In this document: positions 1 to 64,000 of the stretch, piece after piece
Numbering within the stretch: position 1 is the stretch's first letter
Layout of the letters: every line of letters begins with the position of its first letter
Source of the DNA: Pyrobaculum sp. WP30
GTDB taxonomy: Archaea; Thermoproteota; Thermoprotei; Thermoproteales; Thermoproteaceae
Length of the DNA stretch: 64,000 nt
Direction: 5' to 3'
Assembly: GCA_001189275.1 (NCBI GenBank)
Contig: CP012158.1
Location: 372,001-436,000 of the forward strand
Position numbers and translations under genes: made by a program
The notes under the pieces: model-generated
Databases searched by the model: none
What the model was told of the DNA's origin: nothing
The model's input: only the letters and a program-made list of their open reading frames with translations

Positions 1-71
1 AAATAATGAAATATGCGTCTGTCAAAAAATATTTTACATTGTATATGATGAAAGAATGCATAAAATTTATA

Positions 72-476
72 TTAGGGCTGGCATGTACACATTACCGTAG
101 CGTATAACAAGCCAACACTAGCACCACAAGATGCTACAGGGTAAGTACTACATAGCGTCGTCTTACTGTAGTAACAGGTGTTAATGTGTGTAAGAAACGT
201 AGCCAGCACGACTACGGCTATAGCCATAACCACCAATGTACCGTAGTGTTTTCTCGGCGTCGCTAGGGCTGTGGCAAATCCGGCCGCCATGGCTGCTACA
301 ATTAGCAGAGGCCCGGGATATACGGTGGAAGCGACGCCGGAAGGCACAACCGTAACCAGTGGGTAACCTACACGCGCGGCAAATGGAGCGGCAACGACTA
401 CAAACAGCTGAAGGAACAACACGCTAAATAGCGCGCCATACATCAACCGATTAATATTTCGAATCTTAGAAGTCAC
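72..476 (-). CDS. Small multi-pass membrane protein, unknown function
   Basis: I do not recognise the family. The 134-residue product has about four hydrophobic stretches (roughly residues 13-34, 52-70, 78-96 and 112-128), so it probably sits in the cytoplasmic membrane. The last third carries six cysteines, including a C-T-C near the C terminus, which could form disulfides on the outer face; hyperthermophilic crenarchaea often use these for stability. It stands alone beside decayed sequence, so context gives no hint of a role. Codon use and the clean ATG support a real gene, but it could also be a lineage-specific orphan. Confidence 0.55.
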   Translation of the reverse strand: MTSKIRNINRLMYGALFSVLFLQLFVVVAAPFAARVGYPLVTVVPSGVASTVYPGPLLIVAAMAAGFATALATPRKHYGTLVVMAIAVVVLATFLTHINTCYYSKTTLCSTYPVASCGASVGLLYATVMCTCQP

Positions 477-496
477 GGCCCGTTTTTTCCAGCCTC

Positions 497-690
497 TTAA
501 GTATTTTCTTCGTTGTGCTTCTGCGCTTTCTTGATGCAGAGTTTTGCCTTTTTGTCGTAATTACTGGCGTTAAGCACCTCCGGGGACGCCGCGCGGAGCC
601 CGCCGGCGGCCGCGGCTAGCAAGCCGTCCTCTGGGGGGATTGCGAAACCGCTGAAGCACATATAGAATCTCCAGGCGGCGGCGTGGCGAA
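497..690 (-). pseudogene. Short protein-like remnant in the 477-864 gap
   Basis: The 477-864 interval has no clear gene. On the minus strand a frame ending at the TAA at 497-499 stays open back past an ATG at 661 and reads like the end of a real protein (54 residues from the ATG, finishing in a lysine-rich basic helix ending NEENT). Upstream the protein-like reading jumps frame (a segment beginning VAYYPPAGNYAVETG), which suggests a decayed gene rather than a small intact one. Function unknown. No RNA gene or repeat was recognised in the rest of the gap. Confidence 0.3.
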
Positions 691-864
691 GAACCTGTCT
701 CTACAGCGTAGTTGCCAGCCGGCGGGTAGTAGGCGACGCGGAGCTAAACGCACCGAGCGAGCTGGAGTACGTCCTCTAGACGAGTATGCAACCAGGAGGG
801 ACCCGCATAGAGACTAGATGCAGGCGCCAAAATATAGGCGGTCAGAGATTCGCGTATTCCCCCT

Positions 865-1422
865 TCAAGGAGTCGATTGCCGCGTTTTGACGAGCTCTAG
901 CAGTAGCTTCTGGATCTCCAGGAGAGTAGTCTGGAGAGCGTCAATCCTCTTGGCCAAATCATCCATCCTCTTAGCCAAGTCGTCAATCCGTTTATTCGTT
1001 TCGTCTATTCTTTTGTTTGTCTCGTCGATTCTGGCGGAGAGGCTCCTCGCCAAGTCGTCAATCCTTTTGTTGGTCTCGTCTATCCGCGCAGATAGGCTTC
1101 TATTTATCTCGTCTAATCGCCTGTTTGTCTCGTCTATCCGCGCCGAGAGTGTGTTGGCGATGTCGTCTATGCGTTGGTTTGTCTGGTCTATCCTTGCCGA
1201 GAGTGTTTTGACGATTTCGTCTATCCTCTTGTTTGTTTCGTCGATTCTGTGGTCTAGTCTTGCTATGTCGGTTCTTATTTCTTTCAAGTCGCTTACGATA
1301 GTGCCGAGGTAGAGGATGAGGATGTCTTCGGTGGATAGCTTCTTACCCTCCCGGATTTTGCTCAAGACGTGTTCAACCGCCATCTTAACCGCGTCGTAAG
1401 CAATGCTGGAGGCATCAGCCAC
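865..1422 (-). CDS. Coiled-coil protein with 18-residue repeats
   Basis: This is a helical rod protein of about 185 residues. After a short N-terminal helix (to about residue 60) it runs through five tandem repeats of 18 residues, typified by LSARIDETNKRIDDLA, then shorter 7-residue repeats of the KRIDDLA type, and ends in a leucine-rich helix. Eighteen residues equals one heptad plus one hendecad (five turns at 3.6), which predicts an almost straight coiled coil. The GTG at 1422 is preferred over the TTG at 1440 because a TATA-like TTTTTATA lies about 25 nt upstream. It resembles the coil half of the nuclease-like protein at 24738-25376 but has no nuclease domain. Role unknown; scaffold or oligomerisation is an inference. 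Confidence 0.7.
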   Translation of the reverse strand: MADASSIAYDAVKMAVEHVLSKIREGKKLSTEDILILYLGTIVSDLKEIRTDIARLDHRIDETNKRIDEIVKTLSARIDQTNQRIDDIANTLSARIDETNRRLDEINRSLSARIDETNKRIDDLARSLSARIDETNKRIDETNKRIDDLAKRMDDLAKRIDALQTTLLEIQKLLLELVKTRQSTP

Positions 1423-1597
1423 GAGACCACCTCCAGTCAACTATAAAAACGTTGTGCATAACAGCCGCTCGGACCGGGGGGATTGAAATTTTTTAGTAGC
1501 TGTAAAGTAAGCAAAACGTTTCGTGTATATTGCCAAGACCGCTACGTGTTAACTGTTGTGACTGTTCATACCTGACCTGATAGACCGTGGATTACGA

Positions 1598-1645
1598 TCA
1601 GCGAACTCGGCAGTCGTCATCTTCTGCCTAGAACCGACTCAGCAC
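1598..1645 (-). ncRNA. Second copy of the box C/D sRNA, degenerate C box
   Basis: On the minus strand this matches the sRNA at 42859-42906 over its full core: both 12-nt guides, D-prime CAGA, C-prime ATGACGA and D box CTGA are identical. The C box reads GTGCTGA instead of GTGATGA, one base off consensus. Similarity continues about 11 nt past the D box with one mismatch and then ends. The 5' side overlaps the end of the decayed transporter gene and no promoter is obvious. It may be a non-functional duplicate or a weak second gene. Confidence 0.6.
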
Positions 1646-1905
1646 TGCCGAGGGTGCCTGCCAACATCAGCGGCAACGAAGGCCGTCTTACGCCCAAACT
1701 GGTCGCCGATTTTTCCAAAGACTATGGCGCCCAGAGGTCTGAGCAAGAAATCTACAGCCAAGGCGGCAAAAGAGGTCGGCAACGACGCGATAGGTTCTGC
1801 GGAGGAGAAGAGGACTGGCAACCGCGCCCGCCAAGCGCATACGTATAGAAATCAAGCCGCTCGAGGAAGGCGCCGCTTCATGCGACTGTTGCATGTCTGA
1901 CATGG
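1639..1905 (-). pseudogene. Remnant of an MFS (metabolite:H+ symporter) transporter
   Basis: Two minus-strand frames together reproduce the N-terminal part of a major facilitator protein of the metabolite:H+ symporter type: one frame gives a start-like region and a first membrane segment, the other gives FLLRPLGAIVFGKIGDQFGR followed by K, the classic loop 2-3 GDxxGRK motif. A frameshift separates the halves and nothing downstream continues the protein, so the remaining ten or so membrane segments are lost. It is plainly broken. Confidence 0.7.
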
Positions 1906-1973
1906 TCTTAGCCACGGTCTCTACAGCCGCCTAGGTCTGTGCGCAGTACACATCCCCACTAAGCCGTGGATGT

Positions 1974-2171
1974 GGCTATGGAGAGATCGATTACATGCGG
2001 GGTGTTGCGTTGGCCTACGCGGTCAATGGGGACGGCTACTTGGGCCTATACGCGGCGCATTGCCGTGTGTTGAGCGCAGGCTCCCGACGCGGGTCATGGC
2101 CGTCGACGGCCTTGACGCGTTGTTTCGCCAGCAACGGCGTCGCCTTGTTTTTAGACTATGCGTTGGCGTAG
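1974..2171 (+). pseudogene. Protein-like remnant, family not recognised
   Basis: A plus-strand frame is open from 1974 to the TAG at 2169-2171 and begins with a convincing protein segment (GEIDYMRGVALAYAVNGDGY). The middle then loses protein character while a neighbouring frame gains it (AVDGLDALFRQQ), and the last residues recover (ALFLDYALA). This pattern indicates compensating frameshifts in a dead gene. The 1423-2182 stretch thus holds only remnants and the sRNA copy. Confidence 0.35.
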
Positions 2172-2182
2172 GAGAGGGGGGG

Positions 2183-4075
2183 TTATCTTACAAGTGCCTT
2201 TTTGAGCTCTTCCAGCGCCTCCTGTTCCTCCAGCGTGGATAAGTCGCCGAGGGGTTGGCCTGAGGCGTAGGCTCTCAGCACTCTGCGCATCACCTTGCCT
2301 GTGCGGGTTTTGGGTAGCTTGTTCAAGATGACGACGCGGCCAATGACGGCGACGGGGCCAAGGGTCTTGCGTATGTGTTGAGCCACCTCCTCTTCGGTGA
2401 TTTCGGCATCCATCTTTGGCACTATGAAGATGCCCAGGACCTCGCCCCGTACTGGGTCCGGTATGCCGACTACCGCCGCCTCCGCCACGGCTGGGTGGGC
2501 TGTCAGTATGTCCTCCACCTCCCTGGTGGACAGCCTGTGGCCGGCGATTTTGATCACGTCGTCTGAGCGGCCTAGGACGTAGAGGTAGCCTTCTTCGTCC
2601 AGGTAGCCGATGTCGCCGGTGAGGTAGTAGCCGGGGAAGGTGCTCCAGTAGCTTTTGACGTAGCGTTCTGGGTCTCTCCAGAGGGTGTGGAGGAAGGCGG
2701 GCGGGAGGGGCGGCTTCACGGCTACGTGTCCCTTCTCGCCCGGCGGGAGCTCCTTCCCCTCGTCGTTAAGTATGGCTATGCGGAGGGTGGGGTAGGGCAG
2801 GCCCACCGAGCCGTATTTGTAGCGGAACCCTCCCAGGTTCATGGAGCCCGGCGCCGTGACGAAGCAGGCGGTCTCGGTCTGGCCCCATACGTCGGCCACC
2901 TGGCAGTTTTCGCGGCCGCGGCAGAGGTACTTCACCATCCAGTGGTAGGCCTCCTCGTTGAGGACCTCGCCGGTGGGGTAAAGCGCCATTAGGGTATCTA
3001 GCTTGTAGCGGAGTGGCCACTCCTCGCCGTACCGCATCAAGAGCCGTAGCGCCGTGGGGGAGAAGAGGATGTGGGTCACGCCGTAGGTGTCTGTGATCTC
3101 CCACCAGACGCCGGGGTGGGGGTAGTCAGGCGCGTCTTCGTACCACAGCACCGTGAGGCCGTTTAGCAACGGCCCGTGGACGCCGTAGTGGTGGCCGGAG
3201 ATCCAGCCGATGTCGGCGGTGGAGAAGAAGACTATGTCGTCGCGGAACTCCCGCTCCGCGCCTGTCATGTGGCTGAAGGCGTATCTAATCCAGACCATGT
3301 AGGCGCCGTGGAGGTGGACTATGCCCTTGGGCTTGCCGGTGGTGCCTGAGGTATAGAGGATGAAGAGCGGCGCCTCGCCCTCCACCCACTCAGGCTCCGC
3401 GTAGGCGTTCGGTGGGATTTTAGAGATCTCCTCCTGCCACAGGAGGTCTCGGCCCTTCTTCATGGGGACCTCTGCGCCTACGTGGCGGTACATCAACACG
3501 GCGACGTCGCCGTCCACGGCGTCAAGCGCCTCGTCGACGGTGGGCTTAAGCGGCGTCACTTTGCCCCTCCTCCGCATGCCGTCAGCCGTGATGACCAGCT
3601 TGGCGCCGGCGTCTTTAATCCTCTCCGCCAGGGCCTGCGCGCCGAATCCTGAAAACACAACGCTGTGGACGGCCCCGACCCTGTTCACGGCGAGCATCGC
3701 CACCATGGCCTCTGGGATCATGGGCATGTAGATGGCCACCCGATCCCCCTTGCCCACCCCCAGCGACCTCAGGAGGATAGACAGCCGGTTCACCTCGCGG
3801 TAGAGGTCCCGGTACCGCAGGACCCGCGGCTCGCCGTAGGGGGTGGCCCAGATAAGCGCCGCCTTGTTGCCTCTGCCGCTCTTCACGTGGACGTCTAAGG
3901 CGTTGTAGGCGATGTTTGTCCTGCCGCCGACGAACCAGCGGTAGAAGGGCGGGTTGGAGTCGTCGTACGTCTTATCCCACTTCTCCCTCCAGTACAGCCT
4001 CGCCGCCTCCCGCTCCCAGAAGCCGACGGGGTCCTCCAGCGACTTTCTATACACCTCGTAGAACTCCCGCGACAT
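2183..4075 (-). CDS. AMP-forming acyl-CoA synthetase, probable 4-hydroxybutyrate-CoA ligase
   Basis: This 630-residue enzyme of the acetyl-CoA synthetase family activates a short carboxylic acid with ATP and CoA through an acyl-AMP intermediate in the cytoplasm. The adenylate-forming P-loop YTSGTTGKPKG is present, as is the C-terminal TRTGKVMRR with the catalytic lysine near residue 594. It lies 1 bp after the aldehyde dehydrogenase gene and next to 4-hydroxybutyryl-CoA dehydratase. In Thermoproteus neutrophilus, as I recall, the same neighbours encode 4-hydroxybutyrate-CoA ligase of the dicarboxylate/4-hydroxybutyrate cycle, so I infer that substrate. Acetate or propionate activation remains possible, since sequence alone does not settle acyl specificity in this family. 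Confidence 0.85.
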   Translation of the reverse strand: MSREFYEVYRKSLEDPVGFWEREAARLYWREKWDKTYDDSNPPFYRWFVGGRTNIAYNALDVHVKSGRGNKAALIWATPYGEPRVLRYRDLYREVNRLSILLRSLGVGKGDRVAIYMPMIPEAMVAMLAVNRVGAVHSVVFSGFGAQALAERIKDAGAKLVITADGMRRRGKVTPLKPTVDEALDAVDGDVAVLMYRHVGAEVPMKKGRDLLWQEEISKIPPNAYAEPEWVEGEAPLFILYTSGTTGKPKGIVHLHGAYMVWIRYAFSHMTGAEREFRDDIVFFSTADIGWISGHHYGVHGPLLNGLTVLWYEDAPDYPHPGVWWEITDTYGVTHILFSPTALRLLMRYGEEWPLRYKLDTLMALYPTGEVLNEEAYHWMVKYLCRGRENCQVADVWGQTETACFVTAPGSMNLGGFRYKYGSVGLPYPTLRIAILNDEGKELPPGEKGHVAVKPPLPPAFLHTLWRDPERYVKSYWSTFPGYYLTGDIGYLDEEGYLYVLGRSDDVIKIAGHRLSTREVEDILTAHPAVAEAAVVGIPDPVRGEVLGIFIVPKMDAEITEEEVAQHIRKTLGPVAVIGRVVILNKLPKTRTGKVMRRVLRAYASGQPLGDLSTLEEQEALEELKKALVR

Positions 4076-4076
4076 G

Positions 4077-5486
4077 CTACACCCTCCAGACGTAGAACTT
4101 CGGCTCGGTGAAGTACAGCATGGTGGACCTCACGCCCTCGCGCCACGCCAAGCCTGACATCTTTACGCCGCCGTAGGGCAGGGCGTCGAACCTCACGCGG
4201 GTAGAGTCGTTGACCATGACTGAGCCCGCCTTTATGGCCCTGGCCACCCTCATGGCCCTCCTGTAGTCTCTGGTGTAGACGGCGGCCTGGAGGCCGTACT
4301 TAGTGGCGTTGGCGAGGGCCACCGCCTCCTCCTCGGCGTCGAAGGGCACCACCGGCAGGACAGGCCCAAAGACCTCTTCTCTAAGGACGAAGGTCTCCAC
4401 GTCGCCGTCGAAGGCCACCACGGTGGGGGCGTAGAAGAAGCCCCTCCTGCCCAGCCTCTCGCCGCCGACGAGCACCTTTCCCCCCTTCTCCCTGGCCTCC
4501 GCCACCGCCTTCTCCATGGTCTTCACCATCTTGTCCGAGATGAGGGGCCCCATGTCCGTGGCGGGGTCCATGGGGTTGCCCACCTTCAACGCCGCGGTCT
4601 TCTCCACTATGAGCTTCACCATCTTGTCGTAGACGCTTCGGTGTACGAAGACCCGCTTCGTGGCGTTGCAGTTCTGCCCCGCGTTTTCAAACCGGGCCCT
4701 CACAATCGTGGCGGCGGCCGCCTCAAGGTCGGCGTCTTCAAACACGACGGCTGGGTCGGAGCCGCCCGGCGCAATCATGAACTTCTTGCCCCGCCCCGCC
4801 GCCTTAGCCGCCACCTGGAGGCCGACGGCTGTGCTCCCGGTGAAGCTTATCCCAGCCACCTTGGGGCTGTCGATCAGCTCGTTGAACACCTCCTCGCCGC
4901 TTCCCACCACCACGTTGACCACGCCGTCGGGGAAGCCGGCCTTTCTAAAGATCTCCGCCATCTTCAACGCCGTGAGGGGAGTGTAGGAGGAGGGCTTAAC
5001 TATAACCGTGTTCCCCGCGGCGACCACCGGCGCCACCTTGTGGGCGAAGGTGGAGGCGGGGTTGTTGTAGCTCTGGGCGCCGCCCACCACGCCGACGGGA
5101 TCCCTCAGCTCCACCACCACCCTCTCCTCGTTGCCCAGGGGGTACTCGTAAGCGTCTACCCGCGGCACAGAGCCCTGCAACACAAAACGCGCCTCCTCGG
5201 CGCTGGCCCTCACGATGCTGACTGTGCGCATCAGCTCTACTTCGGCGTCTTTGATGGGCTTGCCGGACTCGGCCACCAAGGTCTTCACCAGTTCTTCCCC
5301 CGCGACCTCCAGCAGCTCAGCGGCTTTTAGCAGTAGCTTAGTCCGCATCTTGAGGGGAGTTTCAGACCACTTAAGAAAGGCGTCGTAAGCCTTGTCTATG
5401 GTTGCCTTGATCTCCTCGGCGGTGGATTGGGGGAGCTCGGCCAGCACTTCCTCGGTGGCGGGGTTTACCACCACCAACCTAGTCAT
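4077..5486 (-). CDS. Aldehyde dehydrogenase family protein, probable succinyl-CoA reductase
   Basis: A 469-residue aldehyde dehydrogenase fold protein with the catalytic cysteine in GQNC (Cys273) and the NAD(P)-binding FTGSTAVG loop near residue 215. The usual ELGG motif, whose glutamate activates water in hydrolytic aldehyde dehydrogenases, reads APGG at about 239-242, so that glutamate is absent. This fits an enzyme that exchanges the thioester with CoA, here reduction of succinyl-CoA to succinic semialdehyde. It heads an operon with the CoA ligase and is divergent from 4-hydroxybutyryl-CoA dehydratase. The ATG at 5486 follows a TATA box (5503-5513) at leaderless distance. A generic semialdehyde dehydrogenase is the alternative. 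Confidence 0.85.
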   Translation of the reverse strand: MTRLVVVNPATEEVLAELPQSTAEEIKATIDKAYDAFLKWSETPLKMRTKLLLKAAELLEVAGEELVKTLVAESGKPIKDAEVELMRTVSIVRASAEEARFVLQGSVPRVDAYEYPLGNEERVVVELRDPVGVVGGAQSYNNPASTFAHKVAPVVAAGNTVIVKPSSYTPLTALKMAEIFRKAGFPDGVVNVVVGSGEEVFNELIDSPKVAGISFTGSTAVGLQVAAKAAGRGKKFMIAPGGSDPAVVFEDADLEAAAATIVRARFENAGQNCNATKRVFVHRSVYDKMVKLIVEKTAALKVGNPMDPATDMGPLISDKMVKTMEKAVAEAREKGGKVLVGGERLGRRGFFYAPTVVAFDGDVETFVLREEVFGPVLPVVPFDAEEEAVALANATKYGLQAAVYTRDYRRAMRVARAIKAGSVMVNDSTRVRFDALPYGGVKMSGLAWREGVRSTMLYFTEPKFYVWRV

Positions 5487-5502
5487 GCGGTCTAGTCTCT
5501 AA

Positions 5503-5513
5503 AAATTTATAAG
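5503..5513 (-). promoter_or_regulatory. TATA box of the reductase/ligase operon
   Basis: Read on the minus strand this is CTTATAAATTT, centred about 24 nt before the ATG at 5486, so transcription should begin at or next to the start codon. Confidence 0.6.
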
Positions 5514-5576
5514 CCTTATCTCAATGAACCTAAATTTTAATTTTTACAATTATATTTAATTATGAAATGAAGAGAA

Positions 5577-5586
5577 GATTTAAATT
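5577..5586 (+). promoter_or_regulatory. TATA box of 4-hydroxybutyryl-CoA dehydratase
   Basis: GATTTAAATT preceded by a purine-rich BRE-like AGAGAA lies about 24 nt before the ATG at 5606 and decides that start over the ATG at 5567, which lies upstream of this box. Confidence 0.55.
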
Positions 5587-5605
5587 GATAATTCAAACTT
5601 CCTTC

Positions 5606-7105
5606 ATGCTAAGAACAGGGGAGCAATACGTCGAGGGGATCCGGGAGAGGAGACACGCCAAGATCTATGTAATGGGTAAACGCGTCACGGACGTAACCAC
5701 GAACCTCTTTCTAAAACCCTCCGTCCTCGCCTTTAAGGCCACCTTCGACGCCGCCTTCCAGGAGGACACCCGCGACTTGGCCAGGGCCTTTAGTCCCTTC
5801 ATCAACGAGGAGGTCAACCGCTTCGTCCACATACACCAAGGGCCGCAGGATCTGGTGGCCAAGGTAAAGTTGCTGAGGCGGCTGAGCCACAAGACGGGGA
5901 CCTGCTTCCAGCGTTGCGTGGGGTGGGACGCCCTCAACACCTTGTACATAGTAACAGGCAAGATGGCCGAGCGGGGCGACGGGGTGTATAGAGAGAGGTT
6001 TTTGAAGTACCTAGAGCACGTGCAGCGGAGGGACCTGGCGCTGGCGGGGGCCATGACAGACGTAAAGGGCGTGAGGACGCTGCGCCCCAGCGAGCAGCCC
6101 AACCCCGACGCCTACGTCAGGGTGGTGGAGGAGCGGGACGACGGGATCGTGGTCAGCGGCGCCAAGGCCAACATAACCGGGGTCGCCGCCGTGGACGAAG
6201 TTGTAGTCCTCCCCACGAGGGCCATGACGGAGCAAGACGCGGCGTACGCAGTCAGCTTCGCCGTGCCTCTGGACACCCCCGGCGTCGTGGTGGTGGTGGG
6301 CCGCCAGATAAACGACGCCAGGAGGATGGAGGGAGGCGACATAGACGGCGTACCCTACATGGCGCACCACGAAGGCCTAATAATATTCAACAACGTCTTC
6401 GTGCCCTGGGACCGGGTCTTCATGTACAAAGACTGGCGCTGGACGGGGCCGCTGGTGGAGATATTCGCCAGCTTCCACCGCCAGGGATACGGCGGCTGTA
6501 AGTCCGGCCTAGGCGACGTCATAATCGGCGCCACCTACGAGCTGGCCAAGACAATAGGCGTGGACAACAAGCCTAATGTGGCGGATAAGCTGGCGGAGAT
6601 GGTCTTTCTAAACGAGTCCATGTACAGCGCGGGTCTGGCGGCGAGCTGGGAAGGCAGTAAGTTGCTGAAGGAGGGGGGCTGGTGGGTGAACCCCATGTAC
6701 GCCAACGTCACAAAACACCTCGTGGCCAGGTTCCCATACGAGATCTCAAAGCTTGCCCACGACATCGCAGGCGGCATCGTGGGCACCGCCCCCAGCGAGT
6801 TCGACCTCAAAAACGAGGAGATTAAGAACCTGCTAGAGAAGTATCTCCAGGGCGTTCCTGAGATCCCCGCCGAGGAGAGGCTTAGGCTTGTGCGGCTTTT
6901 GGAAAACGTCAGCGTCAGCGTCGGCTTCTTAATAGAGTCGGTCCACGGCGCGGGGTCGCCGGCGGCGCAGAAGATAATGTTTAACAGGCTCTACGACTAC
7001 GAGAAGGCGGGGGAGATAGCCAAGGCCTTGAGCAGAATTAAGGTGACAGTCAAGTGGCCTAAGGCGCCGGAGCCCCGGAGACCTTCAGAGAGTGAAAAAC
7101 TTTAA
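5606..7105 (+). CDS. abfD: 4-hydroxybutyryl-CoA dehydratase
   Basis: This [4Fe-4S] and FAD enzyme converts 4-hydroxybutyryl-CoA to crotonyl-CoA by a ketyl-radical mechanism and is the signature enzyme of the 4-hydroxybutyrate carbon-fixation cycles. The cluster ligands known from the Clostridium enzyme are all visible: the C-x3-C in [10 protein letters not shown] and the H-x6-C in HRQGYGGC. The acyl-CoA dehydrogenase-like fold fills the 499 residues, the usual length. The ATG at 5606 is chosen from the TATA box and because family members start close to [11 protein letters not shown]. It is divergent from the succinyl-CoA reductase/CoA ligase pair, which supports an anabolic rather than fermentative role. 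Confidence 0.93.
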
Positions 7106-7179
7106 TGAATGTTTTTTAACATTTAAAATTCTTTAAAATAATTTCAAAAACCCTTAAAAATTTTCATAATATAGCCAAT

Positions 7180-8907
7180 ATGGAAGTGTTGGAATACGAC
7201 GTGGTCGTTGTTGGTTCTGGTCTTGCCGGTCTTCGCGCCGCCGTGGCCGCGGCGTTGCGCGGCGCCGCGGTGGCCGTGGTGACTAAGGTGGCTGGGCCCC
7301 GGTCGCACAGCATATCGGCCGAGGGCGGCATGGCGGCGGTGGTGCACCCCAACAAGACGGGCGACAGCTACGAGCTCCACGCCTACGACACGGTGAAGGG
7401 AGGCGACTTCCTCGTGGACCAAGAGGCCGCCATCACCCTGGCCTACGAGGCGCCTAAGGAGGTGCACTTCCTCGACTCCATCGGGGTGCCGTGGAACAAA
7501 GACCCCGACGGGACCTTCTCTCTTAGGCAGTTCGGCGGGATGTCCAAGCCGAGGACCGTCTTCGCCAAAGACAAGACCGGCTTCTACATAATGTCTGCCA
7601 TTTATAAACACGTAAAGGGGTTCTCCAACATACACCTCTACGAAGAGCATTTAGTCACCAGGCTCGTGGTCAAGGGCGGCGCCTTCCACGGCGTGGTTGC
7701 GTACGACATGAGGCGGGGCGAGCTGAGGGGCTTCGCGGCGCCAGCCGGCGTGGTGGCCACAGGCGGCGGGGGGAGGATGTACCGCCTCACCACCATGGGG
7801 TTTCTAAACACGGGGGAGATGTACGGCTACGCCATGAGGGCCGGCCTGGCGCTTAGAGATATGGAGTTTGTGCAGTGGCACCCCACCGCCCTCGTGCCTG
7901 CCGGCGTCTTGATAAGCGAGGCGGCGCGGGCCGAGGGGGCATATCTAGTGAACCGCCACGGAGAGCGGTTTATGAAGCGGTACGCCCCGGAGCGGATGGA
8001 GCTGGCGCCGCGGGACGTGGTCTCCCGGGCGATATACTTAGAATGCCTCAAGGGAAACGGCTTCGTCCACGAATCCGGCCTATGCTACGTGGGGCTGGAC
8101 ATCAGACACCTCGACCCGGAAAGGGTCAAGCAGAGGCTCCCCCTCCTCCTGGAGCTCTCAAAGACCTACGCCGGGGTCAACCCCCTCAACGAGCTCATAC
8201 CTGTCAGGCCCGCCGTGCACTACTTCATGGGGGGCATCATGACAGACATAGAGGGGAGGGCCCTCGACAGAGATGGAAACTGGGTCCGGGGGCTGTGGGC
8301 CGCCGGCGAGGCCGCATCGACGGGCGTCCACGGCGCGAACCGCCTGGGGTCCAACTCGCTTGCGGAATGCGCCGTGTGGGGGAGGCTAGCCGGCGAGGCG
8401 GCTGCGGCGTACGCCAGGGGGCGGCGGCCGGCGGGGGAGCTGGTGGCCGAGGCCGTCAAGGCGGAGGAGGAGCGGATCAACGGCCTCCTGAGGCGCGAGG
8501 GGGGCGGCGAGTCTGTGCGCGGCCTTTTGAAGGAGCTTCAAAACCTCATGGAGGGGGGCGGCGGGATCGTGAGGAGCGAGAGAGCCTCCGTGGAGGCCCT
8601 TAAGAAGTTGACAGATCTCCGGGGGAGGTTAAATAATGTGAGGATCAGCGACGGAGGCCGTATATACAATATGGAGCTCCGGGAGGTGCTTGAGCTGGAA
8701 GGCATGCTTCTGGCCGCCGAGACCGTCCTGCTGGGCGCGTTGCTTAGACAAGAGAGCCGGGGGGCGCATTACCGCGTGGACTTCCAGAACCGCGACGACA
8801 GGAGGTGGCTGGTCCACAGCGTCTACTTCCTATACGGCGGCAACGTGATGACTAAACAACGGCCGGTCAACGTCACTAGGTGGATGCCCGAGGCCAGGAG
8901 GTACTGA
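7180..8907 (+). CDS. frdA: Fumarate reductase/succinate dehydrogenase flavoprotein subunit
   Basis: The 575-residue flavoprotein begins with the dinucleotide-binding GSGLAG (residues 12-17), followed by RSHSISAEGG, in which His43 aligns with the histidine that carries covalent FAD in FrdA/SdhA. The substrate loops HPTAL and MGGIMTD and the C-terminal domain are present. In this gene neighbourhood it should reduce fumarate to succinate within the dicarboxylate branch of the carbon cycle. A TATA-like TTAAAAAT at 7154-7161 puts the transcript start at the ATG. The TGA stop shares its A with the ATG of the iron-sulfur subunit gene. No membrane anchor gene follows, so the enzyme is probably soluble. 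Confidence 0.9.
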   Translation: MEVLEYDVVVVGSGLAGLRAAVAAALRGAAVAVVTKVAGPRSHSISAEGGMAAVVHPNKTGDSYELHAYDTVKGGDFLVDQEAAITLAYEAPKEVHFLDSIGVPWNKDPDGTFSLRQFGGMSKPRTVFAKDKTGFYIMSAIYKHVKGFSNIHLYEEHLVTRLVVKGGAFHGVVAYDMRRGELRGFAAPAGVVATGGGGRMYRLTTMGFLNTGEMYGYAMRAGLALRDMEFVQWHPTALVPAGVLISEAARAEGAYLVNRHGERFMKRYAPERMELAPRDVVSRAIYLECLKGNGFVHESGLCYVGLDIRHLDPERVKQRLPLLLELSKTYAGVNPLNELIPVRPAVHYFMGGIMTDIEGRALDRDGNWVRGLWAAGEAASTGVHGANRLGSNSLAECAVWGRLAGEAAAAYARGRRPAGELVAEAVKAEEERINGLLRREGGGESVRGLLKELQNLMEGGGGIVRSERASVEALKKLTDLRGRLNNVRISDGGRIYNMELREVLELEGMLLAAETVLLGALLRQESRGAHYRVDFQNRDDRRWLVHSVYFLYGGNVMTKQRPVNVTRWMPEARRY

Positions 8908-9212
8908 TGAAGGTTAAGATACACGTCAGGAGAGGCGCCGCGGGGCGGCAGTACTACCAGACCTACGAAGTGGAGGTGGAGGATCCCCGGATTACGGTGC
9001 TCGACCTTCTTATAAAGGTGAGAGAGGACCTAGACGGGACGCTCAGCATGCGTTATGCATGCAGAATGGGGGTCTGCGGGGCTTGCGCCATGGTTATCAA
9101 CGGCGTGCCGCGGCTTGCCTGCGCCACCAAGCTTTCCGACTTAGGCACCTCGGAGATTTTTGTAGGTCCTTTGCCAAATAGAAATATAATTAAGGATTTA
9201 GTTACAGATTAA
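8907..9212 (+). CDS. Minimal fumarate reductase iron-sulfur subunit (2Fe-2S domain only)
   Basis: The 101-residue product matches only the N-terminal plant-ferredoxin-like domain of FrdB/SdhB. The [2Fe-2S] ligands are clear: C-x4-C-x2-C in CRMGVCGAC and a fourth Cys twelve residues on. The C-terminal half that normally binds [4Fe-4S] and [3Fe-4S] clusters is absent, and the stop codon is clean, followed by the next gene's promoter. The start ATG at 8907 overlaps the frdA stop (TGATG). It should pass electrons to the flavoprotein. Because the quinone-side clusters and anchors are missing, the donor is probably a soluble reductant; the flavoprotein gene 40 bp downstream is a candidate. That link is inference. 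Confidence 0.8.
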   Translation: MKVKIHVRRGAAGRQYYQTYEVEVEDPRITVLDLLIKVREDLDGTLSMRYACRMGVCGACAMVINGVPRLACATKLSDLGTSEIFVGPLPNRNIIKDLVTD

Positions 9213-9252
9213 TAATTAAAGAATCCTTATAAATGTATAGAAAGTCTGCCCC

Positions 9253-10599
9253 ATGAGAACAATAGTTGTAGTGGGGGGAGGGGCGGCGGGGGCGACGGCG
9301 GCCTCTAGGGCCAAGCGGCTTTGCCCCAGTTGCCGGGTGGTGTTGGTGGAGGCGGGTGACGTCATCACCCACGCCCCCTGCGCCCTGCCCTACGCCATCG
9401 GCGACATGGCGGAGGAGTCGATTTGGCTCTTCGAGAAGGAGGAGTTCGAGGTGGAGCGCGGCGTGGAGGTGTTCCTCCGGACGAAGGCTGTGGACGTGGA
9501 GGGCGGCCGTGTGAAGCTGGAGGGGGAGCGCGGCGGGGCGGTGGACTACGACGCGTTGATCATCGCAACCGGCGCCAAGCCTTGGACGCCGCCTGTGGAG
9601 GGCCTCGGCTTGAGGGGCGTGGTGGTGCCCACCGTCGCAAACCTGCAGTTGGTCAAGGCTGTGCTGTCTGCGGCGCGGCGGGTGGCGGTAATCGGGGCAG
9701 GTTACATAGGCGTGGAGATGGCAGACGTCTTGACGGCCATGGGGAAGCATGTCACGTTGATAGAAGGCGGGGGGTGGCCTCTGCCGCGGGTCCTCGACGG
9801 CGACATGGGCCGCCTCTTGGCCAGCCACATGGCGGCTGGTGGGGTCGAGCTCCGCTTCGGCGAGCGGGTCCAGCGGCTGGAGGGAAGCGGGGGGAGGGTG
9901 GAGCGGGTGGTGACCGACGCGGGGCGGTACGAGGTGGACGCAGTTGTCTTCGCCACCGGCGTGAAGCCTAACGTAGACCTAGCCTTGCGGGCCGGCGCCA
10001 AGCTGGGCCCCACTGGGGCAGTCGCGGTTAGTAAATACATGGAGGCGGGTCCGCCCGGCGTCTACGTGGCGGGCGACGCCGCCGAGGCCGTACACAAGGT
10101 GACGGGGGAGCCGGCGTGGATCCCCCTGGCCACCTACGCCAACAAGATGGGCTACGTGGCCGGCACCAACGCCGCGTTGGACAAAAGAGCTGTGGAGTTT
10201 CCGCCAATCGCCGGAGCCTCCGTGACGAAGTTCGGCGACCTCTACGTCGGAGCGGTCGGCCTCACCGAGGCCGAGGCGGCGCGCAGGGGCCTCTCGCCCA
10301 CATCCTACGTCATAAAGTCGACGGACAAGGCGAGGTATATGAAAGAGACGCGGGAGATAGCCGTCAAGGCTGTGATAGGCGGCGGCAGGCTTCTAGGAAT
10401 GCAGATAGCAGGGCATTCAGCCATTGTGGGGGCCTATGTGGATTTGGCGGCGCAGTTCGTCGGGGAGCCGGCGGAGAGGCTGTTCCACGCGGAGTACTCC
10501 TACATGCCCTTCACAGCGCCGCCGTGGCACCCCTTCGCGGTGGTGGGGAGGCTGTGGCTAAGGAACTACCACCGGCCTAATGGCCCTCCCGCTCCTTAA
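9253..10599 (+). CDS. NADH oxidase / CoA-disulfide reductase-like flavoprotein
   Basis: A 448-residue pyridine nucleotide-disulfide oxidoreductase. It has the FAD-binding GGGAAGATAA near the N terminus, an active-site Cys43 in HAPCALPYAIGD (the single-cysteine motif of CoA-disulfide reductases and Nox-type NADH oxidases), the NAD-binding GAGYIGVEMAD near residue 155, the FAD motif GVYVAGDAAE, and a C-terminal dimerisation domain. The likely role is NAD(P)H-dependent reduction of CoA disulfide, polysulfide or O2; sequence cannot choose. The TATA at 9225-9234 gives it its own leaderless promoter. Its 3' end overlaps the convergent alcohol dehydrogenase gene by 42 bp. Confidence 0.8.
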   Translation: MRTIVVVGGGAAGATAASRAKRLCPSCRVVLVEAGDVITHAPCALPYAIGDMAEESIWLFEKEEFEVERGVEVFLRTKAVDVEGGRVKLEGERGGAVDYDALIIATGAKPWTPPVEGLGLRGVVVPTVANLQLVKAVLSAARRVAVIGAGYIGVEMADVLTAMGKHVTLIEGGGWPLPRVLDGDMGRLLASHMAAGGVELRFGERVQRLEGSGGRVERVVTDAGRYEVDAVVFATGVKPNVDLALRAGAKLGPTGAVAVSKYMEAGPPGVYVAGDAAEAVHKVTGEPAWIPLATYANKMGYVAGTNAALDKRAVEFPPIAGASVTKFGDLYVGAVGLTEAEAARRGLSPTSYVIKSTDKARYMKETREIAVKAVIGGGRLLGMQIAGHSAIVGAYVDLAAQFVGEPAERLFHAEYSYMPFTAPPWHPFAVVGRLWLRNYHRPNGPPAP

Positions 10600-11643
10600 C
10601 GCCTCCACCGCCTCGTTAATCTGCTCCAGCTTGTAGAAGGGGCCGGCCAGCCTCTCCGGCGAAAGCAGGCCTCTCTCCACCATCTTAATGACTGCCGGAA
10701 GGTCGACGCGCGGCCTGGCGCCGTAGCTACCCAGCACCGCTATGCCGCCCCGCACCACCCTCGCCAGCCCCAGCGGGGTCTTGTGGCCGACGGGCATGAG
10801 GCCTACCAACACCACCCGGCCGCCCAAAGCGGCCATGTCCACGGCCTGTTGTATGGTCTCGTCGGAGCCCACCGCCTCTATCACCACATCCGCGCCGCGG
10901 CCCTCCGTCAGCTCCTGCACCGCCTTGACGGGGTCTCCGCCGTGTACGTCAACGGTCTCGGCCCCCATCTCTCTGGCCGCCTCCAGCTTCGCGGGGTTTC
11001 TGCCCACAGCCACGACGCGGGCCCCCACCGCCTTTGCCACCTGAACCGCCGCAAGCCCCACGCCGCCGGTTCCAATCACGACGACGGTGTCGCCGGGCCC
11101 CGCCGAACCTGTGTTGACCACGGCGCCGTAGGCGGTGAGGAAGGCGCATCCCAACATGGCCATTTCAGGCTTGGCGAGCCTCCGCGGGATTTTTGCCACA
11201 GCTGTGGCGGGTATCACCGCCCTCTCGGCCCAGGTCCCGCCGAGGAAAATCCGCACCTCCCCGCCGCCGCCGTCTCTAAGCCTAGTGGTGCCGTCGAGGA
11301 GCGTGCCCTTGAGCCTGACCTTGGCGAAGTTTTCGCAAAGATTTTCTCTGCCCGAGGCGCAGTTTTTACAGCGGCCGCATGGCCATATGAAGCTAGTCAC
11401 CACGTAGTCGCCTGGCGACACCCCGTCTACGCCGGGCCCGACCTCCTCCACGACGCCGACTGCCTCGTGGCCCGGGACGAGGGGGGGCGGCACAGGCGTG
11501 GCGCCTTCAAGCACGTAGAGGTCTGAGTGGCAGACGCCAGCCGCCGCCACTTTGACCGCTATCTCGCCGACGTGCGGAGCCTCCAACGCCAGCTCCTCCA
11601 CCTGGAGAGGTTCTTTATATCTTCTAAGCACCGCGGCCTTCAT
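10558..11643 (-). CDS. Zinc alcohol dehydrogenase, probable succinic semialdehyde reductase
   Basis: The 361-residue medium-chain dehydrogenase has the catalytic zinc ligands Cys38-His39 and His59-Glu60, a structural zinc loop with cysteines near 89, 92, 95 and 103, and the Rossmann motif GTGGVGLAA. Family members reduce or oxidise short alcohols and aldehydes with NAD(P)H. Within this block an enzyme is needed to turn succinic semialdehyde into 4-hydroxybutyrate, and that is the inferred job. It is divergent from PEP carboxylase and has an AT-rich promoter (around 11665-11678) about 26 nt before the ATG. Other alcohols cannot be excluded. Confidence 0.8.
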
Positions 11644-11754
11644 AAAGACGCCTTGATACGTGTCATATATATTTTTTTATCTACGTATTGTAGAAATAAT
11701 TATAATGATATATCATTTATGAAAAATTATAAAGTCTTCACATCTCTGAGATTT

Positions 11755-13143
11755 ATGATCCCCAGGCTCATGTGTACACAGCATCCAGACGCCACTGTTA
11801 AGATCACGTCTGTAGAGGAGGTGGACGAGGCGCTGGTGGCCTTCGCGGCGTATGGCTGCGAGGAGGTGATGGTGGACTACGAGGGGAAGACGACGCCGTA
11901 TTCCCAGCCTAAGGAGATCGTGGCTAAGTGCCACCAGGCTGAGTTGCCGTTGGGGGAGCGGTATTTCTTGACCCCCAGGATGCCGAACCCCAAGCTGGAG
12001 GAGTTTGAAAGAGCCATGTTGACCGTGGAGGCGGCTCTCATCGCCAACTACTTCTCGGTGAAGCTGATGGGGCGGCAGGCGGTGAAGTGGATCGTGTTGC
12101 CTATGGTCGCCGACGTAGACACGCCTCATCTCGTGTACAGGTTGCTTCTACGTAAGCAGAAGATCTACGAAGAGGAGCTGGGGACTAAGTGGGAGCCAGT
12201 GGAGGTCATTCCGCTTGTGGAAGACGCCTTTGCGCAACTGAAGGTCGAAGATCTCCTCGGCTCTTTGATCTCCAAGATGGAGGAGAAGCCGAAGCACGTC
12301 AGGCTTTTCCTCGGTAAGTCGGACTCCGCCGTGAAGTACGGCCACCTCGCCTCATCCTTGGCTATTGTAAAACTGCTGTCGTCTCTTCACCGCGTCGAGG
12401 ATAGGCTGGGCGTTAAGATATTACCCATATTGGGGATGGGGTCCCCGCCCTTCCGCGGCGGGATAAACAACCCACGTCTGGTGCATATGGAGACGGTGCA
12501 GTACGCCGGCTTCAACACAGTGACTGTGCAGTCCGCCGTCAGATACGACGTGTCTTACGACGAGTACAGCTTTGTGAGAGAGGTTCTCCTCAACGCCTGC
12601 TGTCTGCGGACGTTGCGGCTGGACGTCGGCGGCGAGGTGGATACCGTAATTACACTGGCCTCCTCCAACTACAGAGCCCTCTTGTCTAAGTATGCAGGTA
12701 AGGTCGCGGAGGTCGCTAGGCTCATCCCGTCGACGAGGGAGAGGGTGAGCTGGACAGTGTATGGGAGGTCGGTGGTGGCCCACGACCGGGTGGTCAACAT
12801 GCCGAGGGCTATCGTCTACACCGCTACGTGGTACGCCATGGGTCTGCCGCCGACTCTCCTCGACGCCCCCACCATTGTGGAGCTGGCGAAGCAAGACAAG
12901 CTGGACGCAGTGCTGAAGGCCTTGCCGACTCTTAAGGCTGAGCTGACCTACGACGCGCAGTTTTACGACGGGGCCACCGCCGAGAAATACGTGGGGCCTG
13001 AACTCGTCAAGACAGTGGAGGAGGCTCTCGACTACCTAGACATAAAAGAGAGGAGTGGCGGCATATACCAAGCCCTCCTCCGGTCGCCGCGTAACGAATC
13101 TAACGTGCTCGCCGCCGGTAAATACAGGAAGTTCTTGGGATAG
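11755..13143 (+). CDS. ppcA: Archaeal-type phosphoenolpyruvate carboxylase
   Basis: This 462-residue enzyme is about half the length of bacterial PEP carboxylase and belongs to the archaeal class. It carboxylates PEP with bicarbonate to oxaloacetate, one of the two carboxylation steps of the dicarboxylate/4-hydroxybutyrate cycle. The N terminus IPRLMCTQHPD is the family hallmark, and the MGSPPFRGG loop typical of the active site is near residue 225. The reading frame is open back to 11527, but the ATG at 11755 matches the family start and follows TATA AATTATAAAG (11725-11734) by about 26 nt, so the upstream extension is not translated. Confidence 0.93.
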   Translation: MIPRLMCTQHPDATVKITSVEEVDEALVAFAAYGCEEVMVDYEGKTTPYSQPKEIVAKCHQAELPLGERYFLTPRMPNPKLEEFERAMLTVEAALIANYFSVKLMGRQAVKWIVLPMVADVDTPHLVYRLLLRKQKIYEEELGTKWEPVEVIPLVEDAFAQLKVEDLLGSLISKMEEKPKHVRLFLGKSDSAVKYGHLASSLAIVKLLSSLHRVEDRLGVKILPILGMGSPPFRGGINNPRLVHMETVQYAGFNTVTVQSAVRYDVSYDEYSFVREVLLNACCLRTLRLDVGGEVDTVITLASSNYRALLSKYAGKVAEVARLIPSTRERVSWTVYGRSVVAHDRVVNMPRAIVYTATWYAMGLPPTLLDAPTIVELAKQDKLDAVLKALPTLKAELTYDAQFYDGATAEKYVGPELVKTVEEALDYLDIKERSGGIYQALLRSPRNESNVLAAGKYRKFLG

Positions 13144-13180
13144 CGGAGGTATGTTTATAAATTGTTCTAAACTTTAAAAT

Positions 13181-13600
13181 ATGGACAAGGTAGGGGCTTT
13201 TGTCAAGCGTCCGCCGTTGACGGTGACTCAAGACGCAACGTTGCTCGACGTCGTGAAGATAATGGCTACCCACAACGTAGGTCTCGTAGCGGTGGTGGAC
13301 GAAGCAGGTAGGCCGCTGGGGGTGGTCTCAGAGAGGGACGTAATCCGCGCCTTGGCCAGGGGCGTTCAGCTGTCTGCCAAAGCCATAGAGGTCGGGACAA
13401 GGGAGAACCTGCTCACGGCAAAGGCCGAAGACGACATATACCCCGCCATAAAGAAGATGAGGGAGAGAGGCACACGTCACATCCTCGTGGTGGACGACGC
13501 CGGCAAACTCGTGGGAGTTGTCTCAATTAGAGACCTGATAGAAGACAGAGCTCTTAAGTCGATCGGAGACAAAGTGTGGTGGCCTCCGCCGGAGGAATGA
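13181..13600 (+). CDS. CBS-domain pair protein
   Basis: The 139 residues form two CBS domains (about 10-65 and 75-130), each ending in a motif like GVVSERDVI or GVVSIRDLI. Such stand-alone Bateman modules bind AMP, ATP or related nucleotides and act as energy sensors, usually as dimers; no partner domain is fused. It has its own TATA box (GTTTATAAATTG near 13149-13160) with leaderless spacing, and its stop overlaps the start of a second CBS gene. The two probably form a heteromer. The target is not visible. Confidence 0.85.
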   Translation: MDKVGAFVKRPPLTVTQDATLLDVVKIMATHNVGLVAVVDEAGRPLGVVSERDVIRALARGVQLSAKAIEVGTRENLLTAKAEDDIYPAIKKMRERGTRHILVVDDAGKLVGVVSIRDLIEDRALKSIGDKVWWPPPEE

Positions 13601-13986
13601 AGAAGGTAGGCGAGTTGATCAGGAGACCCCCCATCACTGCGCATCCCTCCGACACCTTAATCGACGTCATAGAAAAAATGGCGAGATACGAAGTGGGGGC
13701 CTTGGTGGTAGTGAAGCCCTCCGAGGGCGGGAAACCGGTGGCGGTGATCTCAGAACGCGACGTAGTTAAGGCCTTGGCGATGAAGATGCCCCTCTCCACC
13801 CCCGTGGAGGCGTTTATGTCCACCCACATAATCTCCATCCGGCCAGACGAAGACGTGGCTAAGGCGGCCGACTTGATGATTAACCACAACATTAGACACC
13901 TAGTGGTTGTGAACCCAGACGGCTCTCTACATGGGATGGTGTCCATAAGAGACGTCCTCCGGGAATTAAGAACACACGTGAAGTAA
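13597..13986 (+). CDS. Second CBS-domain pair protein
   Basis: A 129-residue protein with two CBS domains ending in VISERDVV and GMVSIRDVL. The start is taken at the ATG 13597, which overlaps the preceding stop (ATGA) and has a GGAGG Shine-Dalgarno sequence five bases upstream, as expected for an internal cistron; the longer frame from GTG 13576 is less likely. It is a paralogue of its upstream neighbour and is probably co-translated with it. Function is as for that gene: ligand-binding regulation of an unknown target. Confidence 0.83.
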   Translation: MKKVGELIRRPPITAHPSDTLIDVIEKMARYEVGALVVVKPSEGGKPVAVISERDVVKALAMKMPLSTPVEAFMSTHIISIRPDEDVAKAADLMINHNIRHLVVVNPDGSLHGMVSIRDVLRELRTHVK

Positions 13987-13992
13987 GGGAGT

Positions 13993-14044
13993 AAACAACG
14001 CCGTCTGCGGAGACGTGATAACGGCCGGGGGACGTTGTTTTTTA
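13993..14044 (+). terminator. Hairpin with T-run between CBS genes and pdxS
   Basis: AAACAACG (13993-14000) pairs with CGTTGTTT (14033-14040), and the inner CCGT (14001-14004) can pair with ACGG (14021-14024). A T6 run follows the outer arm. This fits a terminator for the CBS pair. A short structured RNA upstream of pdxS is the alternative. Confidence 0.45.
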
Positions 14045-14069
14045 CTAAATTTTTTAAAGGACAAGCATA

Positions 14070-15095
14070 ATGGCGCCTATGATGGCCGAGGTCTCTAAAG
14101 AGCTGGAGAGGCTCAGAGACTTGTTCTACGGGTTGGCTGAGCTTCGGGACCGGCTGAGGGAGGCCGGGGCCACCTGGCCGAGGCCCCTCCCCGAGGCGGC
14201 TGTGGGGACTGTGCGCGTCAAGACGGGTCTGCCGGCGATGTTGAGGCGGGGCGTCATCATGGACGTGACTAACGTGGAGCAGGCAGAGACGGCGGAGGAC
14301 GCCGGGGCGGTGGGCGTCATGGTGCTTGACAAGCTTCCCTACGACGTGAGGAAGGCCGGCGGCGTGGCGAGGATGGCCGACGTGAAGGTCATAGAGGAGG
14401 TAATGGCCCACGTCACCATCCCCGTCTCTGCGAAGGTCCGCATCGGCCACTTCTACGAGGCTGTGGTTCTGCAACAAATAGGCGTGGACCTAATCGACGA
14501 GTCTGAGGTGTTGACGCCGGTGGACGAGCAACACCACATAAACAAGTGGGCCTTCGCGGTGCCCTTCGTCAACGGCTGCAGAGAGCTGTGCGAGGCGTTG
14601 CGGAGGATCTCGGAGGGGGCCTCCATGATTAGATCCAAGGGCGAGGCGGGGACGGGCAACGTGGCAGAGGCTGTGAAGCACTTCAAGACCCTCTACGGCG
14701 CCGTGGAGGAGCTGGCGGCGGCCCTCCGCGCGGGGGACGAAGAGAGGCTTAGGGACTACGCCAGGAGGTGCCAGGCGCCTTATGAGCTGGTTACGCTCAC
14801 GGCTAAACTGGGCAGGCTGCCGGTAGTTACCTTCGCCGCAGGAGGCATAGCGACGCCGGCCGACGCCGCCCTCATGATGTGGCTCGGCGCAGACGGCGTC
14901 TTCGTGGGGAGCGGCATCTTCAAGAGCCAGGACCCCAGAGAGAGGGCCGAGGCCATCGTCCTCGCCACCGCCTTTTGGGACGACCCGGAGAAGGTCGTAG
15001 AGGCGCAGAGGATGGTGAGCGAGAGAGGCGCCATGGCTGGGATAGACGTGAGGGCCCTCAAGCCGGAGGAGCTCCTCCAGACCAGAGGCATATGA
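14070..15095 (+). CDS. pdxS: Pyridoxal 5'-phosphate synthase, synthase subunit
   Basis: PdxS builds PLP from ribose 5-phosphate, glyceraldehyde 3-phosphate and ammonia supplied by PdxT. The 341-residue TIM barrel shows the Schiff-base lysine region [10 protein letters not shown], the second catalytic lysine in [25 protein letters not shown], and the phosphate loop [16 protein letters not shown]. The length is slightly above the usual 290-330 owing to an N-terminal extension. ATGs at 14079 and 14082 are alternative starts close to the TATA-like TTTTAAAG. It overlaps pdxT by ATGA, so the two are translationally coupled. Confidence 0.95.
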
Positions 15096-15700
15096 AGGCG
15101 GGCGTCCTCGCCCTCCAAGGCGACGTGGAGGAGCACGGAGAGGCCTTCCGGAGGGCTGCGGGGGAGCTCGGCGTCTCCCTCGAAGTGGTGTACGTCAAGA
15201 GGCCCGCCCAGCTGAAGGAGGTAGACGTCCTGGCCATCCCCGGCGGCGAGTCTACAACCATAGGCGTCTTGGCGAAGCGGGCCGGGCTCCTGGAGCCTCT
15301 CCGCGACGCGGTGAAGTCCGGGCTCCCCACCTTGGGGACCTGCGCCGGCGCCGTGTTGATGTCCAGCGACGTGGTAGACGCGGTGGTCGGCCGCACCGAC
15401 CAGCCGCTCCTCGGCGTCTTGGAGGCCGCGGTGGTCCGAAACGCCTTCGGGCGGCAGAGGGAGTCCTTCGAGGCGGACCTCCAGCTTGAAGACTTCGGCC
15501 AGGTCAGGGCGGTCTTCATCCGGGCTCCCGCCTTCGTCAAGACGTGGGGAGGCGCCAAGCCGCTGGGCCCCCTGCCGCACGGCAGATACGGCACCGTCTA
15601 CGCCGCCGTGGTCCAGCGGCACATGGTCGCGACGGCGTTCCACCCCGAGCTCTCCACCACTGCTTTCCACAGGCTGATGCTGGAGATCGCCAGGAGGTAA
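15092..15700 (+). CDS. pdxT: Pyridoxal 5'-phosphate synthase, glutaminase subunit
   Basis: A class I glutamine amidotransferase of 202 residues that hydrolyses glutamine and channels ammonia to PdxS. The N terminus [13 protein letters not shown] is diagnostic. GGESTT, the nucleophile cysteine in GTCAGAVL and the His-Glu of AFHPE complete the active site. The ATG at 15092 overlaps the pdxS stop, which fixes the start and shows an operon. Confidence 0.95.
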
Positions 15701-15729
15701 CTGTTTTAAGTCGAGGCTTTAGGGGCTTT

Positions 15730-16338
15730 GTGAACTTCGCGTCTCTTTTCTCGGGGCTTCTTCTGGGCTACAGCCTGGCGGTGCCGCCGGGGCCCATGAA
15801 CGCGTTGATAGCGGCGTGGTCTCTGAGGAGCTTCCGCCACGGCTTCGCCGTGGGTGCAGGAGCCATGTCGGCGGACTTCCTCCTGATGCTCATTACCCTA
15901 GCCCTCTACCGCGTCTTGAAGGGGCTTGGGCAGCAGTTCTTCGCCCCCTTCAACGCAGCCGGCGGCCTCTTCTTCCTCTACCTAGCCTACAAGATAGGCA
16001 CGGCGAAGCCGCCGCAGGAGGGCTCCGCCGGCGGGGGGCACCCACTGAGGGGCTACCTCCTCGGCCTCTCGCTGGGTCTCATTAATCCCTTTCAGGTCGG
16101 CTGGTGGATCACGGCGGGGCTCGGCTCCATTGCCCAATTCGGCGTGGAGTGGGCGGCTGGGCTCTTCCTCGCCATCTTGACCTGGATCACCGCCTTCCCC
16201 GCCGCCGTCAGGTCTGGGTGGCGTCTCAACAGCCGCTTGACGTGGCTCGCCATCAAGTTCTTCTCAGTTGCAGTCCTTGCCGTATTCGGTGTGCTGTTTA
16301 TATACACCGCCGCCAGTCTTGTATTGGGTGAGGGGTGA
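15730..16338 (+). CDS. LysE/RhtB-family exporter
   Basis: The 202-residue membrane protein has about six hydrophobic helices and the family signature VPPGPMNALI near the N terminus, followed by GFAVGAGAMSADFLL. Relatives export amino acids or other small metabolites by proton exchange. The GTG at 15730 is chosen because the protein then starts directly with the first membrane helix; the frame further upstream lies inside pdxT. It follows pdxT by 29 bp and overlaps the next gene by 11 bp, so it may be co-transcribed. The substrate is unknown. Confidence 0.78.
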   Translation: MNFASLFSGLLLGYSLAVPPGPMNALIAAWSLRSFRHGFAVGAGAMSADFLLMLITLALYRVLKGLGQQFFAPFNAAGGLFFLYLAYKIGTAKPPQEGSAGGGHPLRGYLLGLSLGLINPFQVGWWITAGLGSIAQFGVEWAAGLFLAILTWITAFPAAVRSGWRLNSRLTWLAIKFFSVAVLAVFGVLFIYTAASLVLGEG

Positions 16339-17533
16339 CCTCTGCGTAAGGTGCCGGGGCGGCCGCTACCTCTGCGGGCTTACCTACTGCCCTCTGTTGG
16401 TTAGGCAACTAGCCGCGCCGCCTAGAGCAGTCGGCCGCGACCTCCTCGGCTCCAGCCCGCCTTCGGTCTTCGTGGGGCGGGTCGGCTACCCCAAGGTGAG
16501 GCTGTACCCCTCCGCCCCTCCCCAGCTCGGCGACACGTCGATATATGAAGACCCTCCGCGGTGGCTCGGCCTGCCTCTGGAGAGGTTCCTCGCCATGCGT
16601 CTCTCCCTCTACCGCGGCTACGTCGAGGCTTCTGTGGAGGATGCCGCAGACCCGCCGAGGCTTCTGCAGGATATCCAGCTGTTGGCCCTCTCCGGGAGGC
16701 CGGTGGACGTCGAGATGAAGTTCGCCAAGGAGCCGCGGGGGGCCTACTTCAGCGAGTACGCCCCTCCCATGGGGCCCGCCGCGCCTGCGGCTGGGCTTAG
16801 GCTGGCTGAGGAGCCCAAGCCCCAGAAGCCGCTGGAGAAGGCATACTACGACACAGACCTCAAGGCCCGGGACGCGGTGGTGGAGCTGTACCAAGCCGGG
16901 GTGGAGGTGTCAGCCATCTCGAGGGCCTTGGCGGCGGGGGCGCTTGGGGCTAGGCGGAGGCGGCTTGTGCCGACGCGGTGGGCCATCACGGCCGTGGACA
17001 AGATGGTGTCCGACTTCCTAGTGGACAAGATCAAGGGGTTTAGAGAGGTGGACGGCTACTACCTCTACGTCCGCCGGGTCTACAACAACCTCTTCCTGGC
17101 CATACTGGCGCCGTCGAGGTGGGCCTACGAGTGGGGCGAGACCTTTGAGCCCGGCACCACCTGGAACCCAGGCCCCGGCTTGGCCATAGAGGCCGACTAC
17201 GAGCTGTACAGAGGCCGGAGGGAGTATCCCGAAATCGGCGGCTGTTACTACGCGGCGAGACTCGCCGTTGCTGAGGCCCTCTACAGAATGCGGCGGCAGG
17301 CGGCGGCTGTGCTGTGGCGTGAGGTGTACAGTGGCTTCGCCACGCCGGTGGGCGTCTGGTGGGTGCGGGAGAACGTGAGAGCTTTATTCAGAGAGGAACC
17401 GGCCCGCTTCGACACCCTCGACGACGCCCTCCAAGCCGCCTCCTACCTCCTCAAGGTGCCCATGGAGAGATGGCTCTCGGCGTCGAGGCTGATCCACATC
17501 CTCAAGTCAAGGCTTGCGGGCTACGGCGAATAA
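16328..17533 (+). CDS. Nre-family DNA repair protein
   Basis: This about 401-residue protein matches the archaeal Nre family (NreA/NreB), linked genetically to DNA repair in haloarchaea. The N-terminal zinc-finger-like motif is evident: C-x2-C-x-G-G-x3-C-G-x3-CP in CVRCRGGRYLCGLTYCP. A conserved core with VGYPKVRLYP and the tryptophan-rich C-terminal domain (LAILAPSRWAYEWGE) follow. Family members often end with a PCNA-binding box; here the tail ASRLIHILKSRL shows no clear QxxhxxFF. The start GTG 16328 overlaps the LysE stop. The 3' end overlaps the convergent methyltransferase by 27 bp. Confidence 0.8.
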   Translation: MRGDLCVRCRGGRYLCGLTYCPLLVRQLAAPPRAVGRDLLGSSPPSVFVGRVGYPKVRLYPSAPPQLGDTSIYEDPPRWLGLPLERFLAMRLSLYRGYVEASVEDAADPPRLLQDIQLLALSGRPVDVEMKFAKEPRGAYFSEYAPPMGPAAPAAGLRLAEEPKPQKPLEKAYYDTDLKARDAVVELYQAGVEVSAISRALAAGALGARRRRLVPTRWAITAVDKMVSDFLVDKIKGFREVDGYYLYVRRVYNNLFLAILAPSRWAYEWGETFEPGTTWNPGPGLAIEADYELYRGRREYPEIGGCYYAARLAVAEALYRMRRQAAAVLWREVYSGFATPVGVWWVRENVRALFREEPARFDTLDDALQAASYLLKVPMERWLSASRLIHILKSRLAGYGE

Positions 17534-18058
17534 GAGGGGGAACCTCCTCTCCACCGCCACGTCGAACTCCGCGGAGAGCACGTCGCGGAGGCACTGCGCA
17601 GTGCAGCCGTGGCTCCCCACCAGCGGCATCCGGGCCTGGTCCGCCTCCACCACCAAAAAGTAGCCGCCGGGCTTGAGGACGCGCTTGACCTCGCGGAGGG
17701 AGGGGCCGTGGTCGCCCCAGTGGTGGAGGGTGAAGAGCGCCACGGCGGCGTCAAAGGCCTCGCCACGTAGCGGCAGTAGGAAGCTGACCCCCGCCACGCT
17801 TACGCCCTTCGCCCTAGAGTACCTCAACATGGGAGGCGACGCGTCTACGCCAACCGCGTCGTAGCCGGCGGAGATGAGCTTCTTGAGCAACGCCCCGACG
17901 CCCGGCCCTATCTCCAGCAACCTGCCGCCCTGCGGCACAAGGCGCTTGACGGCCTTCAGCGACGCCGCATACGCCCACTCGAAAGCTCCTATAGATACCA
18001 GAAAGTTGTAAAACGCCGAGGTGGCTGAGCCAAACCGCTCAAACTCCACAGCCGCCAC
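17507..18058 (-). CDS. Class I SAM-dependent methyltransferase
   Basis: The 183-residue Rossmann methyltransferase shows motif I LLEIGPGVGALL, motif II GVDASPPML, and the post-I and IV region DAAVALFTLHHW, followed by VKRVLKPGGYFLVVE. This is the UbiE/Coq5-like small-molecule or protein methyltransferase type; the substrate is not predictable. A TATA-like ATTTTAAT near 18069-18076 would place a leaderless start at the in-frame GTG 18049, three codons inside the frame given here, so the N terminus is uncertain by a few residues. Confidence 0.8.
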   Translation of the reverse strand: MAAVEFERFGSATSAFYNFLVSIGAFEWAYAASLKAVKRLVPQGGRLLEIGPGVGALLKKLISAGYDAVGVDASPPMLRYSRAKGVSVAGVSFLLPLRGEAFDAAVALFTLHHWGDHGPSLREVKRVLKPGGYFLVVEADQARMPLVGSHGCTAQCLRDVLSAEFDVAVERRFPLLFAVARKP

Positions 18059-18360
18059 CCGTCCCCCCTATTAAAATCTTTGTTCGCGCCCAAGGCAACC
18101 GCGTAGAGCGAAATGCGGGGATCCGCCGCCGCGGCGGACAATCGGAGAAACCGCCCGGACCTGCTGAGGGGCATGAAGGCCGTGGTTGCGCTAGGCCGCG
18201 CCAGAGGGGCCGCCGGGGGTCCGCGGCCGGGGGGTGCCCACAGCGGGGTCTCTGGGGCATGGGCAACCGCGAATGCGGGGGCCAGCTGGCCGGCGGGCAC
18301 GGGGCGGTGCGGGGGTCTCTCAGCGGGGTAACTCATTTATCTGGGTCTTGTATAGGTGTT
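18059..18360. other. GC-rich intergenic region before tpsp
   Basis: About 300 bp with no convincing gene; it contains G/C-rich runs such as CCGCCGCCGCGGCGG. The only signals seen are the methyltransferase promoter near 18069-18076 and a TATA-like CATTTATCTG at 18333-18342, about 24 nt before the tpsp GTG. Confidence 0.4.
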
Positions 18361-20571
18361 GTGCGGCTTGTGATTGTGTCTAATCGGCTTCCCGTGACCG
18401 TCGTCATGCACGATGGGAATGTGGAGCTTAGAGAGGCCGTGGGCGGCCTCGCCACGGCGATTAAGTCTTTCCTCCGCGCCTCCGACGGGGGTAAGGCGCT
18501 GGGGTTCTCCGAGGTGCTGTGGGTGGGGTGGTCCGGCGTGAAGGCCGAGGCGGAGACGGCCGAGGTTAAGAAGAGGCTTAGAGAGGCGGGGCTGGTCCCG
18601 GTGTCTTTGACGGGGGAGGAGGTGAATCTCTTCTACGAGGGGTTCTGCAACGCCACTTTGTGGCCGCTTTTCCACGGCTTCACTGTGTACACTGTGTTTG
18701 AGGCCAAGTTTTGGGACGCCTATGTGAGGGTTAACCAGAAGTTTGCGGAGGTCGTGTCCTCCTTGACTGAGCCTGGGGACTTCGTCTGGGTGCATGACTA
18801 CCACCTCATGCTCCTCCCGGCGATGCTCCGGGATGCGTCTCCGGAGCTGGCGGTGGGGTTCTTCCTCCACATACCTTTCCCGCCTGCCGAGATCTACCAG
18901 CTCCTGCCCCCCTCGTGGAGAGCCGCCATGCTGGACGGCGTCTTGGGGGCCGACCTCGTGGGGTTCCACGTCCACGAGTATGTCAACAACTTCTTGAGGT
19001 CTGTGGCTAGGTTTCTGGGGTACCGGCTGGAGGGCGGCGTGGTGCAGGTGGGGCGGAGGAGGGCGAGGGTGGGGGCTTTCCCCATCAGCGTGGAGTTCGA
19101 CTTCTTCCACGGCGCCGCTGAGCGGCCTGAGGTGAAGGTCCAGATGGAGGAGCTTAGGCAGAGGCTTAGGGGGCTTAAGGTGGTGTTTTCTATAGACCGG
19201 CTGGACTACACCAAGGGCGTCCTCAACAGGCTGAGGGCGTGGGAGCGGTTCCTCAAGGAGCACCCCGAGTGGCGGAGGAGGGCTACCTTCGTCTTGGTGG
19301 TGGTGCCGTCGAGGACGGGGGTGGCTCAGTACGAGGTCATGAGGCGGGAGATCGAGAGGGAGGTGGGGAAGATAAACGGGGAGTTCGGCGAGGTGGATTG
19401 GGTGCCGGTGGTGTACATCTCGCGGTTCATCCCCACCGAGACCCTCCTGGCGCTTTACAGCACCGCCGATGTGGCTCTCATCACGCCGCTGAAAGACGGC
19501 ATGAACCTCGTGGCTAAGGAGTACGTGTCGTCGCGTAGGGACTGCCGCGGCGTCTTGATACTGAGCGAAACCGCAGGCGCGGCGCAGGAGCTTCTGGAGG
19601 CGCTTATCGTCAACCCCAACGACGAAAGCGGCGTGGCGGAGGCCATACACAAGGCCCTTACCATGAGCGAAGAGGAGCAGTGCCGAAGAATTACGCGGAT
19701 GCAGAGCAGGCTGAGGCAACACGACGTGGTGAAGTGGGCGGTGGACTTCATACAAGCCATGGCCGTGGCGTATGCAGACAACAAGACGGCGGTGGAGCCG
19801 GTCCGGAGGCTAGAGGGCGAGGCGTTGAAAGAGCTGGTGGCGCAGTTCGCCGGCGCCAGGCGGAGGCTGGTGGTCCTAGACTACGACGGGACTCTGGTGC
19901 CCCACTACCCATACGCCTACCAGGCGGTGCCGGACCCCGACCTCAAGAGGTTGCTGAGCGACCTCGCGGCCCTCCCGGAGACCTACGTGGCTGTCGTCAG
20001 CGGCCGGGGGAGGGACTTCCTTGAGAGCTGGCTGGGAGACCTGCCCATATTCCTCGCGGCGGAGCACGGCGCCTACATCAAGGAGCCGGGCGGGGGCTGG
20101 GCGCCGCTGTTCCCCTTCGACATGCAGTGGAAAGACGCCGTTAGGAAGATCATGGAAGACTTCGTGGCGCTTGCCCCCGGCTCGTACATAGAGGAGAAGA
20201 CGTCCTCCCTAGCCTGGCATTTTAGAAACGTGGAGCCGGAGATCGGCGAGGCCGCGGCTAATAGGCTGGTGGAGGCGCTTAGGGACATGGTGGGCGGCGC
20301 AGGCGCGGCGGTTCTCCGAGGCAAGAAAGTCGTAGAGGTTAGACCCGCCGGCGTTAATAAAGGCGCCGCCGCGAAGCTACTCACCGAGAGGTTAACACCA
20401 GACTTCTTGTTGGTCGCCGGCGACGACGACACAGACGAGGAGATGTTTAAGGCGCTTCCAGAGGCCTTCAGCATAAAGGTGGGCCGGGGCGAGACCGCCG
20501 CCAGATACACAACTCCGTCGTATAGGTCGTTGAGAGAGGTGTTGCGTCTGCTGGCGGAGGTTAAGCGCTAA
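18361..20571 (+). CDS. tpsp: Trehalose-6-phosphate synthase/phosphatase fusion
   Basis: The 736-residue bifunctional enzyme makes trehalose-6-phosphate from UDP- or ADP-glucose and glucose-6-phosphate, then removes the phosphate. Residues 1 to about 480 are a GT20 OtsA domain (start [41 protein letters not shown]). Residues from about 500 are a HAD OtsB domain with DYDGTLV and [15 protein letters not shown]-like element 24 nt upstream supports the leaderless GTG at 18361. In Thermoproteus tenax the fused enzyme is described as working with a glycosyltransferase and sharing an operon with a channel; both partners are present here but on the opposite strand, convergent with an 11-bp overlap. 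Confidence 0.92.
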
Positions 20572-21757
20572 TTTTTTCAATAATCGCCGCGGCGAGCTTA
20601 TCGGCGGCGAGCCCCGCCGCCTTCTTCGCCTTCCTCCCCATCTCGTCCCTCACCTCAGGTCTCTTGACCAGCATCTCAACCCACCTCAGAAACTCGTCAA
20701 CCGCTTCCGGCCTGTTGAGGTGGATCCCGTCTACGCCGTTGGCCACGTACCAGGCGGCTCTTGAGTTCGGCGAGGCGGCAAAGGGAACCCCGGCGTACAT
20801 ATACTCCAACGCCCTCACGCCCATGGGCTCGTAGGAGGAGAAGTCCACGCCGGCAACTGAGGATTTTATAACCGAGGCAAGAACCTGAGGCTCGTGGCTC
20901 CCTATAACCACGAGGTTTCTCCTAACTTTCGCCTCTTGCTTCAGCTCGTCGGCGGCTTCGCCTGTGCCTGCTACCACCACCGCCGCTGTCTTTAGCTTGT
21001 CGGCAATTTTCACAAATAGATGAACGTTTCTATCACCTCTTAGGGGGCCTATGTAGGAGATTACGTATTCAAAGTCCCCGGGGGGCGCTACGGGCGTCGA
21101 GTCCAGCGCCTCGGCGACGTCTGGGTCTATCCAGTTGCTAGATATAAGGATCTTTTCAGGCGATGTCCTAAACTGCCGGAGCTCGGCGGCCTCCTGGGGG
21201 CAACAGACCACCAACAAATCCACCTGCCGAAGTATGAATGGCAAGTTAAGCGTAGTCCACATAACCTTCGAGGCGTAGTCCACAGGCCGCGTTGCGTGGA
21301 ATTTAGGGAAGTAGATGGGGATGTAGACTAGGGGGGTCCGCCTAACGGCCTCGCCTGCGGCGGCCAGCGTCCTCCTAACCGCGGCCCACCTGGCGGCCTC
21401 CTCAGGCCCGTTCCAGAAACTGGAGAGAACCACCACGGCATCTAGGCCGTAGCTGTCCACCAGCTCGCCTAGGATCCTGGAGAAGTTTCTAAACGCCACG
21501 GCGCCTGTGGGGAGGAGAGGTTTTGTGCTGAGGACGCGGATCGTGGGGACGCCCGCCACGTCTTTTTCAACCTCCACAAAACCTGCCTCGCTTTTCTCCA
21601 CTAGGTCTGGATCCAGGGCCGGGGCGCCTTCGTGGAAGAGACTGGTGACCAGCCAAGCCGAGTGGCCGAGCCTTCGGAAGGCCTTGACCAACACGGCGGC
21701 CGCTCGGTGGGAGTCCTCCCAGTGCGAACTCTGAGGCGCAACGACGCCGACATTCAT
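20561..21757 (-). CDS. GT4-type glycosyltransferase, probable trehalose-synthase partner
   Basis: A 398-residue GT-B fold glycosyltransferase with the C-terminal acceptor/donor half typical of GT4 (VISYIGPLRGDRNVH, VVVAGTGEA, SSYEPMGVRALEYMYAGVPF with the E-x7-E pattern). It overlaps the channel gene by 4 bp (ATGA) and so is translated from the same mRNA. The T. tenax homologue was reported to bind the fused TPS/TPP and activate it, and that is the best guess for its role here. Independent sugar transfer cannot be excluded. Confidence 0.78.
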   Translation of the reverse strand: MNVGVVAPQSSHWEDSHRAAAVLVKAFRRLGHSAWLVTSLFHEGAPALDPDLVEKSEAGFVEVEKDVAGVPTIRVLSTKPLLPTGAVAFRNFSRILGELVDSYGLDAVVVLSSFWNGPEEAARWAAVRRTLAAAGEAVRRTPLVYIPIYFPKFHATRPVDYASKVMWTTLNLPFILRQVDLLVVCCPQEAAELRQFRTSPEKILISSNWIDPDVAEALDSTPVAPPGDFEYVISYIGPLRGDRNVHLFVKIADKLKTAAVVVAGTGEAADELKQEAKVRRNLVVIGSHEPQVLASVIKSSVAGVDFSSYEPMGVRALEYMYAGVPFAASPNSRAAWYVANGVDGIHLNRPEAVDEFLRWVEMLVKRPEVRDEMGRKAKKAAGLAADKLAAAIIEKISA

Positions 21758-22350
21758 TTCTTTTTCAACGCCTCGAGGATCAACACGGCGACTACGGCCG
21801 CGGCGAGGCCCCAGGTTATTGGGGTGAGCATAGAGCTGAGAGTTGTGACGTTGATGCCGCCTTGCTCCAAGGCGAAGGTGACCACGACGAGGTAGAGGAT
21901 TATCCTAATGTACTCAGCCACCGGCCCCACCACCGCCTCGCTTCTCGAGAGGGCCCCCTTGTAGATATACTCAGCGAAGCCGTCCACCAGTATGAACCCC
22001 ACTATCGATATGATGAAAAACTTGACAAAGCCGAAGAGGTACACCGCTATGATCGACGTGACCCATTCGGAAACATCCACGCGTCCAAAACTCATGCCGA
22101 GGTAGGCCACCGCCGTGAGGATGAAGAGGAGGTATAGTAGCCAAGCCGCCACGGAGCCGAAGAACTCGCTGGGGGTGTAGCCAGAGCGGAGGAGGGCCCT
22201 GCCGATGTTGAAATTTCTAAACCAGTCGTTGAAGCCCAGCCTAAACAAGACGCGGTCCACCACCCGCCTAACCACGCGGCCCAGCACAATACCGAAAACA
22301 GCTATCAACACGGCCACTGCTACGTGGTAGAGAACAGTCAAAACCTCCAC
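21754..22350 (-). CDS. Small-conductance mechanosensitive channel-like membrane protein
   Basis: The 198-residue protein has about four to five membrane helices, the first followed by an amphipathic basic segment (GRVVRRVVDRVLFRLGF), as in the conserved TM-helix repeat found in MscS-related channels. No soluble MscS beta domain is present, so it is shorter than true MscS. In T. tenax a putative small-conductance channel of this kind is part of the trehalose operon, which suggests solute release on osmotic downshift. A TATA box (around 22370-22380) gives a leaderless GTG start at 22350. Confidence 0.65.
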   Translation of the reverse strand: MEVLTVLYHVAVAVLIAVFGIVLGRVVRRVVDRVLFRLGFNDWFRNFNIGRALLRSGYTPSEFFGSVAAWLLYLLFILTAVAYLGMSFGRVDVSEWVTSIIAVYLFGFVKFFIISIVGFILVDGFAEYIYKGALSRSEAVVGPVAEYIRIILYLVVVTFALEQGGINVTTLSSMLTPITWGLAAAVVAVLILEALKKK

Positions 22351-22411
22351 AAAATGGCCACCTTCCTCATTTATAAACGTTGACTACATATACGGCCATG
22401 CCCTTATATAC

Positions 22412-22633
22412 GTGAGAAAACCGCTCCGCTTTTATGACATAGCCGTCCGCAAAACCTTCCTCAGCACCTCCTACCGCCTAGTTGAGGTGGAGATAAAATA
22501 TCCCAGGGGCGTCCAGCGTCGGGCCCTCGCCGTGGCGGTGTCGCCCTACACAGGGCACGAGTGCTACAGCTTCGCGCCCAAGAGAAGCGAAGTAAGGGCC
22601 GTCCCCCTCTCGGCGTATTTCAAAGATATTTAA
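22412..22633 (+). CDS. Hypothetical 73-residue basic protein
   Basis: I do not recognise this small protein. It is basic, about 40 percent hydrophobic, predicted mostly beta, and contains the phrase YRLVEVEIKYPRGVQRRALAV. A TATA-like ACATATACGG sits 23 nt before the GTG, matching the leaderless pattern of its neighbours, which supports a real gene. It lies 21 bp before the DUF5752 gene but that gene has its own TATA. Confidence 0.5.
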   Translation: MRKPLRFYDIAVRKTFLSTSYRLVEVEIKYPRGVQRRALAVAVSPYTGHECYSFAPKRSEVRAVPLSAYFKDI

Positions 22634-22654
22634 CCTCGTTGCGTACTGCAACAC

Positions 22655-23320
22655 ATGAAACTAGGTGCAAAATCTCTGGACACCAAGGGCAAGGGCGTCC
22701 CCTTCAAGTTCTACACCGCGTACTACGTCTCTACCTACAGCCGCAGGAAGGCGTACACGCTGAGGGAGCTTCTTGAGGGCGTCAAGACCGCTGACAAAAA
22801 CACGTTGTTTCACCACGTCTTCCACGCCGTGAGGGCGAAGCATCTACTGCCGCCGAGGTACAACAACGACTTCGCCCGGTGGGTTGGGGAGGAGGTGGGC
22901 GACGAGGAGCTGGCGGCGGCTTTGTCGGACATCTCCGGCGCCGAGCCGGCCACGATCGAAGACATAAGGAAGGAGATAGTGGCGATACTTGAGCCCGCCG
23001 CCGACGAGAGGCGCGGCAGATCTGAGTTCGTCTTCGTGGGGATGGAGCCGGTTGTGGTGGAGACTAAATACGTGGCCCACACCCTCGCCGAGTTTCTCGA
23101 CCTAGTCGAGGTGGTGCCCGGCGAGTCTATACTCTACCACTTCGTCACCAGGAGGGTGCTGCGTAGCGCGGGGAGGAACGACTTCTCCACGTGGCTGGAC
23201 AAAAACTTCGGCCTCGCGGAGGTGGCCGACGAACTGTCGAGGATAGACCCCCTGGCCTTCAACAGCGAGGAGGCGCTGAGAGAGGCCATATTGACGGTGC
23301 TTAAGAAGAGGCTGTTATGA
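22655..23320 (+). CDS. DUF5752-like protein upstream of treT, internally duplicated
   Basis: This 221-residue protein is of the type often found directly before trehalose glycosyltransferring synthase genes. It is built from two related halves of about 95 residues (roughly 35-125 and 127-220): each contains an aromatic strand, a TL-x-E-[FL]-L helix start, an FHHVF or YHFVT helix, then NDF-x-x-W and a closing helix with EAI or KEIVAIL. Its function is unknown; the 4-bp overlap with treT (ATGA) implies equimolar production and perhaps a complex. It has a TATA box near 22624-22634. Confidence 0.75.
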   Translation: MKLGAKSLDTKGKGVPFKFYTAYYVSTYSRRKAYTLRELLEGVKTADKNTLFHHVFHAVRAKHLLPPRYNNDFARWVGEEVGDEELAAALSDISGAEPATIEDIRKEIVAILEPAADERRGRSEFVFVGMEPVVVETKYVAHTLAEFLDLVEVVPGESILYHFVTRRVLRSAGRNDFSTWLDKNFGLAEVADELSRIDPLAFNSEEALREAILTVLKKRLL

Positions 23321-24528
23321 TCGAGCGGTATATTCAGTTCGTGGGGGAGGACGAGGTAGACGCCATCGTCAAGTTGGCGGAGCGGCTACAAGACCTCTCC
23401 ATACTTCACGTCAACTCCACCGCGGCGGGGGGCGGCGTGGCTGAGATCCTCAACCGCCTAGTTCCGCTCATGCGGGAGCTGGGCCTCAGGGTGGACTGGA
23501 GGGTGATCAGAGGCGACCAGGAGTTCTTCACAGTGACGAAGACCTTCCACAACGCCCTGCAGGTCGGCGCCGTGGAGGTGCCTAGACGCTTCTACGAAAT
23601 ATACGAGAGGTGGCAGGAGATAAACGCCAACGAGCTAGACCTCGACTACGACGTGGTCTTCATCCACGACCCCCAGCCTGCCGGCCTTGTGAAGTACAGA
23701 AAAAGAGGGCTTTGGATCTGGCGTTGCCACATCGACGTCTCCACGCCGAATCCAGAGGTGTGGGGCTTCCTCCGGAGGTACGTGTCGCAGTACGACGCCG
23801 CCATCTTCCACATACCGGAGTTCGCCCGAGACGACCTCGAAATACCGCAGTTGCTCATCCCGCCGTCTATAGACCCCCTGAGCCCTAAAAACGTGGAGCT
23901 ACCCCCCACGGCGGTGGAGCGGGTGGTGCAGAAATTCGACGTAGACCCAGAGCGGCCCATTCTTCTGCAAGTGTCGCGGTTCGACAGAGCTAAGGACCCC
24001 CTGGGCGTCGTGGAGGCGTACCGACTCGCCAGACGACGCGTGCCTGGCCTCCAGCTGGTGTACCTCGGTAGCCCCGCCCACGATGACCCGGAGGGCGAGG
24101 CCGTGTACAGAGAGACCGTAGAGGCGGCGGGCGGCGACCCCGACATACACCTGCTCATGCTCCCGCCCGACAGCCACTACGAGGTAAACGCCTTCCAACG
24201 CGCCGCCACAGTCGTCATGCAGAAGTCCATAAGAGAAGGCTTCGGCCTCACCGTCAGCGAAGCCCTTTGGAAGAAGAGGCCAGTGATAGGCGGCAAGACG
24301 GGCGGCATAAAGATCCAGGTGATACACGGCGTCACTGGCTTCCTCGCCACCTCGCCGAGAACCGCGGCCCACTACGCCGTATATCTGCTCAGAGAGAAAA
24401 GATTAAGGGAAGAAATGGGCGCCGCAGGCAGAGAACACGTCAGACGCAACTTCCTCATCACACATCAACTACGCAGATACTTAATGGCCATAGCGTACGT
24501 GGCTAAGAGAGCGATGTGGAGTGACTGA
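23317..24528 (+). CDS. treT: Trehalose glycosyltransferring synthase
   Basis: TreT joins a nucleoside-diphosphate glucose to free glucose to give trehalose in one reversible step. The 403-residue GT4 protein carries the family features: LHVNSTAAGGGVAEILNRLVPL at the N terminus (quoted here only in part by position 30-50), VFIHDPQPAGL, WRCHIDVS, the donor-site VSRFDRAKDPLGVVEAY, and IREGFGLTVSEALWK with the E-x7-E motif. It overlaps the DUF5752 gene. With tpsp close by, the organism has two independent routes to trehalose, one able to run in the degradative direction. Confidence 0.92.
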   Translation: MIERYIQFVGEDEVDAIVKLAERLQDLSILHVNSTAAGGGVAEILNRLVPLMRELGLRVDWRVIRGDQEFFTVTKTFHNALQVGAVEVPRRFYEIYERWQEINANELDLDYDVVFIHDPQPAGLVKYRKRGLWIWRCHIDVSTPNPEVWGFLRRYVSQYDAAIFHIPEFARDDLEIPQLLIPPSIDPLSPKNVELPPTAVERVVQKFDVDPERPILLQVSRFDRAKDPLGVVEAYRLARRRVPGLQLVYLGSPAHDDPEGEAVYRETVEAAGGDPDIHLLMLPPDSHYEVNAFQRAATVVMQKSIREGFGLTVSEALWKKRPVIGGKTGGIKIQVIHGVTGFLATSPRTAAHYAVYLLREKRLREEMGAAGREHVRRNFLITHQLRRYLMAIAYVAKRAMWSD

Positions 24529-24737
24529 CGACGTGGCGAGATATTCGCCAAGGCGCTCCATAGAAACACAGACAAGGCGATCCCAGCAACCGTCCAAAAG
24601 AGGCACTTGAAGCGGCGGGGTGTCCATTTTCGAAATGGCACCGGAGGCCTCGAGATGATGCTTGGCGCTGGAGTTGATGTGCGGCATAGTCGTGAGTAGC
24701 CGCCGTTGAGTTTATAAAATCAACACCCTGTATAGCT
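24529..24737. other. Short intergenic region with two palindromes
   Basis: No gene is seen. TGGCGA/TCGCCA (24534-24550, 5-nt spacer) may be the treT terminator stem. CCATTT/AAATGG (24624-24638, 3-nt spacer) is a second perfect inverted repeat of unknown role. GTTTATAAAAT near 24710 is the TATA box of the next gene. Confidence 0.4.
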
Positions 24738-25376
24738 GTGGAGGTGAAACTTGACTGGGATAAGCTCGAGGAGGTGGTGGAGAGGGCCGTTAGGAAGGCT
24801 AGGACAGAGGAGCTCAAAGACGTGGCAGAGGCCCTCAAGATGTTGGCCGAGTACGTGAAGACTGGCTTTGAGGCGACGAACAAGTCGCTGGAAGGCCTCC
24901 TGAAGGCAGTAGAGGAGCTGAGGAAGGCAGTTGACGAAATGCGCAAGACGTACGACGAGCGGTTTAAGTCGCACGAAGAACAGCTCAAGAGGATCGAGGT
25001 CACTTTGGGCTCCATAGGGAGGGGCCTGGACCTTGAGCAGATGGTGCTGGAGATCTTCAGGGAGGCGCTGGAGCGTAGGGGCATCGAGCCGGGGAAGGTG
25101 GAGAAGCTGACGTTGGAGGATGAGGAGGGCGTAAGGCTGAAAATCGACGTCTATATCCACGACGGGACGGCGTATCTGATCGAGGTTAAGTCCAGGGCTG
25201 AGCTTGCCCATGTGGAGTGGTTCCGCCACAGGGCGAGGCTGGCGGCGGAGGCGCTTGCGAAGCAAGGCAAAAAGGTGGAGCGGCTGATACTAGTCGCCGT
25301 CCACGTAGACGAAGAGGCGCTGGTGAGGGCAAGGCAACTAGGCATAGACGTGATATACGGCAACGTCTTAAGCTAG
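24738..25376 (+). CDS. PD-(D/E)XK nuclease-like protein with N-terminal coiled coil
   Basis: The first about 95 of 212 residues form a charged coiled coil. The rest is a compact restriction-endonuclease-like fold: KIDVYIHDGTAYLIEVKS supplies the D...ExK catalytic signature, with a following helix and a strand ending DVIYGNV. Such DUF3782-type proteins are common in Thermoproteales and Sulfolobales; the biological role is unknown and no methylase or toxin partner is beside it. The GTG start matches a TATA box about 24 nt upstream. Confidence 0.72.
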   Translation: MEVKLDWDKLEEVVERAVRKARTEELKDVAEALKMLAEYVKTGFEATNKSLEGLLKAVEELRKAVDEMRKTYDERFKSHEEQLKRIEVTLGSIGRGLDLEQMVLEIFREALERRGIEPGKVEKLTLEDEEGVRLKIDVYIHDGTAYLIEVKSRAELAHVEWFRHRARLAAEALAKQGKKVERLILVAVHVDEEALVRARQLGIDVIYGNVLS

Positions 25377-25391
25377 CCCCCCGCCCCAAGC

Positions 25392-25499
25392 TTAAGATCC
25401 CGAGATCTGACGTAGGCTCAACACCGACGTTACCTGAATACTTCCAAGGTAGTCTTCGGTCACGAAGATAATATTGTCGCCGTAGATGTCGGGTAAGCG
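25392..25499 (-). pseudogene. Remnant of a second tricorn protease gene (N-terminal piece)
   Basis: On the minus strand this reads PDIYGDNIIFVTEDYLG before losing similarity and stopping at 25392-25394. It corresponds to PDIYGDDIIFVTEDDLW at the start of the intact tricorn protein at 38158-41211, and the DNA is also close (about 40 of 45 bases). Nothing else of the protein remains. It is either a vanished paralogue or a small duplicated fragment. Confidence 0.7.
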
Positions 25500-25759
25500 T
25501 GCAACACCCGCGCACCGCTAAAGACGCCCTCTATTTAACGATACGTCGCCACAGACAACCTAACTCCCAGCCGTCACGCTTCCTCCAACGCCTCCACCTC
25601 TGCCGCATTGTCCACTTGCCCCTCCCCTCAGCCTTTGAATATCCACAAACCACCCCCCTCTCTATCTTCTCTAGCCGAAGCTCCCGCACCTTCATGGGCG
25701 TCTTTCGTGAGATGCCCCGCGCGTGAGGTAACGTTAATATTCCCCTAGTTTATAGCTCC
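25500..25759. other. Intergenic region, possible minus-strand remnant
   Basis: Holds a minus-strand frame of about 54 codons starting MKVRELRLEKIERGVV at roughly 25694 and rich in Arg and Trp; not recognised and possibly spurious. A TATA-like GTTAATATT near 25730-25740 serves the gene at 25760. Confidence 0.3.
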
Positions 25760-26467
25760 GTGGCGAACATCGCCCTCTTCACGGACATAGACGGCACCTT
25801 GATCCCGCCGGAGCTTGTGAGGTCCAGGCCTGAGGTGCCGCCTCCGCTGGACGCCGCCTTGAGGAGGCTCGCCGAGCTTGTGCCCGTCGCGGTGGTCACC
25901 ACGAAGGACTGCGGCTTCGCCGCCAGGACGGTCCCCTACGCCGCGGCGTACGCCTGTATAAACGGCGTAGAGGTGAGGGCTGGGAGATACGTGGCGGTGG
26001 TCCGCGGCCTCAACACGGCGGCGGTGGAGGAGGTGTACAGAGCCGCCTCCGGCCTGGAGGCGTATGTAGATGCTAAGCGGACGTGGAACGGGGAGCTCGC
26101 GGGCGTCACGGTAGATTGGCGGGGGAGAGACACGCCGCCGCGTGGCCTAGAGGAGGTCCTCCAGCTGGCCCAGCGGCTCGGCCTCAAGATCCTCCGCTAC
26201 TCGCGGCACCCCCTCGCCGACGTCTACGGCGCCGACGTGGATAAAGGCGAGGCCGTCCGCCTCCTCAAGGCCCTACTCGGCGTTAGACACGTGGTCTACA
26301 TGGGCGACAGCGAAAACGACCTCCCCGCGTGGCGGGAGGCCGACGTCAAAGTACTAATACGCCACAGCCTAAACCACGGCCTCCACGTCCCCGGGACAAT
26401 ACCGGTGAAATACGTAGACCTTCCCAGCTACCTAGAGGAGGCGGCCCGCAACATGACTTCGGCATAA
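25760..26467 (+). CDS. HAD-superfamily sugar-phosphate phosphatase
   Basis: The 235-residue protein is a Cof/mannosyl-3-phosphoglycerate-phosphatase-type HAD hydrolase: motif I FTDIDGTLIP, motif II VVTTKD, a small cap domain, and motif IV MGDSENDLPAW. Relatives dephosphorylate mannosyl-3-phosphoglycerate, sucrose- or trehalose-phosphates. The position after two trehalose pathways suggests compatible-solute work, but no mannosyl-3-phosphoglycerate synthase is present here. GTG start with a TATA about 25 nt upstream. Confidence 0.72.
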   Translation: MANIALFTDIDGTLIPPELVRSRPEVPPPLDAALRRLAELVPVAVVTTKDCGFAARTVPYAAAYACINGVEVRAGRYVAVVRGLNTAAVEEVYRAASGLEAYVDAKRTWNGELAGVTVDWRGRDTPPRGLEEVLQLAQRLGLKILRYSRHPLADVYGADVDKGEAVRLLKALLGVRHVVYMGDSENDLPAWREADVKVLIRHSLNHGLHVPGTIPVKYVDLPSYLEEAARNMTSA

Positions 26468-26599
26468 CAGGTCCGCTGGGCGGGTTTAAAAGACCCATGG
26501 AAATGGCGACGCGAAGCCGTAGGCGACATGCAGAACACGGACACGGCTGTCTCGGCCGCCTTGGCTAAGAGCTGGGACGCCCCAGATCCACAATGTTCG

Positions 26600-26905
26600 A
26601 GACGAAGCGCTGGTTGCCTACGCCCTATGCATTCGACGGACGCCAGGTCTCCTTGGTCGCGTGCGGCGCGCCGACGGCCACTTCTGTCGTAGCCGGGCCA
26701 GCGTCTCGACCTGGGGGTGCATTGATTAAAGACGCCGTGTAGATCCACTGAATCAGCCTTTCCCCGCAACACGCCCGAGTCGACCTCCAGAGTCTTGCCT
26801 GGATAGTTAGCGGTCTTGACGTAACGGCCTGGAGGGCGTAGAACAAAGTGGACTTGCTACGTTTGGGGCCCAAGATACCCTCCTGGCCGCTCCGTATTAC
26901 ATGAC
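26600..26905 (-). pseudogene. Remnant of a P-loop NTPase, in the 26468-26954 gap
   Basis: Minus-strand frames begin EGILGPKRSKSTLFYALQ, a Walker A motif that has lost one glycine (GPKRS-KST in place of GxxxxGKST), and continue after a frameshift with TLEVDSGVLRGKADSVDLHG. The frames then disagree. This is a decayed ATPase or GTPase gene; the family cannot be named. The rest of the gap shows no gene. Confidence 0.4.
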
Positions 26906-26954
26906 TGTAAAATCTTAATTGTTAGATTTCAAAGAAAGTCCACAGTAAATGGCT

Positions 26955-28247
26955 CTATGGCTTAGCCACCCCAGCGCCTCGGCCGCCCAACAAGCCGCGG
27001 GCCACTATCAGCAGGACGCTTGCGGTCATGGCCGAGCCGGCTAGGAAGGCTAGGCCCGCGAGGCTGGACCCAGCCGCCGTGTTGATATAGCCGACTATGT
27101 AGGGGCCAACGAAGCCGCCGAGATTACCCACAGAGTTTATAAGGCCGACGGCGACTGCCCTGGCCACGCCGGCGAGTCTGCGTTGTGGTATGGGCCAGAA
27201 GGGCGGGTAGAAGCCGTAGATGCCGGCGGCGGCCAGCAGAAGCGCCATGAAGGCCGCAATGGGTTGGGAGGCCAGCGGCGCGGCTAGAAGGAGACCGACG
27301 GCTCCGAGGAGCACTGGAACCGCCGAGTGCAGAAACCTCTCGCCGCTTCTGTCGGACGACCTACCGACGAGTAACATGGCGGCCAGCGCCACCGAGTAGA
27401 TCACCGCGTTGAGGACCCCCACGACGACCGGGTTGCCGCCCGTCAGCGCCTTGAGGATTTGGGGCGACCAGAAGGTTATGCCGTAGAGACCTGTGGTTGC
27501 CAGGAAGTAAATGGCCGCCAGCAACCACGCCTCGGGTATCTTCAGACCCGTGAGCCATGAGGATACCCTCTCCGGCGGGTGGGACTCCCGCTCCTTCCTC
27601 AACTGGTCCTCCAGCCACCTGCTCTCCTCCTCGGAGAGCCACCGGGCCTCCCTAGGCCAGTCGGGGAGCAGGAACAGCACGGCGACCCCCCACAGCACAG
27701 ACGGCAGGCCTTCCAATATCAAGACCCACCGCCAGCCCTCGAGGCCTAGCCAGTTGACTGTCAGGAGCAACCCCGATATGGGCGAGAGTATAATGTTGGC
27801 CGCCGCTATGGCGCTCATGAAGAGGCCCACCGCCCGGCTCCTCTCTTCCTCCAGAAACCAGTGGGTTAGATAGACTATTATGCCCGGGAAGAAGCTGGCT
27901 TCGGCCAGGCCCAGCGCGAACCTGGCGGCGTAGAGTTGCCACTTGTCTTGGACCAAGCCGGTGAGCGACGCAGCCAGCCCCCAGCTTATGAGTATTCTTG
28001 CTATCCACTTTCTGGCGCTGAACCTCTCGACTATGTACGTGCCAGGTATTTCGAGTATGAAGTAGCCAATGAAGAAGATACCAGCGGCGAGGCCCAGATC
28101 GGCGTCGGTGAGACCCAAAGACTGCTTCATCCCAAGGCTCGCAATGCCTAAATTAACTCTGTCGATGAAGGCGAGGAGATAAGCAATCCATATAGTCGGT
28201 ATAATATATCTCCATTTCTTGGAAAGTATCTCTGCAGGTTCTACCAT
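26955..28247 (-). CDS. MFS transporter, anion:cation symporter type
   Basis: A 430-residue carrier with twelve predicted membrane helices and an N-terminal IPTIWIAYLLAFIDRVNLGIA typical (in its IDRVN part) of the ACS/phthalate-permease group. The loop 2-3 region EIPGTYIVERFSARKWIAR and RFALGLAEASFFPG are also family features. Relatives import organic acids such as tartrate, glucarate or hydroxyphenylacetates with protons. The neighbouring malate synthase and glycolate oxidase genes make a small hydroxy acid a reasonable guess. It has an AT-rich promoter near 28265-28285. Confidence 0.8.
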   Translation of the reverse strand: MVEPAEILSKKWRYIIPTIWIAYLLAFIDRVNLGIASLGMKQSLGLTDADLGLAAGIFFIGYFILEIPGTYIVERFSARKWIARILISWGLAASLTGLVQDKWQLYAARFALGLAEASFFPGIIVYLTHWFLEEERSRAVGLFMSAIAAANIILSPISGLLLTVNWLGLEGWRWVLILEGLPSVLWGVAVLFLLPDWPREARWLSEEESRWLEDQLRKERESHPPERVSSWLTGLKIPEAWLLAAIYFLATTGLYGITFWSPQILKALTGGNPVVVGVLNAVIYSVALAAMLLVGRSSDRSGERFLHSAVPVLLGAVGLLLAAPLASQPIAAFMALLLAAAGIYGFYPPFWPIPQRRLAGVARAVAVGLINSVGNLGGFVGPYIVGYINTAAGSSLAGLAFLAGSAMTASVLLIVARGLLGGRGAGVAKP

Positions 28248-28377
28248 AGAAAAATGCAGTTATGAGATTATATATTTTTCGTCATTATTATAAAACAGGC
28301 GGCAAGTAGCCATATTTATCCGCGGGGCTTACAGATGCCGGGCCGTCCCTACCGCGGATCTCACATGGCCAGCGGAG

Positions 28378-28690
28378 ATGCAGATGGAGTCCTCGCGGAG
28401 GAAGTTGCCGCTGTTGCGAGAGGTGAGAAACGGATCTGGCGTTGAAGCCAGAGTAACTCACCAACACGCCGGCGGGGGAGGTCGGCGAGGCGGCGAATCC
28501 GATCAAGAATGTCGTGAGGAGCTCCGCCCACGGCGACGTCAAGCCGGAGAATCCGAGGCATGTGATAGAGGAGGAGCTGGCGGACATCTTTATATCCTCG
28601 TAACGGCGGCAAGTCTCCCAGGCATGGATCTGGAGAAGGCCTACCTCGAGAAACTTGTGAAAAACTAAAAGAGGTTCGAACGTCAAAAGG
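28378..28690 (+). pseudogene. Decayed MazG-like nucleotide pyrophosphohydrolase
   Basis: One plus-strand frame gives GEVGEAANPIKNVV and HVIEEELADIFIS, the EVGE and EELAD metal-binding helices of the MazG fold. It then hits a stop, and the next frame takes over with LVTAASLPGMDLEKAYLEKL, the usual third helix, ending at a TAA followed by a residual FERQKELG. Two frameshifts make the gene non-functional. Confidence 0.6.
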
Positions 28691-29017
28691 AGCTAGGCCT
28701 CCCGGATCTCCTCATGGGTGTATATGCCATGGCTGGCTTCAAGCTTCTTGCGGGGATTGGGGTAACGACATGCGTCGGCCGCCGCAAAGCCCATCGCGGC
28801 GGAGGTCAGTTTGTTAACCTCAAGTTGTAAGAGGCGTCATTTACAAGATGTTGCACCGTCTCGGTATTTGTACAGCAAACTGGGGGGTGATGCAGAGGGC
28901 CGAGAGACTGGGACGGAGGGGTGGAGAGGTTGCAGAGGACTTGAAGACCTCTTCGATTAGAGCCGTGGCTTGTCTCTATCTACAGAGCAGGTGCGTGTTT
29001 GGGGGGTCGGCGGGAGG
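28691..29017. other. Intergenic region, no gene recognised
   Basis: A plus-strand frame continues for some 40 codons after the MazG remnant (KELGLPDLLMGVYAMAGF), perhaps another dead fragment. Nothing else is supported. Confidence 0.3.
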
Positions 29018-31459
29018 TTAGGCTTGGTCGTGTAAGTAGTCGTAGATCTCGAGGGCGTAGTTAGGTAGTCTCCCCGCTTTTACCAGTTTCTCTACCTGGT
29101 CTCTGGGGGTGAAGACTGCATGGAGGACTACGTCTCGTTCTTCGTCTGGCAGGAGGGCTAGGGCCATGATGAGGCGGCCTCCGTGTTGTAGGAACATGGG
29201 GGACTTCAGCTTGGTTTTTAGGATTTCCATAATGACCGGTGCGAAGGCGCGGTCGAAGCGTGGCTGGTTCCCTACCACGGCTTGCTCCACCTCGTCTACG
29301 TGGAGCGACTCCAGTATTCTCCTCGCGGTTTCTCTTGGGCTTTGGCTCCGGAAGGGTCCTGACTTGTAGGCCTCGTGGATTATCTGCCTTACTTTGTCTG
29401 TGAATTTGTCGAGTATCCTCTCGGCGGCTATTCTGTCGAGGTCGTCGTAGAAGGCGTAGGTCCACTCCATGTGGAGATCCCACAGCTTGTCGAACAGCTC
29501 CTCGGTAAACGGCGTGCCGGCCGGCACCTTGACCCGGTCCTCGGCGGGGATAACCCCGAGGGGGGTTATGGCGGGGCCTTTGAATGCGCCGTCTTTCGTC
29601 ACGGCGGCTCCGTGCCTCAGCAGGGTCCAGAGCCAGGTGGAGAATATGCGGTAGGTGGCTAGGTCGTTCATGAAGCGTTGTCCCAGCTCGTAGTCGTCGA
29701 TGGCCGCGGCTAGGTTGCCGTTGAGTAGCTGGAAGCCGTAGTTGGCGGCCATGTAGAAGGCGTGTTGGATATGCTCCGCCGTTATGTCTCCCTTCGGCGG
29801 CTCGTAGAGGGCTGACCAGAGGTCCCTCCCGCCCCACAGCTCCGGGTTGCTAAACAGCTTCTCCGGCGTGTCCACCATGTCGGGCCTCACGACCCAGGGC
29901 GTGATGTTGCCCTCCTCGTCGATGAGGCCGAGGCGCTGGAAGAGTTGCCTCTCCTGCTCAGTCAAGCCGCTGTCTACGGCGGGTATCTTAACGCCCTCTA
30001 CCTCCACGTACTTAACCGGCCTGTTTATGAGGCCTTGGAGCTCCTCTAGCGACGCCCGGAGAGGCTCGTTGCCGGCCTTGACGTAGGACTCCTCCGGCGA
30101 CGCCACCCAGCTCTGGCGGAACAAGTCGAAAAGCCTCCCATGTACCTTGCCCTCTAACACCTCCCTTAAGGTCACCTTCTTAACGGGCTCTTGCGCCACG
30201 AATACGAGGCCTATCAGCCTCTCCCTCAGCTTGTCTAGCCAGATGGCTCTCAGCGCTCTGGCGTTGTATCTGTGGCGGCGGTAGGGGTCGTCTGGCCTGT
30301 AGAGCATTACGGCGGCCATACCGCCGACCGGCCCGGCGTTGAGCTCGCCGTTTTTCCCAAGACCTGCCATGAGGCACATCAAGGCGTTGTACTTCTGATA
30401 CGCCATCATTATGGGGTGTGTCATGGTGATGTTCTGGGGGTCTGGGTACACGGCCTCGTCTTTCCACATCTCTATGAGGGAGCCCAGGTAGTCCCACCGC
30501 CCGTTGTTGCTCTTCACCAGCCGCTCCCGCCAGATCCAGAAGATGACGGGCAAAAACCTGCCGGCCATCGCCTCCTCGTAGAGCATGGCTATCTTTAGCT
30601 CCCCCCTCCTAAGCCCCAGCCTGTCTTCGAGGAACCTAAGCATTTTCTCTATTACGAGAGCCTCGCCGGGGGTCTGCACCTTCGGGACGTAGAAGTAGAC
30701 GCCGGACCCGGCCCTCTTCAGCTCGTCGTAGTTGTTGACTGTGTATATCACCACGGAGGTTATTATAGCCGGTATCGGCCGCCCGTCTAACCTGATGTCG
30801 AAGTCAAGAATGTGGAGGCCGGGTATTCTGTGTATCAACGTAGGCCACCTAGACCTCTCCTTCTGTATCCTGTACACCTTGCCCCCCTCGTGGTAGGGGT
30901 CCGGCACCTCGCCCCGGAGGACCTTCTTCACTATCCGCCTCGCCTCCCACACCGCCGCCACGGCTCTTCCGGAGCCCCACGGCACGTACCAGGCGGGGCT
31001 TGCGTCCTCCTCGTCCTCCATCATTGAGGCAACGTCGGCGTTTATCTGGTGGATGGCCCGGCTCATGGGGTACCACGGCCCCGTTATCTCGAGACCGGGG
31101 TTCTTCAGTGGGTGGAGGTCCCGGGGCACCGGCGTGTTCCAGTTAAGCCCCCACCTAAGCGGCGTATCCCTCTCGAGGAAGTTGTCTATGAGGCCTTGTA
31201 CAATCTCTCTAAACGTCCGGACGTTGCCGTCGGCGTCGACGAACTTGTCGCCCCACTGGGGAAACGCCGCCTTCTCCCTCACCGGTCTCCTGTCCTCAAG
31301 CCACTCCCGCCTAGCCCTCACTGCCTTGCTTATCTCTCCCTGGAACCTCCTCGCCATCTCCTCGATCAACTCCTCCACCACCACCTTCCGTCCGTTTACA
31401 ACTTTCTCACCTAATAAATCATTAAACTCCCTCAAAACCTTCTGGCTTATTTCAATCAT
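29018..31459 (-). CDS. aceB: Archaeal malate synthase
   Basis: The 813-residue protein matches the long malate synthase known from Sulfolobus, which condenses glyoxylate with acetyl-CoA to malate. Visible features are the TIM-barrel segment YFYVPKVQTPGEALVIEKML and GELKIAMLYEEAMAGRF, where family members place acidic residues for Mg2+ and the mechanism, and a C-terminal helical domain after about residue 520. No isocitrate lyase is present in the window; instead the next genes, 30 bp upstream on the same strand, encode a glycolate/lactate-type oxidase that can supply glyoxylate. It probably shares their transcript. Confidence 0.85.
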   Translation of the reverse strand: MIEISQKVLREFNDLLGEKVVNGRKVVVEELIEEMARRFQGEISKAVRARREWLEDRRPVREKAAFPQWGDKFVDADGNVRTFREIVQGLIDNFLERDTPLRWGLNWNTPVPRDLHPLKNPGLEITGPWYPMSRAIHQINADVASMMEDEEDASPAWYVPWGSGRAVAAVWEARRIVKKVLRGEVPDPYHEGGKVYRIQKERSRWPTLIHRIPGLHILDFDIRLDGRPIPAIITSVVIYTVNNYDELKRAGSGVYFYVPKVQTPGEALVIEKMLRFLEDRLGLRRGELKIAMLYEEAMAGRFLPVIFWIWRERLVKSNNGRWDYLGSLIEMWKDEAVYPDPQNITMTHPIMMAYQKYNALMCLMAGLGKNGELNAGPVGGMAAVMLYRPDDPYRRHRYNARALRAIWLDKLRERLIGLVFVAQEPVKKVTLREVLEGKVHGRLFDLFRQSWVASPEESYVKAGNEPLRASLEELQGLINRPVKYVEVEGVKIPAVDSGLTEQERQLFQRLGLIDEEGNITPWVVRPDMVDTPEKLFSNPELWGGRDLWSALYEPPKGDITAEHIQHAFYMAANYGFQLLNGNLAAAIDDYELGQRFMNDLATYRIFSTWLWTLLRHGAAVTKDGAFKGPAITPLGVIPAEDRVKVPAGTPFTEELFDKLWDLHMEWTYAFYDDLDRIAAERILDKFTDKVRQIIHEAYKSGPFRSQSPRETARRILESLHVDEVEQAVVGNQPRFDRAFAPVIMEILKTKLKSPMFLQHGGRLIMALALLPDEERDVVLHAVFTPRDQVEKLVKAGRLPNYALEIYDYLHDQA

Positions 31460-31489
31460 TGTAATTTAAAAAACCAAGCCTTTTAAGCG

Positions 31490-32875
31490 TTACTCAAAGA
31501 TCTTACCTGGGTTAAAAATACCATGGGGATCAAATATACGTTTAATTTCTTTATATATCCTAAGCGCTGCGGTCGACCCCCTCGCCTCTAGAGCCGTCTT
31601 CAGCATCTCCCTCTTGTGTACTCCTATGCCGTGCTCGGCGCTTATAGTTCCATCGTACTTTATGGCTATCTTGCCAAAGTGCTCGAAGAGCTTAATCGCC
31701 TTCTTCTTCTGCTCCTCGTTGCTCTTGTCGAACCAAAGCGTCGGGTGGATATTCCCGTCGCCCACGTGGCCGCCGGTTATGGTCGGGACCCCGTAGAGCC
31801 GCACGGCGTCTTTAACCTCGCGCATGGCCTCCGGGAGTTTGGACGTGGGCACCGCCACGTCGGCCATCATTATGACTGCGTTTCCGCCGTACGACTCCAC
31901 CGCGCGTTTCACCGGGGCTGGATAGAGAAGCCTCCTGGGCTCCAGCAACTTGAAGAAATCCCCCCATTTGGCGGCCTCGGCGACCACCTTGCCGCGGTTC
32001 CCCTCGGCCACCTCCCTAAGGCGCGTCAACACCGCCTCCTCCGATCCCGCGCTTATGTCTGCGCCCATCCACAACGTGTATTTCCTACCCAGCCCCACCA
32101 GGTCCGACCCGTCGTCGTCCATGAACTCCGCCACCATCAGCCAAAGCCTTCTACGTCTCGCCTCAACCACCGTGTTGGCGAGATCCACTATGTCGTCGTA
32201 CTGGGCGACTATCCCCACAAAGGCCTCTGGAAGCGGGGCCAGCCTCACCGTGGCTTCTGTTATGACGCCGAGCGTGCCCTCGCTCCCCACGAAGAGGTGA
32301 AGCAGATCGTAGCCCTCTCTGCACTTGAGGGTGCGGCAACCCACCCTTATCCTCTCGCCGGTGCCTATGACCGCCTCTAGGGCGAGGACCCAATGAGGGG
32401 CCGGGCCGTACTTGGCGCCCTTGACCCCGCCACCTCCGTTTATTATAGAGCCGCCGACAGACGCAGTCTTCGACGACGCGGGGTCCACCGGCCACTGCAG
32501 GCCGTAGCGCATAAGCTCCAGGTTGAACTCGTCGATCTTTATGCCCGGCTGGACCACGGCGAGCCAATCCACGTCGGACACCTCCAGGATCTTGTTCATA
32601 CGCTCTGAAGACAGCACAATGGTGTTCCTCGCAACGGTGGCTGCGTTGCCGGAGAGGCTGGTGGAGTGGAAGACGGGCGTGATGTACAGCTTGTTCTTTA
32701 TTGCGTAGTTGACCACGTTGACTACGTCGTCTGCGGATTCCGCGTAGACCACCGCAAGCGGTAGCTCGAACTCGAACGAGGCCGGGTCCCGGGCGTAGAT
32801 ACGGAGTATGTCGGGGTCTGTGACGACCTTATCTTCGCCGAGTGTTTTCCTCAAATCGACAAGGCTTAATGACAT
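31490..32875 (-). CDS. glcD: FAD-linked glycolate/D-lactate oxidase subunit (GlcD-like)
   Basis: The 461-residue protein is a PCMH-type flavoprotein. It has the FAD-binding region PVFHSTSLSGNAATV (residues about 67-81), the GGGVKGAKYG loop and the C-terminal oxidase domain with HVGDGNIHPTLWFD and the SAEHGIGVHKREML motif near the end. It oxidises a 2-hydroxy acid to the 2-oxo acid. The two following genes supply iron-sulfur electron carriers as in GlcDEF. With malate synthase downstream, glycolate to glyoxylate is the likely reaction; D-lactate is the main alternative. Confidence 0.85.
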   Translation of the reverse strand: MSLSLVDLRKTLGEDKVVTDPDILRIYARDPASFEFELPLAVVYAESADDVVNVVNYAIKNKLYITPVFHSTSLSGNAATVARNTIVLSSERMNKILEVSDVDWLAVVQPGIKIDEFNLELMRYGLQWPVDPASSKTASVGGSIINGGGGVKGAKYGPAPHWVLALEAVIGTGERIRVGCRTLKCREGYDLLHLFVGSEGTLGVITEATVRLAPLPEAFVGIVAQYDDIVDLANTVVEARRRRLWLMVAEFMDDDGSDLVGLGRKYTLWMGADISAGSEEAVLTRLREVAEGNRGKVVAEAAKWGDFFKLLEPRRLLYPAPVKRAVESYGGNAVIMMADVAVPTSKLPEAMREVKDAVRLYGVPTITGGHVGDGNIHPTLWFDKSNEEQKKKAIKLFEHFGKIAIKYDGTISAEHGIGVHKREMLKTALEARGSTAALRIYKEIKRIFDPHGIFNPGKIFE

Positions 32876-32883
32876 TAATAATT

Positions 32884-33180
32884 CTACCTCTTGTTCTTAT
32901 ATATCTTCCCCTCGAGAATATATGCCTTAAAGTCGTGAATAACTTCAGCAATTTTTATACCGGCTGGACATTGCACATCGCAAGCTCTGCATACTAGACA
33001 TGTCATGATGCCTATATACGCCGCCTCGGAGAGCTCCCCGTCGAAATTCTTTATCAAGTTAATGCGGCCTCGAGGCCCGAAGTGTCTCATCCTCATGGTC
33101 TTATACGTGGGGCATGCGTATTCGCAGAATCCGCAGAACTGGCACTTGGAAGCCTCTGCCCTCAGCTCGGCTAGGCTCAT
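32884..33180 (-). CDS. Two-[4Fe-4S] ferredoxin subunit of the oxidase
   Basis: A 98-residue iron-sulfur protein with two C-x2-C-x2-C-x3-CP clusters (CQFCGFCEYACP near residue 14 and CLVCRACDVQCP near 60). It corresponds to the N-terminal half of GlcF or to heterodisulfide reductase subunit C, here split from the CCG half. It overlaps the upstream CCG gene by 4 bp and precedes glcD by 8 bp, so the three are a tight operon. Confidence 0.87.
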   Translation of the reverse strand: MSLAELRAEASKCQFCGFCEYACPTYKTMRMRHFGPRGRINLIKNFDGELSEAAYIGIMTCLVCRACDVQCPAGIKIAEVIHDFKAYILEGKIYKNKR

Positions 33181-34097
33181 AGGAGCACCTCAGCCATGTG
33201 GTACAGCTCTACCTCGCCCTCAGAGGCGCGCTTGAGGTTTACGTAGCAAATTGGGCACTGCACCACCACCTTCCTCGAGAGCTTGGCAAGCTCTCTGACC
33301 CTCGTCTTGGCTATCTGCTTCGCGACGCCGGGGAAGGTGGACTCTATAGGCCCTCCGCAACACCCCGCCGTGTCTTTCCCAGTTATGTAGGGATCCTCCA
33401 CGGGGTTGCCAGCCGCCAGGAGTTGCCTAATCCTCTCGTACTTCCCGAGGAATCTGGCGTAGAGACAGGAGTCGTGTATCGCGAAGCCGTTGATGGAAAC
33501 CCCGCCCGGCTTTATAAGGTCAAGATAGCTCACCACCTCGATGTCGAACCCCTCCACGTACTTGGGGTAGATCTTCTCCAGCACGTGCTGGGTGTGGGGA
33601 TCCACCGTAATTATCCTCCTCACGCCGCGCTTCTTGAAGTACTCGGCCGCGCGCCTCGCGTATCTGGCGAAGTCGTCGACGAGGCCCAGCTCGTAGAGAA
33701 GAGCGCCGGAGTATATCTCTCTGTCCAGAAGGCCGAACTCCACCCCGGCCCTCCTCAGGAGCTCGTAGATCCTCCTCACAATCCCGTCGGCCCTCTTCAC
33801 CTCCGCCTCGTCGGGCCTTAGGAGGAATCCGCCAAGCGCCTTCGTCCCCACGGCGGCCAGCCGCGTCATCACGCCGCCCTTCGTCACTCCGAACTTCTCC
33901 AGGTTCTCCACGGCCTTCTCAATCACCGGAGCTATGTGGTACATACAGGACGTGTATAGAATAGTGGAGCTGGGGCCGGCCTGCAGGTCCTTCTTCCAGC
34001 CTTCACATAGGTCTTCCTTGAGGGGAAAGGGAAGCCAAGACTTCTCCAAGCTGTCAACGACAATCTCGCGGAGTTGAGAGATCCACTCAATGGACAT
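33177..34097 (-). CDS. CCG-domain protein (GlcF C-terminal half / HdrB-like)
   Basis: The 306-residue protein carries cysteine-rich CCG-type sequence: an incomplete N-terminal copy (TSCMYHIAP) and a full C-terminal one with SCLYARF, TAGCCGGP and QCPICYVNLKR, which in HdrB binds a special [4Fe-4S] cluster. It should take electrons from the ferredoxin subunit and pass them to quinone or another carrier. No membrane segment is visible. First gene of the oxidase operon; the ATG at 34097 lies just after a remnant of another GlcD gene. Confidence 0.82.
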   Translation of the reverse strand: MSIEWISQLREIVVDSLEKSWLPFPLKEDLCEGWKKDLQAGPSSTILYTSCMYHIAPVIEKAVENLEKFGVTKGGVMTRLAAVGTKALGGFLLRPDEAEVKRADGIVRRIYELLRRAGVEFGLLDREIYSGALLYELGLVDDFARYARRAAEYFKKRGVRRIITVDPHTQHVLEKIYPKYVEGFDIEVVSYLDLIKPGGVSINGFAIHDSCLYARFLGKYERIRQLLAAGNPVEDPYITGKDTAGCCGGPIESTFPGVAKQIAKTRVRELAKLSRKVVVQCPICYVNLKRASEGEVELYHMAEVLL

Positions 34098-34099
34098 AG

Positions 34100-34288
34100 C
34101 TACACCGTCTTTCCCGGATTAAATATGTTGTATGGATCGGACACCTTTTTTATCTGAACCATTAAATTGTATGAAACTGTATAGTTTCCTTGCTTCTTTG
34201 CTACAAGCGACTCCTTCAACAGCTCTTTCTTCTGAGTCCCGATCCCGTGCTTTCCACTCACAGCTCCCCTAACTCCGCACAACTGCAA
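34100..34288 (-). pseudogene. C-terminal remnant of a second GlcD-like oxidase
   Basis: The 62 codons read SGKHGIGTQKKELL...DPYNIFNPGKTV, colinear with the last 50 residues of the intact oxidase (SAEHGIGVHKREML...DPHGIFNPGKIF). The rest, about 400 residues, is missing. Upstream to 34504 the minus strand is frameshifted and unrecognisable. It sits 2 bp from the CCG gene start, so the operon probably once had a second oxidase at its head. Confidence 0.8.
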
Positions 34289-34504
34289 GCTCTCTTTCCT
34301 TTACCTCGCCGATGGGCTTGGGGTTGAGGGGTTAGGGCATGTTCTTGGTTGACTCTGTCGGTACAGACCACCGTGTCTATGTTGAAGACTCGGTAGGCCT
34401 GGTGGGATCTATGCCGGACACCACGGGATTGCATCGCCACCTCGCTACTGAGGAGGGCCGATGTATAGGACAATAGATATATCTATAAGGTCCTTGTGTA
34501 ATGT

Positions 34505-35647
34505 ATGAGCTGGGATGTAGCTATCGAGCGGGCTAGAAGCTCGATAATGCCGAAGACATACGACGCACTTGCGCGCTACAGATATCTCCAGGATCTGCGC
34601 AGAGAGGTCAGGAAGGCCAAGGAAGAGGTGGTGAGGAACCTCGACTTCTACATCGAGGAGTTCCGGAAGTCGGTTGAGAGGATCGGCGGCAGGTTCTACC
34701 TAGCGGGAGATGGGAGGGAGGCGGCAGACGCCGCGGCTAAGATAGTGGGCAGAGGGAAGGTTGTGGTGATGGGTAAGAACAACGTGGCGAACGAGACCGG
34801 ACTCCATAAGAGGCTGGAGGAGGAGGGCAACGAGGTGTGGGAGACCGACCTGGGGGCATTCCTCGTCCAGCTAAGCGGCGAGGAGGGGTCCCACATAATA
34901 GCACCCGCCATACATCTAACCCGCGAGCAGGCCGCCGAACTACTCAGGGAAAAGCTGGGGATCGCGGTGCCTCCCGACCCTGTGGCCATAGCGCAGAGGG
35001 TTAGGGAGTTCCTCCGGGAGAAGTTCATGAAGGCCGATGTGGGCATTACGGGCGCCAACGCCCTAGCCGCCGACACAGGCGCCGTGGTGCTGGTAGAGAA
35101 CGAGGCCAATATACGCCTCACGTCTGCGTTTCCCCCTGTCCACATCGTGTACGACGGCGTGGAGAAGATAGTGCCGACGTTGATACACGCCCTCTACGTC
35201 GCCAGCGTCCAGGCGGCGTACGCCGGGCTCTATCCCCCCACGTATATCAACGTCTCTGCCGGCCCCAGCTCCACAGCCGACATCGAGATGCATAGGGTGT
35301 CGCCAGCCCAGGGGCCCAAGGAGTACCACGTGGTGCTTGTGGACAACGGGAGGAGGGCGGCGGCGAGAGACCCGGCGCTGTGGGAAGCGCTTCTCTGCAT
35401 TAGATGCGGACGGTGCCACCTCCACTGCCCGGTCTACCGGGCCTTGGGGAGGGGATTCGGCGAGCCCCCCTACACGGGCCCCATGGGCGTCATGTGGACC
35501 GCCGTGACGAGGGGGATAGAGGCGGCGGGCCCCCACGCGCTGAAGTGCGTCCACGCGGGAAACTGCAAAGAGGTATGCCCCATGGACATAGACATACCGC
35601 AGGTGATACACGAAATAAAAAATAGATATCTGAAAAACAAGACCTAA
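34505..35647 (+). CDS. lutB: LutB-type lactate-utilisation iron-sulfur protein
   Basis: The 380-residue protein has an N-terminal LUD domain (about 1-290; KADVGITGANALAADTGAVVLVENE) and a C-terminal ferredoxin domain with CIRCGRCHLHCP and CVHAGNCKEVCP. In LutABC the B subunit takes part in L-lactate oxidation together with the CCG protein LutA and LutC; neither is here, although the CCG and ferredoxin genes on the other strand are related. The ATG follows a TATA-like CTATAAGG by about 20 nt. An orphan role with the adjacent oxidase is possible. Confidence 0.83.
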   Translation: MSWDVAIERARSSIMPKTYDALARYRYLQDLRREVRKAKEEVVRNLDFYIEEFRKSVERIGGRFYLAGDGREAADAAAKIVGRGKVVVMGKNNVANETGLHKRLEEEGNEVWETDLGAFLVQLSGEEGSHIIAPAIHLTREQAAELLREKLGIAVPPDPVAIAQRVREFLREKFMKADVGITGANALAADTGAVVLVENEANIRLTSAFPPVHIVYDGVEKIVPTLIHALYVASVQAAYAGLYPPTYINVSAGPSSTADIEMHRVSPAQGPKEYHVVLVDNGRRAAARDPALWEALLCIRCGRCHLHCPVYRALGRGFGEPPYTGPMGVMWTAVTRGIEAAGPHALKCVHAGNCKEVCPMDIDIPQVIHEIKNRYLKNKT

Positions 35648-35714
35648 AGTCGACGTGTTTTTCAAGACGTAGAGCACGATACAGACTGCATGCCGGAGCA
35701 CAGCCCGCACCGTC

Positions 35715-35970
35715 AGCCGCGGCTACCTGCGGCAACCGCCTCCGTCCACCACCCCGCCACATGCAGGGTGGAGGACTCTACCTGGACCGGCTTAAGCGTT
35801 GGGAATTTGCAACGCCTTTTCAAGCCCGATGCCTCCGCAACGCGGTCTTTAAGCTACTTAACGCGCTTCATCACTTCGGCGACAAGCCTCCTTATGTCAG
35901 CCGCCTTCCCACACGCCGTATAGAGGGCGATGTCGGGATCGGGGCGCGGCAAATACAGAGCCTTTGGGCT
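35715..35970 (-). pseudogene. Protein-like remnant, family not recognised
   Basis: On the minus strand one frame reads PKALYLPRPDPDIALYTACG and continues KAADIRRLVAEVMKRVK, then meets a TAG and stays protein-like to the TGA at 35715. The single in-frame stop suggests a recently killed or truncated gene. I cannot assign a family. Confidence 0.35.
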
Positions 35971-36029
35971 TGACGTAGCGCCCCCGGCGTTGCGCCTAGG
36001 GCCTTAGCTGGCCTGGAGAGCGCGTCGCA

Positions 36030-36245
36030 CAGAGGGTTTTTCAGGTTGTAGAACTACAGCCCTTCTCTCCTCCAGGTAATTCCTTGACCAGCCAAGCCCA
36101 TTCTCTTCTTGCCGTGTATCACAAGTCTCACCGACTCGTTTTTGGCACGGTAGCTCCTCTCTCTCCAGACAGAAGGTCGCAATCTGCAACATCTTGCATC
36201 TTCTACAGTTAGCCACCTCTGCTGGACCCTAAGCGTTTGTTGCAA
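36030..36245 (-). pseudogene. Possible AbrB/VapB-type antitoxin remnant
   Basis: A minus-strand frame contains SYRAKNESVRLVIHGKKRMG, resembling the swapped-hairpin N terminus of AbrB-like antitoxins (NESVRLVIP...LGL), but the rest is frameshifted and no toxin gene adjoins. A TGCAACA palindrome lies at its 5' edge. Weak assignment. Confidence 0.3.
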
Positions 36246-36254
36246 TATGCAACA
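36238..36254. promoter_or_regulatory. Palindrome TGTTGCA-ATA-TGCAACA
   Basis: Perfect 7-bp arms with a 3-nt spacer, plus a partly related half-site (CTGCAACATCTTGCA) about 45 bp away. It looks like an operator for a dimeric regulator, perhaps of the decayed AbrB-like gene next to it. Confidence 0.35.
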
Positions 36255-36340
36255 GATGGTTTCAGATCTAGTGGGGCGCGTTTTGTAGATCTAGGTTACT
36301 TGGGCAAGACGCAGGAAATGGCCGACGGCAAAAGTTAAAT

Positions 36341-36360
36341 ATGTGAACAACTGTTCACAT
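36341..36360 (+). promoter_or_regulatory. ArsR-type operator between TATA box and tauE start
   Basis: ATGTGAACA (36341-36349) and TGTTCACAT (36352-36360) form a perfect palindrome with 9-bp arms and a 2-nt spacer. It begins directly after the TATA-like TTAAAT (36335-36340) and ends directly before the ATG at 36361, so a bound dimer would block initiation. The TGAACA/TGTTCA core is the kind bound by ArsR-family dimers, and an ArsR gene is in the same operon. Confidence 0.65.
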
Positions 36361-37104
36361 ATGGACGGCTTTACTCTCAACATAGTGCTGGTAGGCGTCG
36401 CCGTGCTTTCTTTTATCTCCGGCATGTTAGGCCTCGGCGCCGCCTTTGCCACTATTCCCTACCTATCGCTGTTTATGTCGGATCTGGTGCATCAAGTGCA
36501 GCCGGTTGCCTTGTTGCTCAATGGCTTTACATCGCTCTTCGCCATGGTGGGGTTCGCCAGAGGTGGGCTCATTAGGTGGAGGGATGCGGCCGTTTTGGCC
36601 ACCGCCACTACCCTCTCGGCCCCTTTAGGGTCCCTCCTTGCGCAGTACACCCCGCAGATGTACATATGGCTTATCTACTTCGCCGCGGTTCTTTATCTGG
36701 CCTATAGAATGTTTAAAGGCGCCTCGGAGACTCCCCGCGGGGGGCCTAGCCTTAAGCTGGCCGCCGCGTTGGCCGTGCCGATTTCAATACTCGCGGGGTT
36801 GCTGGGCGTGGGGCCCGGCTTCCTCCTCATGCCAACTCTCATACTGCTGGGGTACGAGCCCCGGCTTGCGGCCGGCATCAACGCCCTGGCTGTGTGTCCG
36901 CCTTCCTTCTCTGCGTTTATCCCGCACATACCCACTATGAGGATCGACCCATTGCTTCTGCTTGCTGTTGTGGCCGTGGGCTCAGCTGCGGCGTATGCGG
37001 GCGCAAGGGCGACCGTTAGGTACGTCAAGGGGAAGACCTTGAGGCAGATATTCGGCCTAGTGATAGTTATCATGACTCTGTATAAAATAATGACGCTCCT
37101 CTGA
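36361..37104 (+). CDS. TauE/SafE-family (TSUP) anion exporter
   Basis: This 247-residue membrane protein has about eight hydrophobic helices arranged as two related halves, each with the family's GLGxGF-like turn (ISGMLGLGAAFATIPYL and LAGLLGVGPGFLLMPTL). Members move sulfite, sulfonates or other sulfur anions. The ATG at 36361 is preferred to the GTG at 36343 because the latter lies inside the operator and upstream of the expected transcript start. It is followed 1 bp later by an ArsR regulator, which together suggest a response to sulfur or metal stress. Confidence 0.83.
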   Translation: MDGFTLNIVLVGVAVLSFISGMLGLGAAFATIPYLSLFMSDLVHQVQPVALLLNGFTSLFAMVGFARGGLIRWRDAAVLATATTLSAPLGSLLAQYTPQMYIWLIYFAAVLYLAYRMFKGASETPRGGPSLKLAAALAVPISILAGLLGVGPGFLLMPTLILLGYEPRLAAGINALAVCPPSFSAFIPHIPTMRIDPLLLLAVVAVGSAAAYAGARATVRYVKGKTLRQIFGLVIVIMTLYKIMTLL

Positions 37105-37105
37105 C

Positions 37106-37468
37106 ATGGGCATGTTGAGACTGAGCGATGTGGCGAAGAAGCTGGCCGAGACTGGCGTGTGTAGAGACCCGCCGAGCCCCCCCGTAGAGGAGATCTCCCC
37201 ACCGCCTGCGGCGGTGGAGAAGATAGCGGAGGTGCTCGCAGTCTTGGCAGAGCCTAACAGACTCAAGATCTTGTATCTACTGCGGCAGAGCCCCATGCCC
37301 GTATGTTTCCTCTCCTACATACTGGGTCTCGACAGGACCGCGGTGTCTCACCACCTAGCGAGACTCAAAGCCGCAGGTCTCGTGAAGGTCTCCAGGAGCG
37401 GCCAGTACAGCATCTACAGCCTCTCCGAGGAAGGCCGGCGATGGGTTGACGCCGTGTTTTCAGTATAG
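37106..37468 (+). CDS. ArsR-family winged-helix repressor with two cysteines
   Basis: The 120-residue regulator has an N-terminal extension and a winged helix from about residue 38 (LAEPNRLKILYLLRQ, recognition helix DRTAVSHHLARLKAAGLVK). The classic metal box ELCVCDL is replaced by MPVCFLSYIL. Cys67 in that position and Cys19 in the N-terminal arm give the two-cysteine layout known from persulfide sensors such as BigR and SqrR, whose regulons also contain TauE/SafE exporters. Repression through the palindrome at 36341-36360 and release by reactive sulfur is inferred. No metal site typical of ArsR is visible. Confidence 0.82.
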   Translation: MGMLRLSDVAKKLAETGVCRDPPSPPVEEISPPPAAVEKIAEVLAVLAEPNRLKILYLLRQSPMPVCFLSYILGLDRTAVSHHLARLKAAGLVKVSRSGQYSIYSLSEEGRRWVDAVFSV

Positions 37469-37837
37469 GAGTAGAGGCGCGTCCAGATCCGCCAACAGCG
37501 GCGTCTGCGTCCATCTTTTCCATGGCGGGAGCCTTCTCTAGGCTGGGGGCGATGCCAGCCTCCGGCGCGCAGAAAAACGAAGTCCCGGCGCCCCGCTCCC
37601 GCTGGGGTGCGGCGCCGTCCTCTCCGCCGTCTCGCCGTCATCGACGTTATATTAAATCCTCACCTCTAAGACAGACTCTCAAGATCATTTGGAGTTCGCT
37701 TAAGAGAGAGTTCGCCGGGAGGTGGATCTACGAGAGTCCTTGAGGAGCTTCTGGCGTGGCCAAAGGGAGTGGATAGGCCACGTCTCGTACTTGACGCGTT
37801 CGGCTGGCCGAGCTCGACGGGGGGTATTCTACGCGTC

Positions 37838-38110
37838 TTAGGCGTATAGGTGACAAGCCACGTAGTGGCCCCGCCTCGCCTCCATAAGCGGCGGTTCTTC
37901 TTTTTCGCATTTGCCTCTGATTATGTACGGACAGCGGGGGTGGAAGCGGCAGCCGCCAGGCGGGGGTCGGAGGCTCGACCTGCAGTAGGAGGACTTTTCG
38001 GCTTCTTGCCGTCTTGGGGTCCGGCACCGGACAAGCTGAAATCATGGCTTGTGTGTATAGGGGCAACGGCGTCGGCCGAGCCGAGCTCCGCCATCTTTCC
38101 CATCTAGATA
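37838..38110 (-). pseudogene. C-terminal remnant of an oligopeptide ABC-transporter ATPase
   Basis: The minus strand reads YTQAMISACPVPDP and, one frame over, PPGGCRFHPRCPYIIRGKCE followed by PPLMEARRGHYVACHLY and a stop at 37838. This is the cysteine-rich tail specific to OppD/OppF-type ATPases. The nucleotide-binding domain is gone, and the frames are shifted. The remainder of the 37469-38157 gap (before 37838) shows nothing recognisable. Confidence 0.7.
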
Positions 38111-38157
38111 ACTCTGAGTCGCTCATGAAGCTGGGTTATCTTAAGACATTGAAGTAG

Positions 38158-41100
38158 TTATTCCTTCATCGAATTCTTAACCATCTCTATGGCCTTGTCT
38201 AGCTGGGGGTCGCGTCCTTCGCGGTAGTCTTGGGGGGCTATCTCCACCTCTACGTCGGGCTCCACGCCGCGTCCCTCTATGCCCGGCCCCAGGTCGTCGG
38301 CCCAGAAGGCGTATTTGGGCTGGGTTATTATGGTGCCGTCGACCAGCTTGTAGCGGGTGTCTATGCCCACGGTGCCGCCCCAGGTCCTCTTGCCAACTAC
38401 TGGGCCGAGCTTGAGGCGTTTGAAGTCGTAGGTGAAGATGTCGCCGTCGGACCCCGCGTGTTCGTTTGTGACCAGCACGAGGCGCCGCGGCAGGACGTAC
38501 TCTGGGTAGGGATAAGGCTTGAAGTGCCTAGTCACGAATTTCGCAAAGACGCCGGTGACGGCCCTTAGGATGAGCATGCCGGAGGTGTGGCCGCCCCGGT
38601 TGTAGCGTATGTCCACTACGAAGGCTTCTTTGTCGCCTTCTGCGTTTAGCGACTTGAAAAACTCGGCGTATCCAACGGGGCCCATGTCTGGTATGTGGAC
38701 GTAGCCCACTGCGCCTCCGGTCTTCTCGTGGACGTAGCGCCTATTGGCCTCAACCCAGTGTCGGTAGATGAGGTACTTCTCGTCGCGGACGGTCTTTACA
38801 GTATACGTCTTGACTTCGCCGTTGCGCTCCACCTCTATCTGCACAACGTCGCCCGGCCTGTTCAGCAGGGCGTACTCCGGCGGCGTCTCCGCCCCCAGCT
38901 TGACGCCGGCTATGGAGAGGAGGCAGTCGCCCTCCTTCACGTCTATGCCCGGGGCTAGCAACGGCGACCTCTCGTTTTCATATGCGGGGTCCCCCGCGAA
39001 GATCTTAGCCACGCGCCAGCACCTTCCGTCCCACCTAAACTCGGCGCCGAGCCCGCCGACTAGATACGGCTTGTCCACCTCGAAGTCCGGCACTATCTCG
39101 TAGGCGTGGCTTGTGCCGAGCTCACCCTTCATCTCGTTTATCACGTCGCTCAGCTCGTACCTCGTGCCGACTCTGTTGAGGAGGGGCTCGTACCTCCTGT
39201 ATACGGCGTCCCAGTCTACGCCGTTGAGGTCGCCGCGCCAGAAGTTCTCCTTCATGAGGAGCCAAGCCTCGCGGAACATCTGCCTCCACTCCTTCTCCGG
39301 CTCGACGTATACCTTCACACGCGTCATGTCCAGCACACCGCTCTTCCTGCCGGGGTCCCTCGACTGGAGGTCTGGCCTTTTCTCTATGTCGATAAGCCTC
39401 AGCCTCCCCTCCTCCTTTGCCAGGAGGAACCTGCCGTCGGGCGACGCCCTTATCGCCGACACGCCTGCTAACAACTGCTCCTTGGACTTGGTCTCCAGGT
39501 CGTAGACCTCCACAGCGCCTCTCCTCTCCTGGGCAGACCACAGATAGTACCGGAGGGCGCCCTCTACGTCGTATTTAAGCCAAGCCGCCTTGCCGCCTTT
39601 TAAGCCGACTATGGAGGCGTAGAGGCCCTCCTCCACGGGGAAGGGCTCCACCCTCCACTGAATATTCTCCACATCGACCTCCTCGGCCTTCCCCTCAGCC
39701 TTCTTGTACAGGATAAACGGCGACGTGTCCCCCCGGCTCAGAACCACCAGGTAGGGCTTGGAGTACTTGGCGAAGGAGTAGACGAACTGGACCGGGTCAA
39801 GCGCTGGGTTCAACGCCCTGCGCGATAGGAAGTAAAGGTAGCGGCCCTCCGGGTCGAAGGAGGGAGAGTAGTCGTAGGCCGTCGGGGCGGTGACGTCGTA
39901 GGTCCTGCCGGCCGCGGCGTCGTAAAGCCTTATGTTCTGGGTGTAGACGCTTGCGGGCTTGGCGTAGGCAAGCCAACGGCCCGACGGGTGCCAGGCCAGG
40001 TCCGTGATTAGGCCGTATTCGCTTCTATCCGCCAAGGCCGAGGAGCCAGACTCGGCATCTACCACCCACAGCTCCCCCCTGTGGTTGGCTACGGCCAGCC
40101 TGGGCCACTTCAGCGCGAGGGCCTCCACGAGCCCAACGCCGGGGTCCAGCCGCTTCACTAAGGCGCCGTCTAGCGTGTATATCTCCACGGCCCCGTCGTA
40201 TGTGGCCACGGCAATCTTCTCCCCGTCTGTAGAGATGTGTTTGTACCTTACGCCGCCGCGCACGCCGAGTTGAACCACCGCACCTTCCCACGCAGGTACG
40301 GAGAAGGCCTGCCCCCTAGACACCACGACGAGGTTGGCCCCCGAGGCCGGGGAGAAGTGCTCCAGATGCTTCACCGGATCCACAAACTTGGCCATCTTGG
40401 CCTTCCGCGACAAGGGCAGATCTATATCGACCAGACTAACCCGGCCAGCGGCGGGGTCGTATATATAGATATCGCCGCCCGCCTGGAAGACGATCCTCCG
40501 CCCATCTGTGCTGGCGTTTCTCACGTAGAAATCCCTGAAATCTGTGTGGCGCCGCAGGTCGCCGCCGCTGAGATCCACTGAGTAGAGGTTGCCCACCCCC
40601 TCGTGGTCGGAGATGAAGTAGACCCTCCCGCCAGCTAGCATAGGCGACGTTATGTTGCCGGGCAAGTCCAGAAACTTCTGGAAAGTGCGGCCCCCGTCGC
40701 GGCTTATCCAGAGGACACCCCTTGTGCCTCCTCTGTATCGCTTCCAGTAGGGGAGGTCGTAGTTGTTCCGCCCCAGGATCACCACCCCGTCGCCGTACAC
40801 CAGCGCCGTGGCGGGGCCCAGGTTGAGACGTTCGTATACGCCGCTGAGAGAGACCGCGTACAGCTCGCGCCACTGGGGGAAGGGAGTCTTGAAGTCGCTG
40901 TATACGAGGACCCTTCCGTCGGGGGTCCACCCAACCGCCCTCGTAAACGGCGTGCCGAAGTAGGTGATCCTCCTGGGCTCTCCGCCGCCCGCCGGTATCA
41001 CGTACACATCCGCCGTGGTGCCCTGGTCGGTCTGCTGAAGCCGGGTGAAGGCTATCCACCTGCCGTCTGGCGAAAACTTCGGCCTAACCACAACGCCGAA

Positions 41101-41211
41101 GTCTGAGGTGAGCCTGACCCCGACCCCGCCGGAGAACTTCCAGAGGTCGTCCTCAGTCACGAAGATAATGTCATCGCCGTAGATGTCGGGAAACATGTAG
41201 TAGCCGCGCAT
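38158..41211 (-). CDS. tri: Tricorn protease
   Basis: Tricorn is a giant cytoplasmic peptidase that trims peptides released by the proteasome. The protein of about 1017 residues has N-terminal six- and seven-bladed beta-propellers (to about residue 650), a helical C1 domain, a PDZ domain and an S41-type C2 domain. The nucleophile is the Ser of EHAGSDGD (about residue 921), the His lies in GELGTSHAYE, and the acid in the IEGRGVEPD region. The start at 41211 (MRGYYMFPDIYG) fits the family and follows a TATA-like GATAAATATAGG at about 41230-41241 at leaderless distance; an in-frame ATG at 41271 lies upstream of that box. A fragment of a second copy exists at 25392-25499. Confidence 0.9.
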   Translation of the reverse strand: MRGYYMFPDIYGDDIIFVTEDDLWKFSGGVGVRLTSDFGVVVRPKFSPDGRWIAFTRLQQTDQGTTADVYVIPAGGGEPRRITYFGTPFTRAVGWTPDGRVLVYSDFKTPFPQWRELYAVSLSGVYERLNLGPATALVYGDGVVILGRNNYDLPYWKRYRGGTRGVLWISRDGGRTFQKFLDLPGNITSPMLAGGRVYFISDHEGVGNLYSVDLSGGDLRRHTDFRDFYVRNASTDGRRIVFQAGGDIYIYDPAAGRVSLVDIDLPLSRKAKMAKFVDPVKHLEHFSPASGANLVVVSRGQAFSVPAWEGAVVQLGVRGGVRYKHISTDGEKIAVATYDGAVEIYTLDGALVKRLDPGVGLVEALALKWPRLAVANHRGELWVVDAESGSSALADRSEYGLITDLAWHPSGRWLAYAKPASVYTQNIRLYDAAAGRTYDVTAPTAYDYSPSFDPEGRYLYFLSRRALNPALDPVQFVYSFAKYSKPYLVVLSRGDTSPFILYKKAEGKAEEVDVENIQWRVEPFPVEEGLYASIVGLKGGKAAWLKYDVEGALRYYLWSAQERRGAVEVYDLETKSKEQLLAGVSAIRASPDGRFLLAKEEGRLRLIDIEKRPDLQSRDPGRKSGVLDMTRVKVYVEPEKEWRQMFREAWLLMKENFWRGDLNGVDWDAVYRRYEPLLNRVGTRYELSDVINEMKGELGTSHAYEIVPDFEVDKPYLVGGLGAEFRWDGRCWRVAKIFAGDPAYENERSPLLAPGIDVKEGDCLLSIAGVKLGAETPPEYALLNRPGDVVQIEVERNGEVKTYTVKTVRDEKYLIYRHWVEANRRYVHEKTGGAVGYVHIPDMGPVGYAEFFKSLNAEGDKEAFVVDIRYNRGGHTSGMLILRAVTGVFAKFVTRHFKPYPYPEYVLPRRLVLVTNEHAGSDGDIFTYDFKRLKLGPVVGKRTWGGTVGIDTRYKLVDGTIITQPKYAFWADDLGPGIEGRGVEPDVEVEIAPQDYREGRDPQLDKAIEMVKNSMKE

Positions 41212-41271
41212 ATCAGCCGGAAACTTCCTATATTTATCAATATAGGTTGCGGCGTTGCCAAGGGCAGACAT

Positions 41272-41562
41272 CTACGCCACTGCGGCTGGGGCTATGGAAG
41301 TTGCACCTCTACTCCTATCGGCCCCGGGCTTGATATACATTCTCCTCCACAAGCACATGCGGTAGGGTGAGGCGGGTGCGAGACGGTTCTGGCGCCGCCC
41401 TATGCCGGCCCTTTGGGATCGACCTTAAGCCCCTCGGCGCTACTTGGTCCGGCGAGGTCCTCTCGTATTATGGAGTTGGTAGCGACGCCAGTGGGCATGG
41501 AGACTAAGCCTATGCATTACTACGTCGCAACGCGTGTGTTTGGAACAGCCGCGGCGTTTCTT
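41272..41562. other. Intergenic region upstream of tricorn
   Basis: No gene is supported. Plus-strand stretches MEVAPLLLSAPGLIYILLHK and, from ATG 41470, a 35-codon frame ending AAAFLLLGL look like membrane-segment remnants, perhaps of one dead transporter. Confidence 0.3.
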
Positions 41563-42003
41563 CTACTTGGTTTGTAGGTAGTTGGCGAAGTTGTTCGCCG
41601 CCTCCTCCGCCATCTTCCTCAAGGCGCTCTGGACGAGGCCCGGCGCCAGCGACGCGACGAGTCCCCTGGCCGTGCCCTGGAACCTCCACTTGACTAGGGT
41701 GCCGCCGTCTTTAGGCTGTGTATCAACTACTATTGTGAAGTCGGCGGTGGTCTGGAGGCCTGTCGCCCTGCCGACGACCACAACTCCGTCGTCTCTAACC
41801 TCGGCGTATTTAAACCGCACAGCCATCTTCCCCGAGAGGTGGCCGAGCTTCAACGTGGCCTCCCCCACGTACTCCCCGCCGCTCTCCTTCACCCCAGACA
41901 CGCCTGGGATGAGGCGGGCCACCGTCGCCGGATCCTTCAGAAGCTTCACCACCTCCTCCGGCGGCTTAGCCACCACGAACTCCCCGGACTCGGAAACCTG
42001 CAT
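41563..42003 (-). CDS. CoxG-like SRPBCC protein
   Basis: The 146-residue protein is of the CoxG family (START/SRPBCC fold): an N-terminal ESGEFVVAKPPEEVVKLLKDP helix-strand, the conserved IPGVSGVK, and the strand-rich middle ending in a long C-terminal amphipathic helix. In carboxydotrophs CoxG helps attach CO dehydrogenase to the membrane, but stand-alone archaeal members have no proven role and no coxMLS genes are here. The ATG at 42003 is leaderless relative to the TATA at 42023-42032. Confidence 0.8.
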   Translation of the reverse strand: MQVSESGEFVVAKPPEEVVKLLKDPATVARLIPGVSGVKESGGEYVGEATLKLGHLSGKMAVRFKYAEVRDDGVVVVGRATGLQTTADFTIVVDTQPKDGGTLVKWRFQGTARGLVASLAPGLVQSALRKMAEEAANNFANYLQTK

Positions 42004-42022
42004 GTGCTTAGGTTAACATGTC

Positions 42023-42032
42023 TATTTATAGG
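42023..42032. promoter_or_regulatory. Symmetric TATA element shared by two divergent genes
   Basis: CTATTTATAG is symmetric except for its two central bases. Its centre is about 24 nt from the coxG ATG at 42003 on one side and about 21 nt from the in-frame GTG at 42048 on the other, so one element may start both leaderless mRNAs. Confidence 0.5.
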
Positions 42033-42047
42033 TCATACGTATACGTC

Positions 42048-42815
42048 GTGAGCGCGTTGTTGAGGCGGCTGGCGAGGAAAGGGCTCTACCGCTTCTTCCA
42101 AGCCATGTTGACGCTGGAGGGGGAGAAATACGGCCTCCGATACGTCCCCGCGGAGGCGGTGGGCTACGCGGTGGTGTGTCCCCTCTATGCGAGGAGCTAC
42201 GCCGAGGAGAAGGAGGCAACTGTCTTCACACGCGCCTTGCTTGACAGGGTGAGATACGCCGAGACGCTGAAGCTTGTAGACGTCGAGACGCTGACTTCCG
42301 TGGTCCGCAGAGCCGCCAGGGGCGATAGAAGGGCTATGGAGTCGCTTCTGGAGGTGGGCCAGGGCCTCACGCCGCAAGAAGTGGAGAAGATATCCCCCGA
42401 GCTCCTCCGGGAGTTTCAGCACTACAGCAGGGCGGCGAGAGGCGAAGTGCCCAGCGGCCCGGGGGAGGAGACCTACCACTTTTACAAATATGCCGAGCCG
42501 CTCCCCTATGCGGGCTTTGCAGATCTGTGGAATAACGTAGCCATACATTCCATAGCGGGGGTGGCGGCGGACTATGTCTACGTATTTAGGTACAACAGAG
42601 GAGGTGTGGAATACGGCGTCGCGAAGGCCATCGCCTCGGCGGAGGGCGACGTGGCGGCAAAGCTCTGGCGCAGACCCAGGGCCAAGCTCCACATACAAGA
42701 GCCCGGCAAGCCGCCCAAGCTAACTTTTGTCGAGCCGAAGGATCCTGAGCCCCTCTACAAGGCCCTTCTACGCGGCCAATGCAGGGAGGTCCCCTCTGCC
42801 CCGCCTGCCCCTTGA
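42048..42815 (+). CDS. Hypothetical protein, about 255 residues
   Basis: Not recognised. The protein is mostly helical with a basic N-terminal segment (ALLRRLARKGLYRFFQAM), a central acidic helical region, an aromatic stretch YHFYKYAEPLPYAGFADLWN and a proline-rich tail. No membrane helix or catalytic motif is evident. The frame is open from an ATG at 42018, but the shared TATA at 42023-42032 lies downstream of that ATG, so GTG 42048 is the more likely start. The strong codon bias supports a real gene. Confidence 0.6.
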   Translation: MSALLRRLARKGLYRFFQAMLTLEGEKYGLRYVPAEAVGYAVVCPLYARSYAEEKEATVFTRALLDRVRYAETLKLVDVETLTSVVRRAARGDRRAMESLLEVGQGLTPQEVEKISPELLREFQHYSRAARGEVPSGPGEETYHFYKYAEPLPYAGFADLWNNVAIHSIAGVAADYVYVFRYNRGGVEYGVAKAIASAEGDVAAKLWRRPRAKLHIQEPGKPPKLTFVEPKDPEPLYKALLRGQCREVPSAPPAP

Positions 42816-42854
42816 GGAATGTCTGCGAATGCTTAAAATATACCCGCCGAGCAT

Positions 42855-42911
42855 CTACGTGATGAGTCGGTTCTAGGCAGAAGATGACGACTGCCGAGTT
42901 CGCTGATCGCA
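42855..42911 (+). ncRNA. Box C/D small RNA guiding 2'-O-methylation
   Basis: All elements occur in canonical order and spacing: C box GTGATGA (42859-42865), a 12-nt guide (42866-42877), D-prime CAGA (42878-42881), a 2-nt spacer, C-prime ATGACGA (42884-42890), a second 12-nt guide CTGCCGAGTTCG (42891-42902) and D box CTGA (42903-42906). A TATA-like CTTAAAATA lies at 42832-42840. The second guide is complementary to GAACUCGGCA, which I recall as a conserved stretch of 23S rRNA; the D+5 rule would then put the methyl group on the C of GAAC. The first guide's target (complement CCUAGAACCGAC) is unknown. L7Ae, Nop5 and fibrillarin would form the RNP. Confidence 0.8.
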
Positions 42912-43220
42912 ATCCACACAGTGCGGCCTATTAGGATAGGGGTGGACAGTCACAACAAAGTAACACGTAGTGGTCTTGGCAACCACGACACGAAACGTCC
43001 TGTTTAGATACTTAACGATAGTACTCCTACGTTCTTTTTCTACATCTCTCCACCTAGCCGAAACGGGCTGTCTCTTGCCCTTTTCAAATATTTCGCCTAT
43101 ACATTCCCTTAACACTTCAAATACTTTTTCAATTCTAACCCCCACATATTTAGACGTATCAGGGTCGTGTTTCCTTAATGCATGCGTCGAAATGTCTATG
43201 TTGCAGTTGCTGTTCTCCAT
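42873..43220 (-). CDS. Small DUF4258-like protein
   Basis: About 115 residues: ISTHALRKHDPD near the start, a helix, then an antiparallel sheet ending VVVAKTTTCYFVVTVHP. This is the layout of DUF4258/BrnT-like proteins, some of which are RNase toxins. The ATG at 43220 is preferred over 43259 because it starts just before the conserved IDISTHALRKH; it overlaps the upstream gene by 25 bp. The last 13 codons lie antisense to the sRNA gene at 42855-42911. The toxin reading is tentative. Confidence 0.55.
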   Translation of the reverse strand: MENSNCNIDISTHALRKHDPDTSKYVGVRIEKVFEVLRECIGEIFEKGKRQPVSARWRDVEKERRSTIVKYLNRTFRVVVAKTTTCYFVVTVHPYPNRPHCVDCDQRTRQSSSSA

Positions 43221-43591
43221 GCAGTTACTGTATGGAGAAAAACACAAGGCTCTCCCCACGGCGTGATGAAACCTTCGGCGAGACCCACCGCCACAGGCTC
43301 CACATATATTTCAATCCTCTCGTCGCCGTCGGTCTTGACTACTGCGGTGGCTATTCGTTTTGCGACAAAAGACGCAGCGCGATACTGGACGCCGGGGCCG
43401 CATAAGCCTATTATCCGCTCTGGGGATTTTAAAAACCTGGCAATTATGTTGACACCCGTTGCTACTATAAAACCGTGTGACACCTTTGCCACCCGGACGT
43501 CGGAGATGGAGAACTTGATAGCTACCTTCCCCTCCACCTCAACCTCTCCCGGCTCGCTTCTCTCGACGACTACATCGACGGGCTCTACCAT
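43196..43591 (-). CDS. Hypothetical 131-residue protein
   Basis: Not recognised. The predicted fold is mostly beta-strand with alternating Val and Lys/Glu residues (EVEVEGKVAIKFSISDVRVAKV), then a short helix RFLKSPERIIGLCG. It overlaps the neighbours on both sides by 7 and 25 bp, so the three genes form one transcription unit on the minus strand. Confidence 0.5.
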   Translation of the reverse strand: MVEPVDVVVERSEPGEVEVEGKVAIKFSISDVRVAKVSHGFIVATGVNIIARFLKSPERIIGLCGPGVQYRAASFVAKRIATAVVKTDGDERIEIYVEPVAVGLAEGFITPWGEPCVFLHTVTAWRTATAT

Positions 43592-43902
43592 GTCCTAATT
43601 TTCATCAAGGGAAACACAGCATCTACATCGGAATCCCAGCTCTCAGCCTCTAGGTCAATGGACCAGATCCCCTCCTCGTCTGCAAAGATCACGAAGGTTC
43701 CACGGCCGACGACGACGTATTTAGGCTCACCCTCCCTCATGGTGACGGACAAAACGTCAGCTCTCCTATCGTAATAAGCCCGCGGAGGCTGGCTGATGTA
43801 GACCGGGGGTTCAACACTTATAGGCTCTCCGATAACATTACTCCACTTGCTGGAGTTCATCCTATCATTGCGGAACATCGCGACAACGTGACTCATATCC
43901 AT
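43585..43902 (-). CDS. DUF2283-like small protein
   Basis: A 105-residue protein whose C-terminal half (AYYDRRADVLSVTMREGEP followed by FVIFADEEGIWSIDLEAES) matches the short DUF2283 beta domain. In bacteria DUF2283 genes are frequently next to DUF4258 genes and the pairs are suspected toxin-antitoxin modules. Here it leads the three-gene unit. ATGs at 43902 and 43896 are both possible starts. Confidence 0.6.
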   Translation of the reverse strand: MDMSHVVAMFRNDRMNSSKWSNVIGEPISVEPPVYISQPPRAYYDRRADVLSVTMREGEPKYVVVGRGTFVIFADEEGIWSIDLEAESWDSDVDAVFPLMKIRTW

Positions 43903-43926
43903 AGGATCAAGTCTAAGACTGAATAT

Positions 43927-45258
43927 TTAAGTCTTGTAGACAAGCGCTATGAAGATGTCGTTGACGTTTGTGCCGGTGGGTCCTGTGTATATGGCCCTGC
44001 CGAGCTTGTGAAAAAGCGTGTGGCTGTCGTTGTTGTCAAGGTGCTCCAGGGGGTTGAGGCCGGCTTTTTCAGCCTCCTCTGCCGTGTATCCGTCCACCAA
44101 CGCCCCGGCCGCGGGGCTGTTGCCGTCTACGCCGTCTGTCCCCATGCAAGCCGCAGACACGGGGAGGCTCCTGGCGGCTACGGCAAAGGAGAGGCAGAGC
44201 TCTTGGTTCCTCCCGCCTACGCCTCGGCCCCTCACCCGCACCACGGTCTCCCCGCCGGCCAGCAGAGCCGCTGGCGGCTTCGCCGGGTGTCCAAACCACG
44301 CCGCGGACTTCGCCGCGGAGGCCAAGACGCGGCCTACCTCCCTCGCCTCTCCCTCTAGCGCCGCGGAGAGGATGACGACGTTGTAGCCCCTGTCTGCCAG
44401 GTGCTGGGAGGCGGCGAGGAGCGACTGGAGGTTGCTGGCCACCACCACGTTGTGCACCCTCTCCAGGTGGGGGTCGCCGGGCTTCACAGTGTCTGGGCTC
44501 CGCAGAACCGCAGAGCGTAGATCAGGCGGCATCTCCTCCCAGAGGCCGTATCTCCTCAGGACGGCCACGGCGTGTTTCCTGGCGGTCTCGTCTGGGGCCG
44601 TGGGTCCGGAGGCGATGGTGTCCAGTCTGTCCCCCACAACGTCGCTCATTATAAGCGAAACCACCCGCCGCGTCTTGATGAGCCTAAGCAACTTCCCGCC
44701 TTTGACCCTCGACAGCCTTTTCCTAACCGCGTTGAGCTCCACTATGTCTGCGCCTCTCTTCATGAGCTCACCTGTGAGCCACGCCACGTCTCGGAGGGAG
44801 ACCCCCTCCTCCGGCGCCTCGAAGAGCGCAGAGCCGCCGCCCGATATCAAGACGAACAAGAGATCCTCCGGCCCCACAGACTCCAGGTACTGGAGGAGCC
44901 TCTGAGAGGCGCGTAGCGTGTCTTCGCCGGGGATTGGGTGGTCGCCTCGCAACACCTCGACGGGGCCGACGCGGCCGCCGCCGACCGGCGAAATGACGAC
45001 GCCGCCGGCCACGGCGTCCCCCAACACGTCAACAACAGCCTGGGTCATCTTTAGAGAGGCCTTGCCGAACCCCATCACATGAACCGCCCCAGACAGGAAG
45101 TATCTCCGGCCGGCCACCTCCACCTCGTCGCCTACTCTCTTCACGTGTCTCAACACTGCGCGGTACGGGTCGGCGGCCTCAAGAGCCGCCTCAAGCGCCT
45201 CAACTAGTAACGAGGCGCCGCTGAATCTCATCAGCTCGCCGCGGTTCTTAATAAACAC
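43927..45258 (-). CDS. gckA: Glycerate 2-kinase (MOFRL family)
   Basis: This 443-residue kinase phosphorylates D-glycerate to 2-phosphoglycerate with ATP. The N-terminal DUF4147 domain shows MGFGKASLKMTQAV and LISGGGSALFEAP; the C-terminal MOFRL domain carries GGETVVRVRGRGVGGRNQEL and GTDGVDGNSPAAGA. It would feed glycerate to PEP, the substrate of PEP carboxylase in this window. A TATA-like TTTAAAATAT (45277-45286) fits a leaderless GTG at 45258, with an internal ATG at 45231 as alternative. Confidence 0.9.
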   Translation of the reverse strand: MFIKNRGELMRFSGASLLVEALEAALEAADPYRAVLRHVKRVGDEVEVAGRRYFLSGAVHVMGFGKASLKMTQAVVDVLGDAVAGGVVISPVGGGRVGPVEVLRGDHPIPGEDTLRASQRLLQYLESVGPEDLLFVLISGGGSALFEAPEEGVSLRDVAWLTGELMKRGADIVELNAVRKRLSRVKGGKLLRLIKTRRVVSLIMSDVVGDRLDTIASGPTAPDETARKHAVAVLRRYGLWEEMPPDLRSAVLRSPDTVKPGDPHLERVHNVVVASNLQSLLAASQHLADRGYNVVILSAALEGEAREVGRVLASAAKSAAWFGHPAKPPAALLAGGETVVRVRGRGVGGRNQELCLSFAVAARSLPVSAACMGTDGVDGNSPAAGALVDGYTAEEAEKAGLNPLEHLDNNDSHTLFHKLGRAIYTGPTGTNVNDIFIALVYKT

Positions 45259-45584
45259 ATATACTATACCTTGGACTTTAAAATATGTAGAGCGTTTGGC
45301 AGAAAAGGCCGAGAAGTACAGAAACTACGCCAGTCGTAGCTGAACGCCTAAGTTGTCTACTTTGACCTGTCTGAGCAGTACATACGCCACCGTGCCCATA
45401 CCCGGCCGCAGCCACCTCATCTCTCGGCCGCCCCCTCCGGCGACGTAGCCTCGGCAAAAGTACACAGGATCTCCCTTAGAGGAGACACCCCCTCATGTGT
45501 TCGGACCTAAGCAGGTCTAACAACACCGCGGGAGTTTTTAGCGCAATCCCTCAGCTGGGAAAAAAGAATTAAATAGAAAAAGGA
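45259..45584. other. Intergenic region, one possible small remnant
   Basis: A minus-strand frame of about 45 codons (DPVYFCRGYVAGGGGREMRW onward to QLRLA and a stop near 45345) looks protein-like but is not identifiable. The glycerate kinase TATA lies at 45277-45286. Nothing else seen. Confidence 0.3.
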
Positions 45585-46751
45585 TTATTTGAATATAAAG
45601 AGCGTCCTCGGCCTCTCGCCCGGCTTTAGGGGCAGTAGCAACACGCCGAGCACGAGAAGGGCCACGTAGATCAGCACCGAGCCTATAGCTATCTCTATCT
45701 GGGACGGAGTCGGGGCGTAGTGAATTGAGCCGACGCCGGCCCAGCCGCCGAGGCTGTGGAATATATGGGCCTTCTGCGGCTCTATTATCAAGTCGTATTT
45801 GTCGACGAAGCCGGCTATGACCACAAGCGCGGCGGCCAGTAAAGCCATCGCCGGGCTCTTCTTGTAGTAGGCGAAGGTAGCCAGCAGGAACGGCACAAGC
45901 AACAATAGGCCTATTTCGAATATGTAGAAGTTGGGCGACGATAGAATGAGGCTATAGGCCTCCCAAGATGCCGGGTTGTACCAAGCGTTTATCACCATCC
46001 ACCCCTTTATGAAGGCCAGCACGGGGAGGCCTATCATAAGGATGCGGCTGTAGTATCTGGCCACGAACTCCCGCACGCCGAGGCCTCCGGCGAAGGCAGA
46101 TATGAAGAGGGCTTGGCCGGCAGCGCCTATGGCTATGGCGCTGGCTATGAAGTAGAGCGCCATGTGGGGGCCGTACCAAGCTGGCACAGCAACCACGTTG
46201 CCGAAAACTTGGCCCAAGTTGCTGTGTAGCACGACGGTTACGACCAGCACTGCCAGCGCTACGGCCAGCTCCGCCGACTTCATCAACCTCAACTTCTCGC
46301 TCACCTCGCTCCGTATGAAGTATACAAGTTCTATCAGTAGGGTCAAGGCAAACAGCGTGTATAGAGTGGCCATCCAAGTAATGCCGGAGCGGTACTGGAA
46401 GAACAGCGATAGGCCCCCCTGTGTGTGGATGAATATATTAATCGCCGACAGCGGACTCCTTAGGTCCAACAATATCATTATCCAGGCCGGCACGATGGTT
46501 ATGAGCGAGAACCAGACCCCCAGTTTTATGATCTTCTCATACTCGCCGTTAGGCCCCTTGTAGCCGAACACTGTGTATATGGAGTTCACTATGCTCGAGC
46601 CCGTGGCCATCAAGGCGAAGAACACATATCCGGGGACCAGAAGCCCCCATGGTATCTCCTCCGCCGATCTGCCCGCATAGCCTATCCACGCCAGCACGGC
46701 GCCAGCGATCAGCAGAGCCGCGGCCGAGGCCAACGCGAGCCACCGCCTCAT
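45585..46751 (-). CDS. NrfD/PsrC-like membrane subunit of the Mo oxidoreductase
   Basis: A 388-residue protein with about ten predicted membrane helices of the NrfD/PsrC type, the quinol-reacting anchor of CISM enzymes. Family features include PWGLLVPGYVFFALMATGSS in the first third and the regularly spaced helices with conserved Arg and His. It is the last gene of a three-gene operon and overlaps the iron-sulfur subunit gene by 4 bp. It should take electrons from menaquinol or thermoplasmaquinol. Confidence 0.83.
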   Translation of the reverse strand: MRRWLALASAAALLIAGAVLAWIGYAGRSAEEIPWGLLVPGYVFFALMATGSSIVNSIYTVFGYKGPNGEYEKIIKLGVWFSLITIVPAWIMILLDLRSPLSAINIFIHTQGGLSLFFQYRSGITWMATLYTLFALTLLIELVYFIRSEVSEKLRLMKSAELAVALAVLVVTVVLHSNLGQVFGNVVAVPAWYGPHMALYFIASAIAIGAAGQALFISAFAGGLGVREFVARYYSRILMIGLPVLAFIKGWMVINAWYNPASWEAYSLILSSPNFYIFEIGLLLLVPFLLATFAYYKKSPAMALLAAALVVIAGFVDKYDLIIEPQKAHIFHSLGGWAGVGSIHYAPTPSQIEIAIGSVLIYVALLVLGVLLLPLKPGERPRTLFIFK

Positions 46752-47314
46752 GGCCCCACCACGACGAAGTACTTGGGCTTAGTGCCCATGTTGTCCAGCA
46801 ACTTCACGTACCTAGAGTTGGCGAGGCGTCTCGATATTGACGAACTCGGGTCGTCCAAATCGCCGAAGTCGCGGGCGCCTGCCGGACACACAGCGACACA
46901 GACTGGTTGCTCGCCTTTAGCTATCCTCGCCTGGCACTCCTCGCCCATACATTTGACGGGAGTCCACATGGACTCGTTGAACCAACGGGCGTCGTAGGGA
47001 CATGCGACCATGCAGTACCTACAGCCTATGCAGAGGTCGTAGTTCATCTTGACGAGGCCGTCGCGATCCTTATACGAGGCACCTGTGGGACACACTGTGA
47101 CACACGGCGGGTTTTCGCAGTGTTGGCACTGGAGCAGATACAGCATCGGCCTAGGGCCGTTGCTCAGCTCTATCCTCCTTATGTTGGTCCTCAGCCAATT
47201 CCACGAGACGTTGGGAGACGTCGATGAGCCGTAATTCGCTGCGTTGCATGCGGCTATACAGGCGCCGCAGGCGATGCAACGGGACTGGTCCCAGAGGTGG
47301 GCAAGCCGCGTCAT
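46748..47314 (-). CDS. Four-cluster ferredoxin subunit of the Mo oxidoreductase
   Basis: The 188-residue electron-transfer subunit (DmsB/PsrB type) carries four cysteine groups: CIACGACIAAC, CQHCENPPCVTVC, CIGCRYCMVAC and a last one starting KCMGEEC and ending PVCVAVCP. It has no signal peptide of its own and would be exported with the Tat-bearing catalytic subunit. The start MTRLAHLWDQSRCIACG at 47314 overlaps the catalytic subunit's stop by 4 bp and is preferred over the longer frame from 47389. Confidence 0.88.
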   Translation of the reverse strand: MTRLAHLWDQSRCIACGACIAACNAANYGSSTSPNVSWNWLRTNIRRIELSNGPRPMLYLLQCQHCENPPCVTVCPTGASYKDRDGLVKMNYDLCIGCRYCMVACPYDARWFNESMWTPVKCMGEECQARIAKGEQPVCVAVCPAGARDFGDLDDPSSSISRRLANSRYVKLLDNMGTKPKYFVVVGP

Positions 47315-49737
47315 AGCCTCCTCACCCTTACGGTGCTGTTGGTAGGCGCGGAGCCCACCACAGGCTCTATCTTGCCGGTGGTGAACCACTGCGGATTCAC
47401 GCCCTCGCGCAGGTAGGCAAACCGCTCTGTGATTAACGAAGACCTCCTCCCGCCAAGGAAGGCGTGGGCGAACAAGACGCCCTCCCGCACCCTATTCGTC
47501 ACGCGGACTCTGGCTCTAGCCTTGAAGCCGTTGTCTATGCCCTCAAGCTCCACCTCGTCGCCATCTCTCACGCCGAGCCTCTCGGCGTCTTTTGGATTCA
47601 TCCACACAGTCCGGTCTCCTAGATACTTCGCGTTGGGGGTAAAGGCGAAGTGGCTGGAGACCACATTGTCCTTCCCGTTGACTAGGTAGAACTCGTCCGG
47701 CGCCTTCGGCCGCGTGTAGAGCGGCTCCCGGTAGTCCGGAAGCGGGTCAAGCTTGTTCTTCAACGCCGTAATTGAGTATATCTCCACCCTGCCCGTCGGC
47801 GTCCCCAGCTTAGTCTTGTAAGGCCTGACGCCGTAGCTCTTTCTCTTCAACACCACAAAGCCCTTCTCCTCAAGCGCCTTCTTGAGGTCGTCAACAGACA
47901 CCTTAAACCTGTCGGCCACCTTCTTCAACGCCGCCTCCACCAGCTGACGTTCCCACTCCTCAAACTTGTGCGGATCCGCATACCTCTCGTCGTAGCCCAC
48001 GGCCTTGGCTCTGTCCCGCCATGCGCGTCTAACGATTTCCATAAACATCCAGGGGGCGTGCCGAGCGTCTACGCCAGGAGGCGGATCCAGAGCCTTATGC
48101 GACTTCTGAATCGCCGCGTGGAGAGTCCACCTAACCGTAGCCACCTCTTCCCTCTCCAGGTACATGAGGTCTGGGAGGACGTAGTGTGCATAATCTACGT
48201 GGTCGTGGGGGAATATGTCGATAGCCACCACCAACTCTAGCTTCTTCAACGCCTCCACAGCCATTTGATACCTGGCGTCGCGCTGAAGCGGACTTGTGCC
48301 CACTATAAAGAGCGCCTTCACCGGGTACGGCTGGCCTGTGAGGATCGCCTCATACACCGCGTCGAAGGTCGATGTGTTGAGTGGATAGAGGAGTTTGTCG
48401 AGCCTCTTGGCCTTAGGCGCCGGTAGCTTCACGCCTGTTACTGTGACGACGTCGGGGCCCGCGGGGTCGCAGACGTTGGGAAAGCCGGCAGACTCCTGGA
48501 AGCAGAGACCGCCCCTCTTGTCGATGTTGCCCACGAGGGCATTTAGTATTAAGATGAGGCGGTATGTGTCGAAGTCGTTGCCGTTCTTGGCGGCGTACCA
48601 CCCATCCTCAATCACGCCCCTCGCCGTGGCGAACTCCCTGGCGATCCTCACAATGGTGTCGGCCGGCACGTCGGTGATCTTGGCCGCGACGTCGGGCGGG
48701 TATTTGCTAACCCTCTCCACAAAAAGCTCCCAGACGGTCCTCGCCCCGCCTACCCTCTGCCTAGCCTCCTCCGAAAGCATGAGGACGGGGTCCTTTGCCT
48801 TATCGAGAGGCGCCGGGGCGTTGTCAGCTGCGTCCCACGCCACGTAGTCGCCCTCCACCCCCACCTCCTTTCCGCCCAGCGGCGTGCCGTCTGGCTTGAT
48901 TAGCATAGGCGCGTTGGTGTACCTCTTGACGAAGTCGGCGTCGTAGAGACCCTCGTTTATAATCACGTAGGCCATAGCCATGAGAAACGCGGCGTCTGTG
49001 CCGGGGATTATGGGCACCCACTCCACCGAACCGAAGGCTATGTTAGGCGCCCTGGGGTCCACCACCACTATTTTAACCCCCCGCCCCCGAGCCGCCGCAA
49101 GCCGCCGAACGAGACCCATGGCCGCGTCGAGGTTCCTCCCCACCAGGACTAAATACGACACGTTTTCGTAGTCTGGATCGACAATTGGCGGACCGCCCGC
49201 GCCCAACACAGCCGCCCTAGCGGCGGTGCTTGCGCTGTGGCACGTCCCCTCGTGGCCGATTAAGTTCGGTGTGCCTACGAGATACTGGAAGAGAGGAAGG
49301 AACCAGCTGTGGACGTCGTGCCGCGTAATAACCACAGATTCAGGTCCATACCTCTCCACAACCTCCTTCAGCTTCGCGGCGATTTCGTTCAACGCCGTAT
49401 CCCAATCCACCTCTACGAACTTGTCGCCCACCTTCTTAAGCGGCTTCTTTAGACGAAGCGGGTGGCTCCACATCTGAAGCGCCGACGCCGGCCTGCCACA
49501 CATGCCGGGCTGCGGATGTTCTAAATTCGGCAGTAAGTACCGCCTCCCGCCTCTCTCTACAAACAACAGCCCACAGCCGGCGCCACACGCGCCGCACATA
49601 ACAGATACAACCCTCTCGCCACTAGGCGACGCAGCCGCCTGCTGAGACGCCGAAGCCACATGCACCACGCCAAACGCCGACGAGACAACCGCCGCAGTTC
49701 CCACCAGCTTAAGAAACTCTCTTCTCTGGAGTTCCAC
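47311..49737 (-). CDS. Molybdopterin oxidoreductase catalytic subunit (Psr/Phs/Ttr-like)
   Basis: An 808-residue DMSO-reductase-family enzyme. It starts with a Tat signal (QRREFLKLVG then a hydrophobic stretch), so it acts outside the membrane. The [4Fe-4S] ligands are Cys48, Cys51, Cys55 and Cys80. Cys166 in GHEGTCHSAS is at the position of the metal ligand, as in polysulfide, thiosulfate and related reductases. The C-terminal molydopterin-binding domain is complete. The acceptor could be polysulfide, thiosulfate, tetrathionate or arsenate; sequence reading alone cannot decide. Leaderless GTG at 49737 with TATA at 49755-49766. A TorD chaperone gene lies at the window end. Confidence 0.85.
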   Translation of the reverse strand: MELQRREFLKLVGTAAVVSSAFGVVHVASASQQAAASPSGERVVSVMCGACGAGCGLLFVERGGRRYLLPNLEHPQPGMCGRPASALQMWSHPLRLKKPLKKVGDKFVEVDWDTALNEIAAKLKEVVERYGPESVVITRHDVHSWFLPLFQYLVGTPNLIGHEGTCHSASTAARAAVLGAGGPPIVDPDYENVSYLVLVGRNLDAAMGLVRRLAAARGRGVKIVVVDPRAPNIAFGSVEWVPIIPGTDAAFLMAMAYVIINEGLYDADFVKRYTNAPMLIKPDGTPLGGKEVGVEGDYVAWDAADNAPAPLDKAKDPVLMLSEEARQRVGGARTVWELFVERVSKYPPDVAAKITDVPADTIVRIAREFATARGVIEDGWYAAKNGNDFDTYRLILILNALVGNIDKRGGLCFQESAGFPNVCDPAGPDVVTVTGVKLPAPKAKRLDKLLYPLNTSTFDAVYEAILTGQPYPVKALFIVGTSPLQRDARYQMAVEALKKLELVVAIDIFPHDHVDYAHYVLPDLMYLEREEVATVRWTLHAAIQKSHKALDPPPGVDARHAPWMFMEIVRRAWRDRAKAVGYDERYADPHKFEEWERQLVEAALKKVADRFKVSVDDLKKALEEKGFVVLKRKSYGVRPYKTKLGTPTGRVEIYSITALKNKLDPLPDYREPLYTRPKAPDEFYLVNGKDNVVSSHFAFTPNAKYLGDRTVWMNPKDAERLGVRDGDEVELEGIDNGFKARARVRVTNRVREGVLFAHAFLGGRRSSLITERFAYLREGVNPQWFTTGKIEPVVGSAPTNSTVRVRRL

Positions 49738-49754
49738 GACCCTTCACATTCATA

Positions 49755-49766
49755 AAAATAAATATC
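49755..49766 (-). promoter_or_regulatory. TATA box of the Mo-oxidoreductase operon
   Basis: Minus-strand GATATTTATTTT, centred about 24 nt before the GTG start at 49737. The rest of the 49738-50055 gap is AT-rich with no gene; it holds this box, the palindrome at 49779-49806 and the cydA promoter. Confidence 0.55.
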
Positions 49767-49778
49767 TTGCTATTCATA

Positions 49779-49806
49779 GTGTACATTTGATATAATTATT
49801 GTACAC
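49779..49806. promoter_or_regulatory. Inverted repeat GTGTACA-N14-TGTACAC
   Basis: Perfect 7-bp arms (49779-49785 and 49800-49806) separated by 14 AT-rich bases. It lies 42-69 bp upstream of the Mo-oxidoreductase start, just outside its TATA box, and between two divergent respiratory operons. It probably binds a dimeric regulator choosing between electron acceptors. Confidence 0.45.
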
Positions 49807-50024
49807 ACAATGGCAAGGCAAGGGGCGACTACACGGCGTGGGACGCCGCCGACAACGCCTTTATAAAATGACCGGCGATGCTGTATAAAAAAGACATAAC
49901 TTAAAATCTATTAAATAAAAAATTGTATAAATTTAGAATAGTTAATGATTTAATATCGTCACATACTTGGTGTGTAGAGAAAGCTGTTTAAGTTTAAAAA
50001 TAATGGTTGAATTTCTTATGCAGA

Positions 50025-50038
50025 AAATTTAAATTTCG
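50025..50038 (+). promoter_or_regulatory. TATA box of the bd-oxidase operon
   Basis: AAAATTTAAATTTC, centred about 25 nt before the ATG at 50056, giving a leaderless transcript. Confidence 0.55.
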
Positions 50039-50055
50039 GGAAAATTCCAAAATAC

Positions 50056-51654
50056 ATGCCGAATCCAAACCCACTTCTCCCACTAAGCGCGCTTGGCATA
50101 TATTTCCACGCCATATATATCACGCTGACGTTCGGCCTGCCCGTGGCAATCGGCGTGATGCTGTGGAAGTATTGGAAGACAGGCGACAAAGACTTCTACA
50201 AAGCAGCACGCCTAATGACCGCGGTGTTGGCTGTGAACTTCGCGTTAGGAGCCATAAACGGCACCCTCGTGGAGTTCGGCTGATGGCGAGATTTACGCCG
50301 GGCCAAATCTGCACCAGCCACCTTCGCCTTCGCGCCGCTAGCCCTTGAGCTCATCGCCTTCTCCAACGAGATAGCCTTCCTCATCCTCTTCATTGTGACA
50401 TTGGGAAGGGTGAGGCCGCCGGTTAGCCTCGCCATCTTGGCCCTCTATGCCGTTTTTGCCTACTTCTCCGGGGTGCTGATCACCGCCGTCAACAGCTGGA
50501 TGCAGGCGCCGTGGGGTGTGGGGCCTGTGGCTCATGTGCTGTATCCCTTCATGCCGGAGTACGGCCCCAACGCCGTCGACGTGCCGAAGCTCGTGGCCGT
50601 CAAGCTGGCCGCCGTGGCCACCGGCCAGCCCATCTCGCTCATCGTGGAGAAGCCCGGCGTGGCGCAGGCGGTGGGCATAGTGCTGAAGGACCCCATGGTT
50701 GCCCTCTACAGCCCCTACGCGCTTGTCTCAATCTTCCACAACATAATAGCCGCCATATTGATCGGCCTCGCCGTGGCCACCGCCGGCTGGGCCTTTAGGT
50801 ACTTCAAGACAGGTGACCAGAAGTATCTAAAGATTGTAAAGCCGCTTGCCGGCGTCTTCGCCGTGATCTTCGTAATTCAAGCACCCATCGTGGCGCACTT
50901 CATGGGCGAGGCAGTGGTGGAGTACAACCCCACCAAGTTCGCCCTGATGGAGGGCGCCGAAAAGACCTTCCACGACCCCATCATAGCACTTGTGGCATAC
51001 GGCGACCCCAACAAGCCCATCGTCGGCTTTGACCAGTTTGAAAAGGCCTGCCTCAGCCACGGCAACACGACAGTAGGCGACTTGATGAAGGCGGTGGGCC
51101 TCCCCAACACGTTGACTCTCCAAAGCGCGGGTCTTACCGTTGACTTCTCCAAGATCGCTTCTGTAAAGCTGGCTGACTTGTGTCTACAGGATGTGCAGAA
51201 GGCTAAGGCGTATATGCCACTGATACACACGGCCTACTACACAAAAGTCGCATTCGCCATCATCGGCGGCTTGGCGGCGGCTGTGCTCTTCTTCTACTTC
51301 TACAGAGTGCCGGGCTTGAGCGCGTTGGCTACCGCAATAGCCAGGGTCTTTGGCGACGAGAGGCGGAGGGTGTTCATCCTCGCGCTCCTGCTGGTGCTAG
51401 GCACTGTGATACCGGCCGTGGCGGGCTGGTATGTGAGAGAGGTGGGCCGTAAGCCTTGGACTGTCTACGGCTTGTTGTACCCGTCTGAGCTCGTAACGCC
51501 CGTGCCTTACTCCACGAGCCCCGGCTTCCTCGCGTTTGCCTACTTGGTGATACTGGCCGTTAACATCGGCGGCCTCTTTGCCATGTATCTCGTGGCCACT
51601 AGGGAGTACAAGTTCCTCGAGTTGCTGAAGAAGGGCGCGGGGGTGAGGCAATGA
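50056..51654 (+). pseudogene. cydA: bd-type quinol oxidase subunit CydA, interrupted by a microinversion
   Basis: CydA oxidises quinol and reduces O2 at haem groups in the membrane. His18 in GIYFHAIYITLTFG matches the N-terminal haem ligand, and about nine membrane helices follow in a frame of 532 codons. The frame is cut by TGA at 50281-50283, followed by charged residues (WRDLRRAKSAP) where a membrane helix should be. Reverse-complementing 50279-50319 removes the stop and gives GLVQIWPGVNLAIS without changing length or frame. Both flanking parts are otherwise intact. As read, the gene yields a 75-residue stub, and a GTG at 50395 begins the remaining 419 codons. It overlaps its partner gene by 4 bp. 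Confidence 0.8.
50279..50319 (+). other. 41-bp inverted segment inside cydA
   Basis: The segment is bounded by short inverted repeats (GCTG near the left end and CAGC near the right, extendable to GCTGxTG with one mismatch) and is itself an imperfect palindrome with AGATTT/AAATCT in its arms. In the opposite orientation it encodes 13 in-frame sense codons joining F-G to T-F-A-F. Such structures favour template switching or inversion. Confidence 0.75.
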
Positions 51655-52754
51655 ACAGCGCAGTTTTCATAGGGTTCGCCGGCCTCGGCCTAGCCGTTGT
51701 TTTGCACATAGTCTTCACCGCGATGACGCTCGGCACAGGCCTCCTCGCCGCTTTGTATAGATGGAAGGCGTATAAAGAAAACGACGCCTGGGCTGAGCTG
51801 TTCGCCAGGAGAGTCTTCAAGGTGTTGATTGTCTCTGAGCTCTTCAGCGGCGTCTGGGGCACCATAATCACCGTCTTCTTAGCTGGCTTCTTCACAGCTC
51901 TGACGACCCTCGCCACCGACGCCCTTTTCATCCCAATCGCCATCGCCATAGCCTCCATAATGATTAGGATACCGACCATTGCTATAAGCTGGTACACATG
52001 GGGCAAGATAAATCCGAGGACTCATTCCCTAATTATGTGGATAATGGCGTTGTCCGGCTTCGGCGTGCCTTTCGGCTTCCGCGCCATATTCGCCGAGATT
52101 AACAACCCGACGGCGGTGGGGTACTACCTCCAGACCGGTAAAAACCCTGGCTGGATGCCCTACGCCGATCCGCTTTTCTGGACGTTGTACCTCCACACAG
52201 TCGCCGCTGTCATTTCGGTAGGCGGCTTCGTGGCGGCTAGCTTAACTGCGCTTGAGAACGACGTGAGGGGCGTGAAGGCAGGTCTTACGTTGGGCTTCGG
52301 CTTCCTCACCGCCCAGCTGGCGTTTGGGCCTCTCTACTGGTACTCCCTCGACCTGTATTCGCCTCTGCTCTTCAAAGCGGTGAACACCACCTACGGCCCG
52401 TTGTTTGGCGTAAAACTCGTGGCCGTGGCGGCGCTTGTCGTCCTCGGCTACATGGCCCTTAAGTCCGCCAGGGCCGGGGCGATCCACCCAGCTACCAAGT
52501 GGCTTGCTCCGCTTGCGCTCTTCGTCGTCGTCGCAGGCGAGATTCTCAACGACGGCGCGCGCTACCCCAACATGGTGTTGGCCGGCGACAAGGGCCTCCC
52601 GGCGACGCTTTTCGCCAACTTCTACATGGATATCCCAATGCCCGCCGTCTACGTCATCTTGGCGTTTCTAATTCTATCAGTTGTGGTGTTCACCACGGCG
52701 GCCTTCTACGCACTGTACAGAAGATTCATAGCGGAGATACCTGAAACTGAGTAA
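51651..52754 (+). CDS. Second bd-type oxidase subunit (CydA-prime/CydB-like)
   Basis: The 367-residue membrane protein has about nine helices. Its N terminus AVVLHIVFTAMTLGTGLLAA places His19 like the haem ligand of CydA rather than resembling the DGFDLG start of CydB, so it seems to be a CydA paralogue, the CydAA-prime arrangement reported for archaea. It overlaps cydA by 4 bp. It would form the membrane heterodimer with CydA; if CydA is truly broken, this subunit is orphaned. Confidence 0.8.
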   Translation: MNSAVFIGFAGLGLAVVLHIVFTAMTLGTGLLAALYRWKAYKENDAWAELFARRVFKVLIVSELFSGVWGTIITVFLAGFFTALTTLATDALFIPIAIAIASIMIRIPTIAISWYTWGKINPRTHSLIMWIMALSGFGVPFGFRAIFAEINNPTAVGYYLQTGKNPGWMPYADPLFWTLYLHTVAAVISVGGFVAASLTALENDVRGVKAGLTLGFGFLTAQLAFGPLYWYSLDLYSPLLFKAVNTTYGPLFGVKLVAVAALVVLGYMALKSARAGAIHPATKWLAPLALFVVVAGEILNDGARYPNMVLAGDKGLPATLFANFYMDIPMPAVYVILAFLILSVVVFTTAAFYALYRRFIAEIPETE

Positions 52755-53048
52755 TTTATCTTTTTTTTCCTACGACATCTATCCGCTTTTTGTAAAACGT
52801 GTCAATTACGGCAAGCCTTGTCACGTTGCAAAGTGAGGGTCTTAATGGCGTAGTCTCAAATGAGTGTTTGAGATGCATCTGACTACGCTGGAGCTCTTCG
52901 AAAAGTGGTATAGAAACTTCTTCGATTGTTGATTCAGCCGAGATGCCGCAGCGCCGGGGCAGGGGCCGCAACGCAAGTTGGCTAGATAGACCTGCAGAAG
53001 AGGGGTGTAACTAGTAACAATCTTTATAACTTGTCGGTAGGAAACGTC
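52755..53048. other. Intergenic region after the oxidase genes
   Basis: Begins with a T-rich run (TTTATCTTTTTTTT at 52757-52770) that suits a crenarchaeal terminator. A 19-codon plus-strand frame MHLTTLELFEKWYRNFFDC near 52872 and a minus-strand frame are not convincing. CTTTATAAC at 53018-53026 is the TATA box of the thioesterase gene. Confidence 0.4.
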
Positions 53049-53507
53049 ATGGGTCTTTCTGCCCTTCTTTCTGCCGGTCTCGACAAGATAAATGAGTTTC
53101 TCCACACGGCTGAGCCTTTCACGGCCTTCTTGGGCTACAGGTTGGTGGAGCTTTCGGAGGGGGGTGCGTGTGCGGAGTTTGGCATGTCGCCTAACGCCCG
53201 GAGGGTGGGCGGGGTCCTCCACGGCGGCGTCATCATGGCTGTGTTGGATGAGACTATGGGCTTCGCCGCCTTGACGCTTAACGACGGTGTTGATCAAGTC
53301 ACGGTGGAGCTTAAGGTGAACTTCTTGGAGCCAGGCGTGGAGGGGCCTTTCAAAGTGTGCGGCCGGGTGGTGAAGAGGGGAGGTCGCGTGGCTGTGGTGG
53401 AGGGCGAGGTCCGCGACGCGAAGGGTAGGCTTATCGCCAAGGCCCTCGGCACGTGGTACTACCTCTCTAGACGTGCCGGGAATGTTTATATATCTCCCGA
53501 ATCCTAA
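53049..53507 (+). CDS. Hotdog-fold acyl-CoA thioesterase (PaaI-like)
   Basis: The 152-residue protein has the PaaI/YbgC hotdog layout: a first helix, [16 protein letters not shown] strand pair, the catalytic-loop [20 protein letters not shown] in which HGG and the Asp/Glu of the hot-dog helix lie, and a C-terminal sheet ending ALGTWYYL. It hydrolyses an unknown acyl- or aryl-CoA. ATG 53049 is selected over GTG 53031 because of the TATA at 53018-53026. Confidence 0.82.
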
Positions 53508-53513
53508 ATAGCC

Positions 53514-55099
53514 ATGTCGGGGATTACGTAGAGGTTCTAGACACCACCCTTAGAGACGGGGCGCAGGGCGCAAATGTCTCCTTCACCCTCCAGGACAAGA
53601 TAAGGATCGCTTTTAAGCTCGACGAGCTTGGGGTGGACTACATAGAGGGTGGGTGGCCCTACTCCAACCCCAAGGACCTCGACTTCTTCAAGGCCATGAA
53701 GGAGTACAGTCTCAGCAGGGCGAAGCTGGCGGCGTTTGGGAGTACCAGGCGGAGGGGCGTAAGGCCGGAGAAGGACGAGGGCCTCAACTCGCTGGTGGAC
53801 GCCGACGTGCCTGTTGCGGTGATTTTCGGCAAGAGCTGGACGCTTCACGTGAGGGAGGTGTTGGGCGTCACGTGGGAGGAGAACCTCGCCATGATTACGG
53901 AGAGCGTGGAGTACCTCAGGGGGCACGGCATGGAGGTGGTCTACGACGCTGAGCACTTCTACCAGGGGTTTCAAGAGGATCCCGAGATGGCGCTCGCCTC
54001 CGTAGAGGCGGCTTGGCGCGCGGGGGCCCGCGTGATTGTGCTGGCTGACACCAACGGCGGGACTCCGCCGCATGAGGTGTACCGCATAACGGCTGAGGTG
54101 AGGCGGAGGTTCCCGGCGATGCCGCTGGGGGCCCACATGCACAACGACATCGGCTGCGCCGTGGCCAACACTTTGATGGCGGTGGCGGCGGGGGCGCGGC
54201 ATGTGCAGGGCACCGTCAACGGCGTGGGGGAGCGCACCGGCAACGCCGACTTGACCGCCGTCTTGCCCACCTTGGAGCTTAAGATGGGGCTGAGGGTTCT
54301 GCGGGACGAGCCTCCGGCCGTAAAGTTCGGCCGCCTGCGGGAGGTGTCTAGGCTGGTCTACGAGGCGTTGGGCCTCCAGCCCAACCCCTACCAGCCATAC
54401 ATGGGGGAGTTCGCCTTCGCCCACAAGGGCGGCGTCCACGCAGACGCCGTCATGAAGGTGCCTCGGGCCTATGAACACATCGACCCGGCACTGGTGGGCA
54501 ACAGGAGGGTCTTTGTGGTGTCTGAGATGGCGGGGGGCGCCAGCGTTGTGCTTAAGGCTGCTGAGGAGCTTGGCATCCCGCTGGACAAGCGGAGCGACGC
54601 CGTGAGGGCCGCTCTGGAGGAGATAAAGCGGCTGGAGCGGGAGGGGTACTCCTTCGACCTGGCCCCAGCCTCGGCCATGCTCATATTGATGCGCCGCCTC
54701 GGCATCTACAGAGAAAGATTTAGGCTAGTGGAGTGGCGGGTCGTGGCGGGACCCGGCGAAAGGGCCTACGCCGTGGTTAAGGTCTGGGTAGACGGCGATG
54801 AGAGGCTGGAGGCCGGCGAGGGGGTGGGCCCGGTGCATGCGGTAGACGTGGCGCTGAGGCGCGCCCTCACCTCCTCCTTCCCCCAGCTGGCCGCCGTGGC
54901 CCTCAGCGACTACCGGGTGGTGCTCCCTACCTCCGTGAGGAGTACCGAGAGCGTGGTGAGGGTAACCGCCGAGTTTAGAAACGGGGAGAGGATTTGGCGC
55001 ACGGTGGGCGTCTCCACCAACGTGGTGATGGCCTCCATTAAGGCGCTTGTAGACGGCTACGACTTCGCCTTGCAACTAGAGGCCTTGAAAAAGGGCTAG
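53514..55099 (+). CDS. cimA: (R)-citramalate synthase, start codon out of frame by one base
   Basis: CimA joins pyruvate and acetyl-CoA to citramalate for isoleucine synthesis. The TIM barrel has DTTLRDGAQG with the metal-binding Asp, the CimA-type GKSWTLHV and VYDAEHFYQGF, AHMHNDIGCAVAN with the HxH metal site, and a C-terminal LeuA-dimer regulatory domain from about residue 385. The catalytic frame (from 53516 on) contains no ATG, GTG or TTG before 53600. The promoter-matched ATG at 53514 (TATA TTTATATA 53484-53491) would read ATG TCG GGG A..., one base short of the required frame after a GGGG run. Either a base is missing from the sequence or the gene has a real frameshift. Confidence 0.82.
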
Positions 55100-55150
55100 G
55101 GAGCTCAACCCACCGCCTAAGAGAGAGCCTTCTTATCAAGTCGGAGAGCC

Positions 55151-55169
55151 ACGGCGGCTTCACCGCCGT
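55151..55169. terminator. Hairpin between convergent cimA and DMT genes
   Basis: ACGGCGG (55151-55157) and CCGCCGT (55163-55169) form a perfect 7-bp stem with a 5-nt loop, between the ends of two convergent genes. It may stop transcription from either side. Confidence 0.4.
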
Positions 55170-55209
55170 TTGCTAGTATATGTCTCAATGCGGCCTTTGG
55201 TCTGGCGGA

Positions 55210-56040
55210 TTAGCCTCTTGCCGATATGTAGACCCCCGCTACGGCCACGGCCATGCCTATCAGTTGCGTCGCCGTGGGGGCCTCGCCGAGTAGGAGGTAG
55301 GAGAGGAGCGTGGTGAGGACCGGCATTAGGGGCAACACCGCGGCTGACCTGCGGGAGCCTGCCTTCTGGACGGCGACGTTCCAAGCGGCGTACGCCAGGG
55401 CCCCAGGCACCGCGGCCACGTAGGCCACTAGGGCGAGGACGAGGGGGTCGGCCAGGGTTGCCGGCCTGGAGGCGGCGGCGGTGGGCAACATGACGGCCAG
55501 CCCGAAGAGGGAGATCCAAGCCATGGCCTCGATGGGGCTGTACATCCTATACACGCCTCTTACCAATACGGTGTACACGGCCCAAGACAGCGTGGCCAGC
55601 GCGGCCAAGAGGGGGCCTAGGTAGGAGTGGACGGCTAGGTACGGCTCTAGGGTGAGGTAGGCCCCCGCCACGGCGGCTAGGGAGCCGAGGAGCGGAACTC
55701 CGCTGGGCCTCCGCCGGGCCAGCGCCGCTTCCAGCAACTGGGTTGTCGGGCTTGCGAGGACGACGAAAAGCGACGCCACGGCAGCTGTGACGTAGGCCAG
55801 GGAGGAGTAGAGCAGTAGGTTGAATCCTGCGACGCCGAGGAGGCCCAGCAAGGCGAGGCGCCGCGCGGCGCCTCTGTAGGGCGGAAATCTCGCCATGAGG
55901 AAGAGGAGCGGCGTGGCTATGGCGAACCTCAGTATAGACATGGCGACGGGGTCTACGCCGCTTGCCACGAGGAAGCGCCCAACGAGGTAGTTAGTGCTCC
56001 ACGCCGCCACTGAGAAGAGGGCGTAGGAGACTCCCCTCAT
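55210..56040 (-). CDS. EamA/DMT-family transporter
   Basis: The 276-residue protein shows ten predicted membrane helices in two EamA repeats (about 1-135 and 145-275), with WSTNYLVGRFLVASGVDPVA at the start and GVPLLGSLAAVAGAYLTLEP closing the first repeat. Family members export or import metabolites; the substrate is unknown. It is the last gene of a unit with the uracil-DNA glycosylase (4-bp overlap) and phosphopantothenate synthetase. Confidence 0.83.
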   Translation of the reverse strand: MRGVSYALFSVAAWSTNYLVGRFLVASGVDPVAMSILRFAIATPLLFLMARFPPYRGAARRLALLGLLGVAGFNLLLYSSLAYVTAAVASLFVVLASPTTQLLEAALARRRPSGVPLLGSLAAVAGAYLTLEPYLAVHSYLGPLLAALATLSWAVYTVLVRGVYRMYSPIEAMAWISLFGLAVMLPTAAASRPATLADPLVLALVAYVAAVPGALAYAAWNVAVQKAGSRRSAAVLPLMPVLTTLLSYLLLGEAPTATQLIGMAVAVAGVYISARG

Positions 56041-56693
56041 GGCAGACAGCCGGCCTCCGCGGCCGCCTTCTTGATCACTTCAGATATCTGTTGAAGAGAC
56101 ACGCGTCTAGTACCCACGTTGAGGGGGCTTGGGTGGTACGAGGCGTATAACTTCACGGCGCCGGTCTGCAGAACTGCGCCGTGGACGAAAGGCGTCTGCG
56201 GGGCGCCGAGGATCCTTATAACGGCGTCCCAGGCCACCCGGCCAAGAGCCACGACGACCCGCGGCCTCACGGCGGAGATCTCCTCGGCGAGCCACGTAGA
56301 GCAGTTCCTCACCTCCTCCGCCGTGGGTCTGTTGCGGGGCGGGGCGCACTTCACCGCGGAGGTTATGTAGACGCACCTCAGCTCCACCCCGTCGTCTCTC
56401 GACAGGCTGTGCGGCTTGTTGGAGAGGCCGAGGCTGTGCAACACGGCGAAGAGGTTCTGCGCCGACCTGTCGCCGGTGAACATCCTCCCGGTCCTGTTTC
56501 CGCCGTGGGCCGCCGGCGCCAGGCCCACGATCATCAGGCGGGCCCCCAGGTCTCCCCAGGGCGGCACGGGCTTTGCCCAGTAGACCTCGCCGCGGAACCT
56601 GGGCGGGGGCTTGACGGACTCTCTATAGGCAACCAGCCTGGGGCACCGCCGACACGCGACGAGTCTCTCTAGGAAGTTTCTATACCACGACAC
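56037..56693 (-). CDS. Type-5 uracil-DNA glycosylase (UDGb)
   Basis: The 218-residue repair enzyme removes uracil and related deaminated bases from DNA. Family 5 hallmarks are present: iron-sulfur cysteines CRRCPRL near residue 14 and others at about 114, 130 and 216, motif 1 VGLAPAAHGGNRTGRMFTGD with no catalytic Asp as in the Pyrobaculum enzyme, and motif 2 YHPSPLN. It overlaps the phosphopantothenate synthetase gene by 14 bp. Confidence 0.9.
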   Translation of the reverse strand: MSWYRNFLERLVACRRCPRLVAYRESVKPPPRFRGEVYWAKPVPPWGDLGARLMIVGLAPAAHGGNRTGRMFTGDRSAQNLFAVLHSLGLSNKPHSLSRDDGVELRCVYITSAVKCAPPRNRPTAEEVRNCSTWLAEEISAVRPRVVVALGRVAWDAVIRILGAPQTPFVHGAVLQTGAVKLYASYHPSPLNVGTRRVSLQQISEVIKKAAAEAGCLP

Positions 56694-57465
56694 CGCCGCG
56701 GCGGGGCAGAGAGGCGGCTATCTCGGTGAGTCTCTTGGCGATGTGGCTGACGGCCTCGGCGAGGGTTGCCCCCTTGTCGTAAGAACGGAGGAGGCCTAGG
56801 AGCCTCTTCCTGTCCCAGCTCTTGAGCCTAGTGACGGCCTCTACCAGCTTCGGCATGGCCCGGGTCACGTTGTCTACGATGGTTATGGAGGCGGCTTGCG
56901 CCGTCCTGCTGAGGGGGTTTAGGTCTATTGCGATTACGGTCTTGCCGAGCCTCCTCAACGCCTCTGTCCGGTCGCCGTCTTCAAGAGGGACGAGGACCAC
57001 GTCGGCGACGTATATCCCCCGGCAGCTGACCCGCCTCCTTTCGCTGAAGAGCTCCGGTATGGTGCATGCGGCGTCTTCGCCGACGCCCAGCACCTCCTCC
57101 GCGCCGTGGCGTCTCAGGACCTCGGCAATTTTCTCCTCCCTCTCCCGCGTCCGGTAGAAGAGGTTCACCTCGAGAAGCGCAGGCACCGCCTTGGCCAAGG
57201 CCACCACGTCCCCCGGCGCAAGCGCCGCCACGTTTCCGTTTACGCTGATGACTGGATGCCTCGCCGTGAGGAGGGCGGCGGCGGCCGCCTCTATGGCCCT
57301 CTCGGCGAAGGGCTGGGTGGCCTCGCCGATGAGGTAGTCGAAACACTCGCCCCTTCCGTGGGCGATGAGACCTTGGAGAGCCACGTACCCCTCCCTGACG
57401 CCCTCCACCACCTTCTCCCTCTCCAGCAGAGATCTGTACCGGGGATGCGTCGGCGGAATCACCAC
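56680..57465 (-). CDS. 4-phosphopantoate--beta-alanine ligase (archaeal)
   Basis: The 261-residue protein is the archaeal phosphopantothenate synthetase (DUF137/COG1701). It joins 4-phosphopantoate to beta-alanine with ATP in CoA synthesis, replacing bacterial PanC. Diagnostic stretches are IPPTHPRYRSLLEREKVVEG at the N terminus, HGRGECFDYLIGE, SVNGNVAALAPG and AIDLNPLSRTAQ. Pantoate kinase, PanB and PanE, which supply its substrate, are encoded 1-3 kb away, so the window holds the whole pathway from ketoisovalerate to phosphopantothenate. Confidence 0.9.
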   Translation of the reverse strand: MVIPPTHPRYRSLLEREKVVEGVREGYVALQGLIAHGRGECFDYLIGEATQPFAERAIEAAAAALLTARHPVISVNGNVAALAPGDVVALAKAVPALLEVNLFYRTREREEKIAEVLRRHGAEEVLGVGEDAACTIPELFSERRRVSCRGIYVADVVLVPLEDGDRTEALRRLGKTVIAIDLNPLSRTAQAASITIVDNVTRAMPKLVEAVTRLKSWDRKRLLGLLRSYDKGATLAEAVSHIAKRLTEIAASLPRRGGVVV

Positions 57466-57629
57466 GCGGCCGCGTGTCGCCTACTTAAAAAACATTACTG
57501 CACCACGGCAGCCGCCTTCTGCGGACCAGCTACTCAAGCTTGAGTAACTCTTGGTTGCTAATCCAGCCTCCACGACTCTTGTGGCGTTGTTTTTCCATAA
57601 AGCTTATATATGAACAAAGACGAAAAGAT

Positions 57630-57857
57630 GTGGAAATTGTTGAGATAGACGGCTCGGGGAGGATCTACATACCTGCCGAGATTCGGAGACGCGTAAAAGC
57701 CAGGCGGTTTAGGTTGAAGGTGACGGAGAGCGGCATTTTGCTGGAGCCCATCGACGATGTCGATGTCTATTACGGCAAGTTCGGCCCGGCGAGGTATTCC
57801 ACGGTGGAGGAAATTGAAAGAGCGTTGGAAGATGCCGCGCAGGTTGATCTACGTTGA
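57630..57857 (+). CDS. vapB: VapB-type antitoxin (AbrB/SpoVT fold)
   Basis: The 75-residue protein starts with a swapped-hairpin AbrB domain (EIVEIDGSGRIYIPAEIRRR) and ends in an acidic helix that would wrap the toxin. The GTG at 57630 is selected because TTATATATG lies about 25 nt upstream. It overlaps the PIN toxin gene by 26 bp. It should repress its own promoter as a complex with the toxin. Confidence 0.82.
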   Translation: MEIVEIDGSGRIYIPAEIRRRVKARRFRLKVTESGILLEPIDDVDVYYGKFGPARYSTVEEIERALEDAAQVDLR

Positions 57858-58206
57858 CGTCAACGTCCTCTACTACTTCTTCACTGCACACCCCCAATTC
57901 GGCGAGGGCTCCCGGGAGCTGTTGAAGAGGCACCAGGGGAGCCTCGCCACTTCTGCACTTTCGGCATGGCTTCTCTACGTCTTGATACGTAAAGAGGAGG
58001 TGGTGAACGCCCTTAGAAACATCGCCGTCCTCCTGCCGCTAGATGCCGAGATACTCGCCAAGGCCCTCCGTCTGGAGAAGCCCAGGGAGTTTGAAGACAG
58101 GATACACCTAGCCACAATGCAGAGCTACGGGATAGACACCATATTGTCAAACGATTCCGATTTCGACAACATCGGCGTGGTTAGGATAGCCCCCAAGCCG
58201 AGGTAA
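57832..58206 (+). CDS. vapC: VapC-type PIN-domain ribonuclease toxin
   Basis: A 124-residue PIN protein. Acidic metal-site residues are visible: IYVDVNVLYYFF (first Asp), the glutamates of the middle helix region (KEEVVNAL), EDRIHLATMQSYG (Asp after the E) and LSNDSDFD at the end. It probably cleaves RNA when freed from the upstream antitoxin. The ATG at 57832 lies inside vapB; the frame is open further upstream but the extension reads antisense-like. Confidence 0.85.
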   Translation: MPRRLIYVDVNVLYYFFTAHPQFGEGSRELLKRHQGSLATSALSAWLLYVLIRKEEVVNALRNIAVLLPLDAEILAKALRLEKPREFEDRIHLATMQSYGIDTILSNDSDFDNIGVVRIAPKPR

Positions 58207-58256
58207 AAATTTACCGCTCTGCCGCCGCTGGGAAGCACGGCTGTCTCCCGCCCTTG

Positions 58257-59048
58257 TCACTCCCTGTAGTGTTCTTTAGCGGGGAAAAGCCCCTTCCGCA
58301 CCTCCTCCGCGTATCTAGCCACGGCGTCTTTTATGACGGAGGCGGCGTCTGCGTAGCGTTTGGCGAAGCTGGGGGCCCTCTCGGAGAGGCCGATCACGTC
58401 GTGGAGCACCAGTATCTGGCCGTCGCAGTGGGGGCCCGAGCCTATGCATATGGTGGCCACGTCGACTGACTCAGTCACCTCCTTGGCCAGAGAGGCGGGG
58501 ACGAACTCCAGCACTATGGCGAAGACCCCGGCGTCTCTGAGGGCCTTGGCGTCTTCTAAGATCTTCTTTCTCTGCTCCTCCGTCCTGCCCACCATTCTGA
58601 AGCCGCCCAGCGTTAAGACGCGTTGGGGGGTTAGGCCTATGTGGCCCATCACAGGTATGCCGGCCTTCACTAGCTTCTCCACTATGTGTGCATACTCGGC
58701 GCCGCCCTCCAGCTTAACCGCGTCTGCCCCAGCCCTAACTAGGCGGGACGCGTTTCTAAGCGCCGTCTCCGGCCCCGGCTCGTAGGACACGAAAGGCATG
58801 TCGGCAACCACGAGGGCCCTGGGCCTCGCCCTGGCAACCGCCTCCGTGTGCCTAACCATGTCCGCCATGGTCACGCCCAGCGTGTTTGGAAGGCCCAGCA
58901 CCACCATTCCCAGGCTGTCGCCCACCAAGATCCCGTCTACGCCGGCCTCATCCACCAGGCGGGCCGTGGGGTAGTCGTATGCGGTGATCCAAACATAGGG
59001 CCCCCTGCCCCTGGCGAAGTCCAGGACGGTCTTCCTGCGCGTCACCAA
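58257..59048 (-). CDS. panB: 3-methyl-2-oxobutanoate hydroxymethyltransferase
   Basis: PanB adds a hydroxymethyl group from methylene-tetrahydropterin to ketoisovalerate, giving ketopantoate, the first committed step to CoA. The 263-residue TIM barrel shows ITAYDYPTARLVDEAGVD, VGDSLGMVVLG with the Mg2+ ligands, VKLEGG, GHIGLTPQ and the catalytic Glu in ALVLEFVP-like IVLEFVPASLA. It is divergent from panE with only 25 bp between start codons. Confidence 0.93.
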   Translation of the reverse strand: MVTRRKTVLDFARGRGPYVWITAYDYPTARLVDEAGVDGILVGDSLGMVVLGLPNTLGVTMADMVRHTEAVARARPRALVVADMPFVSYEPGPETALRNASRLVRAGADAVKLEGGAEYAHIVEKLVKAGIPVMGHIGLTPQRVLTLGGFRMVGRTEEQRKKILEDAKALRDAGVFAIVLEFVPASLAKEVTESVDVATICIGSGPHCDGQILVLHDVIGLSERAPSFAKRYADAASVIKDAVARYAEEVRKGLFPAKEHYRE

Positions 59049-59073
59049 TTTAAGACTACTCCTTCTTATAAAT
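59049..59073. promoter_or_regulatory. Overlapping divergent promoters of panB and panE
   Basis: Within 25 bp there is a TTTAAG element (59049-59054), about 24 nt before the panE GTG, and a minus-strand TTTATAAG (59064-59071), about 21 nt before the panB ATG. Each TATA box lies next to the other gene's start codon, so the two transcripts must compete. Confidence 0.55.
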
Positions 59074-59907
59074 GTGTTCGCCGTAGTGGGCCTAGGCGCG
59101 GTGGGCAGCCTCCTTGCCTATTTCCTAAACTCCGCAGATATAAGGCCGTACGCCGTCGTTCGGACCAAGTGCGAGCGGTACCTGTTCTGCGCAGAGACGT
59201 GCAGAGAGCTCGACGTGGAGGTCGTCCCACGGGCTCCCCCCTCTGTCAAGTACACATTAATCGCCGTGAAGGGGCCCGACACGGCAAAGGCGCTTGAGGC
59301 GGCGGCGGGGGTGCCCATTCTGTTTCAAAACGGCATTGGCGGCCTCGAGATGGCGAGGGAGAGGTTCCCCAACGCCCTAGGCGCGGTGGTAACATACGGC
59401 GTCTACCGCGAAGGTTGCAGAGCCGAGCTGAGGGGCATCGGCGAGGTTGCGCTGCCCCGCGGTGCCGAGGAGGTGGCTGAGGCCTTGGAGAGAGGTGGGG
59501 CTAGGGTGAGGGTGGTAGACGACATCGAGCCCCTCCGGTGGGCGAAGCTTGTGGTGAACGCCGCCATAAACCCCGTCACAGCCATCTTGCGTGCCCCCAA
59601 CGGAGTCGTGGCGGAGGACCCCTGGGCCCGGGCCCTCGCCGAGAGGCTCGCCTTGGAGGCGGCGGAGGTGGCGAAGGCGGCTGGCTACCCGGTGGACGAC
59701 CCCGTGGCGGCGGTTATGACGGTAGCTAGGGCAACCGCGAGAAACATCTCCTCCATGGCGCAGGACTTGGCTAAGTGCAGACTCACCGAGGTGGATTTCA
59801 TAAACGGCGCCGTGGTTAAATACGGCAAGAGGCTAGGCGTCGAGACACCTTACAACCACGCCGTGTATCTGATAGTAAAGGCGCTGGAGGCTTCATGCGG
59901 CTTCTGA
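59074..59907 (+). CDS. panE: 2-dehydropantoate 2-reductase (ketopantoate reductase)
   Basis: The 277-residue NAD(P)H enzyme reduces ketopantoate to pantoate. The Rossmann motif VVGLGAVGSLLAY opens the protein. The catalytic lysine is in RWAKLVVNAAINPVTAI, the Glu in LTEVDFINGAVVKYGKRLGV with the usual ETPYN after it. It overlaps the pantoate kinase gene by 13 bp. Confidence 0.92.
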   Translation: MFAVVGLGAVGSLLAYFLNSADIRPYAVVRTKCERYLFCAETCRELDVEVVPRAPPSVKYTLIAVKGPDTAKALEAAAGVPILFQNGIGGLEMARERFPNALGAVVTYGVYREGCRAELRGIGEVALPRGAEEVAEALERGGARVRVVDDIEPLRWAKLVVNAAINPVTAILRAPNGVVAEDPWARALAERLALEAAEVAKAAGYPVDDPVAAVMTVARATARNISSMAQDLAKCRLTEVDFINGAVVKYGKRLGVETPYNHAVYLIVKALEASCGF

Positions 59908-60662
59908 TCCCCCACCACGTCACCGGCTTCTGGCTTCCTCGATACGCGGAGGACCCCCTCACGACGGGTTCCCTGGGCGCTGGGCTTCTGCTGGACTACG
60001 CCGTGGCCCAGTTTAGAGACAGCGGCGTCTACTACAACGGCGAGTTCCTCGGCGGGGGTCCTGGCGTGGAGATCCGCTCGCCGTATCCCTTGGGCTACGG
60101 CTACGCGGGCTCCGCCGTGGTGAACATAGCCAAATATGTAAGACTCCGCGGCCTGTCTCTAGAGGCGTTCCAGATGGCGCACGCAGCGGAGGTCACCGCG
60201 GGGACAGGACTCGGCGACGTCTTGGCCATATACACGGGCGGTTGCCTCGTGGTGCGGACCAGGTCCGGCGCCCCGGGCGTGGGCGAGGCGGTGGGCTATA
60301 CCTGTCCCCCGCTTGCCGCAGTGACTGTGCATACCAAACGCCTAGAGACGGCGGCTATGCTGCGCGACTTGCGGACGGTGCTTGAGGTAGAGGGGAGGAG
60401 GGCCGTGGAGCGGGCTGTGGATGGAGATTTCTACACATTTCTCGAGACGGCTAGGCGCTTCTCCACCGCGGTGGGCTTCCTCTCCAAGGAGCTAGACGCA
60501 GAGCTTGTAAAGCTCAGGGGGGCCGTGGGGCACTACGCCAAGAAGGGGGTCTTGGTGGTCGTAGCAGAGCGGGACCGCGCCGACGACATTGCGGAGCGGC
60601 TGAGGCGGCTGGGCCCCGTAAGGATCTGCGAACTGAAGACGCGCGCGGTCTCGCCTCTCTAA
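59895..60662 (+). CDS. Pantoate kinase (GHMP family)
   Basis: The 255-residue archaeal pantoate kinase phosphorylates pantoate to 4-phosphopantoate. It has the family start HHVTGFW, DPLTTGSLGAG, the GHMP ATP loop GYGYAGSAVVNIA, and EVTAGTGLGDV. Together with the ligase at 56680-57465 it forms the archaeal route that replaces PanC and PanK. Its 3' end overlaps the convergent regulator gene by 4 bp. Confidence 0.9.
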   Translation: MRLLIPHHVTGFWLPRYAEDPLTTGSLGAGLLLDYAVAQFRDSGVYYNGEFLGGGPGVEIRSPYPLGYGYAGSAVVNIAKYVRLRGLSLEAFQMAHAAEVTAGTGLGDVLAIYTGGCLVVRTRSGAPGVGEAVGYTCPPLAAVTVHTKRLETAAMLRDLRTVLEVEGRRAVERAVDGDFYTFLETARRFSTAVGFLSKELDAELVKLRGAVGHYAKKGVLVVVAERDRADDIAERLRRLGPVRICELKTRAVSPL

Positions 60663-61129
60663 AACGCGTCGTCCCCCACGTCGAAGTCGCCGTTGTCAAA
60701 GGCATCTCCGCCCAGCTCCGCCGCTTCATCAAGCGTTGCCAGTTGCCCCAGCGCCGCGGCGTAGAGGGCCATGTCCAGCAGGCCGAGCGTCAGCATAAGC
60801 GGGAGCACGGACTCGACGGGGGCCAGCACCTCTTCGGCCTCCTCCACCCTCCCCGCGCGCCGGAGCTCCGCCGCCTTCTCCACACGCCCCTTCACCTCCT
60901 CTCTCCACCTGTAGAGGACCTCCCAGCCCCTCTCCGTCAGGGCATACGCCTCCTTCTTAAAGAGGAGGCCCTTCTCCCTACGCTCCACCAGCCCGTGCCC
61001 CATCAAAGCGCTGATGACTGCCTCCACGTCGTGCGGCTCCATGTCCACAAGCTCGGCGATCTCCTTGACGGTCTTTGTCCCGGTGGAGAGGGACTCCAAC
61101 ACGGCGTAGTACTCCGGCCTAAACTCCAT
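60659..61129 (-). CDS. Winged-helix protein with acidic tail
   Basis: The about 156-residue protein has an N-terminal winged helix (EYYAVLESLSTGTKTVKEIA, then VEAVISALMGHGLVERREKG), a basic linker helix, a short hydrophobic stretch LPLMLTLGLLDMALYAAALG and an acidic end (FDNGDFDVGDDAF). It is probably a DNA-binding regulator. The start ATG 61129 is chosen because TATTTTTAAAT lies about 25 nt upstream; ATG 61141 is the alternative. Its target is unknown. Confidence 0.6.
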   Translation of the reverse strand: MEFRPEYYAVLESLSTGTKTVKEIAELVDMEPHDVEAVISALMGHGLVERREKGLLFKKEAYALTERGWEVLYRWREEVKGRVEKAAELRRAGRVEEAEEVLAPVESVLPLMLTLGLLDMALYAAALGQLATLDEAAELGGDAFDNGDFDVGDDAF

Positions 61130-61256
61130 GGCCGTCTGCATAAATTCATTTAAAAATATGAGTACCTAATCCCGGTGATGTGAAGCGGCTGCAGGCGGAG
61201 CCGTGGCGAAGATGGGAAGAGCTGATAACTTTTAAAAAAGCAACGCAAGTCCACAC

Positions 61257-61535
61257 ATGCGGCTTTTCCTCGTCGGCCTCATGCTTATACTCGCCGGGTT
61301 CCTCCTTGTGCTAATGGCGCCGCTACTGGCGCTGGTGTCAAACGCTAAAGTTGCGGCCGCCGGCGGCGCGGTGGGTTGCGTCGTCATCTTCTTTGTGCCC
61401 ATATGTTTCGGTGCTGGGAGCCCCGGCCTCTTGACCTGGGGTCTACTGGCCATTGCCGTCCTCCTGGCGGTCTCTGCGTTTTTCCTGTGGCTTATCTCGC
61501 GAGAGCTAGGTAGAGGAGAAGAACAAGGACGGTGA
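61257..61535 (+). CDS. DUF131-type small membrane protein
   Basis: A 92-residue archaeal membrane protein of the TIGR00304/DUF131 type with two or three helices; the middle AAAGGAVGCVVIFFVPICFG corresponds to the family motif GGVVxIGPIPIVFG. Function unknown. Its end overlaps the end of a convergent paralogue by 44 bp. A TATA-like CTTTTAAAAAAG lies about 24 nt before the ATG. Confidence 0.65.
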   Translation: MRLFLVGLMLILAGFLLVLMAPLLALVSNAKVAAAGGAVGCVVIFFVPICFGAGSPGLLTWGLLAIAVLLAVSAFFLWLISRELGRGEEQGR

Positions 61536-61737
61536 GCACAATTGCCAGAGCTAACGTGACGGCGGCAACGCGCTGGCTACTGCCGAAGACGATGGGCACC
61601 GGTCCGATTATGACGACGCCGCCTGCCTCGGCCTTCCCCTCCCCGCCGGCTCTTATAAGCGAGACTAGGAGCAGGAATATGCCGATCATTATCAGGAAAA
61701 TGCCGATAATCACCAGCTCCACCACGCCATCCCCCAC
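61492..61737 (-). CDS. DUF131-type small membrane protein, paralogue
   Basis: The 81-residue protein has two membrane helices flanking AGGVVIIGPVPIVFGSS, the exact DUF131 signature. It is convergent with its paralogue at 61257-61535. The promoter region is CGTTTAAAAAC on the plus strand at about 61741-61751, close to the start ATG 61737, so the spacing is short and the first codons are uncertain. Confidence 0.68.
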   Translation of the reverse strand: MGDGVVELVIIGIFLIMIGIFLLLVSLIRAGGEGKAEAGGVVIIGPVPIVFGSSQRVAAVTLALAIVLTVLVLLLYLALAR

Positions 61738-61753
61738 TTTGCCGTTTAAAAAC

Positions 61754-62755
61754 TTACCGCGTCGCCCCGCAACCGTCTATCTGCGCGCCGATCTTAACGC
61801 CTAGGGGCTCTAGGTAGTTGGCGTACTTCTTCGCCTCAAACTCGCCCCGCGCTAAGGCAACCACCTCCGCGCCTCGGTACCTCTGGAGCATCTTGACGCC
61901 CACTGCCTCTATCACGGGGGCGTAGACAGTTCCTCCGTCTTTATATACGCCGAATTCTCTGTCCAACGTCCCGCAACGCACCCTTCCCCCCTCCAGCTCA
62001 ATTATGGCGTTTCTCAAAGCCTCCCTAACCGCCGGGTTGACCCTCCTCCCGTCGAAGACCCCCGGCATAGGCACAACGTCTCCCAGCAACTCCTCCAGCG
62101 GCACCACGGGCAGGTCTCTAAACACGGCGTACCTCAATGCGGCGTAGCCCCGGGGGTTCCAGAAGAGGCTCCTCACATAGCCCATGAGCAACTTGTCTCT
62201 CTCCTCGTTGGGCTTCTCAGACACGGAGTCAGCCACCGCCCTAAGCGGCGCCTCTAACCACCTGGGCGCACAGACCACCTCCCGCCCAGACACCGTGTCG
62301 TGCCTCCGGTAGAGGTAGGGGACCAGGTGTCTCTCCTCTATCGACATGAGGCTTAGATACGCGCGGAACTCCTCCGCGTCCAGGCAACGGGAGTAGGGGC
62401 CGTGGTCCTCCAGCTCCCAGTAGAGATACTTGGCGAAGTAGACCACCGCCTCCCAGACCTCCGGCGGGGAAGAAACAGTGGAGACGCTTATCCAGCGGTA
62501 GAGGTTCTTCTGGAAGTCGCCGTCGTTGAGCAAGGCGGCGAAGACCTCCTGCAGAACCTCCCTCTCGAGGGCCCTCACGGCCGTATCTACATAACGCCCC
62601 AGCTCCTCGGGGAGGCCCATCTGCGTCGCCGCCTCGGCCGCCGAACCCCCCTCGAAGGAGGCCAACACCAAGTGGGCAAGCTCAGAAAAGTGACGTAGCA
62701 GGTTTCTAACTCCAATTACCTTAAGATTCGGCGGAAGCATTTGCGACTTCCTCAA
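61754..62755 (-). CDS. Unknown 333-residue protein
   Basis: I do not recognise a family. The first about 210 residues are helical with many aromatic and charged positions and include SIEERHLVPYLYRRHD. The last about 80 residues form an alpha/beta module (REFGVYKDGGTVYAPVIEAV, then VVALARGEFEAKKYANYLEPLGVKI) that resembles small nuclease-like or Rossmann folds without a clear catalytic triad. It overlaps the upstream winged-helix gene by 35 bp and is probably co-transcribed with it. ATG 62740 is an alternative start. Confidence 0.55.
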   Translation of the reverse strand: MRKSQMLPPNLKVIGVRNLLRHFSELAHLVLASFEGGSAAEAATQMGLPEELGRYVDTAVRALEREVLQEVFAALLNDGDFQKNLYRWISVSTVSSPPEVWEAVVYFAKYLYWELEDHGPYSRCLDAEEFRAYLSLMSIEERHLVPYLYRRHDTVSGREVVCAPRWLEAPLRAVADSVSEKPNEERDKLLMGYVRSLFWNPRGYAALRYAVFRDLPVVPLEELLGDVVPMPGVFDGRRVNPAVREALRNAIIELEGGRVRCGTLDREFGVYKDGGTVYAPVIEAVGVKMLQRYRGAEVVALARGEFEAKKYANYLEPLGVKIGAQIDGCGATR

Positions 62756-63437
62756 TCAACTTCTTGACCTCTGGACACTCCTCTGGGAAGGGGTGGCTAC
62801 ATGCGCCGTAGTTGGGGCATCTCACGGCGAGTATATCAACGGCTCTGCCCCTCATCCTAAGCAACAAAGAAATTCTATTGTACCGGGCCATGAAGCCTTC
62901 GAGAATTTTTACATGTGTCTCGTAGGACTCCTTAAGGACTTCTTCAGGTACGCCGAGGACGTGATGCAACGACTTGTAGCCGCCCCTTATGAACTCGTTT
63001 ATGTACATGGCGGCGCCGGTGGGCTTGCAGATGTACGCCGCAGTCACGTCGAAGCCCAGCTTCTTCAGGGCGGAGCCCAGCACCACTAGGTACGCCAGCA
63101 GTGCCTCGTCTCTCACCTCGAGACTCCACATCTTTTTTAACGACCGCAAAGCATAGACGTCGCCGCTGACGTAGTATAGAGCCAGCGCGGCCTTCGCCGT
63201 CGCCACGTAACCCCTGCCATCTTGGAATAGAAATCTGCGTCGTGCTAAAGACTTAACTGTTTTGTATGCCGAGGAGAGTTGAAGCCCTGTGTGTTTATAA
63301 AGTTCGTAGGGGGTGGCTGAGGCGGGGTATATATTGATGTAGAAGTTAAGTGCTTGAACCCCGCCGGAGCTCAGAGGGGTAAGTAGGGAGACCCACGTCG
63401 ACTTGAATAAAAAGTAAAGCGTGAGGACATCTATCAC
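62721..63437 (-). CDS. Winged-helix protein with C-terminal cysteines, unknown function
   Basis: The 238-residue protein has a membrane-like or hydrophobic N terminus, a winged-helix segment (TPYELYKHTGLQLSSAYKTV followed by KSLARRRFLFQDGRGYVAT), a helical middle, and a C-terminal CPNYGACSHPFPEECPE with three or four cysteines that could bind a cluster or zinc. The Cys pattern suggests a redox- or metal-sensing regulator, which is inference. Leaderless GTG with CTTAAATTAATG upstream. Confidence 0.55.
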   Translation of the reverse strand: MIDVLTLYFLFKSTWVSLLTPLSSGGVQALNFYINIYPASATPYELYKHTGLQLSSAYKTVKSLARRRFLFQDGRGYVATAKAALALYYVSGDVYALRSLKKMWSLEVRDEALLAYLVVLGSALKKLGFDVTAAYICKPTGAAMYINEFIRGGYKSLHHVLGVPEEVLKESYETHVKILEGFMARYNRISLLLRMRGRAVDILAVRCPNYGACSHPFPEECPEVKKLIEEVANASAES

Positions 63438-63520
63438 ATATATACCATGGCATTAATTTAAGTTTTTTCTTACACTGAAGCGGTGGAATAAGATATAGAT
63501 AGATGTGACGGGGCTCCTCC

Positions 63521-64000
63521 GTGGAGGATAGCTGGCCTATGTTTCTCTTTTTGGGGAGGCTCCTTCTGAAGGAGCTGGAGCCCGAGGACGTGCCGAAGGT
63601 GCTTGAGGTGGTGCGCGCCCTGCCTGAGAGGTTTAGGGCGCCTATGGAGGAGGACTTGCTCGGCGAGGAGTCTTATCTCAAGTTGCGGGTCGACTTCACC
63701 AAGACCCTTTTTATGTACGTCCACCCCTACGAGTCGGTGTTTAGAGACCCCTCTGGACTTCTCTGTACCGATGTGTCGCAGGATGTGGTGGAGTTCTACC
63801 GGAGGGCTGGCTACGAGCCGGATCTCCGGGAGGCTAGAGTCAGATGTGGAGACCACCTAGCCCTAGAGATGCTTTTCGTGGGGGAGCTTCTGAAGGCGGG
63901 GCAACGCGACGAGGCTAAGAGGTTTCTAGAAGATCACCTCTTGCAGTGGGGGCCTCTTGCCGCCGTCGCCATAAGAGAAACCGCAGCTACCGGCTTCTAC
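63521..64000 (+). CDS. TorD-family chaperone for a molybdoenzyme (3' end cut by window)
   Basis: The first 160 codons of a TorD/DmsD-type redox-enzyme maturation protein, which holds the Tat-exported catalytic subunit until its cofactor is in place. Family signatures visible are PYESVFRDPSGLLCTDVSQD-like text (HPYESVFRD and VSQDVVEFYRRAGYEPD) and CGDHLALEMLFVGELLK, followed by FLEDHLLQWGPLAAVA. The GTG at 63521 lies about 26 nt after a TATA-like AGATATAGAT; ATG 63539 is the alternative. It may serve the Mo enzyme at 47311-49737 or another one beyond the window. Confidence 0.82.
   Translation, partial: MEDSWPMFLFLGRLLLKELEPEDVPKVLEVVRALPERFRAPMEEDLLGEESYLKLRVDFTKTLFMYVHPYESVFRDPSGLLCTDVSQDVVEFYRRAGYEPDLREARVRCGDHLALEMLFVGELLKAGQRDEAKRFLEDHLLQWGPLAAVAIRETAATGFY

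What the first reader, a model, noticed from the sequence alone, without database searches (positions are those of the whole stretch)
50279..50319. 41-bp microinversion breaks the bd-oxidase gene cydA
The cydA frame carries TGA at 50281-50283 followed by a run of charged residues in a membrane region. Reverse-complementing exactly 50279-50319 removes the stop, keeps length and frame, and gives GLVQIWPGVNLAIS joined to TFAFAPLALE, a hydrophobic helix. Thirteen sense codons in a row by chance are unlikely. The segment is bounded by GCTG/CAGC and is an imperfect palindrome, which suits inversion or template switching. It could be an inactivating mutation, a reversible on/off switch for aerobic respiration, or an assembly or sequencing artefact.
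Basis: seen in the sequence. Interest (0 to 1): 0.88.

Follow-up and report, generated by a model that had tools for sequence, protein, structure and literature searches.

The report
35-bp microinversion breaks cydA gene
In this Pyrobaculum-like archaeon a 35-base piece of one oxygen-reductase gene (cydA) has been flipped end for end, which creates a stop codon; relatives show the unflipped version, so it is most likely a recent one-off loss-of-function mutation rather than an on/off switch.

Summary
The cytochrome bd subunit I gene (50056-51654, +) has an in-frame TGA at 50281-50283. Five intact orthologues from the same genus read EFGLVQ[I/V]WPGVNLAIATFAF where this genome reads EFG*WRDLRRAKSAPATFAF; about 14 further homologues have a similar hydrophobic reading. 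Reverse-complementing a segment restores the orthologous protein. An unbiased scan of the window recovered exactly that interval and no other.

The rest of cydA shows purifying selection like intact copies (branch dN/dS 0.087, range 0.05-0.13) and no second lesion, so the event is recent. It is probably a microinversion made by template switching or microhomology-mediated repair, inactivating one of two bd-oxidase operons; the second is intact and no heme-copper oxidase was found. A reversible switch is unlikely: the GCTG/CAGC arms lie one base off the inversion axis, and no usable repeat flanks the segment.

A consensus error cannot be excluded without reads. The assembly has likely errors, including a one-base frameshift in its only glycerol-1-phosphate dehydrogenase gene, but those are homopolymer indels. 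This is a clean example of a known mutation class.

The parts
50056..51654 (+). cydA1, cytochrome bd oxidase subunit I (532 codons when read through), interrupted
   Evidence: PF01654 hit with one internal TGA; 84-85% identity to intact genes in G003, G004, G005, G009
50281..50283 (+). in-frame TGA created at the left inversion junction (codon 76)
   Evidence: absent from all orthologues
50282..50316 (+). inverted 35-bp segment (best breakpoints; 33-41 bp on the same axis are near-equivalents)
50278..50280 (+). GGC, left arm of a 3-bp inverted repeat next to the inverted segment
   Evidence: such an adjacent repeat occurs at 5.6% of random 35-bp intervals
50317..50319 (+). GCC, right arm of the 3-bp inverted repeat; also the ancestral Ala codon left in place
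50395..51654 (+). downstream open stretch (419 codons from a GTG); would lack the N-terminal part of the protein
   Evidence: PF01654 positions 112-414 only
51651..52754 (+). second subunit of the operon (CydA-like), intact, overlaps the cydA stop
   Evidence: branch dN/dS 0.097

Best explanation
A single recent microinversion of 35 bp (50282-50316) flipped codons 76-87 of cydA1 in place, keeping length and frame but creating TGA at codon 76 and replacing a hydrophobic membrane stretch by a charged one. Shown: the inverted segment, the ancestral reading in relatives, and the absence of other decay in the gene. Inferred: that it is present in the organism's DNA; that it arose by polymerase template switching or microhomology-mediated repair within a weak quasi-palindrome; that it inactivates this operon's oxygen reductase; and that loss is tolerated because a second bd operon is intact and the organism probably lives anaerobically.
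For: Intact orthologues in G003, G004, G005, G009 and G010 read EFGLVQ[IV]WPGVNLAIATF. Inverting 50282-50316 gives FGLVQIWPGVNLAIATFAF, identical to G003, G004 and G005 there, and raises nucleotide matches to four orthologues from 249 to 312 of 384. The scan flags that interval alone. The gene has no other stop or gap in 532 codons; branch dN/dS is 0.087 (bootstrap 0.052-0.134), against 0.071 and 0.124 for intact lineages. Second bd operon intact, no COX1 match. cydA1 is undetected or decayed in other genomes of the genus. Human-chimpanzee microinversions of 17-33 nt are mostly pure inversions next to repeats as short as 3 nt (PMC8755829).
Against: No reads were available, so presence in the living organism is untested. 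The assembly has other likely consensus errors. The repeat and hairpin signals used for the mechanism are near what chance gives (5.6% and 6.9% of random intervals; fold z -0.84).
Confidence: 0.76

Rival explanations
1. Assembly or consensus artefact: the organism carries an intact cydA1 and the 35-bp segment was flipped during amplification, sequencing or assembly, for example through a self-priming hairpin.
For: cydA1 otherwise evolves like an intact gene. The same assembly has a one-base frameshift in its only glycerol-1-phosphate dehydrogenase gene, which should be essential, and two more apparent homopolymer-associated frame breaks in 196 kb, so the consensus is not error-free.
Against: Those other defects look like small indels at homopolymers, a different kind of error. 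A clean 35-bp inversion that keeps every base is not a usual consensus error, and no second one was found in 196 kb.
Confidence: 0.19
2. Reversible on/off switch: the segment flips by recombination and phase-varies aerobic respiration.
For: Frame and length are kept and the rest of the gene is under selection, as a switch would require.
Against: Invertons are described as flanked by 10-40 nt inverted repeats bound by an invertase (PMC11892184). Here the longest flanking repeat (GGCTG/CAGCC, 5 bp) is on axis 100597, while the inversion axis is 100598, and on that axis the flanks have no run of complementarity. Recombination between inverted repeats across segments under 33 bp is argued to be physically impossible because of DNA stiffness (PMC8755829). 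No orthologue carries the inverted state.
Confidence: 0.03
3. Stop-codon readthrough or recoding gives a functional variant protein with the WRDLRRAKSAP sequence.
For: The frame stays open after the single TGA.
Against: None of the homologues listed has this sequence. It places a charged stretch where all of them are hydrophobic, and inversion accounts for all of it at once.
Confidence: 0.01

Closest known systems
Microinversions distinguishing human and chimpanzee genomes (PMC8755829)
   Same: In-place inversions of a few tens of bases, with flanking repeats as short as 3 nt at or near the breakpoints
   Different: Archaeal, inside a coding gene, 35 bp (theirs are 17-33 nt), and here the repeat association is near chance
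Template-switch spacer inversions in yeast coding genes (PMC8604942)
   Same: Inversion of coding DNA within an inverted repeat, attributed to intermolecular template switching
   Different: Theirs are 2-5 bp changes within arms longer than 9 bp and change one or two residues; this one is 35 bp, with minimal arms, and makes a stop
Invertons and intragenic invertons (PMC11892184; Chanin et al. 2024, known here only as cited)
   Same: Inversion within or next to a gene that alters its reading
   Different: Invertons are reversible, enzyme-driven and flanked by 10-40 nt repeats; none of that is seen here
Lost or decayed cydA in other genomes of the genus
   Same: Loss of this bd oxidase recurs: a remnant with several stops in G001, no match in G002, G006, G007 and G008
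   Different: Here the gene is complete apart from one inversion

Membership tests
Microinversion (in-place inversion of tens of bases) | Segment matches the reverse complement of the orthologous segment, with length and flanks kept | tested here: met
Microinversion (in-place inversion of tens of bases) | Relatives share the other orientation, so the direction of change is known | tested here: met
   five orthologues uninverted
Microinversion (in-place inversion of tens of bases) | Present in the organism's DNA rather than only in the consensus | not testable with these tools
   no reads and no second isolate; the restored 32-bp pattern occurs once in the genome, only at this place and on the opposite strand
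Template-switch event at a quasi-palindrome | Inverted repeats at the breakpoints beyond chance | tested here: inconclusive
   adjacent 3-bp repeat, 5.6% by chance; internal 6-bp repeat, 6.9% by chance; fold z -0.84
Inverton / phase-variable switch | Inverted repeats of about 10-40 nt flanking the segment on the inversion axis | tested here: not met
   longest is 5 bp, off axis
Inverton / phase-variable switch | Both orientations present in a population | not testable with these tools
   no reads
Inverton / phase-variable switch | Invertase acting on the site | not tested
   no invertase search was made
Cytochrome bd oxidase subunit I (PF01654) | Full-length domain match | tested here: met
   198.5 bits over positions 7-414 when read across the stop
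Pseudogene under relaxed selection | Raised dN/dS or further lesions on this branch | tested here: not met
   dN/dS 0.087, no further lesions; hence a very recent loss if real

The most novel reading that the evidence does not exclude
The 35-bp segment flips reversibly without long inverted repeats, giving a minimal phase switch for a terminal oxidase in a hyperthermophilic archaeon.
Probability: 0.03. Interest if true: 0.8.

Novelty: new member of a known kind. Interest (0 to 1): 0.32.

Why it matters
If real, it is a base-resolved example of gene inactivation by microinversion in an archaeon, caught before further decay, which would show that such events occur in hyperthermophiles. It also warns that a gene called nonsense or frameshifted may in fact hold an inversion, and that predictions of oxygen use from the presence of cydA should check that the gene is intact. 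A library search for 'microinversion' together with 'archaea' found no archaeal case; that search is limited to openly licensed papers and to that wording.

Tried and rejected
Flip across GCTG/CAGC arms: rejected, wrong axis by one base. Strong cruciform or hairpin: not significant. Second copy of the ancestral orientation elsewhere in the genome: none. Independent sequence of the site in viral contigs: none. Named genomes: only distant homologues returned. Apparent stop at 23302: outside the conserved part of the relative's ORF, not a broken gene. Apparent second inversion at G000:C1:725577: a shadow frame over the 3' end of 16S rRNA, judged by eye from the sequence. TAG in a second cydA of G009: homology runs unbroken over the gene, so it is taken to be the terminal stop. 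Microinversions between the close pairs G003/G009 and G004/G005: none in 35.5 and 22.5 kb aligned. The genome paper of P. yellowstonensis is not held in the library.

Full report
What is there. The window is G000:C1:372001-436000 of a single-contig genome of 1,993,257 bp. The size and single contig resemble Pyrobaculum yellowstonensis WP30 as I remember it; this was not tested. cydA1 runs from 50056 to 51654 on the + strand, 532 codons, with one in-frame TGA at 50281-50283. It is followed, with a 4-bp overlap, by a second, CydA-like subunit that is intact.

Test against relatives. Orthologues in G003, G004, G005 and G009 are 84-85% identical, and G010 is 71% identical; none has a stop. All read EFGLVQ[I/V]WPGVNLAIATFAF where this genome has EFG*WRDLRRAKSAPATFAF. 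The paralogous CydA of this genome and homologues across the order have a similar hydrophobic reading, for example EFGLLEIWPTSILLF. So the ancestral state is known, and no other genome searched shows the inverted state.

Exact extent. I scored every inversion interval around the site against four orthologues. The 41-bp version turns a conserved Ala into Ser because it also flips the GCC codon, which is already in the ancestral state.

Age. Outside the segment the gene looks intact. Pairwise dN/dS with orthologues is 0.08-0.10. On the branch to this genome it is 0.087 (bootstrap 0.052-0.134), against 0.124 and 0.071 for the two intact lineages; the second subunit gives 0.097. There is no second stop or gap in the 532-codon alignment. 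The inversion is therefore recent on the scale of species divergence, or absent from the organism.

Mechanism. In the restored sequence there is a weak quasi-palindrome, GGC-7-AGATTT-10-AAATCT-7-GCC, with axis sum 100597; the inversion axis is 100598. A 3-bp repeat lies next to the breakpoints with an offset of one base. Such an adjacent repeat is found at 5.6% of random 35-bp intervals in this window, and an internal 6-bp repeat at 6.9%; DNA folding gives z -0.84 and -1.20. This fits, but does not prove, template switching or microhomology-mediated break-induced replication. Both are discussed for human-chimpanzee microinversions of 17-33 nt, which have flanking repeats down to 3 nt (PMC8755829); template switching is also invoked for yeast spacer inversions (PMC8604942).

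Why not a switch. Invertons are flanked by 10-40 nt inverted repeats (PMC11892184). No orthologue shows the other state. Reversibility is left at 3%.

Artefact. To judge consensus quality I compared 364 kb of this genome (the window plus C1:436001-736000) with stretches of relatives; 196 kb was covered at 60% or better amino-acid identity. No other microinversion was credible; one flag was a shadow frame over the 3' end of 16S rRNA. Three probable frame breaks turned up at or near homopolymers. One is in the only copy of an NAD(P)-glycerol-1-phosphate dehydrogenase gene (the G005 homologue's best NCBIfam match is that family, below its curated cut-off). That enzyme is expected to be essential for archaeal lipids, so this one is probably a sequencing error. 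The assembly is thus not error-free, but these look like indels, not inversions. I put the artefact at 19%.

Consequence. Without readthrough the product ends after 75 residues. A downstream start would give at most 419 residues, lacking the N-terminal quarter of the conserved domain. No COX1-family oxidase was found, and one second bd operon is intact. Loss of cydA1 recurs in the genus: a decayed remnant in G001 and no match in G002, G006, G007 and G008, the last two being fragmented assemblies. A published study states that no Pyrobaculum is known to respire oxygen with CydA and predicts a related MAG to be an aerotolerant anaerobe (PMC8579995), so loss of one copy may be tolerated.

Verdict. 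A real feature of the sequence, correctly spotted and here refined to 35 bp; most likely a recent inactivating microinversion. It is a known kind of mutation, neatly resolved, with modest wider interest unless reads show both orientations.

Noticed in passing
G000:C1:660862-660864 (L091 about 4862): The only NAD(P)-glycerol-1-phosphate dehydrogenase gene has a one-base frameshift at AAAAAACC; as the enzyme should be essential for archaeal lipids, this is probably a consensus error (or, less likely, programmed frameshifting).
   Followed up: partly
G000:C1:450316-450337 (L080 about 14316): Apparent frame break in a CbiM-like gene near short homopolymers.
   Followed up: partly
G000:C1:512541-512558 (L083 about 16541): Apparent frame break in poly-G in a gene 86% and 74% identical to its G005 counterpart on either side.
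   Followed up: partly
G001:C1:792530-792727 (L017): Remnant of cydA with several stops: an independent loss of the same oxidase in the genus.
   Followed up: no
window 51651-52754: The second subunit of the operon matches the CydA family (PF01654) and no other Pfam family: a CydA-like pair, as in the second operon at C1:1882055-1884344.
   Followed up: partly
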